In this document: piece by piece, positions 1 through 34,013 of the stretch | How positions within the stretch are numbered: position 1 is the stretch's first letter | Layout of the letters: every line of letters starts with the position of its first letter | Assembly: GCF_002286735.1 (NCBI RefSeq) | Contig: NZ_NRTA01000040.1 | Coordinates: 1 to 34,013 of the forward strand | Direction of reading: 5' to 3' | Length of the DNA: 34,013 nucleotides | DNA from: Leptolyngbya sp. BC1307 | Lineage (GTDB): Bacteria; Cyanobacteriota; Cyanobacteriia; Phormidesmidales; Phormidesmidaceae | Notes under the pieces: model-generated | Told to the model about the DNA's origin: nothing | Databases searched by the model: none | The model's input: the letters and a program-made list of their open reading frames with translations, nothing else | Program-made: the position numbers and the translations under genes

Positions 1-168
1 GGCGGTTACGGCGGTTACGGCGGTTACGGCGGTTACGGCGGTTACGGCGGCGGCGGCGGCGGCTTCGGCGGCGGCGGCGAAGGCGGCGGCAGCGGTGGGG
101 CTGGCGGCTTCGGCGGCGGCAGCGGTGGGGCTGGCGGCTTCGGCGGCGGCAGCGGTGGGGCTGGCGGT
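1..168 (+). repeat. In-frame tandem DNA repeats coding the glycine-rich region
   Basis: A 9-bp unit ggcggttac is repeated five times over 1-45 (GGY in protein). A 30-bp unit starting agcggtgggg is present about 2.6 times over 91-168 (91-120, 121-150, 151-168 partial). Both unit lengths are multiples of three, so copy-number change by slippage would keep the frame. The array continues past the window edge. Confidence 0.9.
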
Positions 169-2424
169 GGCGGTGCGGGCATGGGGGGAAGTATCTTCAT
201 CCGCAGCGGCTCCCTAACCGTTTCTAATAGCAGCTTTACTGACAGCACCGCTACAGGCGGCACGGGTAATCAACCTGGCAAAGGGCTCGGGGGCGCAATT
301 TTCGCGATGAAGTCTACCAGCGCTGAGCCAGTGAACGGCAATCCGCAGGGAATGCCCAGCAGTCTCCCTACAGTCGCCCTTAGCAACGTCACTTTCTCAG
401 GCAACACCGCTGCCGACAGCGGTACTGACCCTACGCCTAACACAATCACATCAGGTACTGACCTAAATACCGAAGACCTTTTTGGTAAAACCATCGCTCT
501 GACCAGCGATGTAACAGCACCTATCCTCAGCAGCATCACCCGACAAAGCCCTCTCAGTAGCTCCACCGACGCTGATAGCTTAGTTTTCCGTGCTACCTTC
601 AACGAATCTGTGAAGAACGTCGATGCTACAGACTTTATAGCCGCTGCCACGACGGCTGCTATTAGTGTTAACGCAATCAGCCTTTCAGTTTATGACATCA
701 CTCTATCTGGAGGCGACTTAGCCGACCTCAACGGTACAGTGGGACTCGACCTCGCTATTGGGCAAGACATTACTGATTTGGCAGGCAACGCTCTGCCAGC
801 AGGAGAGCCTGCTACTGATGAAACATACATACTGAGCAATATTCCTCCTATTTTATCGACTGTTGAGTTTTCTACCGATACATTCGTCGTCAGCGAAGGC
901 GCAGGCACCAGCAATAGTGTCACGCTCATCCGCACGGGGGACACTATCGGCACCTCAATCGTACAGGTCAGCATCACTGGCGGCACAGCTACAGGCGGCA
1001 CTGACTACAACAGCAACAGTTTCCCTCTGACTGTGGTCTTCAATCCTAACGAAACATCTAAAACAGTCGAAATCCCGATCACAGATGACAGCTTAGCCGA
1101 AGGCAACGAAACCATCGTTCTGAGTGTTGCCGACATCAGCAACGCGACTATTGGCTCTCAAGCCACAGCAACGCTCACTATCACTGACAACGACTCTCCC
1201 GGCTTCACACTCAGCCGCAACAGCGCCACCGTCAGCGAATCTGGCACGACAGAACAGTTCATCCTCACCCTAAACACCCAACCGCTCTCTGATGTCGTCT
1301 TCAACATTGTCAGCAGCGATCCTGGCGAGGCCATCGCAGCGCCGACCAGCGTCATGCTCAACAGCGCCAACTGGAACACTGGCGTATCGGTCATCATCAC
1401 AGGTGTAGACGATACCGAAGTCGATGGCGACCAAATCAGTACACTCACCATCAGCGTAGATGCGGATAAAAGCGATGATGCCTTCGATAGCTTAAGCCCT
1501 CAGACGATCTCCGTCACTACCCTTGATGATGATACGCCTGGTCCTGGTCCATCGCCTAAATCCGGTCAGCTAACGCCTAGAGCCGAGTCAAAAGTGCTAG
1601 AGGTGACCAGTCTAGGCACGGCTAACTCTCTCAAACTACAGCTAGAGCAAGTCGGCATCAATAGCGTCAGCGACCTGCTCGTCTTCAGCACCGATGCGCT
1701 AGGCAACAGCCGCACTCAGATCGGCAGCTTCTCGCTGCTCAAAGGCGGTCAGCTACCCGCTGCCTATGCCCCAGACTTTACCCTGAACAGTAGCGATATT
1801 GCCGAGGGTAAGTTCCTTCAGTTTGAGCTGGTGCAAAATGGCGTCACCCAAACTGCAACTGCCAAGCTCGGTCAGGATGGTCAGGTAGAACTCGACTTTG
1901 GCGACGGCACCCGGCTGCTAGCAGCCCTTACCAGCCAAACCTCAACGACAAACCTGCTCCGCGACGATGCCGCAACGATTGACCTCACCGATATCACCGA
2001 TCCGCTCAGCATTGAATTTATGGTCTACCGTGAGGCCGCGTTTAACAACACAGTAGGGCTCTATCGCACGGATGATGCTAGCGGCGGCATTAAAGACATC
2101 ACAGGCAATCTCATCAACCCAGGCCAAGCCGGTTACAAAGAGGCAGCTTTGGCCAGACAGCTAGACGTGCGGCTTACCGGCCAAAACGGTCAGGTCAGCA
2201 GCTTTTCGGCTAACGTAGCGGGCGGCGGCTTCCTCAGCACATTTCTAATTGTCGATGGGGCTAACCCGGCAGCTAACGAAGTGTACTTTGGTCATATGGG
2301 TGCCAACTCAGACGGCAACGACCACGCCAAAATGCTTGGTAACAACACATTTGGCTTTGAAGATATGGCAGGATTAGGCGATCGCGACTTCAATGATGTC
2401 GTTGTCAAGTTCGCAGTAGTCTAA
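1..2424 (+). CDS. Secreted glycine-rich / Calx-beta / DUF4114 protein (5' partial)
   Basis: The reading frame is open from the first base, so the start lies upstream; 807 residues are visible. Order of regions: a glycine-rich stretch (GGY repeats, then GGFGGGSGGA-like repeats) over residues 1-60; a short segment resembling the end of a polymorphic beta-helix domain (GGSIFI...TVSNSSF); an Ig-like segment around residues 175-280; a Calx-beta domain around 283-397, with the acidic TITDND ending; a second Calx-beta-like repeat around 400-510; and a C-terminal DUF4114-type domain ending in the family signature FGFEDMAGLGDRDFNDVVV. Such proteins are large secreted or surface calcium-binding adhesins in cyanobacteria. 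The signal peptide is not visible. A strong terminator follows 25 nt after the stop. Surface location is inferred from domain content; substrate or partner is unknown. Confidence 0.85.
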   Translation, partial: GGYGGYGGYGGYGGYGGGGGGFGGGGEGGGSGGAGGFGGGSGGAGGFGGGSGGAGGGGAGMGGSIFIRSGSLTVSNSSFTDSTATGGTGNQPGKGLGGAIFAMKSTSAEPVNGNPQGMPSSLPTVALSNVTFSGNTAADSGTDPTPNTITSGTDLNTEDLFGKTIALTSDVTAPILSSITRQSPLSSSTDADSLVFRATFNESVKNVDATDFIAAATTAAISVNAISLSVYDITLSGGDLADLNGTVGLDLAIGQDITDLAGNALPAGEPATDETYILSNIPPILSTVEFSTDTFVVSEGAGTSNSVTLIRTGDTIGTSIVQVSITGGTATGGTDYNSNSFPLTVVFNPNETSKTVEIPITDDSLAEGNETIVLSVADISNATIGSQATATLTITDNDSPGFTLSRNSATVSESGTTEQFILTLNTQPLSDVVFNIVSSDPGEAIAAPTSVMLNSANWNTGVSVIITGVDDTEVDGDQISTLTISVDADKSDDAFDSLSPQTISVTTLDDDTPGPGPSPKSGQLTPRAESKVLEVTSLGTANSLKLQLEQVGINSVSDLLVFSTDALGNSRTQIGSFSLLKGGQLPAAYAPDFTLNSSDIAEGKFLQFELVQNGVTQTATAKLGQDGQVELDFGDGTRLLAALTSQTSTTNLLRDDAATIDLTDITDPLSIEFMVYREAAFNNTVGLYRTDDASGGIKDITGNLINPGQAGYKEAALARQLDVRLTGQNGQVSSFSANVAGGGFLSTFLIVDGANPAANEVYFGHMGANSDGNDHAKMLGNNTFGFEDMAGLGDRDFNDVVVKFAVV

Positions 2425-2448
2425 CTCACTGAATAGCTGTATATCAGT

Positions 2449-2489
2449 AAAAAGGCGATCACTTCATGAGTAGGAGCGATCGCCTTTTT
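2449..2489. terminator. Perfect 12-bp stem, bidirectional intrinsic terminator
   Basis: AAAAAGGCGATC at 2449-2460 pairs exactly with GATCGCCTTTTT at 2478-2489 across a 17-nt loop. The A-run and T-run let it work on both strands. It ends the secreted-protein gene from the left and the 39-residue ORF from the right. The stem incorporates a HIP1 site. Confidence 0.85.
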
Positions 2490-2519
2490 GCCATAAACCC
2501 AGTCTGCCAAATGGCAGCG

Positions 2520-2639
2520 CTAGTACACAAACCCCGAAGCAAATAGAACAACTGTCAGTACGCCTGCTAAAATCATCAGCGCCTTACCCGCATCCCAACT
2601 GCCTTTCCATGAATATTTTGCTTTGTCTGTCTCAGGCAT
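2520..2639 (-). CDS. 39-residue single-span membrane protein
   Basis: ATG at 2639-2637, TAG at 2522-2520, 39 codons. The first 19 residues are hydrophilic and contain SWKGSWDAGKA. The remaining 20 are a continuous hydrophobic helix ending GFVY at the very C-terminus. This is the layout of the small single-helix subunits of thylakoid complexes (photosystems, cytochrome b6f, NDH-1), but I cannot match it to a named one. It sits between a terminator and the exonuclease gene on the same strand, with GGTGAT as a weak ribosome site. Being a real gene is supported by the start, the clean helix and the stop just before the terminator; the function is unknown. Confidence 0.6.
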   Translation of the reverse strand: MPETDKAKYSWKGSWDAGKALMILAGVLTVVLFASGFVY

Positions 2640-2746
2640 TGTTCATCACCATAGCAACATGTTTCCTAAGATTAGACCTTGTATGCAGAGGATTCATCTC
2701 TCTTGAGGGAGGCTTCTTGAGGTTAGGAAGCAGTGAAGCGATCGCG

Positions 2747-3568
2747 CTACAGTAGTAGCGACATCTGCTGCCCCTGCTGCTCATAGTAAAACGTCTCCAC
2801 TCCCCAGCGGCGGTACATCGGCACCTTTTGTCGAGAGGACAGGCGGCTTTCCACCTGAGCGGCATCCAGCTTTTGCTGAGCCTCTTCTTTACGGCAGTTC
2901 AAAATCTTCGCAGCGTCTTGCAGCCGAATCCACTGCTGACCAAAGCGCTTGATTAAAGTCTCGTCGTCTTCCTGCTGAATCTGAGTGAGCAAAATTTTGG
3001 CCAGCAGCCAGCAGGCTTTGGTATCGGCCTCGGCTCGGTGTGAAGTGTCTACGTCAAACTTAAAATGCTTGACCAGGTTGGGCAGGCTGCGCGAGGGTAA
3101 ATCGGCCAGCAGCAGGCGAGAGAGCAGCACCGTGCAAAACTTTTGCAGCGGCGGCTTATAAAAGCGAATGCCTAAGCGCTTGTATTCAGTGCGCAAAAAA
3201 GCATAGTCAAAATCTATGTTGTGAGCGGTAAAAGTGCCTTCTTGTAGCAGCGGCAGGCACTTGGGCCAGATCTCCTCAGGCGGCGGCGACGGGTAAACCA
3301 TCTCTGGCGTGATGCCGGTGATTTTGGTGATAAATTCAGGAATTTTCACCTTGGGATTAATCAGGTAGGTCTCCTGATGCTGCAATCCATCGGCCAGACT
3401 CGCCTTGATCACAGATACTTCAATCACCCGCGCATTGTGACCGAGCGAGCCGGTGGTTTCGGTATCGACTATGGTTAGCGCTGACTGACTGACCTGGCGG
3501 TAGTAGGTGAGTAGCTCGGTGGATAGGAGGGCGGATTGGCCTTGGAATTTTGCGGCGTGGGCGACCAT
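2747..3568 (-). CDS. DEDDh-type 3'-5' exonuclease (DnaQ / RNase T-like)
   Basis: The 273-residue protein has the complete DEDDh set: Exo I IVDTETTG (D35, E37), Exo II HNIDFDYAFL (D121) and Exo III HRAEADTKA (H177, D182). It should remove nucleotides from 3' ends with two metal ions, as in the proofreading epsilon subunit or RNase T. The exonuclease domain spans roughly residues 30-195. The last 80 residues resemble a small helical region with lysine/glutamine-rich character and are specific to this protein. It is not long enough to be a polymerase fusion. The aldo/keto reductase gene lies 35 bp upstream on the same strand, so the two may be co-transcribed. No clear ribosome site is seen. Whether the substrate is DNA or RNA cannot be told. 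Confidence 0.85.
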   Translation of the reverse strand: MVAHAAKFQGQSALLSTELLTYYRQVSQSALTIVDTETTGSLGHNARVIEVSVIKASLADGLQHQETYLINPKVKIPEFITKITGITPEMVYPSPPPEEIWPKCLPLLQEGTFTAHNIDFDYAFLRTEYKRLGIRFYKPPLQKFCTVLLSRLLLADLPSRSLPNLVKHFKFDVDTSHRAEADTKACWLLAKILLTQIQQEDDETLIKRFGQQWIRLQDAAKILNCRKEEAQQKLDAAQVESRLSSRQKVPMYRRWGVETFYYEQQGQQMSLLL

Positions 3569-3603
3569 GGGGTAAGGAGGAAAGGGGATGGGGAAAGGGA
3601 GGA

Positions 3604-4785
3604 TTATTGTTGGGAGAGGCGTTTGACATCGTTGCCGCCTAGCTTCTCATGAATTTTGGCTAAGCGCTGGGGGATGGTGCTGGCATGGGGGCTGTGACGC
3701 AAGCTTTCGCTCAGATCCAGGTCGGTTACTTTGTCGGCTTTGTAGCCGGGGAACCAGTGGCCGCCGCTGCCCAGCAGATTGTAGCGAGCCTGAGCGTATT
3801 CGGTCATGTCGAAGGCTTCTATGAGGTTGCCGAGCCAGAGGGCTATGGCAATGTTGATATTTCCTGGGGTCGATTGAATGTCGGGCAGTCCTTTTTGCCA
3901 GGTGCGGTACCAGCTTTCGCCGAGGGTGGCGATCGCCCGCTCTTCCAGTTTGTCCAAAATTGGCGGCAAAATCTCATCCACCCGGTCAAGCAGCGGCAGC
4001 GCCTTCAGGTGCTCATCAAAGTCTGAAGGCTCAGCGGCACCGAGGCTGAGCGTATGCACCTGCGGCTGGCTCAGGCAAAAGAGATCGTTAAAGACCATCG
4101 GGCTCAGCGGCGCACATAGCTCAACCAGACGCTGCGGCGGACTGTACAGGTGACCACCTTTGTCTGATGGGCTGATGATGAAGACGCCCATATCGCGCTG
4201 GGTAGCCGCTTCGATGGCTCGCCAATTGTCTTGAAAGATGTAATACCAGTGGACGTTTACATAGTCGAACAGGTTGGTCTCTATGGCATCGACAATGATC
4301 TGCGTCGGGCCATGCGTCGAAAACCCGATATGGCGTACTTTGCCCTGCGCCTGAAGCTTTTTAGCGACATCGACGCAGCCCCCAGGGCGCACACTGTACG
4401 CTAGCGTGTCAGCATTGTTAATGCCGTGAAAGCCCAGCAGATCGATATAGTCTAACTGGAGATTGTCGAGCGAAGTTTCAACCGTTTCTAAAAAGTCTTG
4501 AGGGTTCGGTTTGGGAGAGACTTTGGTTTGAATAATCAGCTCGCTGCGCTCAAACTGCGGCAGCACCTTACCGAGCTGAATTTCTGAGGTGCCGTAGCCC
4601 CTAGCCGTTTCGATGTGGTTAATCCCTAGCTCAATGGCCCGGTGAATGGTCGCCTCTAAATTTTCCTGATTTTTTTGAGGAATGTCAGCAGGCGACAGAT
4701 CTTGCCACGAGTGCTGATAGCGCATTCCCCCGCAGGAGAACACAGGCATTTGCAGTTCGGTGCGACCAAAGCGACGATAGAGCAT
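3604..4785 (-). CDS. Aldo/keto reductase family oxidoreductase
   Basis: A 393-residue protein with an AKR TIM-barrel over roughly residues 1-280: N-terminal FGRTELQMPVFSCGG, active-site segment HIETARGYGTSE (Tyr64), IIQTKVSPK (Lys88) and LLGFHG (His120). The usual catalytic Asp of the HxDTA motif is replaced by Glu59. The C-terminal 100 residues extend beyond a standard AKR and resemble the extension seen in cyanobacterial and ferredoxin-type AKRs, but no cysteine cluster for an iron-sulfur centre is visible. It probably reduces aldehydes or ketones with NADPH; the substrate is unknown. It lies 35 bp upstream of the exonuclease on the same strand. Confidence 0.85.
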   Translation of the reverse strand: MLYRRFGRTELQMPVFSCGGMRYQHSWQDLSPADIPQKNQENLEATIHRAIELGINHIETARGYGTSEIQLGKVLPQFERSELIIQTKVSPKPNPQDFLETVETSLDNLQLDYIDLLGFHGINNADTLAYSVRPGGCVDVAKKLQAQGKVRHIGFSTHGPTQIIVDAIETNLFDYVNVHWYYIFQDNWRAIEAATQRDMGVFIISPSDKGGHLYSPPQRLVELCAPLSPMVFNDLFCLSQPQVHTLSLGAAEPSDFDEHLKALPLLDRVDEILPPILDKLEERAIATLGESWYRTWQKGLPDIQSTPGNINIAIALWLGNLIEAFDMTEYAQARYNLLGSGGHWFPGYKADKVTDLDLSESLRHSPHASTIPQRLAKIHEKLGGNDVKRLSQQ

Positions 4786-4875
4786 TCGGTAAGATTTTAG
4801 TTGAATTAGGTGATTGCCTGTCTGATTGTAGTAAAAGATCGAGAGTTAGGCAGCGCAGCAGGCTCGCACGGTGGC

Positions 4876-6918
4876 TCAGGCGTCAGCTCCCTCAAATTTT
4901 CGACAGACTGTTTCGGCGACGCCCGTAGAAATAACACCATTCTCCAATAGAGCTGCGATCGCTGCTTCCCGCCCCGAATAGGCCACTCGCTCGGCAATAT
5001 GGCGCTCAAACCGATGGGCCGCCGCCGGCTGCTGCTGGCTACTGCGGACAATTCGCGCCTGAGCGTTCTGCTGCCCTGAGTGGTAGTAGTCCATACAGTC
5101 GTGGAAGGTTCGATGGGTGCGGCAGTCTTCAGGCAGCGCTTGCAGTCGTTTGATTACCCGATGGCTGACCTGAGCGATCGCCAGGTCACATTCATACAAA
5201 ATTGAAAACTGCTCCATGCCAACGCGATCGCGCCACCTTTTTTTCGGCAGCCACCGCTTAGCCCACCGCCTGACACTCGCCTCAATCCGGGTGGTTAGTA
5301 TGCGATCGCTCAGTGCCATCGGCGGCAAATGGCCCGCTGCAACCTCGCTCTGTCGGGCGCTGATACCCAGGCTCACCCGCATAAAAGCGGTCGCCGAGAG
5401 GATGCCGCTATCGTGCATTTGCCGGTACGCCTGCTTTTCAACCGTCAGTGCTTGCCGCCATAGCGCTTGCTGGCGCTGCTCCGGGTCGGTCTTCATATCG
5501 TCCCAAATGCTTTCTAGCTGGGCCTCGGCTTCGCTGCGCGCCTGCTCAATTTGAGCGGTGACCTGGTCTATTTCCATCTGGTATTGCTTGCCTTCCAAGC
5601 TCAGGTCTGAGAGCGCGTCTAGAGCCCTATCACCGGCACTCAGCAAAGCCTCTGCGGTCTCCAAACGGTCGATCACTGAAGACTTGTCAAAGCCCAGACG
5701 CTTCAGCAAAGCCGCCATCGTCGTTCCCGGCACCAGCAGCGTAAACAGGGCCACACCGAGCGTAAGCGCCACTAAAAAACGGCCATCATCAACCTCATTT
5801 TCCAGGCTGAGCGCAAGGGCCAGGCCCACTGCCCCCCGCAGACCGCCCCACACCAGAATGGCCTGCTCTCTCAACTCAATCGGAGGAGCGGTGTGAATGC
5901 GGTTAATCAGCGGAATCAGCGTGAAGACAACGACGGCGCGGGCGAGGAAAATGGCCGCGATCGCCACGCCCAAAGCCGCCATCAAAGGCTTAATTTCTGT
6001 GACTTCTTGCAGCACCTGAGCGGTAGCCAGTCCCACCAGCAAAAAGATCAGGCTATTGGTGACGAAAGAGAGATATTCCCACAGCTCATGCAAAAACTGC
6101 CGCGACTGGGGTCTGAGGCGCACCGACACCATCCAGCTAGTAACCATGCCCGCGCTCATCACTGCAATCACACCTGATATCTGCAAATAGTGCTCGGCCA
6201 GAATAAAAGTGCCAAAGGCCAGAATCGCTGAAAGGGTGCCCTGAATAAAAGGATTGCGACGGGCGGCAATCAGCAAGTAGCTAGTAGCCCAGGCAAGCGT
6301 TGCGCCGATGAGGATGCCGCCAAACAATGAGCTAGAAAATGAGGTGAGCGCGGCAATGGGCAGATTGTCGGTCTCCATCGAGGCCGCCGCCACAATCAAG
6401 TTGAAGGTGACAATCGCAGTCGCGTCATTAAACAGACTCTCTCCTTCTACCAGCACCACCAACTGCTCCGGCACGCCTAAGCTCTTGAACAAGGCAATCA
6501 CAGCCACCGGATCAGTTGCAGAAATCAGCGCCCCAAATAGCAGCGCCTCGCGCCAGCCCAAGGGCGTCAGCCACACCATCAGGAGGCTGGCAATAGCAGT
6601 GGCGCTCAACAGCCCCACAGTTGCCAGCAGCAGCACCGGCGTAATATTGCGCAGCAGCAGCCTGGAATTCAGCGTCAGGGCTGATTCGAATATCAGTGGC
6701 GGTAAAAACAGAAATAAAATCGCTTCGTGAGAAAGGTTAAGACCAGTCAGGGCTGCTACCCCTGGAATACTTTCGCTAGTGAAACCCAAGATCAGGCCGA
6801 CGATAACCAAACCGATGGTGTAGGGAAAGTGAAGGCGATGGAGCGCGATCGCGCTCAAGCAAGCCACCAGCAGCAGTCCCAGCACCGTCATTTGAAACGT
6901 CAGCAGTGAAGAATCCAT
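4876..6918 (-). CDS. Na+/H+ antiporter, CPA1/NhaP type, with long cytosolic tail
   Basis: 680 residues. The first ~410 form about 12 hydrophobic helices with the CPA1 ion-site motifs: TDP at 135-137, EGESLFND with Asn164-Asp165 in the conserved helix, and the re-entrant WGGLRGAVGLALAL segment. The remaining ~270 residues are soluble, with a charged coiled-coil (around 430-500) and a C-terminal helical region, as in NhaP/SOS1-like exchangers regulated by their tail. It should exchange Na+ or K+ for H+ in the plasma or thylakoid membrane and serve pH and salt homeostasis. Ion preference cannot be read from sequence. It is a single gene, with 76 bp to the upstream methyltransferase and 90 bp to the downstream reductase. 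Confidence 0.9.
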   Translation of the reverse strand: MDSSLLTFQMTVLGLLLVACLSAIALHRLHFPYTIGLVIVGLILGFTSESIPGVAALTGLNLSHEAILFLFLPPLIFESALTLNSRLLLRNITPVLLLATVGLLSATAIASLLMVWLTPLGWREALLFGALISATDPVAVIALFKSLGVPEQLVVLVEGESLFNDATAIVTFNLIVAAASMETDNLPIAALTSFSSSLFGGILIGATLAWATSYLLIAARRNPFIQGTLSAILAFGTFILAEHYLQISGVIAVMSAGMVTSWMVSVRLRPQSRQFLHELWEYLSFVTNSLIFLLVGLATAQVLQEVTEIKPLMAALGVAIAAIFLARAVVVFTLIPLINRIHTAPPIELREQAILVWGGLRGAVGLALALSLENEVDDGRFLVALTLGVALFTLLVPGTTMAALLKRLGFDKSSVIDRLETAEALLSAGDRALDALSDLSLEGKQYQMEIDQVTAQIEQARSEAEAQLESIWDDMKTDPEQRQQALWRQALTVEKQAYRQMHDSGILSATAFMRVSLGISARQSEVAAGHLPPMALSDRILTTRIEASVRRWAKRWLPKKRWRDRVGMEQFSILYECDLAIAQVSHRVIKRLQALPEDCRTHRTFHDCMDYYHSGQQNAQARIVRSSQQQPAAAHRFERHIAERVAYSGREAAIAALLENGVISTGVAETVCRKFEGADA

Positions 6919-6994
6919 GGGTTGAGCCTGCCCTACAGATGAAGAGCCAGTTTGAGTCAGCTAACATCCATTATTATCAGCGGTAGCTGGGCCT

Positions 6995-7735
6995 TTACAG
7001 TAATTCTTCATCTGGCTTCATTGCTATCACTCTCAGCCGCCGATAGTCTGCTATCCATTCTTTTTCTTGATAGAGCTGAGGCGCAGCAGCTTCGACCGCT
7101 CTTACTGTCTCTGCCCACGCTTCAGCAGACAGGTCGGTAAAAAAGCGCTGACCAAACATCTCTAACCATCCGGCTAGCCCGGCTTCTCCGAGCGGCATCG
7201 GTCGATCAAACAGATGGGCATAAACAACTTCTAGTCCGGCACTTTCGAGCAGAGTGGCATATTCACTCAGGCTAGGAAAATACCAGGGGTTAAGCGATCG
7301 CCTGCTGACTTCTGATAATGCCTTCAGAATCGTTTGCACGTTGCCTTTCCCACCAAATTCGACAATGAACCGTCCGCCAAGCTTGAGAGCTGCGGCGATA
7401 CAGTGAGCAGCCGGTTCTGCCTGAGTCACCCAGTGCAGCGCTGCGTTAGAAAATACGGCGTCTACGGGTTCCGATAGCTGAAAGTTAGCCGCATCGCCGA
7501 CTTGAAAGGTGATATCAGGGTAGTTGGTTTGGGCTTGAGCGATCATGGCCGGGTCGCTATCCAACCCGATCACCGCTGCCCCACTCGCCGCAATCTGCTC
7601 AGTTAGCTGCCCCGGCCCACAGCCCAAATCTAAAATGCGCTCTCCCGCCTGAGGCTTGAGCAGCTCTAGTAAGCTTTCGCCATGCTGCCAAACGTAGCTG
7701 TGCCGGTTTTGATAGGCTGCGGCATTCCAATTCAT
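6995..7735 (-). CDS. Class I SAM-dependent methyltransferase (Tam-like)
   Basis: 246 residues with a complete Rossmann methyltransferase fold: motif I ILDLGCGPG at residues 34-42, the acidic residue of motif II in GLDSD, then GDAANF, and FSNAALHWV, which is typical of the trans-aconitate methyltransferase / methyltransferase-11 group. The C-terminal half carries the hydrophobic substrate-binding part (SRRSLNPWYFPS..., LAGWLEMFGQRFF), matching Tam-like proteins in length. The methyl acceptor is unknown; trans-aconitate is a guess based on family resemblance. It is the upstream neighbour of the antiporter on the minus strand. Confidence 0.85.
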   Translation of the reverse strand: MNWNAAAYQNRHSYVWQHGESLLELLKPQAGERILDLGCGPGQLTEQIAASGAAVIGLDSDPAMIAQAQTNYPDITFQVGDAANFQLSEPVDAVFSNAALHWVTQAEPAAHCIAAALKLGGRFIVEFGGKGNVQTILKALSEVSRRSLNPWYFPSLSEYATLLESAGLEVVYAHLFDRPMPLGEAGLAGWLEMFGQRFFTDLSAEAWAETVRAVEAAAPQLYQEKEWIADYRRLRVIAMKPDEELL

Positions 7736-7837
7736 ATCAATAGGCAGAGAATACCTACCATCCTAATCGAGCTTGTTATAGCTGTCCAATTGACGCGGCG
7801 TAACAGAGCCTTTGATGTCGTGCTTACCAAACACTCT

Positions 7838-7930
7838 ATGACAGAACTACTGGAACGAGCAATCGAGCAGTTGAGAAGCTTTGAATTCAGCAACGCCGAT
7901 AATTTACGGGATAATCCCCTGAGCAGCTAG
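7838..7930 (+). pseudogene. Truncated antitoxin-like N-terminus
   Basis: An ATG-led 30-residue frame begins MTELLERAIEQLRSF, closely resembling the start of small cyanobacterial antitoxin-like proteins (MTxLLExAIxKLxxLP...). It then diverges and stops at 7930. Its 3' end overlaps the convergent ppx gene end (7904) by 27 nt. No toxin gene follows. I read it as the leftover head of an antitoxin gene cut off beside ppx. The match rests on about 15 residues, so this is only moderately supported. Confidence 0.4.
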
Positions 7931-9613
7931 CTGAGCTTTGACCTCAAGGCCGAAAACCTCCTCAAACCAAGCTTTTTTATAGTCGATATTCCACAGTTCT
8001 AACTCGCAGTTGTTGTCTGGTCGAACAGGGGTGAGTTGAATTGAGAGAGTTTTGTTGTCTTCGTCGTAGTGGGCGCTGAGGCTGGCGATCGCCCTACTCC
8101 GCCCCCGATCTAGCGCCACTGCTAACCGTAAAATAGCGCTGAGCTGATCGACCATCTTGCGCTCTTGTTTGCTTGGTAGATTGCTGTAATTTTCGTGACG
8201 ACGCTTGGGCTGACTCTTGCGGTGATAGCGAGCAATATTAGCAATAATCTCCACTTCGGTTTCAGTAAAGCCCAACAAACTGCCGTTGCGAATGAGATAG
8301 TAAGAATGTTTGTGATGAGCTGAGTGACTGATGTAATGGCCGCTGTTGTGCAGCATCGCCGCCGCCCACAGGTACTCTCGCTCTGCGGGCTCCCAATTGT
8401 GCAGTACGCCTTGCGTTTGGTCAAACAGGGCAGTCGCGAAATTGGCAACGCGATCGCCGTCTGCTTTATATTTATTGGCCATTTTAATCACAGACCGGTT
8501 GCGCACCGAAGCCTGAAATTCCATCCGGTCTTCAATCAGGCCGTGCGTTAGCATCCAGTCAACTACGACGCCTTCACGCAGCGATCGCTCACAAATCTTC
8601 AGCTGATCAACCGCGAGCAGCTCCATCGCCACCTGCAAAATAATTGCCCCGGCGACAATAATCTCCGCCCGTCGGTCAGACATCCCCGGCAAATTCAGCC
8701 GATCTTCATAGCTGAGCTTACGCAGGCGATTGACCCAGTGACTCAGCTCGTCGTAGGTGAGACAGCAGCCATTGAGTGGGTTAGGCTCTATGCCCAGCCT
8801 ATCGACAGCCGCCAATACAGCCAGGCACTCGATAGTGCCTGAAGTGCCAATCAGACGAAGCGTTTGCGCAGCCGCATCCCCTTGACCAAACTTCTTTTGG
8901 AACTTCTCTCTGAGCTTATCAACCGTTGGCTCTAGAACACCGCGTACGTAAGCCCGCAGGTACTCATACTCTTTTCTACTGAGCGGATCGGTTGAGACAA
9001 ACTTAGCTGTAAGCCGCACTGCCCCCACCTTGTTGCTGCTCAAAAAGTCTGGCGGCCCACCGTTACCCAACATGATCTCCGTAGAGCCGCCGCCAATGTC
9101 GATCAGCGCATGGGGCCGACTCCTCAGCTCCATGCCGGAGATGACGCCTAGGTAAATTCGCCTGGCTTCTTCCGTGCCAGAAATCAGATTAATGGACAGG
9201 CCAACCTCCGCCTTGACCCGGTCTATAAATATCTGGCCATTGCCCGCTTCGCGCACCGCGCTGGTCGCCACAGCCACTACATCGTCTGCGTTAAACCGGT
9301 GGGCTACCTTCAGACAGCGCTTCAGAGAAGAAATGCCTCGGGCCATCGCGGCTTCTGTCAGGTTGCCAGTGTCTTCACAAAAGTCGCCCAGGCGCACCGT
9401 GTCTTTTTCTTTGCCAATCACGTTAAACGACGGCAAGGCCGGGTCAACGGTGGCAATCACCATATGAATAGAGTTTGTGCCAATATCGATCGCTGCCAGC
9501 ACAAATTCTTGGCGATCGCTTTGATTAAATGGACTGCCTAGCGCCTGATGATCGGGAGAATGAGAGGAAGGGTCAGGCTGAAGCGGAAACTCTGCGGAGA
9601 CAGGATTAACCAT
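7904..9613 (-). CDS. ppx: Exopolyphosphatase / guanosine pentaphosphatase (Ppx/GppA)
   Basis: 569 residues from the ATG at 9613. Actin-like ASKHA fold: phosphate-1 motif AAIDIGTNSIHMVI (Asp43) and phosphate-2 motif ALIDIGGGSTEIMLG, followed by the VGAVRLT segment. The C-terminal ~200 residues are the HD-like domain (LHNSGHYISHSAHHKHSYYL). It hydrolyses terminal phosphate from polyphosphate and possibly pppGpp. A TTG 84 nt further upstream (9697) would add 28 residues, but ATG 9613 leaves a normal ~40-residue lead before the domain and is preferred. Neither start has a clear ribosome site. It overlaps tail-to-tail with the antitoxin-like fragment at 7838-7930. Confidence 0.9.
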   Translation of the reverse strand: MVNPVSAEFPLQPDPSSHSPDHQALGSPFNQSDRQEFVLAAIDIGTNSIHMVIATVDPALPSFNVIGKEKDTVRLGDFCEDTGNLTEAAMARGISSLKRCLKVAHRFNADDVVAVATSAVREAGNGQIFIDRVKAEVGLSINLISGTEEARRIYLGVISGMELRSRPHALIDIGGGSTEIMLGNGGPPDFLSSNKVGAVRLTAKFVSTDPLSRKEYEYLRAYVRGVLEPTVDKLREKFQKKFGQGDAAAQTLRLIGTSGTIECLAVLAAVDRLGIEPNPLNGCCLTYDELSHWVNRLRKLSYEDRLNLPGMSDRRAEIIVAGAIILQVAMELLAVDQLKICERSLREGVVVDWMLTHGLIEDRMEFQASVRNRSVIKMANKYKADGDRVANFATALFDQTQGVLHNWEPAEREYLWAAAMLHNSGHYISHSAHHKHSYYLIRNGSLLGFTETEVEIIANIARYHRKSQPKRRHENYSNLPSKQERKMVDQLSAILRLAVALDRGRSRAIASLSAHYDEDNKTLSIQLTPVRPDNNCELELWNIDYKKAWFEEVFGLEVKAQLAAQGIIP

Positions 9614-9771
9614 CAAAATACGAAAATTTCTAACGCGCAATTCACCCTTTTCACTATATGGGGTATGCCCCCTCACTGTGAATGCCTTTAGGGCCAAGTT
9701 TGCGAAGTCTACGTAGAGATTTGCTGATCTTTATCTAACCACTTTTAGCCACCTGCATTTATCCGCCTGCT

Positions 9772-10185
9772 TTACTGAGCGGCGACGAACTGACGGCGAA
9801 TTTCTTCGGTTCGTTTGCGGTTTGCACCCAGGTCAGATTTACCCAGTCGCGCTGCCGAACGAGTATGAATGACTGATTCTCCGGGAGTCGCATAGAATTC
9901 GACATCGTCTACAAAGCCCATCAGCTTGCTAGAAAACTCAGCGTAAAGATAGTCATCGCTGACCTGATTGATCTTAGAGCGCTCCATACCTTCAATGATT
10001 TGCTTAAGGCGCTCAATGGCAGCTTTGGTCGGTCCGCTGTAGCTGAAGGAAGCGATCGCATGTTCTGTGTCGTCGGCAGGCGCTTGAGAGCAGACGCAGT
10101 TCGGCTTGTCAGGGCAGCTTTTGAGCTGACCGCTGGTAATGCCTAAGTCGGTCGGTGGCGTACCGGAAAAAGAAAATAAAGACAC
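9772..10185 (-). CDS. DUF1499 family protein
   Basis: 137 residues. The family hallmarks are the N-terminal CPDKPNCVCSQ motif (three Cys) and the C-terminal FVDDVEFYATPGESVIHTRSAARLGKSDLGANRKR. There is no signal peptide or membrane span, unlike many DUF1499 proteins. The biochemical role is unknown. It lies 61 bp downstream of crtW on the same strand, so the two may be one transcript. Confidence 0.85.
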   Translation of the reverse strand: MSLFSFSGTPPTDLGITSGQLKSCPDKPNCVCSQAPADDTEHAIASFSYSGPTKAAIERLKQIIEGMERSKINQVSDDYLYAEFSSKLMGFVDDVEFYATPGESVIHTRSAARLGKSDLGANRKRTEEIRRQFVAAQ

Positions 10186-10246
10186 GGTAGAAATCCCTTT
10201 AAAGTTTTATGGCTGAATTTATGGCAGCATGCCTATTAACGGTACG

Positions 10247-10987
10247 CTACTGGTTGTGCATAGAAGGCAGCTTGTACCACGGCAAATGAGGATACTGATG
10301 ATGCTCCCAATGATAGTCGAAATGGTAGCAGCTCAAAAATGACAAAAAGGGTGAGGCATGGCTGCTATTAGCCCGGTGGGCGTTAGTGTAGCCATTGGCA
10401 GGTCGCCGGTGAGGGCGATAGGTACCAAAGTAAAAGAGCTGCCATGAGCTAAGCGCCTGCGGTAATAGCCAAAACAAAGCCGCGTTAAGCAATGGCACAT
10501 GAAACCAAAAGATCAGCGGGTAGAACAGAAAAGACATGCCCCAAAAGATGATTGCGCCCTGCCCGTTTTGCAGATAGCCCCACATAAACTGAAAATACCA
10601 GGTGATAAAGTTGCCCGGATAGTAGTCGGGATCAGTGGCTTGCGCTGGGGTGCGATGATGCTGCTGGTGACAGGCCGATAGCCGGTCATAAGAGAGCATG
10701 CTGTACACGCCTAAAATAAACCGCCCGGCCCAGTCATTAACCTTAGGATAGGCAGGCATCAGCGTTCCGTGCATCGCGTCGTGGGCCAAAATAAACAGCC
10801 CCGTGTGTAAAAAAGAGCGCCCGGCAATGATAGCGATGGTTATCACGATGGGTAGTTCTCTAGCCTCTGGCAGCACGAACAGGCTACCGTATGCAGTCAG
10901 CACCCACAGCAAAACAATAGCGATCGCTATAGAAATAGAGACAAAAGATTCTCTGATTAAAGCAGCAGACAAAGAGCGAACGGACAT
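10247..10987 (-). CDS. crtW: Beta-carotene ketolase, CrtW type
   Basis: 246 residues of the membrane fatty-acid-hydroxylase superfamily with all histidine boxes for a di-iron site: HDAMH at 69-73, HQQHH at 107-111, and HFDYHWEHHQYPH near the C-terminus (H222, H226, H229, H230). About four hydrophobic helices separate them. The segment WQLFYFGTYRPHR is typical of CrtW ketolases rather than CrtR hydroxylases. It adds keto groups to the beta-ionone rings (echinenone, canthaxanthin) using O2. Length matches the family (~240-260). The start at 10987 precedes MSVRSLSAALIRES. It is divergent from hugZ with a 309-bp shared upstream region. Confidence 0.9.
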   Translation of the reverse strand: MSVRSLSAALIRESFVSISIAIAIVLLWVLTAYGSLFVLPEARELPIVITIAIIAGRSFLHTGLFILAHDAMHGTLMPAYPKVNDWAGRFILGVYSMLSYDRLSACHQQHHRTPAQATDPDYYPGNFITWYFQFMWGYLQNGQGAIIFWGMSFLFYPLIFWFHVPLLNAALFWLLPQALSSWQLFYFGTYRPHRRPANGYTNAHRANSSHASPFLSFLSCYHFDYHWEHHQYPHLPWYKLPSMHNQ

Positions 10988-11049
10988 AGATCAAGAGAAC
11001 CTGAGTTAAGAACTGCGCAGCAAGCCGGAGCGAGACCCTTGAAGCGGGT

Positions 11050-11086
11050 TTGTATAGAAATATTAAGATGGCTATACTGTACAGTA
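11050..11086 (+). promoter_or_regulatory. Candidate sigma-70 promoter with overlapping palindrome
   Basis: TTGTAT (11050-11055) and TATACT (11073-11078) are spaced by 17 bp, a good sigma-70 match on the plus strand towards hugZ. The perfect 12-bp palindrome TACTGTACAGTA (11075-11086) sits on the -10 box, where a dimeric repressor would block polymerase. The 5' leader to hugZ would be about 210 nt. Inside it, cccggttctatta is repeated at 11133-11145 and 11150-11162. Nothing else is recognised in the 10988-11296 gap. The regulator is unknown; the palindrome does not fit the cyanobacterial LexA consensus as I recall it. Confidence 0.4.
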
Positions 11087-11296
11087 ACAGGCATTTAGCT
11101 GAGACGTGAACTGTCTATCGGGTGATCTGTCTCCCGGTTCTATTAGTCCCCCGGTTCTATTAAATAGAGACAGCGTAGATTACTTTCACCTAGCAGCACT
11201 TAAGACCTGCTGCTCGCGCCCCGTGGGCTGTATCGGTTCGCAGCAGCTTCTCTGTTTGTATACTTCTGTTGATCTTTAATTTATTCAAGAGTATTT

Positions 11297-11794
11297 ATGC
11301 AAGAGTTGCCTCAAGACCAGCTAGCCGAGCTATATCAGTCTTTCCCTAAGCAGTTTAAGAGCGTTATTTTAGGAACGGTCAGCGCCCAAGGGGAGCCTCA
11401 AGCGAGCTATGCGCCCTGCGTAGTCGATGAAGAGCGCAATATCTACATTTTTGTCAGTGGTCTCTCTGCCCACACCCAAAACCTGACGGCGACCGGTAGA
11501 GCGAGCGCTTTATTTATCCAAGACGAAGCGCAAACCCCACAGATGTTTGCTCGCAAGCGATTGAGCTACAGCTGCGAAGCGACCTTGTTAGAGCGGCAGA
11601 GCGATCGCTGGCAGACCATTGCTGAGCAGTTTGAGTCTCGCTTTGGCAACATTATTGAAGTGATGAAAGGTCTGGCTGATTTTCGGATTTTTCAGCTGAG
11701 CCCTCAGTCAGGACGCTTCGTAGTCGGGTTTGGCGCGGCCTACGACATCGACCCTAACGACTTGAGCCAGCTCATCCACAAGGGCAAACCGTAG
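11297..11794 (+). CDS. HugZ-family (PNPOx-like) heme-utilization protein
   Basis: 165 residues with the split-barrel flavin-reductase/PNPOx fold: QFKSVILGTVSAQGEPQASYAPCVVD, then YIFVSGLSAHTQNL, and the RASALFIQDEA strand. The ending FVVGFGAAYDID matches HugZ, where this region lies near the heme-binding C-terminus. HugZ of Helicobacter degrades or binds heme. In cyanobacteria the role is not established. It stands alone on the plus strand, divergent from crtW and convergent with the DUF4327 gene 13 bp away. Confidence 0.8.
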   Translation: MQELPQDQLAELYQSFPKQFKSVILGTVSAQGEPQASYAPCVVDEERNIYIFVSGLSAHTQNLTATGRASALFIQDEAQTPQMFARKRLSYSCEATLLERQSDRWQTIAEQFESRFGNIIEVMKGLADFRIFQLSPQSGRFVVGFGAAYDIDPNDLSQLIHKGKP

Positions 11795-11807
11795 GCTAGC
11801 CAAGGTG

Positions 11808-12071
11808 CTAGGCGCTCACTTCGTCTTCTTCTTCCCAGCAGTCTACCGCGAGCAAATCGCCAATAGAGTCTTGCATGGTGAAGTCAAACGACTCCAGTTC
11901 GGATTTCCAGTGGGGCCACTTGTCGCCGAAGATAAAGGCAATCTTCCAGAGACTGTCAGTGGGCTGGATGGCTTTGGTATCAACCAGCGATCGCACTTTG
12001 CGCTGAAATTTTGCCATAGGATGGGCTGCTACCGATGGGGACAACGGTGCAGGAGCAGTTATTTGTGTCAT
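11808..12071 (-). CDS. DUF4327-like small cyanobacterial protein
   Basis: 87 residues. The core follows the DUF4327 pattern: (K/R)xLVDxxxIxxxxxxWKIA, then a tryptophan, then ELExFDFxxxDxIxDLL and a closing WEEED. The first 25 residues are low-complexity (A/P/S). DUF4327 proteins are short, conserved in cyanobacteria and of unknown function. The ATG at 12071 gives the full length. A second ATG 18 codons in (MAKFQRK...) would give a shorter, more typical form, so the start is uncertain. It is convergent with hugZ. Confidence 0.7.
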   Translation of the reverse strand: MTQITAPAPLSPSVAAHPMAKFQRKVRSLVDTKAIQPTDSLWKIAFIFGDKWPHWKSELESFDFTMQDSIGDLLAVDCWEEEDEVSA

Positions 12072-12799
12072 GAATTCGACTGTGTGAATACTTTCAGAAT
12101 GATGTTTACTTGTGAAGACCTGGCACTAGACCCGGTCAATGATTGAGGAAAACGGAAATACTAGTGCAGATAGGCAACTGTTAGCGACTAAACATTACTG
12201 ACCTGAGGCATGGCTAACCTGAGAATCTAGCTCAAGGGCACAGCACCGATTTTAAAGGCTAAATGCTTAGATACACCTGGCTACGCGCTTCTTTTTTTGG
12301 CTACAGCCAACCGGTTGATGAAGCTTCCAAACCGGCGCTATCAATATATAGCGAATAAAGCGTATCACAGCTCTATGCCGTTAATCTTTCGTAAGAATAA
12401 TCTTTTTGTTGAAAAGAGAGGTCTATCTTCAGAAAGATTCGACCAGAGCCGATATCAATAGATGAGGCGTTTATCAAGAGATGCCGTTTTTACAGACTTC
12501 TAACGATCCCTTACTGGTTAGTCTAGCAGAAGGATCAGCTGCTGCGGCATTTTTGCAGTTATCTGTCGTTAATCAGGCGAGGGCTCCGCCAAAATACTGG
12601 TATCTTTGCCTGAGGCGATCGCGGCTGTCCGGCTCTGGCTTGCCTCTACACCGATTGCCTTACGGGCGGCATCTATAACCGGGAGCTTCGCGCTACACTA
12701 ATTACCTCACAGCCCGTCCGTCTGGCCTGTGGCTTGCCCGTTTAGATGCCTTTCGAGTGCCCTTTGATCAGGGGCTCAGTTCTATTTAGCAGTTTTCTT
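12072..12799. other. Non-coding stretch upstream of thrS
   Basis: About 730 bp with no convincing gene. A 65-codon plus-strand frame at 12481-12678 has no recognisable motif and unlikely composition; other frames are broken by stops. It probably holds the promoters of the DUF4327 and thrS genes. An AT-rich tract lies at 12340-12420. No tRNA, riboswitch or T-box element was recognised. Confidence 0.5.
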
Positions 12800-14626
12800 A
12801 TGGTTGCTTCCCCAGATTTCGCTCAGGCCAATGCTCCCGATGAAGCCCCTGAGATCAAATTACTTCGCACCGACGAATCTGAAAAATTAGAGCGTATTCG
12901 CCACACCTTCTCTCACGTCATGGCGATGGCAGTGCAGCGCCTGTTCCCAAAGACGCAGGTGACGATTGGCCCATCGATTGAGTACGGTTTTTACTACGAT
13001 TTTGACAATCCGGAGCCCTTCACCGAAAAAGATCTGAAGGCGATCAAAAAGGAGATGATCAAGATCATCAAAAAAGGACTGCCGGTGATCCGCGAGGAGG
13101 TCAGCCGGGAAGAAGCCAAGCAGCGAATTGAGGAACTGGGCGAACCTTACAAGCTAGAAATTTTAGAAGGGCTGCAAGAGCCAATTACGCTCTATCACCT
13201 GGGCGACCAGTGGTGGGATCTGTGCGCCGGGCCGCACATTGAGACGACCAAAGACCTTAACCCTAAAGCGTTTGATCTGGAAAGTGTAGCAGGTGCATAC
13301 TGGCGCGGTGATGAAAATCGGGCGCAGCTGCAGCGCATCTATGGCACCGCTTGGGAAACGCCTGAGGAACTAAAAGAGTACAAGCGTCGTAAAGAAGAAG
13401 CCAAACGGCGCGACCACCGCAAGCTGGGCAAAGAGCTAGGGCTGTTTGTCTTTTCAGACGATGTCGGCCCGGGGCTACCGATGTGGACGCCTAAGGGTAC
13501 GCTGCTGCGCTCTACTTTAGAAGATTTTCTTAAAAGTGAGCAGGTAAAGCGGGGCTACTTGCCAGTCGTGACGCCGCACATTGGTCGGGTAGAGCTATTT
13601 AAGCTGTCGGGGCACTGGCAAAAGTACAAAGAAGACCTCTTCCCGATGATGGGCAAGACTGAGGAGGAGGGCTTTGTGCTCAAGGCGATGAACTGCCCCT
13701 TCCATGTCCAAATTTATAAGAGTCAGCTGCGGTCTTATAAGGAGTTGCCGCTGCGCTATGCCGAATTTGGCACGGTCTACCGCTACGAGCAGTCAGGTGA
13801 ACTCAGCGGGCTGACGCGGGTGCGCGGATTTACGCAAGACGACGCTCACCTCTTTATCACGCCCGACCAGCTGAATGAAGAATTTCTCAAGGTGGTAGAC
13901 CTCATTCAGACGACGCTGCGAGCTTTGCAACTGGATAAATCTTTCCGGGCGCGACTGAGCTTTCGCGATCCTGATTCTGACAAGTACATCGGCTCAGACG
14001 AAGCCTGGGAAAAATCTCAAAGCGCCATTCGTCAGGCCGTAGAGACGATGGGGATGGATCACTTTGAAGGGATTGGCGAGGCAGCTTTTTATGGCCCCAA
14101 GCTAGATTTCATTGTGCGCGATGCGCTAGATCGCGAATGGCAGCTAGGGACGGTACAGGTGGACTACACCCTGCCAGAGCGGTTTGACTTGGAGTACGTT
14201 GCCGAAGATGGGAGCCGTCAGCGGCCTGTAATGATTCACCGGGCTCCTTTTGGCTCTTTAGAAAGGTTGATCGGCATTTTGATCGAGCAGTATGCGGGTG
14301 ATTTTCCGCTGTGGCTTGCGCCTGAGCAGGTGCGGCTGCTGCCTGTGACCGCCGACCAGTGGGACTATGCGAATGAGGCGGCGGCTCAGATGCAGTTGCT
14401 GGGCGTCAGAGTGACGGTAGATACGAGCGGCGAACGCTTAGGCAAGATGATCCGCAACGCCGAAAAATCTAAGATCCCGGTGATGGCAGTGATTGGGGCG
14501 AAAGAGGTGGAGGGCAATACGCTGAGCATTCGCACCCGGCAGCAGTCTGGAGATTTGGGGGCGATCGCCCTACCGGAAGTTCTAGATCGGCTGAAGACGG
14601 CTTTGAGCGATCGCAGCGATTTCTAG
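12800..14626 (+). CDS. thrS: Threonyl-tRNA synthetase, short form without TGS domain
   Basis: 608 residues from the ATG at 12800. Class II synthetase charging tRNA-Thr. The editing domain carries HTFSH (H35, H39) and CAGPH (C142, H146). The catalytic core has the zinc ligands C299 (MNCPFH), H350 (TQDDAHLF) and H480 (VMIHRAPFG), motif 2 around FGTVYRYE and motif 3 at RAPFGSLERLIG. The C-terminal ~100 residues are the anticodon-binding domain (VRLLPVT...). The N-terminal TGS domain (~60 residues) of the E. coli enzyme is absent. An upstream ATG at 12746 would add 18 residues with no family match and is not favoured. Neither start has an evident ribosome site. thrB, the next gene, makes phosphohomoserine for threonine, so the pair is functionally linked. 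Confidence 0.95.
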   Translation: MVASPDFAQANAPDEAPEIKLLRTDESEKLERIRHTFSHVMAMAVQRLFPKTQVTIGPSIEYGFYYDFDNPEPFTEKDLKAIKKEMIKIIKKGLPVIREEVSREEAKQRIEELGEPYKLEILEGLQEPITLYHLGDQWWDLCAGPHIETTKDLNPKAFDLESVAGAYWRGDENRAQLQRIYGTAWETPEELKEYKRRKEEAKRRDHRKLGKELGLFVFSDDVGPGLPMWTPKGTLLRSTLEDFLKSEQVKRGYLPVVTPHIGRVELFKLSGHWQKYKEDLFPMMGKTEEEGFVLKAMNCPFHVQIYKSQLRSYKELPLRYAEFGTVYRYEQSGELSGLTRVRGFTQDDAHLFITPDQLNEEFLKVVDLIQTTLRALQLDKSFRARLSFRDPDSDKYIGSDEAWEKSQSAIRQAVETMGMDHFEGIGEAAFYGPKLDFIVRDALDREWQLGTVQVDYTLPERFDLEYVAEDGSRQRPVMIHRAPFGSLERLIGILIEQYAGDFPLWLAPEQVRLLPVTADQWDYANEAAAQMQLLGVRVTVDTSGERLGKMIRNAEKSKIPVMAVIGAKEVEGNTLSIRTRQQSGDLGAIALPEVLDRLKTALSDRSDF

Positions 14627-14747
14627 TCATCACGGCTTAGCAAGGATGCTTTGCGTTCGTGAGCTGACAACTGGCGGTGCAGTTTCTCAAATATCGCTCC
14701 ATCATGCGGTACCTTAGGCATTACTTGATCTAAAGGTTCTCGCTTAC

Positions 14748-15686
14748 GTGCCTTCTTCCGTCACTGTCACTGTGCCTGCGACCACCGCTAATATCGGCCC
14801 CGGGTTTGACTGTCTAGGGGCCGCACTCAGCCTGTATAACCGCTTTCATTTCACCCCTTTTACGCCGCTCTCAGACAGCGCGCCGTTTCAAATTACGGTG
14901 GAAGGCACTGAGGCGAAGCGAGTGAATGCTGGGCCAAGTAACCTCGTGTACCGGGCATATTTAAAGTGCTACGAGCGCATCGGTCAAAGTCCGCCGCCTA
15001 TCCATATAAAAATTGTGCTAGGCGTGCCGCTTTCACGCGGGTTAGGTAGCTCATCTACGGCAATTGTCGGGGGCATTATGGGCGCGAATGCGCTGGCTGG
15101 GTCACCGCTAGACTCGACGGCGCTGGCAGCGCTAGCCAATGAATTGGAAGGGCATCCGGATAATGTGGTTCCGGCACTGCTAGGGGGCGCTCAGCTAGCG
15201 GTGGTGACCCAAGGCCGTTTGCAGCTCTGCGATCTGGCCTGGCATGAATCAGTCGTCCCGATCGTGATTATCCCTGAGTTTGAGCTATCGACAGCGGATG
15301 CGCGGCGGGTGCTACCGACCAGGTACAGCCGGGCAGATGCCATCTTCAATACGGCTCATTTGGGGCTGCTGCTGCGGGGGCTAGCGACGGGCAATGGCGA
15401 TTGGATCGCGGGGGGGATGAGCGATCGCATTCATCAGCCCTACCGCAAAAAGCTGATTCCCGGCTACGACAATGTCCACCGCGCGGCACTACAAGCAGGG
15501 GCTTGGGGTTTAGTGATCAGCGGCGCTGGGCCAACGTTACTAGCACTGAGCGCGCCCGATGCTGCCGATACCGTCCGTGCTGCCATGGCAGCGGCTTGGG
15601 CATCTCAGAGCTTTGCTGCGCATGCTCACTGCTTGAGGCTGGATACGCGGGGGGCGATCGCCGAACCCATCGGCTCACCCGTTTGA
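14748..15686 (+). CDS. thrB: Homoserine kinase
   Basis: 312 residues from a GTG start. GHMP kinase: N-terminal VTVPATTANIGPGFDCLG, and the ATP-binding GHMP loop GVPLSRGLGSSSTAIVGG around residues 92-109. Then come NELEGHPDNVVPALLGG and the C-terminal GAWGLVISGAGPTLLAL motif 3. It phosphorylates homoserine with ATP, the step before threonine synthase. Length is typical (~300-315). It is 121 bp downstream of thrS in the same direction; no terminator was recognised between them. Confidence 0.95.
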   Translation: MPSSVTVTVPATTANIGPGFDCLGAALSLYNRFHFTPFTPLSDSAPFQITVEGTEAKRVNAGPSNLVYRAYLKCYERIGQSPPPIHIKIVLGVPLSRGLGSSSTAIVGGIMGANALAGSPLDSTALAALANELEGHPDNVVPALLGGAQLAVVTQGRLQLCDLAWHESVVPIVIIPEFELSTADARRVLPTRYSRADAIFNTAHLGLLLRGLATGNGDWIAGGMSDRIHQPYRKKLIPGYDNVHRAALQAGAWGLVISGAGPTLLALSAPDAADTVRAAMAAAWASQSFAAHAHCLRLDTRGAIAEPIGSPV

Positions 15687-15765
15687 CCTGGCAATACTTC
15701 CGTTTAGCAAATTAACTCTTTAACCAAATTGATATGAATCATTTGAGAATCGAACCACCTGCCTC

Positions 15766-15794
15766 TGTCAATGGTTCATTAAGTTTTGTATACT
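15766..15794 (+). promoter_or_regulatory. Possible promoter of ndhD
   Basis: A -10 hexamer TATACT lies at 15789-15794 and a poor -35 TGTCAA at 15766-15771 with 17-bp spacing, giving a ~105-nt leader to ndhD. Only the -10 is convincing. This is the only promoter-like sequence I see in the 215-bp gap after thrB. Confidence 0.3.
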
Positions 15795-15901
15795 GCCCAA
15801 TGGACGCATTTAAAACAGGGGCTGCTCTCTACTTCTTTTGGAATGATTGCCTCTTTCAGAATGACTGCGTCCCTGTCGCTATCGGAATTGCGTGAATTGT
15901 A

Positions 15902-17491
15902 ATGATCGGTGAACAATTTCCATGGCTGACGTTCCTAGTGATCTTCCCGCTTTTGGCAGCAATACCTATTCCCTTGCTGCCAGATCAAGATGGTAAAACC
16001 ATCCGCCGGTACGCACTGGGAGCGAGCCTGGCCGAATTTGGCCTAATTATCTATACCTTTGCCACCCAGTACGAAATGGGGTCGCCTGGGCTACAGCTCG
16101 TTGATGAGTTTTCCTGGATTCCTCAGTTTGGCCTGAGCTGGTCACTGGGCGTTGATGGCCTTTCTTTTCCGCTGGTGATGCTCAGCGGGCTAGTGACTAC
16201 GCTAGCCGTCATCGCCTCCTGGAATATCAAGCTAAAGCCGCGTCTGTATTACTGTATGCTGCTGCTGATTTTTAGCGCCCAGCTCGGCGTGTTTTTGGCT
16301 CAGGACATGATGCTATTTTTCATCATGTGGGAGATAGAGCTGGTGCCGGTGTATCTGCTGATCTCTATTTGGGGCGGAGAAAGGCGGCTTTATGCAGCGA
16401 CTAAGTTCATTATCTATACGGCTACATGTTCTGTATTTATTTTGGTGGTGGCGCTGGCGCTGGCTTTCTATGGCACGGGCGTCAGCTTTAACTTCAGTGA
16501 GCTAGCTACTAAGGAGTATTCGCTGCCCTTTCAGCTTATTTGCTACTTAGGGCTGCTGATTGCCTTCGGCGCTAAGCTGCCCATTTTCCCGCTTCATACC
16601 TGGTTGCCCGATGCCCATAGCGAAGCCCCGGCACCTGTTTCGATGATATTGGCCGGTGTGCTGCTAAAAATGGCAGGTTACGGTCTCATCCGCATGAATA
16701 TCGAGATTTTACCGGATGCACACCTGTACTTTGCCCCTGTTTTAGCCGTTCTAGGCGTCATCAATATCGTGTATGCGTCGCTGACGGCCTTTGCTCAGGA
16801 CAATCTTAAACGGCGGCTGGCTTATTCTTCAGTCGGTCACATGGGGTTTGTCCTGCTGGGCTTAGCGGCATTTAATTCGCTCGGTATGAGCGGAGCCATG
16901 CTGCAGATGATCTCTCACGGGCTAGTGGCGGCAGTGCTATTTTTCTTGTCTGGCGTGGCTTACGAGCGTACGCACACGCTCTCTATGGGAAAAATGGGCG
17001 GTATGGCCAAAGCAATGCCGGTAACGTTCGCACTGTTTACTGCTGGCGCGATGGCGTCCCTGGCATTGCCTGGGATGAGCGGCTTCATTGCTGAAATCAC
17101 GGTGTTTTTGGGCATGGCCACCAGCAATGCCTATAATACTTTCTTTAAAGCCGGCATCATCCTGCTAGCGGCGGTGGGCGTCGTACTGACGCCGATCTAT
17201 TTGCTGTCGATGCTGCGTCAGGTTTTCTATGGCGAGATCGGCGAAGTCAAGCCGCCTCAAGATGAATCTTGGAGTATTTTGCCGCGTGAAGCGTTTGTGG
17301 CCCTTTGTTTCCTGGTGCCCATTATTGGCATTGGCCTGTACCCCAAAGTAGCTATTCAAACTTACAGCGCGAAGACGGTACAGGTGGCAGCTCAGATTGA
17401 AACAACACTGCCTAATGTTCCTGATGCTGCGCCGCTCTCTAAGGTAATGACGATGCCGGGGGCTGAGCAGATTATCGCACCCTCGCTATAG
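15902..17491 (+). CDS. ndhD: NAD(P)H-quinone oxidoreductase subunit 4 (NdhD, NDH-1)
   Basis: 529 residues, about 14 transmembrane helices, a proton-pumping antiporter-like subunit of the thylakoid NDH-1 complex. Conserved features: [16 protein letters not shown], the conserved Glu in helix 5 ([15 protein letters not shown]), [20 protein letters not shown] with [17 protein letters not shown] (helix 7 Lys), and [14 protein letters not shown] with [15 protein letters not shown]. The full-length match to NdhD1/D2-type subunits (respiration, cyclic electron flow) rather than the CO2-uptake NdhD3/D4 is likely but not proven from sequence alone. The ATG directly follows a GTA and gives the standard N-terminus. 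Confidence 0.95.
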
Positions 17492-17507
17492 TTCGGAGCG
17501 GTCAGTC

Positions 17508-18065
17508 GTGACGAAAATCTACGAGTTGGAAACAGAGCGTTTATATCTGCGTCAGTGGACTGAGGCGGATAAGGCTCCGTTTGCGAATCTCAACGCAGAC
17601 GAGCGGGTGATGGAGTTTTTCCCGCGTCCGCTGTCGCGTTCGGAAAGCGACGCTATGGTCGATAGGATTCAGCGGTCAATTACTCAGCGAGGCTGGGGCT
17701 GGTGGGCGGTAGAGGTTAAGCATAAGCATCCCTTTATCGGCTTTGTCGGCCTCAACATTCCCTCGGTAGATCTCCCTTTTAATCCCTGTGTTGAAACGGG
17801 GTGGCGGTTGGACAGCTCGTATTGGGGGCGCGGCTATGCAACTGAAGCTGCAAGCGCTGCTCTATCGCTGGGGTTTGGAACGCTAGCGCTAGATGAGATA
17901 GTTGCGTTTACGACGGTGGATAATGTGCGATCGCAGGCCGTCGTGCAAAAGCTCGGCATGCACCGCGCCCCCTCCACCTTTATTTACCCTGGCGAGTCAT
18001 TAGAGCACTACCTTTACAAACGCTCGCGGGCAGACTGGCAAGCTCAAAACCCATCGACACCATGA
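17508..18065 (+). CDS. GNAT-family N-acetyltransferase (RimJ/RimL-like)
   Basis: 185 residues from a GTG, 16 bp after ndhD, with a GGAGCGG ribosome site overlapping the gap. The N-terminal TERLYLRQWTEADKAPF is the RimJ-like strand-helix. The acetyl-CoA loop is SSYWGRGYATEAA, followed by TTVDNVRSQAVVQKLGM, the classic NxxSxxVxxKLG motif. It transfers acetyl from acetyl-CoA to an amine: a protein N-terminus, a small molecule or an antibiotic. The substrate is unknown. The tight spacing suggests co-transcription with ndhD, though the functions are not evidently related. Confidence 0.88.
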   Translation: MTKIYELETERLYLRQWTEADKAPFANLNADERVMEFFPRPLSRSESDAMVDRIQRSITQRGWGWWAVEVKHKHPFIGFVGLNIPSVDLPFNPCVETGWRLDSSYWGRGYATEAASAALSLGFGTLALDEIVAFTTVDNVRSQAVVQKLGMHRAPSTFIYPGESLEHYLYKRSRADWQAQNPSTP

Positions 18066-18137
18066 AACAAATAGCCTTAAATCAGCATCTCTGCACAGGC
18101 AACCGTAGGTGCTGACTAAAACAATGTTGAATCCTGC

Positions 18138-18569
18138 TTAACTATCTTCGGTAGCTGGATCTAGAACGGCCTTATTTTGAGCATTCACCTGCAGCAGACG
18201 CATTAAGCCGCCTGTCATGACACCGGTGAGGGCGATCGCAATATTCAACAGCGATACAAATATCGGCTCTGCCGCCCCCACCAAAAAGGTAGAGATGCCC
18301 CAGAGCAAGGTCAGCATGAGGGCAAATCCAGCCGCATGAGCGATAGGAGCCCGCTGAGCGACGAGCGCCACGAGGTAGCCGCTGAGGGTAGAAAAGCCCA
18401 GCCCGCTGATGGCAGCAAACGCTAAAAATTGCGAAGTCAAAGCATGTCCCTCGCCGCTCAGCCAGACACCGTAAAGTAGGGCAGTGGTGACGCTGATAGT
18501 CAGATAGCCCACGCCGAGCGAAAGGCAGGTGAGAAGTATTGGCCGGAGCTTTTGGGAGAAGGGTTTCAT
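18138..18569 (-). CDS. Four-helix membrane protein of unknown function
   Basis: 143 residues from the ATG at 18569 (an ATG 33 nt upstream would add HRSSFILHRS-type residues encoded by repetitive cat-cg-tt-c sequence and looks spurious). Four hydrophobic helices lie at about residues 12-35, 45-70, 78-100 and 105-130 with short loops. The C-terminal tail is polar (LLQVNAQNKAVLDPATEDS). I recognise no family. It is convergent with the acetyltransferase gene (72 bp apart). Confidence 0.6.
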   Translation of the reverse strand: MKPFSQKLRPILLTCLSLGVGYLTISVTTALLYGVWLSGEGHALTSQFLAFAAISGLGFSTLSGYLVALVAQRAPIAHAAGFALMLTLLWGISTFLVGAAEPIFVSLLNIAIALTGVMTGGLMRLLQVNAQNKAVLDPATEDS

Positions 18570-18708
18570 GGAACGATGGAGGATGAACGAGGAACGATGC
18601 ATCAGAATTGAGAAAAGATGGTAGCGCTGTGAAATCAGGCGACCCGATGTATTAACAGAACCTTCTGGGTTCAGCTAATAAAATAAGGATGCCCGCGTCT
18701 GTATTCTT

Positions 18709-18913
18709 TTAGCTTTGATCAATCATGAGCCCTGAAGCTAGCCACAGCATGCGCTCTTGTAAGCGATCGCGCCGGTTAATCTGAAGCAACCGAACGGTCG
18801 ATCTCGTGGGATCTAAAAGCAAATGCCCCCGGCTGCAAGCAGTATTCGCAACAGTCATAGGCTCGCTCTACCACCACGCGCCGCAGTTGTGCAGGCACGT
18901 AAGTTTTACTCAT
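18709..18913 (-). pseudogene. HNH endonuclease, internally deleted (module copy 1)
   Basis: The frame begins at ATG 18913 and overlaps the stop of the upstream gene by ATGA (18910-18913). The N-terminus reads MSKTYVPAQLRRVVVERAYD then CCEYC, with the HNH-like SHEID segment ~15 residues later. It then hits TAA at 18776-18778. In the +1-shifted frame directly after, LLQINRRDRLQERMLWLASG runs to a stop at 18709. That matches the usual C-terminus of this cyanobacterial HNH family. So the gene lost its middle (roughly 80 codons, including the second half of the HNH fold) by a frame-shifting deletion at about 18785-18800. The product cannot be an active nuclease. Confidence 0.75.
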
Positions 18914-19275
18914 ACTGCGCGATCCTGTTCCTGCTGCTTCAGATATGCTTTTGCTTTCGCCATCCGAACCACATGTTCCAAGTATTCGTACTGCTTCCAG
19001 AGCAAAACGTCTTGGGCTGTTAGCGTCTCAGCCTTATATTTTTCTGAGAGCTGATCAATTTGAGCTTGCAAACTCGACGAAGGTCGCAGCGCCAAAACTT
19101 CTGCTGGCGTTGGCAAATTGGCCAAAAACTCCAGCACCTCCGCAAAACCATTAAACCCCTCTCGGGGCCGAGAAGTTAGCTCATCGACGCCCAAAGCTAA
19201 CACTTGAGGAAGCTGATCTTCTAGTCCAGAAATCTTATCGAGCAGGTCTTCAGGAAGATCGAGGGTGATTTGCAT
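18910..19275 (-). CDS. Antitoxin-like partner of HNH endonuclease (module copy 1, intact)
   Basis: 121 residues from ATG 19275 (a TTG three codons upstream is possible). It begins MQITLDLPEDLLDKI, continues through a leucine-rich middle, and ends with an acidic/leucine helix region, LQAQIDQLSEKYKAETLTAQ, then YEYLEHVVRMAKAKAYLK. The spacing [IL]-[DEN]-[DEQ]-L-x8-L-[ST]-x2-[DE]-x9-L recurs in the genes at 29852-30103 and 33132-33536. Each is followed by an HNH endonuclease start. The stop overlaps the nuclease ATG by 4 nt, implying translational coupling. Function as an antitoxin or accessory factor is inferred only from this arrangement. Confidence 0.75.
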   Translation of the reverse strand: MQITLDLPEDLLDKISGLEDQLPQVLALGVDELTSRPREGFNGFAEVLEFLANLPTPAEVLALRPSSSLQAQIDQLSEKYKAETLTAQDVLLWKQYEYLEHVVRMAKAKAYLKQQEQDRAV

Positions 19276-19481
19276 ATTGCGCAAAGGAACTTTGTACTCA
19301 GTATAGGTATATCTCCGTCGGTTTTGTCTGTAGCCCTGAGTCTGCAGTCCTGAGACAGAACGCTACGGTCAGGAGCAATTGTCTCCGCAAAACTCGTAAA
19401 GACCGAACAGACCGGCAGCGCCCTATGATCCAGCGCATTTGCTAAGCTAATGGGAAATATTGATAAGGAACTGCCGCCGGT

Positions 19482-20963
19482 ATGACAGCTGCCATTTTTG
19501 ACCAGCCCTTGCGCCTAGAACAGATTCCCTCGCTGACTTACCAGTCCACCCCGGATCGCTTCGATCAGACCTGGGAAGCGCCGCTCTCTACATTACTGGG
19601 ATTAGGCCGCGCGGTCGGCGCAGACTTTGTCGAATTCTTCCTGGAGCGCAACAATTACATTAGCTGCCTGGCCGAAGACGATGCGATTACCAGCCTCTCA
19701 CCCAGGCTAGTTTCTGGCGCAGGCGTGCGCGTCTTCAAGGGCAACTCTGACTGCTACGTCAGCACCAATGACCTCACCTTTAACGGCCTGAAAGCAGCGC
19801 TGGAAAAAGGCTTGGCCATTATGGGGCTGGAGCTGCCTGGCCCTCATGCCCACGTTCCAGAACTCAACCTGGAGCCCCTGCGCGACTACGGCACCACCCG
19901 CGCCAAGGAAAACTGGCTGGCGAGCTGCACCTCCATGCAAACCATGGGAGAAGTATTGCTCGAAGCCAACGCGGCGCTCGCTAAAAAAGCAACCCATGTG
20001 CAGGCTCGCCGTGCGGCCTACTTCCGCGATTGGCAGGAAGTGCTGGTTGCTTCCAGCGATGGCACCTTTGCCCGCGATATTCGCCTGACTCAGTCGGTTG
20101 GCTACAATCTGCTGTGCGCCGACGGTGAGCACCGCTCTTCGATTGGCGAGCGCTTGGGCAATACGGGCGACCCCAGCTTTTTGACCGCCTGGGACTATGA
20201 GCAAACGGCTGAGAAAGTAGCCGAGTCTGCCGGTAAAATGCTGTACGCCGACTACGTGGAGTCGGGCAACTATCCGATTATCATGGCAAACCACTTCGGC
20301 GGGGTGATTTTTCATGAAGCCTGTGGTCATCTGCTGGAGACCACGCAAATTGAGCGAGAAACTACGCCCTTTATGCATAAAAAAGGGCAAAAAGTCGCGC
20401 ACGAAAGCCTTACCGCCTGGGATGAAGGACTTTCTTCTGAAGCCTTTGGCACCATTGATATGGACGATGAAGGCATGCCGGTGCAGCGGACTTTGCTGAT
20501 TGAAAACGGCATTTTGAAGAACTTTATTTCTGACCGGGCGGGCGAAATGCGCACGGGACATCCGCGTACGGGCAGCGGTCGCCGTCAGAGCTATACTCAC
20601 GCTGCTGCGTCACGGATGCGCAATACCTACATTGCGCCGGGCAATCACACCGTTGAAGAGCTGTTTGCTTCGGTCGATAAAGGGATTTACTGCAAGAAAA
20701 TGGGCGGCGGCAGCGTCGGGCCAACCGGACAGTTTAACTTTGCCGTGGATGAAGCCTACCTGATTGAAAATGGCAAAATTACCAAGCCATTGAAAGGAGC
20801 AACGCTAATTGGCGAAGCGACTGGCATTATGAACAAGATTTCGATGTGCTCCAACGACATCAGCCTGGCACCGGGGTTTTGCGGGTCGGTGAGCGGCAGT
20901 ATTTATGTGACGGTGGGTCAGCCGCATATTCGGGTAGATGACATCACTGTCGGTGGCCGGTAA
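19482..20963 (+). CDS. tldD: TldD metalloprotease subunit
   Basis: 493 residues. The zinc motif HEACGH at 278-283 (H278, E279, H283) identifies the catalytic TldD of the TldD/TldE heterodimer. Further family segments are GVRVF near residue 81, [30 protein letters not shown] and [12 protein letters not shown] with the C-terminal [14 protein letters not shown]. The pair degrades small unfolded peptides and matures some ribosomally made peptides such as microcins. pmbA/tldE follows 38 bp later in the same direction, giving a complete pair. An AAGGA lies 13 nt before the ATG. Confidence 0.93.
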
Positions 20964-21001
20964 TTCCAATTCGCTAGCAAATAATCCTCGCTTCAATTTT
21001 T

Positions 21002-22345
21002 ATGTCTAATATTCAAACCATTGCAAAACAGGCTGAGGCGATCGCTCAAAAGCTCAGCATTGCCAAGTACGACATCTACGGATCTTCTGTCGATGAAACC
21101 AGCGTCCAAGTAGACAAGGGCGAGCCCAAGCAGGTCAAAGCTTCTAACCGTTCCAGCGTGATTGTGCGGGTATGGAATGAAGAAAACCAGATTGGCGTCA
21201 CTTCCACTACCGACGTGGGCGAAACGGGGCTAGAAATGGCGCTGAAAACCGCCTATGAAGCGAGTGCCTTTGGCGTTAGAGAAAACGCGCCTGACTTCAG
21301 CCCCCAGGCCACAGCACCTACCGTGAAGGTGGATTTTGAGAAAGCAGATCCTGCGCCCGTGCCCGATCTGATTAAAACGCTAGTAGGGGCAGAAAAAGAA
21401 GTCTTGGAGGCACATGAAGCGATCGCCTCTGTTCCCTACAACGGCATCGCCCAGCGCGAAATTGAGCGATTTTATCTCAATAGCGAGGGAGCCCAGCGCA
21501 GTGAAGAGCGCTCTTATGCCTCGATTTATCTCTACGGCAAAACCGAGCAAGCGGGTCGTAAGCCCCGAGCTGCCGGAGCCATGCGCGTCAAAAACAGTCT
21601 GGCCGAGTTAGATGTAAACGGCTGCACAAAAGAAACCGCTGAAAAGACCATTAGCCATCTGGGCTATGAAAAGATCGCGTCGGGTAAGTACCCGGTTGTG
21701 TTTTCAGCGGAGGCTTTCCTCGGTCTGCTCAGCGCTTTTTCTAATATGTACAATGCTCAGAGCGTGTTGGATAATCGCAGTCTCTCCACTGCCGAATCGC
21801 TCGGCACTCAGGTAGCCAGTCCGCTGCTCTCTGTGTACGACGACGAGCTGCACCCCGAAAATATTGCGGCTGAAACTTTTGATGGTGAAGGTACCCCCAC
21901 TCGCCGCCTACCGCTGATTGAAAACGGCGTTTTGAAGAACTTTTTGCACAGCGCTGGCACAGCCAAACGGATGAACGCCGAGCCGACAGGCCACGCTAGC
22001 ATTGGGGCCAAAGTGAGTATTGGGCTCAACTATCTAGAGGTCTCAGCTGGAGACTCAGCTGATCAGGCTTATCAGCTAGACAGCGTCGATGGTGTCGTCT
22101 TAGTCGATGAGCTGCAGGCACTTCATGCGGGCGTTAACGCTTTGCAGGGTTCTTTTTCGCTTCCCTTTGACGGTTGGCTGCTCAAAAACGGTCAGCGGAT
22201 CAGCGTAGAATCAGCGACTGTCGCTGGAGACTTTCGCCAAGTGCTCAACAGCATTTTGCATATTGAACCTGAGGCTGAAATTACCCCTGGCGGCGTCTGC
22301 CCGCGCGTTTGGGTGAGCGAGCTATCAATTACAGGCGAAGCTTAG
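21002..22345 (+). CDS. pmbA: TldE/PmbA protease subunit
   Basis: 447 residues, the non-catalytic partner of TldD and lacking the HExxxH zinc motif. Family features: VDKGEPKQVKASNRSSVIVRVW, then VFSAEAFLGLLSAF, and the C-terminal domain PTRRLPLIENGVLKNFLHSAGTAKRMNAEPTG followed by DELQALHAGVNALQGSFSLPFDGWLLKNGQRI. Together with tldD it forms the peptide-degrading chamber. It ends at 22345; an inverted repeat follows. Confidence 0.92.
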   Translation: MSNIQTIAKQAEAIAQKLSIAKYDIYGSSVDETSVQVDKGEPKQVKASNRSSVIVRVWNEENQIGVTSTTDVGETGLEMALKTAYEASAFGVRENAPDFSPQATAPTVKVDFEKADPAPVPDLIKTLVGAEKEVLEAHEAIASVPYNGIAQREIERFYLNSEGAQRSEERSYASIYLYGKTEQAGRKPRAAGAMRVKNSLAELDVNGCTKETAEKTISHLGYEKIASGKYPVVFSAEAFLGLLSAFSNMYNAQSVLDNRSLSTAESLGTQVASPLLSVYDDELHPENIAAETFDGEGTPTRRLPLIENGVLKNFLHSAGTAKRMNAEPTGHASIGAKVSIGLNYLEVSAGDSADQAYQLDSVDGVVLVDELQALHAGVNALQGSFSLPFDGWLLKNGQRISVESATVAGDFRQVLNSILHIEPEAEITPGGVCPRVWVSELSITGEA

Positions 22346-22371
22346 GTTGCGAAGGGAAACCTGCTGACATC

Positions 22372-22402
22372 ATCACAGCGTCTACGGAATAGGCGCTGTG
22401 AT
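22372..22402. terminator. 9-bp inverted repeat between convergent genes
   Basis: ATCACAGCG (22372-22380) pairs with CGCTGTGAT (22394-22402) over a 13-nt loop, 27 bp after pmbA and 85 bp before the end of the Wzc-like gene on the other strand. There is no long T-run, so termination is likely weak or Rho-assisted; position is the main argument. Confidence 0.5.
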
Positions 22403-22486
22403 ATCGCTTTGAGCCGAAACAGTATGCTCTCTGTCAGAGCAAAGTGACTCGCAGTCCCCGAATGCATCCGGGAACCGCTATATCTC

Positions 22487-24688
22487 CTAGCCTTCTCTGG
22501 TCACCATCCCCAGAACATTAATATCAGCGATCCGCAGCTGCTCCATCGCCCGGTCTAGCAGCTGCTGTTTGAGCTTGCCAGGCTGAGTCACTAGCAGCAG
22601 GCCGTCGGTGTTGCTCGCCACCAGGTAGGCGTCGGATTGCCCGAGTAAAGGCGGCGTATCGTAAATCACCAGGTCAAACTTAGCCCTGACTTTTTCGGTA
22701 AAGCGCTTCATGCTGCGAGAAGAGAACAAACGAGCGGGTTCAAAGGGCGCAGAGCCCGCCGCAATCACGTACAGATTGGGCTCTGGCAAAAACTTTTGAA
22801 TCAGCGCCGGGTTAGATTCGCCCGAAAACAGATTGGTCAGCCCCTTTTCATTAGACAGCTCCAAATAGTTATGAATCTGAGGATTGCGCAGGTCAGCGTC
22901 AATCAGTAACACCCTTTGCCCCATTGCGGCAGCGGCTTCAGCCAGGTGCAGCGCTACAGTCGATTTACCTTCGCCGGGCATCACCGAGCTGACTGCAATG
23001 GAGCGAGTGAGATTTGGCGAGTTGAGCAGGCGCAGATTGGTGAAGAGCGAGCGAAAAGACTCGGCGAAGGGGTCATTAGCATAGCCGCTGCTCAGGGGAT
23101 TTTCACCTAGCTCCGCATTGCTGCCGAATCCGTTGCGATCAGCGCGAATATTGGCCCCAACATACTGCCTGGCGGCAACAGCGCTTCTCTCCAGAGATAA
23201 TTCTTGAGAAACGCTGTAGGCAGGAATTGACCCCAGTACCGGTAACCGAGTAGACCGTTTGAGATCATCTTCTGAGTGAATGACGCCTGAAGACTCATCG
23301 ACAAGTAGCGCCACTCCGACCCCTAACAGTAGCCCTAGGGTGCCGCCTAAAAGCAAATATCTGAGCAAATCTGTAGTGACAGCTTGGGGCGGTGTGGGCG
23401 GTGTGACTAACTGCCAGGGAATTTCTCGCTGAGCTGCGTCAATTTCTAAAGCCTCTCGTTTTGCAATAAACTGATTTAAGTTTTCAGTTGAAATCTGCAG
23501 CTCACGCTGAATTTCGTCGTAATTTCGTGCTACACCCGTCAGCTGACCGACGTCAGTGCTCAGGCCCTGCAATGTCTGCTGCAGCGCTTGCTCTCGGGCT
23601 TCTAGCTCTCCAATCTGATTAATGACTTCTCGTTGAGACTGCTCGCCTTCGCTGGCTAGTAGTGCCAACAGATTTCTTCTCTGTTCTTCTAATACTTCCA
23701 TATCAGGAGCGGTATCTAGATAGAGCGTTGAGTCTTCTGCAATCTGGGCGTCGAGTTCTAATAGCGAGTTGAGCAATGTCTGATATCGGGGGTTTTGAGT
23801 CAGGGCTGAAGAAGCTGCCTGGCCTCTAGACTGTACAAGTTGCTGCTTTAAATCGTCAGCAACCGATCGAGTCTGCTTAAGTTGAACTTCAAGCTCTAAC
23901 TGCTCTTGTGAAAATGAGCCGATTTGTTCAGCGAGCTGAGTGGCCCGAGAAACGGGGTCAATAATGTCGTTTTGCAGCCGCAGATCTTGCAGCCTGGTTT
24001 GGAGAGTGTTGACCCTTTTGCCCAGATCCGGTAGCTTTTGCTCAACAAACTCTAAGCCACGACGAATGTCAGCTTGTTTTGTTTCTAAACTGTAGTCTAG
24101 ATAGGCTTGAGAAAGCTTATCTAGAACAAACTGAACTGCTTGCGGATCGGGGTTTTGGAATACGGCTTGAACAATAGTTGAGTTCTCATCGAGTGCATCT
24201 TCTAGCGCATCTACAGATAGCTGACTGCTAATGCTTTGGTAGCAAAAATCAGTTGCGCTGGTCGAGGTGCTAACAGCTATCTCTTCGGGAACCTCGCAAA
24301 GGCTCGGATAGCTCGACTGGACCTGTTCGATTACAGGCATGAGGACTGTCGGGCTTTTTAATATCCTTAGTAAATCTTCGTCGACGGTGACTGCTGACCG
24401 GGTTGGTCGTTCGTCATTGCTAAAAGTTTCGGGGATATTAGAGATAACTTCCGTTTCGGCGCTGCCTGGCTGCACTAAAAATTCAAACTTACCCACATAC
24501 TCAGGAGTGTCATTCAACACCTTTAATCCTGCCGCTGCCGTAGTCGCAACTGTGATCCCTACAATGATCCACCAGTTCCGGATCAGGCTGCGCAGCAGTC
24601 GCCCTAAATCTAAAGTTTCTTCTGGCTCTTCAGGAGCGACAACGGGCTGATTGATCTTTGGTAGCTGCAAAATTTCGTCAGTTTTCAT
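22487..24688 (-). CDS. Wzc-like polysaccharide copolymerase / BY-kinase
   Basis: 733 residues. N-terminal Wzz domain: helix 1 at about 35-55 (NWWIIVGITVATTAAAGLKV), a long periplasmic coiled-coil with glutamine-rich helices (~180-430), and helix 2 near 455-480 (LLLGGTLGLLLGVGVALLV). The cytosolic BY-kinase has Walker A GEGKST (572-577), Walker A' VLLIDADLR and Walker B LVIYDTPP (~674-680). It controls polymer length and export. It ends ADINVLGMVTREG: the usual tyrosine-rich tail, the autophosphorylation target, is absent. It starts 20 bp after the Wza-like gene on the same strand, so they form an operon. Confidence 0.9.
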   Translation of the reverse strand: MKTDEILQLPKINQPVVAPEEPEETLDLGRLLRSLIRNWWIIVGITVATTAAAGLKVLNDTPEYVGKFEFLVQPGSAETEVISNIPETFSNDERPTRSAVTVDEDLLRILKSPTVLMPVIEQVQSSYPSLCEVPEEIAVSTSTSATDFCYQSISSQLSVDALEDALDENSTIVQAVFQNPDPQAVQFVLDKLSQAYLDYSLETKQADIRRGLEFVEQKLPDLGKRVNTLQTRLQDLRLQNDIIDPVSRATQLAEQIGSFSQEQLELEVQLKQTRSVADDLKQQLVQSRGQAASSALTQNPRYQTLLNSLLELDAQIAEDSTLYLDTAPDMEVLEEQRRNLLALLASEGEQSQREVINQIGELEAREQALQQTLQGLSTDVGQLTGVARNYDEIQRELQISTENLNQFIAKREALEIDAAQREIPWQLVTPPTPPQAVTTDLLRYLLLGGTLGLLLGVGVALLVDESSGVIHSEDDLKRSTRLPVLGSIPAYSVSQELSLERSAVAARQYVGANIRADRNGFGSNAELGENPLSSGYANDPFAESFRSLFTNLRLLNSPNLTRSIAVSSVMPGEGKSTVALHLAEAAAAMGQRVLLIDADLRNPQIHNYLELSNEKGLTNLFSGESNPALIQKFLPEPNLYVIAAGSAPFEPARLFSSRSMKRFTEKVRAKFDLVIYDTPPLLGQSDAYLVASNTDGLLLVTQPGKLKQQLLDRAMEQLRIADINVLGMVTREG

Positions 24689-24708
24689 ATTATTCCGGGG
24701 ATAGCCAC

Positions 24709-26175
24709 TTATCTGAAAATGTCGAAGAAGCGAAAGATGGAGAATAGGCCCCCTAGTGGGCTGGTAATTGTCCCTAGGGCATCGGTAACGCTGGCCAGAC
24801 CACTGCGGTTAACGATAATGACATCGTTGTTTCTAATAAGCGGGTTGTTTTCTTCGTCGATGCCTTGGGCAAAATCTACGTCTATCGTGGAGCGGCTAAC
24901 GGTGCCGTCCTCATTAAGGCGGACGAGTTCGGCAGAGCCTCTGCGGGCTCGGTTGTTAAAGCCACCGGCTGCTAAAATTGCTTGGCTAAGCGGCGTATTT
25001 GGCGGTAGCTCAATGACGCCTCCCTGTTCAACTTCACCCACAACGTTGACCCGGATAGAGTCAGGCGAGAAGCTAGCAGAGGCTAGCTCACTGACTTCTG
25101 CGGGGGTGAGCGCAGTGGCCACTGGAACAAAGACAGTATCGCCTTCTTGTAAGATGGCGTCTTGCTGCAAATTACCTGCTTTCAGCAGTTCCCAAAGGTC
25201 AACTTCAAAGACTTGCGGGGTACCCGCTCGGGTGGGGCGAACTACCTGAACCTTTCTGATGTCGGCCTGAGGTTTGATGCCACCTGCTACTTGAAGGGCT
25301 TTGGTAACGGTGGTAGGCGTATTAGAAGAGCCTGCAGCACCCGGCGTGCCAGCGTCACCAGTACGGGCAACCCCACCCTGAAGCGTATAAGGGCCAGGAC
25401 GATAGACTTCGCCGATGATGGCAATGTTGATAGCCTGATTGACATCTGTTGCGAAGCTAGCATCTGCTAAAAGGGCGGCACTCTCAATGGGTACTAAAGC
25501 GGTAGGGACAAAAACTGAATCGCCGTCTCTCAATGTAACGTCTTGGCTGAGATTGCCGTTGCGAATGAGATCCCATAGGTTGACGGTGACTAGCTGCTGG
25601 CTACCGTCTGCTCGGGGCCTGCGAACCTGCACCTGGGCAAGGTCGGCAGATTGAGTGATGCCGCCAGCGGTTGCGATTAGCTGGCTGAGGCGGGAAGACT
25701 GGGTTTCGTTTTGATCAATGGTGTATGAGCCGGGGCGGCTGACTTCGCCAGCGATACCGATTTGCAGGGGGCGGCGATTTAGCAGGCTCAAGGTGATGAT
25801 CGGGCGGCGAAGGTATTGGCCGTACTGACGAGAGATGGCGGCGGAGGCTTCATCCAGGTTGAGTCCGTTGACGTTGACTTTGCCGACTAGCGGAAGATTT
25901 AGCGCGCCATCGACTAAGACCTGGCTTTCGCCGCTGTATTGAGGGACTCTGAAGATAACGACGTTGACGATGTCGCCTGCGCCTAAGGTATAAGCCGATT
26001 CGGGGACTGGGGCAGTAGGGGTAGGGGCCGGAGGGGCGGGCTGAGTCAGAATAGTGGGCAGGCCCTGAGCAAGTGGTGAAGACTGTGCTCTGACGGCAGG
26101 TGTGGCGATGCCGCTGATGAGAAAGAGACTACCGAGAGTCGCTATCTTGAATCGGTAAAAAGGTTTGAAGGGCAT
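24709..26175 (-). CDS. Wza-like polysaccharide export protein (Poly_export + SLBB)
   Basis: 488 residues. Signal peptide with hydrophobic core LGSLFLISGIATPAV and cleavage after VRA-Q (~residue 30), with no lipobox Cys. A proline-rich linker precedes the Poly_export domain (YTLGAGDIVNVVIFRV ... GKVNVNGLNLDEASAAI, ~63-140). Then come three SLBB-type beta-grasp repeats (GIAGEVSRPGSYTI, IIGEVYRPGPYTL, VVGEVEQGGVIEL). Such proteins form the outer-membrane or periplasmic exit channel for exopolysaccharide together with Wzc. A transmembrane C-terminal helix is not evident. It heads the operon, with the start facing the 1.26-kb non-coding stretch. Confidence 0.88.
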   Translation of the reverse strand: MPFKPFYRFKIATLGSLFLISGIATPAVRAQSSPLAQGLPTILTQPAPPAPTPTAPVPESAYTLGAGDIVNVVIFRVPQYSGESQVLVDGALNLPLVGKVNVNGLNLDEASAAISRQYGQYLRRPIITLSLLNRRPLQIGIAGEVSRPGSYTIDQNETQSSRLSQLIATAGGITQSADLAQVQVRRPRADGSQQLVTVNLWDLIRNGNLSQDVTLRDGDSVFVPTALVPIESAALLADASFATDVNQAINIAIIGEVYRPGPYTLQGGVARTGDAGTPGAAGSSNTPTTVTKALQVAGGIKPQADIRKVQVVRPTRAGTPQVFEVDLWELLKAGNLQQDAILQEGDTVFVPVATALTPAEVSELASASFSPDSIRVNVVGEVEQGGVIELPPNTPLSQAILAAGGFNNRARRGSAELVRLNEDGTVSRSTIDVDFAQGIDEENNPLIRNNDVIIVNRSGLASVTDALGTITSPLGGLFSIFRFFDIFR

Positions 26176-27437
26176 AGATTTCAGCAGGTGTAGATGGGGC
26201 GGTTGGGCAAGGCTTTAGACTGGCTTTTTGGAGGCGCTCCTAAAGCTCTTTGGGTACTTGGTGTTTTGCGTGAAACTGCTCTGTATTACACACTTTCAAG
26301 AAATGCTGCGGTTCTCCGGACGATAGTGCTGTTTGGCGATCGCTCAATAGTTCTGCTCAATAGTTTGTCCCAACGGTTCGTTAGGTAGGTTTGCACGCTG
26401 ACAAGCTCAAATCCGCCACATTTCTTAAACGCTTGCCTGAACTTCACAGAAAAATTACAAGATCTCACAGACAAAAGCTTGACAAGTGCAAGGCAATAGG
26501 AATCTCGCCTGATCTCCTTCTCAATGAGGCGAACGGGCCATATAGCCTGACTGTGCAATGGAGAGCTTCCAAAGTAATGACAGTCAATCTGGCCAGTGGC
26601 GGCTCACGTTAAGAAAGCTTTCTGTATCACGGTGATTTAAATGACTTGTACCGAGTTTTTTGGGATCTTAGATCAGCGATGATCGTGAACTTTTTATGAA
26701 GTTGAGTGAAACCACGGATTTTGCACTTGCACATACGGAGGGAACTGTGCAACTGTAAGCAACGTGAGCTGCATGAACTTGATGCAGCGGCTCAAAGCAT
26801 CTATCTCTAGTTGGAAAGCTAAGACAAAAGACGATTCAGCAAAGCATCAATCTAGTGCTATCTACCGACGCATTTCTACCTTATCTACCGTTTTTCGCAG
26901 TTATTCTTACAGTCGGCTGATGGGTTTAATCAGCTGATCATCACTAAGCATCTAAAGGCACTGTTAATTAGAAAGTTAATTAGAAAGCCCTTGCTAAAGC
27001 TCTGAACGCCAGAGAGCTAGCTCAGTCTTGCACAGTCTTAAGACCGTGCGACTTAAGACCGTGCGACTTAATGTTGTTTCAACAAAAGCATTAGCGGCGT
27101 AAGTTCACTTCCTATCTATCTTCCTTCGAGGAGACGAGAGATTGGTTGCGGTTGTTGGTTGGCTGTTGATTATTAGAGACGCTGGTTAGCCGGGCTGCTC
27201 TTTTTTGCATTTTATTGATGATCGCGCTGACCTATTTGGCTTGGCTTGGTCGGTAGACTCGTTTGTACATCGATTTTCAAGGAATTTTGCGTTTAGTTTT
27301 CCTTGGGTTGGTGATGCTTCAGGGTTGTAAGTTCTGTCTGAGAGACTTTTAGAGACTTTGCTGACAGGCGATATTAAAGATTTTTCAGGGTTCATCGTAA
27401 GCAGTCCATGTTCAAAGACTATGCAGACTTTTAACCC
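26176..27437. other. 1.26-kb non-coding stretch between divergent EPS genes
   Basis: No frame here has a credible product; several 60-90-codon frames have no motif and conflicting strands. It contains a 12-bp tandem repeat gttaattagaaa x2 (26963-26986), a 15-bp tandem repeat cttaagaccgtgcga x2 plus a partial third copy (27037-27071), and perfect palindromes AGAAAGCTTTCT (26612-26623) and ATCAGCTGAT near 26930. It must hold promoters of both polysaccharide operons and may carry a small RNA or long leader; none is recognised. Confidence 0.5.
27037..27071. repeat. 15-bp tandem repeat upstream of wecG-like gene
   Basis: cttaagaccgtgcga at 27037-27051 and 27052-27066, then cttaa of a third copy. 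It lies about 370 bp upstream of the glycosyltransferase start and could be a protein-binding array or simple slippage. Confidence 0.8.
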
Positions 27438-28289
27438 ATGTTTTATTTCAATAGCTCAGAGTCCGGGCAGTTTACTGGGCAGTTTAAAAGTTCCCTGCCC
27501 ACTCAGAATGTGACGGGTTTTCCGATCTCAGCTTTGTCTTTTGACAATCAGGTGAGTGTGATTATGCAGTGGGCGATCGCGCGTTCGAGTCGTGTGGTTT
27601 GTGTCTCTAATGTGCATATGCTGATGGAAGGGCACTGGCAGCGTGAGTTTGCCAGAGTGCTAGTCAATGCTGACCTGCTGACGCCAGATGGGATGCCGCT
27701 GGCCTGGATGACGGGTCTGATGAAAGGGCAACCGCAAGATCGGGTGGCGGGGATGGAGCTGATGTTGGCGCTATGTAAGCAAGCGCAGGAGTCAGGCGTC
27801 AGTGTCTTTTGCTTAGGGTCTACGCCTGAGACGCTGGAGACGATTCGTCAGAAGCTGGCGAAAGATTTTCCTGAGTTGCAAGTGGTGGGGATGGTATCGC
27901 CGCCGTTTCGGGCGCTGAGTGAAGAGGAGGATGCAGCGATCGCCCATCAGATTAATGAAAGTGGCGCAGGCTTGGTGTTTGTCTCTTTGGGTTGCCCAAA
28001 GCAGGAGCGCTGGATGGGTGAGCATCGGGGGCAGGTGCAGGCGGTGATGGTGGGCCTGGGCGGGGCTTTCTCGGTGTATGGGGGTGAGAAGAAGTGGGCT
28101 CCGGTGTGGGTGAGAAAGTATGGGCTGGAGTGGTGCTACCGGCTGAAGCAAGAGCCGGGGCGGCTGTGGAAGCGCTATGCAAGTACGATTCCGCCGTTTT
28201 TGTGGCTGGCGTTTAAGCAGGTGGTGAAGATGCGGCTGGGGATGAATCCTGATCTGTCTTTGCGGCAGCAGTGGGTGAGGAATAGTTAA
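27438..28289 (+). CDS. WecG/TagA/CpsF-family glycosyltransferase
   Basis: 283 residues of glycosyltransferase family 26. Hallmarks: CVSNVHMLMEG, the catalytic-region TPDGMPLAW (Asp84), GVSVFCLGSTPETLE, and VFVSLGCPKQERWM with GGAFSVYGGEKKWAPVWVRKYGLEWCYRL. It transfers a UDP-activated amino-sugar such as ManNAc to a lipid-linked acceptor in capsule or exopolysaccharide assembly. It faces the Wza/Wzc operon, which suggests a shared pathway. Its TAA overlaps the stop codon of the convergent MNT gene inside the same TTAA tetramer (28286-28289). Confidence 0.92.
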   Translation: MFYFNSSESGQFTGQFKSSLPTQNVTGFPISALSFDNQVSVIMQWAIARSSRVVCVSNVHMLMEGHWQREFARVLVNADLLTPDGMPLAWMTGLMKGQPQDRVAGMELMLALCKQAQESGVSVFCLGSTPETLETIRQKLAKDFPELQVVGMVSPPFRALSEEEDAAIAHQINESGAGLVFVSLGCPKQERWMGEHRGQVQAVMVGLGGAFSVYGGEKKWAPVWVRKYGLEWCYRLKQEPGRLWKRYASTIPPFLWLAFKQVVKMRLGMNPDLSLRQQWVRNS

Positions 28290-28642
28290 GAATGCGCTGC
28301 TGTCTGCTTTATCCAACAAGTTTCTTCGACGAGCGTTTTGTAAAATCGAGGTTGCTGGGTAGGTAGCTGCTCCCATTCGTGAACTGTATATACCTGCGCT
28401 TCTACCGGGACGGGAATCGTACTAAAGTCCCAAAGATTGTAACGGTGATTAAATGGCAGGTTGCTTTCTGTGACGATGATGACGACATCTAGATCGCTAC
28501 CGACGCCAGCGTCATCGCGAGCATAGGAGCCGAAGTAGCCAGCAGACAGTACGGTAGATGCTGCGGTACCAGAAGCTGTGCCCAGTTGCCGGACCCATTG
28601 ACTGATGGCGGTGTGAACCTGGTGTCGGTTAGGCCATTTCAT
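28286..28642 (-). CDS. MNT-domain nucleotidyltransferase (antitoxin of HEPN-MNT)
   Basis: 118 residues from ATG 28642 (ATG 28672 would add ten and overlap the upstream gene by 44 nt; the shorter start gives 14 nt). The nucleotidyltransferase signature G-S-x10-D-x-D is exact (G38 S39 ... D50, D52) within GSYARDDAGVGSDLDVV. In known HEPN-MNT pairs the MNT enzyme AMPylates and silences the HEPN RNase. The overlap with the HEPN gene and shared strand fit that system. It stops in the shared TTAA with the WecG-like gene. Confidence 0.85.
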   Translation of the reverse strand: MKWPNRHQVHTAISQWVRQLGTASGTAASTVLSAGYFGSYARDDAGVGSDLDVVIIVTESNLPFNHRYNLWDFSTIPVPVEAQVYTVHEWEQLPTQQPRFYKTLVEETCWIKQTAAHS

Positions 28643-29024
28643 GATCGACGAATTCAACGATCTCACTGGCATATTTAATGGCCTCCTGGCTTTGCAATAT
28701 TCCGTAATGGTCGAAAGGGGAGCCTTCTGGATGGCTGTCTGGATATCGGGTGGGGATGTAAAAGTTGTCTAGCACCTTGGCTTTTTCAAGGAGTAAAGTA
28801 GGTATCTCTGGGGCTTGGTCTGGCGGTAGCTCGGTAAACAGGCGTGCTACTAAATGCCCCCAAGCTTCTTGTCCGAGTGCTAGATGTAGCGCTTTAACCG
28901 CTTTTTCGGCAGCTTGGTGTGCAGCAAAGCAAGCCCATTCGTATCGTTCGTCTGCCTGAGATGCTTGCGCCTGCTGTAAATCGCGTTTGGCCTGCCGCAA
29001 CCAATCTAGCGCTCGGTTTGGCAT
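28629..29024 (-). CDS. HEPN-domain protein (toxin of HEPN-MNT)
   Basis: 131 residues, mostly helical. The N-terminus WLRQAKRDLQQAQASQ and the AAHQAAEKAVKAL helix are the classic HEPN start. The RNase motif R-x4-6-H is present as R-Y-P-D-S-H (R93 to H98). It is a predicted metal-independent RNase that becomes toxic when not modified by its MNT partner. It is upstream of and overlaps the MNT gene by 14 nt, the standard operon order. Both genes look intact, making this the only complete toxin-antitoxin pair in the window. Confidence 0.85.
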   Translation of the reverse strand: MPNRALDWLRQAKRDLQQAQASQADERYEWACFAAHQAAEKAVKALHLALGQEAWGHLVARLFTELPPDQAPEIPTLLLEKAKVLDNFYIPTRYPDSHPEGSPFDHYGILQSQEAIKYASEIVEFVDHEMA

Positions 29025-29166
29025 GAGCCTGAACCTGTGGATGTTGGTATCTCTAGTTTAACTTGGCAGGCTGCGATAGCTTCTGTCACTTTGCTTACTC
29101 GCTAAGGCGGCTTGAGTAGAAGGCTGTTCGATACAATAGTGGGTGAGCGCTTATTTACTGAAGGCT

Positions 29167-29733
29167 ATGGTTGCTGATTCAATTCGCTGGACGGTAAGAG
29201 ATTTGGACGCGATGCCGAAGGCTGGCGGCTGGCGGCGTTACGAAATTATCGAGGGAGAATTGATCGTGACTCGTGCCCCGCATTTTCGGCATCAAAGAGC
29301 GGGTGGCCGTATTCACGTTGAATTAACGAATTGGTCTGACCGGACGGGGCTTGGTGAAGCTGTCGAAGCACCTGGCGTAATTTTCACTGAGGCGGATGCG
29401 GTGATTCCGGATGTGGTGTGGGCGAGCAATGAACGAATAGAGAAGGGGATGGATGAGGCCGGGCACTTCACAATTGCGCCGGAGCTGATAGTGGAGGTGC
29501 TTTCGGCAGGTGATGCGAATGAGCAAAGAGACCGGGAGACGAAGCTGGCGCTGTATTCACGGTATGGTGTGCCGGAATATTGGATTGTGAACTGGCGGCT
29601 GAAGACTATTGAGATTTATCGGCGGCAGTCAGCTCAGCTTCAGCTAGTGACGACGCTGCTGCCCGAAGATATGTTAACTTCGCCGATGCTGCCAGGGTTT
29701 AGCTGTGAGGTTGCGGCAATCTTTGATAAGTAG
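29167..29733 (+). CDS. Uma2-family (DUF820) PD-(D/E)XK nuclease-like protein
   Basis: 188 residues from ATG 29167 (a GTG at 29143 is an alternative, adding eight residues). The restriction-like core is visible: YEIIEGELIV, the PDVVW strand (Asp82), ELIVEVLS (Glu110), and the ETKLALYSRYGVPEYWIVN signature that defines Uma2. These proteins occur in many copies in cyanobacteria, often near mobile DNA; activity and target are not established. The 3' end runs to within 36 bp of the HNH remnant on the other strand. Confidence 0.88.
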   Translation: MVADSIRWTVRDLDAMPKAGGWRRYEIIEGELIVTRAPHFRHQRAGGRIHVELTNWSDRTGLGEAVEAPGVIFTEADAVIPDVVWASNERIEKGMDEAGHFTIAPELIVEVLSAGDANEQRDRETKLALYSRYGVPEYWIVNWRLKTIEIYRRQSAQLQLVTTLLPEDMLTSPMLPGFSCEVAAIFDK

Positions 29734-29768
29734 ATGAAGGATGTAGAAGCTGTTTCCCTGCAAGCCCT

Positions 29769-29855
29769 TCATTTTCTTTCAGGCGAGTGACAGTATTCGC
29801 ACAGGGCATTGGCTCGCCTGCGGACTCGCTGACGCAGGAGATCGTTGATGGTCAT
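29769..29855 (-). pseudogene. HNH endonuclease, truncated after CEYC (module copy 2)
   Basis: 28 codons from ATG 29855, overlapping the upstream stop by ATGA (29852-29855). The peptide fits L-R-[RQ]-x-V-x2-R-A-x3-C-E-Y-C (LRQRVRRRANALCEYC) and continues HSPER, a usual continuation of this HNH family, then K and TGA at 29769-29771. The rest of the gene is missing; the Uma2 gene end lies 36 bp further on. It cannot be functional. Confidence 0.75.
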
Positions 29856-30103
29856 GCTGGTGCAATCAGGCGGGCATTGAGGTGGGTGAAGAAGCGCTCT
29901 AGCTCATTGATACTGTCGAGTTTGTCTGCTTCTTCTGAAGATAAGGCATCCAGTTCGTTTTTTTTCAAAAGCTCTTCTAATTTGGCCTGAAGTGCTTCGG
30001 TAAACTTGAATAGCCAGAGTCCTTCAATTGGCTTGTAATCCTTAAATTGATGCTCCCGCAGCCACCGGATCAACGCACCAGGTGATTTTGGGATTTTGGA
30101 CAA
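29852..30103 (-). CDS. Antitoxin-like partner of HNH endonuclease (module copy 2)
   Basis: 83 residues as given, from a TTG at 30103; the frame contains no ATG, so the true start is uncertain and may have been lost. It shares the leucine/acid pattern of copy 1 over 44 residues without gaps (LQAKLEELLKKN, then ALSSEEA, then ELERFFTHLNARL). The stop overlaps the HNH ATG by 4 nt. Directly upstream lies a transposase remnant whose reading frame runs into the first codons, so the N-terminus may be chimeric. The function is inferred from position only. Confidence 0.6.
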   Translation of the reverse strand: MSKIPKSPGALIRWLREHQFKDYKPIEGLWLFKFTEALQAKLEELLKKNELDALSSEEADKLDSINELERFFTHLNARLIAPA

Positions 30104-30477
30104 AGTAGTTTAATCGCTCCATCTGGCTGCGAGCTTGGCAGTCCCGATGACTCAGATAGGGAAACCAATGGGCTCAGACAGGCACTTTGAGCCTGTAAAA
30201 TCGCAGCGACATTCTCACAGAAGACTGGGTGCATCCCGGTTGTGTAACCCTCACCCTAAATCCCTCTCCCTGAGGAGGGAGAGGGACTTTGAACTCCGGC
30301 TCTTTCCCCGAGGGAGGAGGAATTGGGGGATGAGGGGCCAAATTTGCAAAAGTGGGATGCACCCCACAGAAGACAGAAGACTTGTAGATGTCGTTGGTCT
30401 TGGGGACAAATCCATTGACTTAGTTAAGCTGGCAGTTGTTGAGCTTGCAGCTGACGATAAAGCTGGGGGACTGACAT
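30081..30477 (-). pseudogene. IS4-like transposase N-terminal remnant, interrupted by a MITE
   Basis: From ATG 30477 the frame reads MSVPQLYRQL, stops at 30424-30426, and continues in frame LSQWICPQDQRHLQVFC up to the inserted element. On the far side it resumes ENVAAILQAQSACLS; after a 1-nt shift it gives WFPYLSHRDCQARSQMERLN and YFVQNPKI. This order of blocks matches the N-terminus of cyanobacterial IS4/IS701-type transposases as I recall them. It carries a nonsense codon, a 139-bp insertion and a frameshift, and breaks off where the antitoxin-like gene begins. Confidence 0.6.
30226..30364. mobile_element. 139-bp MITE-like element with 11-bp terminal inverted repeats
   Basis: The ends gggtgcatccc (30227-30237) and gggatgcaccc (30354-30364) are exact inverted repeats. 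Directly outside lies the 10-bp direct repeat cacagaagac (30216-30225 and 30365-30374), the look of a target-site duplication. The interior holds C- and G-rich purine/pyrimidine tracts able to fold (ccctctccc ... gggagaggg around 30270-30290). There is no coding capacity. The insertion is in the transposase remnant: reading across it resumes that protein. A 7-bp tandem repeat (agaagac) follows the right copy. Confidence 0.8.
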
Positions 30478-30570
30478 CGGATTATTTCTTGTTTGGAAAC
30501 TTGAGCATCCCATGTCTTCCCCCGATTTGTCACCCTTGTCTCACCGGGAGATTCCCTATATATCGACTCT

Positions 30571-31332
30571 TCAGGACTGTTCTGCACCACTAAGCTCAGC
30601 AACTTCAGATTTGCGCTTCCGCAGCAGACCCAAACCCATGCCCACTAGACCGGGCAGCAGTGCCGGTGTCGGGATTGCATCTGCATTGACAGTTGCCATG
30701 TCAAACCGCCAGGAACCATCAGTAGCGTAGGTGCCACCAGTCCCCGCATAACCACTTGCGCCCGGAGCAAAAGCAGACACAATGCGGAATGTAAAGTTTG
30801 CGTTGTCGTTTACACCCAAAATACTAGAGAGATTAAACATATTGTTGTTAGACCAGGTATTGACGGAACCCACAACCTGTGAGCCAAAGTCTACAAAGTT
30901 TGTCCCATCTGATGAGTACTGAAACTGTGAGAACTTAGAGGAAGTGGCGCTAAAGTACTGGTCAAAATTGACCCGAACGTTTTGCTGCCCAACTGTAGAA
31001 ACCTTGAACTCAACACCAGCCGTCTTGTTTAGAGCAGTTGCAGCCGGATAGGTAGTTGTGTCGAGAGCAGAATCGTCGCCGACCCGTGGATCTGAAGACA
31101 TCCCGCCATCCTCAGCCGTAGCAAACGTACCTGTAGTCCCACCGATACGCATGACAGTGCCAGTTCCAATATTGGGGATCAGGGTGCCTGTTGCAGGATT
31201 AGCATCAGGGACAGGTGTGTTGAAGTTCCACTGAGTCAGCGTTGCAGCTTGAGCCGAACCTTGCAGCACTGCGATGCCTAAGGCGGCACCAGCAGCAATC
31301 ACGGCCACTTTGTTAGTTAAATGGAGAGTCAT
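30571..31332 (-). CDS. PEP-CTERM (PTPA-type) sorted secreted protein
   Basis: 253 residues. Signal peptide: VAVIAAGAALGIAVLQG with cleavage after AQA (~residue 29). The middle is Thr/Asn/Gly-rich and beta-strand-like, without cysteines. The C-terminal sorting signal is PTPALLPGLVGMGLGLLRKRK: a PTPA motif, a hydrophobic helix and a basic cluster, followed by a 12-residue tail. The cyanobacterial PTPA form replaces PEP. Such proteins are processed by an exosortase and often associated with exopolysaccharide, which fits the EPS genes 3-8 kb to the left. A strong AAGGA ribosome site lies 9 nt before the ATG. Confidence 0.85.
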   Translation of the reverse strand: MTLHLTNKVAVIAAGAALGIAVLQGSAQAATLTQWNFNTPVPDANPATGTLIPNIGTGTVMRIGGTTGTFATAEDGGMSSDPRVGDDSALDTTTYPAATALNKTAGVEFKVSTVGQQNVRVNFDQYFSATSSKFSQFQYSSDGTNFVDFGSQVVGSVNTWSNNNMFNLSSILGVNDNANFTFRIVSAFAPGASGYAGTGGTYATDGSWRFDMATVNADAIPTPALLPGLVGMGLGLLRKRKSEVAELSGAEQS

Positions 31333-31469
31333 GTAATTAATTCCTTAAGATGGTGAACGGTATGTGGTAGCGCTCCCTCATTACCGATCTAAAGGGTTTA
31401 GAGCTAACGATAACAGCGGTTTAGCCGCTATTACACTCTATGTACCCGGCATTGCTCACCCTAAATCAA

Positions 31470-31631
31470 CTAATCTTGACCAGTCAAAGCTATCAATATA
31501 ATTTGCAAGTGATTGTGTTCTATGTAACATTTACTATGAAGTTTTCGAGAAGAGATCTGATTTTCAGCGATATAGCGATCGCCACTTACACGATATCTGT
31601 AGCTGAATCTACAGTCGAGCAGTAGCTTCAT
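31470..31631 (-). pseudogene. PIN-domain toxin remnant (VapC-like)
   Basis: The ATG at 31631 overlaps the antitoxin remnant's stop by ATGA (31628-31631). The first residues MKLLLD and the downstream VSGD match the start of VapC/PIN toxins (MKxLLDT...FVSGD), including the first catalytic Asp. Between them the sequence is altered, and after about 26 codons nothing resembles PIN until a stop at 31470. I regard it as a decayed toxin gene; the evidence is short. Confidence 0.45.
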
Positions 31632-31819
31632 TCTTCACCCAACCAAAAGCTATCTGGCAGCGGATCGTTGAAGTCGTCACTCATGACAAAAGCACCGGGA
31701 TGCAGTCCGGGTTTTCGCTTAGAGGGCTGCTGGATGGGGGGCAATGGTTTATTTTCTTTGAACTGTAAAAAATCCAGAATTTCTGTATTAGTATCGCTAT
31801 AACCGTTATGTGCTGAGGG
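31628..31819 (-). pseudogene. Antitoxin C-terminus (Phd/DUF2281-like), 5' end lost
   Basis: The frame is open from a stop near 31821 and has no credible start. It contains EILDFLQFK, a linker, then KRKPGLHPGAFVMSDDFNDP and LPDSFWLGEE at the terminus. This last block is the characteristic end of many cyanobacterial antitoxins paired with PIN toxins. It is followed by an ATGA-overlapping PIN remnant. The missing N-terminus is replaced by the hairpin repeat at 31826-31882. Confidence 0.6.
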
Positions 31820-31825
31820 CTAAGT

Positions 31826-31882
31826 GGCTACGCCGTCGTACGTAGGCGTAGCCTTCTCTGCGAGTATGCATCCGACGACGGC
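31826..31882. repeat. Nested inverted repeat (REP-like hairpin)
   Basis: GGCTACGCC (31826-31834) pairs with GGCGTAGCC (31845-31853). The overlapping GCCGTCGT (31832-31839) pairs with ACGACGGC (31875-31882), giving two alternative hairpins. The motif resembles the dispersed GGCTACGCC-type repeats of filamentous cyanobacteria. It abuts the truncated antitoxin. Confidence 0.7.
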
Positions 31883-32155
31883 TATATAGCTTGGGCTTGA
31901 GGGTACCGTGCCCTTTCGTTTACTCCAGCAGGTTTCCTGCGTAATTATCAAGATTCTCTGTATCAGATAGTTGATGCTTTTGAATGGGGGCTGATACGCT
32001 GTCTTTTAGCGAGCGCACTTTTCGTAAGTTGCGGGTGATGCAATCGCTAAACTGCCTCGAAAAATTTAGCCGCTACCGGCATTGGCTGGCACCAACACCG
32101 ATAGCTCGCCCCTAACACTGCAATGACCAGTGAGAGAGGTTGTGGACATTTTCAC

Positions 32156-32196
32156 AGCCCCCCTGACTTCTGGCAAGTTGGGGGGGCTAAGTTTTT
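32156..32196 (+). terminator. Orphan Rho-independent terminator
   Basis: AGCCCCCC (32156-32163) pairs with GGGGGGCT (32181-32188) over a 17-nt loop, then GTTTTT (32191-32196). It is a strong plus-strand terminator, but no plus-strand gene lies upstream for more than 2 kb; the next gene begins 44 nt after it. It may end a small RNA or act as an attenuator for the 98-residue gene. The 31883-32155 stretch shows no gene. Confidence 0.65.
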
Positions 32197-32239
32197 CGTG
32201 GTTTTTCTAACCCATATCCTTTGAATACGTAGAGAAACC

Positions 32240-32536
32240 ATGAAAACCATGACTTTTGTGACCGGTCAACCGCTTGCGGCTGGCCAAGTTTCGCCCAATC
32301 TGAGTTCTGTGATGGCCTTGCCTGAGGGGGTGCCAGTGGGGAGTGGGGGGAGGCGATCGCTCCGTCACATTTTGCTGGGCCACCCTGAAGATGTGCGGCA
32401 GACGATCCATCTGCTGCACACCTTGCACTACGCAGAGACTGTGCTATGGAGCCCGATTATGACCGTAGAAGAAGCTATCACCATCACGACTGCCCAAGGT
32501 GAGGCGATGAGTCTGCTGCGGCGATGGGTTCATTAG
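32240..32536 (+). CDS. Conserved cyanobacterial hypothetical protein (98 residues)
   Basis: 98 residues from ATG 32240, with an AGAGAAA ribosome site 4 nt before. It has no signal peptide or membrane span. The middle segment RRSLRHILLGHPEDVRQTIH followed by LLHTLHYAETVLWS resembles a short protein common in cyanobacteria (RHLLLGxPxxVRxTIHxLHxLxYAEQxxWS...), and the C-terminus ends MSLLRRWVH. The function is unknown. It directly follows the orphan terminator and could be controlled by it. Confidence 0.7.
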   Translation: MKTMTFVTGQPLAAGQVSPNLSSVMALPEGVPVGSGGRRSLRHILLGHPEDVRQTIHLLHTLHYAETVLWSPIMTVEEAITITTAQGEAMSLLRRWVH

Positions 32537-32645
32537 GGTTATTGAGGGATGTGAGGTGAGATACAGTACCGTTTACCCGCTAGTGGCGAGGATTATTTGC
32601 ACTACGTTTATGAATGTAGGTATTTAGCGTAAGTAGTCTTGCGTT

Positions 32646-32743
32646 TTGGTGCCCCTTGGCAAGGGGCACCAACGGAGGGGTCTCGGTGTGTAGCGGACTC
32701 ATTGAGAACCCCTCCCTTACGGTTCCCCTTGGGAAGGAGAACC
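32646..32743. repeat. Three-hairpin interspersed repeat
   Basis: Hairpin A: TTGGTGCCCCTT (32646-32657) with AAGGGGCACCAA (32661-32672), a perfect 12-bp stem with a 3-nt loop. Stem B: GGAGGGGTCTC (32674-32684) with GAGAACCCCTCC (32704-32715), one bulge. Hairpin C: GGTTCCCCTT (32721-32730) with AAGGAGAACC (32734-32743), one mismatch. The three stems lie in a row and look like a dispersed cyanobacterial repeat or a structured RNA upstream of the relB-like gene. Confidence 0.75.
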
Positions 32744-32821
32744 AGCCCTGGAGGTTTTATTGTGTACTCATCCTGGGCTGACGCTACAATTGGGCCAGCG
32801 TTGAGTTTTGGCTTAGGAAAT

Positions 32822-33043
32822 ATGCAGTCTCTGCTAACCATCGAAATGTCTCAGATGAGCGTGGCCGAGCGTATACAGCTGGCTGAGGATCTTTGGAATA
32901 GCATTCTCTCAGGGCCTGAGGGTTTGCCGGTTACTGAGCTACAAAAGGAAGAGCTAGATCACCGGCTAGAAAGGCACAGCCAAAATCCTGAAGCTGGATC
33001 GAGCTGGGAGATTGTCAAAGAACGGCTCAATAATCAGCAATGA
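32822..33043 (+). CDS. Addiction-module antitoxin, RelB/TIGR02574-like
   Basis: 73 residues from ATG 32822; the frame continues upstream through the repeat but the family start is here. The sequence MSVAERIQLAEDLWNSIL with LPVTELQKEELDHRLERH, then PEAGSSWEIVKERL, is the standard layout of the short 'addiction module component' antitoxins (helix, helix, SWExVKxRL end). It neutralises a RelE/ParE RNase or gyrase toxin. The toxin ATG overlaps its stop by ATGA (33040-33043), but that toxin is cut off after a few residues, so the antitoxin is orphaned. Confidence 0.8.
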   Translation: MQSLLTIEMSQMSVAERIQLAEDLWNSILSGPEGLPVTELQKEELDHRLERHSQNPEAGSSWEIVKERLNNQQ

Positions 33044-33108
33044 GCTACCCACTGCTCATAAGCAGTATTCGCAAAAATGGTTTGCTCGCTGAGAAACTTC
33101 TCGCCTGA
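33040..33108 (+). pseudogene. RelE/ParE toxin stub, truncated after ~7 residues
   Basis: ATG 33040 overlaps the antitoxin stop (ATGA). The first residues MSYPLLI fit the start of RelE-type toxins of this family (M-x-Y-P-L-x-I/F). From about 33056 the sequence is the antisense of the HNH remnant, so the remaining codons to the TGA at 33108 are not toxin-derived. A deletion or recombination joined the two genes here. Confidence 0.6.
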
Positions 33109-33142
33109 GGATAAGCGGAATTTTATTTGGCTTAGGCGGCAT
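33056..33142 (-). pseudogene. HNH endonuclease, truncated at CEYC (module copy 3)
   Basis: 28 codons from ATG 33142, overlapping the end of the antitoxin-like gene by 11 nt. The peptide MPPKPNKIPLI then LRREVSQRANHFCEYC fits L-R-[RQ]-x-V-x2-R-A-x3-C-E-Y-C exactly, followed by L and TGA at 33056-33058. The break point coincides with the truncation of the RelE stub on the opposite strand. Confidence 0.75.
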
Positions 33143-33536
33143 TGCTAGGCTGCGAAGGCGCTCGTAGCTGACGATTTAGGCTTATCAGGTCAATGTTCCG
33201 TAGCTTTGCTAGCGCCATCAACGCGGCTAACCTATCAGCTCTGTATTACTCTAGAAGATCTTCATAGCAAATGAGTTCTTGATGCTCAGTTTCGCTCAGC
33301 TTGTACTATGCAGAGCGATCGCGTAAATCATTGAGTCTGATTTGCTCAGCTTCAGGCAGTTGCCTTTGAATGATATCGGCTAACTTACCTTCTTCTTCCA
33401 CAGCGCCCTGCTCAGGCAGCTCTACCAGCAGCTCTAAAAGCTGCACAGCAGTAGGCAGGTTTTCCTGAGGTATTCGTTCGATCAGCGAGAGCGCTTTTTG
33501 CCGGTCATTTTGTCGGGGGTCTGTATGGGAAGACAT
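33132..33536 (-). pseudogene. Antitoxin-like partner of HNH (module copy 3) with two in-frame stops
   Basis: From ATG 33536 (ATG 33548 also possible) one frame runs 134 codons to TAA 33132-33134, the normal length for the family. Two stop codons interrupt it: TAG at 33306-33308 and TAA at 33246-33248. Both lie in register: RLNDLRDRSA-stop-YKLSETEHQELICYEDLLE-stop-YRADRLAALMALAKLRN continues the same domain, including the L-x8-LS-x2-E-x9-L spacing shared with copies 1 and 2. Each stop is one C-to-T change from a Gln codon. I call it a pseudogene; the conservation after both stops shows the damage is recent. Confidence 0.8.
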
Positions 33537-33574
33537 GCTGCAATCCAATCATCTGAATAGATATTTTAGCAAAA

Positions 33575-33916
33575 TCAGCATCGTACCTGATAGTTGGTTT
33601 GCTGTCCGCCTGCCATTGGCATGGGCTCTCCTTTGCGCAGCAGGTCGATTTCTATGAGGTGGGTGGCGCTGCTTAACACGGCCTGTCTTTTTGCCAGGTA
33701 CTTTCGTCGTCCGTTGCCGCTCTGCTTGTTGCTGGGCGATCGCACTTCTATCACGGTTAATACTCGCTGAGTGGCAATTTCCCTGATTTCTAAGTAACGC
33801 TCGCGTCTTTCTAAGGGCATGGGTAGCGTCACCTGCGAGTCTATATATACTCGGGTTTCGACGGCGGCTCTGTATTTGGGTAGTAGCTGAGGGTTCAGAG
33901 ATCTGGCAATTTCGAC
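33575..33916 (-). pseudogene. DUF4058 remnant, internally deleted and truncated
   Basis: The frame has the DUF4058 N-terminal block (ARSLNPQLLPKYRAAVETRVYI) joined directly to the C-terminal half (VTLPMPLERRERYLEIREI, TVIEVRSPSNK, KRQAVLSSATHLIEIDLLRKGEPMP). About 60 residues that normally lie between are missing. The protein ends at NYQVRC where the family continues another ~60 residues. The true N-terminus is replaced by the element end at 33917-34013. DUF4058 is a cyanobacterial family of unknown function. Confidence 0.7.
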
Positions 33917-34013
33917 TTTGACTACTCCCCGCTCTGAAGAGACGGGGATTCCCCGGTTACCCAGAGAGTTTCCTGTTTCATAGCAGTTGCCTTCAAAGCT
34001 AATGCTTATCGGG
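33917..34013 (-). mobile_element. Probable IS200/IS605 right end with tnpB 3' fragment (partial)
   Basis: Minus strand read from the edge: an open frame with GNCYETGNSLGNRGIPVSSE, resembling the C-terminal tail of cyanobacterial TnpB. Then comes CCCCG-TCTCT-TC-AGAG-CGGGG (33927-33947), an imperfect hairpin with one bulged base, as in the subterminal hairpins recognised by IS200/IS605 transposase. The element body is outside the window. The call rests on remembered sequence features and the hairpin; a plain fortuitous hairpin is possible. Confidence 0.45.

Follow-up and report, generated by a model that had tools for sequence, protein, structure and literature searches.

A MITE with ISKra4-type ends and a TM/PIT-pair core nested in an IS4-type remnant of Leptolyngbya sp. 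BC1307

The window, a 34,013-nucleotide stretch of DNA that represents contig C40 of the 4.9-Mb draft genome of Leptolyngbya sp. BC1307, carries a MITE with ISKra4-type ends and a core made of a pair of TM/PIT motifs, which was very probably inserted by the transposase of such an IS into an earlier IS4-type IS (Table 1). In a complete relative (genome G057), three or more end types that are unrelated to one another enclose this same core, and for each type some of the copies have target duplications. We give about even chances to the proposal that the core is a promiscuous cargo, which unrelated cyanobacterial transposons, those of ISKra4 type and of several other end types at the least, each took up and at which ends have been exchanged by recombination.

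Table 1. Features of the nested element and its surroundings, in window coordinates
Feature	Position	Strand	Remarks
83-aa ORF	29852..30103	-	5' end overlaps IS remnant; no Pfam match
IS4-type IS remnant	30081..30594	-	end TTCTGCACCACTAAG (on +) 30580-30594; transposase start 30477; broken near 30081
Left target-duplication copy CACAGAAGACT	30216..30226	+	11 bp on best parse
MITE	30227..30364	.	138 bp; ISKra4-family-type ends; relatives hold homologous copies flanked by target duplications of 8-9 bp
Left terminal inverted repeat GGGTGCATCCC	30227..30237	+	perfect 11 bp
89-bp core, inverted pair of TM/PIT-type motifs	30248..30336	.	right-hand motif degraded here
Intact TM-type motif CCCTCTCCC-loop-GGGAGAGGG-loop-GGGTGAGGG	30248..30285	-	pattern match
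Right terminal inverted repeat GGGTGCATCCC	30354..30364	-	perfect 11 bp
Right target-duplication copy + extra 7-bp tandem AGAAGAC	30365..30382	+	flank alignment with relatives

The element and the insertion sequence that it interrupts

The window copy displays the defining characters of a MITE, namely a short length, the absence of a transposase gene and terminal inverted repeats. Nezha, a cyanobacterial MITE, is likewise small, with inverted ends and no gene, and the likeness to it is one of description only. Matches to GGGTGCATCCC with up to one mismatch occur in the window only at the two ends of the element; as two such matches also arise in 8 of 100 shuffles, the 11-bp ends alone are not decisive. 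The sequence-only reading had delimited a 139-bp element with a 10-bp repeat on both sides. The element is real, and measures 138 bp by the ends of its family, the difference being the T at 30226, which had been counted in and which intact relatives assign to the host gene. The same reading expected the element to recur elsewhere. A second full copy is absent from the window's genome, which features one full copy along with a 22-bp right end alone at contig C61 (an 11-bp match at C67 is probably a chance one), and copies are found across relatives, with matches at E ≤ 0.001 in 43 of 58 genomes (counting that of the window), many of them to the core only.

On the minus strand, the MITE is flanked by blocks of a transposase, MSVPQLYRQLQ..DQRHLQVF and then ENVAAILQ, with a frame shift near 30174. 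A tblastn search of the window with an intact transposase from a relative (L039) recovers 30477-30376, 30222-30175 and, in a different frame, 30167-30081, and two IS copies from genome G056 (L037 and L054) align with the DNA of the window at 30083-30210 and 30381-30594; these pieces and alignments bear out the placement of the element inside an IS4-like transposase remnant. The aligned blocks are separated by 170 bp in the window and by 14 bp in L037, so that the window has 156 additional bp, equal to 138 + 18. Taking out the MITE and the 18 bp makes the window equal in length to the L037 site, without gaps, and the restoration of the frame by excision, which had been proposed from the letters of the window, is thereby recovered in frame and length against intact relatives. 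L037 and L054 are alike up to TTCTGCACCACTAAG and divergent beyond it; these 15 bases are present in the window too, and we identify them as the end of the IS. The joined 59-residue peptide of the remnant has matches in 17 of the 58 genomes (own included), the best of which are 73-76% identical. The intact relatives L038 and L039 show DDE_Tnp_1 matches above the cut-off, and their best NCBIfam model is IS4_2, to which they score 114 and 110.7 bits, below the cut-off of 152; hence the remnant, itself too short to score, is named only "IS4-type".

Nested mobile DNA in the window is a correct observation, ordinary in itself. It is certain that the IS4-type IS came first and the MITE second. In the order proposed earlier, of IS arrival, IS decay and MITE insertion, the nesting upholds the precedence of the IS over the MITE and no more; decay before the MITE would be one possible order, the frameshift and the loss of the rest of the transposase being undatable. 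A 15-bp insertion in the remnant, which looks by eye like a tandem with 3 mismatches over its 15 bp, may be older than the MITE.

The genes on either side extend into the remnant. The 3' end of a gene at 30571-31332 runs into the IS end, so that the last residues of its product are IS-derived; it has no Pfam match, and the product looks like a PEP-CTERM protein. On the other side, the 83-aa ORF belongs to a cyanobacterial family: from about residue 24 onwards, it has matches among the small ORFs of 32 of the 58 genomes, own included. The remnant had been said to abut an antitoxin-like gene; it does abut and indeed overlaps this ORF, and "antitoxin-like" is a guess, for which neither Pfam nor NCBIfam offers support. 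At four loci with members of the family (L222, L223, L226 and L228), the adjacent ORF has, by eye, a CEYC..HNH-like pattern, and in the window no HNH-like ORF follows the 83-aa ORF. Further along lie a Uma2 family gene (29143-29733; Pfam), convergent to the 83-aa ORF, and nucleotidyltransferase and HEPN genes side by side (28286-29024; Pfam), which have the make-up of a HEPN-MNT toxin-antitoxin pair.

The partner IS and the target duplications

The complete genome G057 contains GGGATGCACCC 46 times (22 + 24), and a control pattern once. Twelve inverted end pairs in this genome, with ends GGGTGCATCCC and a spacing of 1182 bp, represent one IS, with 1181-1182 of 1182 bases alike, which is bordered by exact target duplications of 8 bp in 8 of the 12 copies and of 9 bp in two. 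Its ORF2, of 303 aa, reaches 267.8 bits against the ISKra4 model NF033572, above the cut-off of 205. In the copy at L057, ORF1 occupies 129-425 and ORF2 347-1255, the second overlapping the first in the -1 frame. A transposase specified by two ORFs that are joined via a -1 frameshift is described as a feature of the ISMich2 group (PMC3942029), and the G057 IS, placed by this -1 two-ORF feature only, would belong to that group. ISKra4-type genes are found inside such end pairs (at most 2 mismatches, spacing of 1.18-1.30 kb) at 11 of 30 loci from 10 genomes. Two among the named IS compared have like ends, ISOni1 (GGGTGCATCTCACTTTTGC; GGGTGCATCTC) and ISMic1 (GGGAGCATCCC), and related ends are also seen on unnamed IS of plasmids from Kovacikia minuta and Microcystis aeruginosa FD4. 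The ISMich2 group of the ISKra4 family (ISOni1, ISMic1) thus resembles the MITE family in its ends, GGGTGCATCYC or GGGAGCATCCC, and in its 8-9-bp duplication; unlike the IS of this group, which has two ORFs (in the G057 copy), the window MITE has no transposase gene and features the TM-type core between its ends.

We posit that a non-autonomous MITE with ISKra4-family ends would have inserted into an IS4-type IS already landed at the site, that its mover would have been an ISKra4 transposase acting in trans, and that the helper IS was likely once present in this lineage and has since been lost. The window's own genome has no IS in which we could find the 11-bp ends of the MITE: the G057 transposase protein retrieves only a broken piece, at C49, and the search for the ISKra4 family retrieves one intact ORF (C20:13911-15203), which is of another type and has no MITE-type ends within 1 kb on either side. 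This absence at C20 counts against the proposed origin. ISKra4 matches at 1e-10 are present in 34 of the 58 genomes versus 0 of the 14 control genomes. At that threshold, G036, G039 and G050 give no ISKra4 match despite their MITE/core matches (54, 338 and 502 candidates at first look, 14 of them scored per genome), and these three genomes likewise count against it.

To describe the duplications of the family, copies were collected, among the loci at hand, that have both ends with up to 2 mismatches, 100-200 bp apart, and core words present (n=67, including the window's). Exact duplications of 8 bp border 14 of these complete copies and those of 9 bp border 13, and duplications of at least 10 bp border none; shuffled pairs yield 0.18 and 0.23 exact duplications of 8 and 9 bp, respectively. 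The origin reading is weakened by the 40 of 67 MITE copies that have no exact duplication of at least 5 bp, by the 2 of 12 G057 IS copies that have none, and by the window copy, which shows no 8- or 9-bp match at its ends. The left flank in the window ends CACAGAAGACT and the right flank starts CACAGAAGACAGAAGACT; within these, CACAGAAGAC is seen at 30216-30225 and again at 30365-30374, where it is followed by AGAAGAC. This 10-bp direct repeat had been taken for the target duplication, a reading that we disfavour as it leaves the T at 30226 unexplained; moreover, every one of the 27 exact duplications in the family (n=67) measures 8 or 9 bp. Three parses of the right flank were weighed: 8 bp with a copied 10 bp, 9 bp with CA and 7 bp, and 11 bp with 7 bp. 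To judge from the letters of the flanks, what reads best is an 11-bp duplication to which a 7-bp tandem was added later, a history that would account for all letters with the fewest events; the 11-bp match has one mismatch, is exact if the 7-bp tandem is allowed for, and falls outside the 8-9 bp of the MITE family. Alternatively, a 9-bp duplication and two slippage steps would also account for all letters. The extra 18 bp at the right flank would hence have come from the 11-bp duplication (or 9 bp and slippage), and then from the 7-bp tandem, which on that parse would be younger than the MITE, being exact and present in only one copy of the duplication.

As the MITE sits within an IS4-type IS, and as duplications of 10-12 bp are usual in part of the IS4 family, the element could be imagined to derive from its host IS or to have been moved by the transposase thereof. 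This is extremely unlikely, given that the host IS end, which reads TTCTGCACCACTAAG in the window and in the two G056 copies, is unlike GGGTGCATCCC, that the MITE family duplicates 8-9 bp, and that the match to the ISKra4 ends is exact. An IS4-type origin was rejected on the difference of the ends, and the 11-bp ends, for which the sequence-only reading had proposed a search among IS copies, turn out to be those of an ISKra4-family IS. Insertion by an ISKra4-type transposase is the reading favoured by the match of the ends, the duplications of the family, the existence of a matching IS, the nesting and the MITE-free site that is intact in relatives.

A TM/PIT core shared by several end types

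The core contains CCCTCACCC..GATGAGGG. TM/PIT is an intrastrand triplex motif, in which a hairpin with a purine arm is joined by a third purine strand (PMC4666352; Hoyne et al. therein). Of two strict TM patterns applied to 97 loci, one matches 55 and the other 29, with 22 loci matching both. Among the aligned copies (27 of the 42 listed), the core is better conserved than the spacers adjacent to the ends. Base-pair covariation contributes -0.37 of -65.7 kcal/mol, with two-sided changes in 7 of 48 pairs, and with covariation so slight, the conservation seen is that of sequence and not of paired structure. The single strand of the MITE folds strongly and beyond chance, with z of -5.4 as DNA and -6.1 as RNA, as might be expected if it served here as a terminator or small RNA, or regulated the neighbouring ORF. 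We consider such a function very unlikely, in light of its location within a dead transposase, the absence of any Rfam family at the gathering score, the slight covariation, and the discussion in PMC4666352, according to which an earlier study saw neither promoter nor terminator activity of PIT motifs.

The E. coli TM/PIT and the cyanobacterial core share the architecture CCCTCTCCC-loop-GGGAGAGGG-loop-GGGTGAGGG and occur as inverted pairs of about 85 bp. The cyanobacterial core has its third strands outside and its hairpins inside, whereas the pair at 164547-164631 of E. coli MG1655 has the reverse arrangement, and the GGGTGCATC end is absent there. With the E. coli pair reversed and without these ends, we do not claim the same spreading route for E. 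coli. The E. coli TM motif has been shown to form a triplex in vitro, not in vivo, according to PMC4666352, whose passages on this motif report no association with transposons. Our literature search found no description of the 89-bp core in ISKra4-type or other MITEs, and an earlier one is possible.

G057 has 39 exact occurrences of a 16-base piece of the core, including five with ISKra4-type ends that had been examined earlier; the remaining 34 correspond to 33 loci. Of these, 19 are labelled ISKra4-type at both ends, five type 2 (GGCACT..) at both and two type 3 (GATGTGCAAC..) at both; the others have a label on one side only (five), on neither side (one) or a mixture (one, L260), with the qualification that the end types were first spotted by eye and then scored on the same loci, of which the labels are not independent. 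Shuffled left flanks give about 0.75 ISKra4 and 0.2 type 2 labels per 33. Type 2 ends are bordered by an 8-bp duplication at 4 of the 6 loci tested, exact in three and with a mismatch in the fourth, and type 3 ends at 2 of 5 loci with one mismatch allowed. Elsewhere, additional ends show a 6-bp duplication in L233 (GGCGTTGCTGAAC; 1 of 4 tested), a 10-bp duplication in L248 (CTACCGTGTATACATA; 1 of 5 tested) or none (L036, with GTTGACTGACAAAA ends). A further flank type in G039, AGTACA.., is not cleanly separable from the ISKra4 ends by the labels used. The type 2 MITEs of G057, with GGCACT.. ends, 8-bp duplications and the same core, comprise L255, L256 and L261-L264; we searched G057 for an IS behind these ends and found 10 end places, with no pair at IS distance. 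L260 is a hybrid with an ISKra4-type left end, a type 3 right end and the same core, which fits an exchange of ends at the core, a single and thin case. Tn3-derived TIMEs, as presented in PMC4133298, have one kind of end and different cores, and the situation here is the mirror case, with one core and different ends.

The occurrence of the core between unrelated ends, and without recognised ends in some genomes (e.g., L029, L030, L032, L034 and others), could also mean that mobility resides in the TM/PIT core, with the 11-bp ends being secondary. We regard this as improbable: 27 of 67 copies have duplications at the outer ends rather than at the core, none is discernible by eye at the edges of the core, and a core-less short MITE with exact ends was found in 0 of 11 genomes, so that no "empty" element attests the arrival of the core. 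Beyond cyanobacteria, nine loci were retrieved, with complete elements only in an Omnitrophota MAG (L110) and a Chitinophagaceae MAG (L166); both have ISKra4-type ends and a CCCTCACCC-type middle, contamination of the MAGs being possible, and L148 and L165 are, by eye, half elements from the same two MAGs. The phage search returned no match to the MITE, and the plasmid search returned four records, which match the core part only.

The TM motif pair in cyanobacteria is thus presented as a transposon cargo with more than one end type, which suggests how the repeat spreads. If the cargo proposal is true, it would explain how the TM/PIT repeats, abundant in cyanobacteria, have spread, and the structure of the core may favour its amplification; the finding makes both the spread of the repeat and any role of its structure in transposition directly testable.
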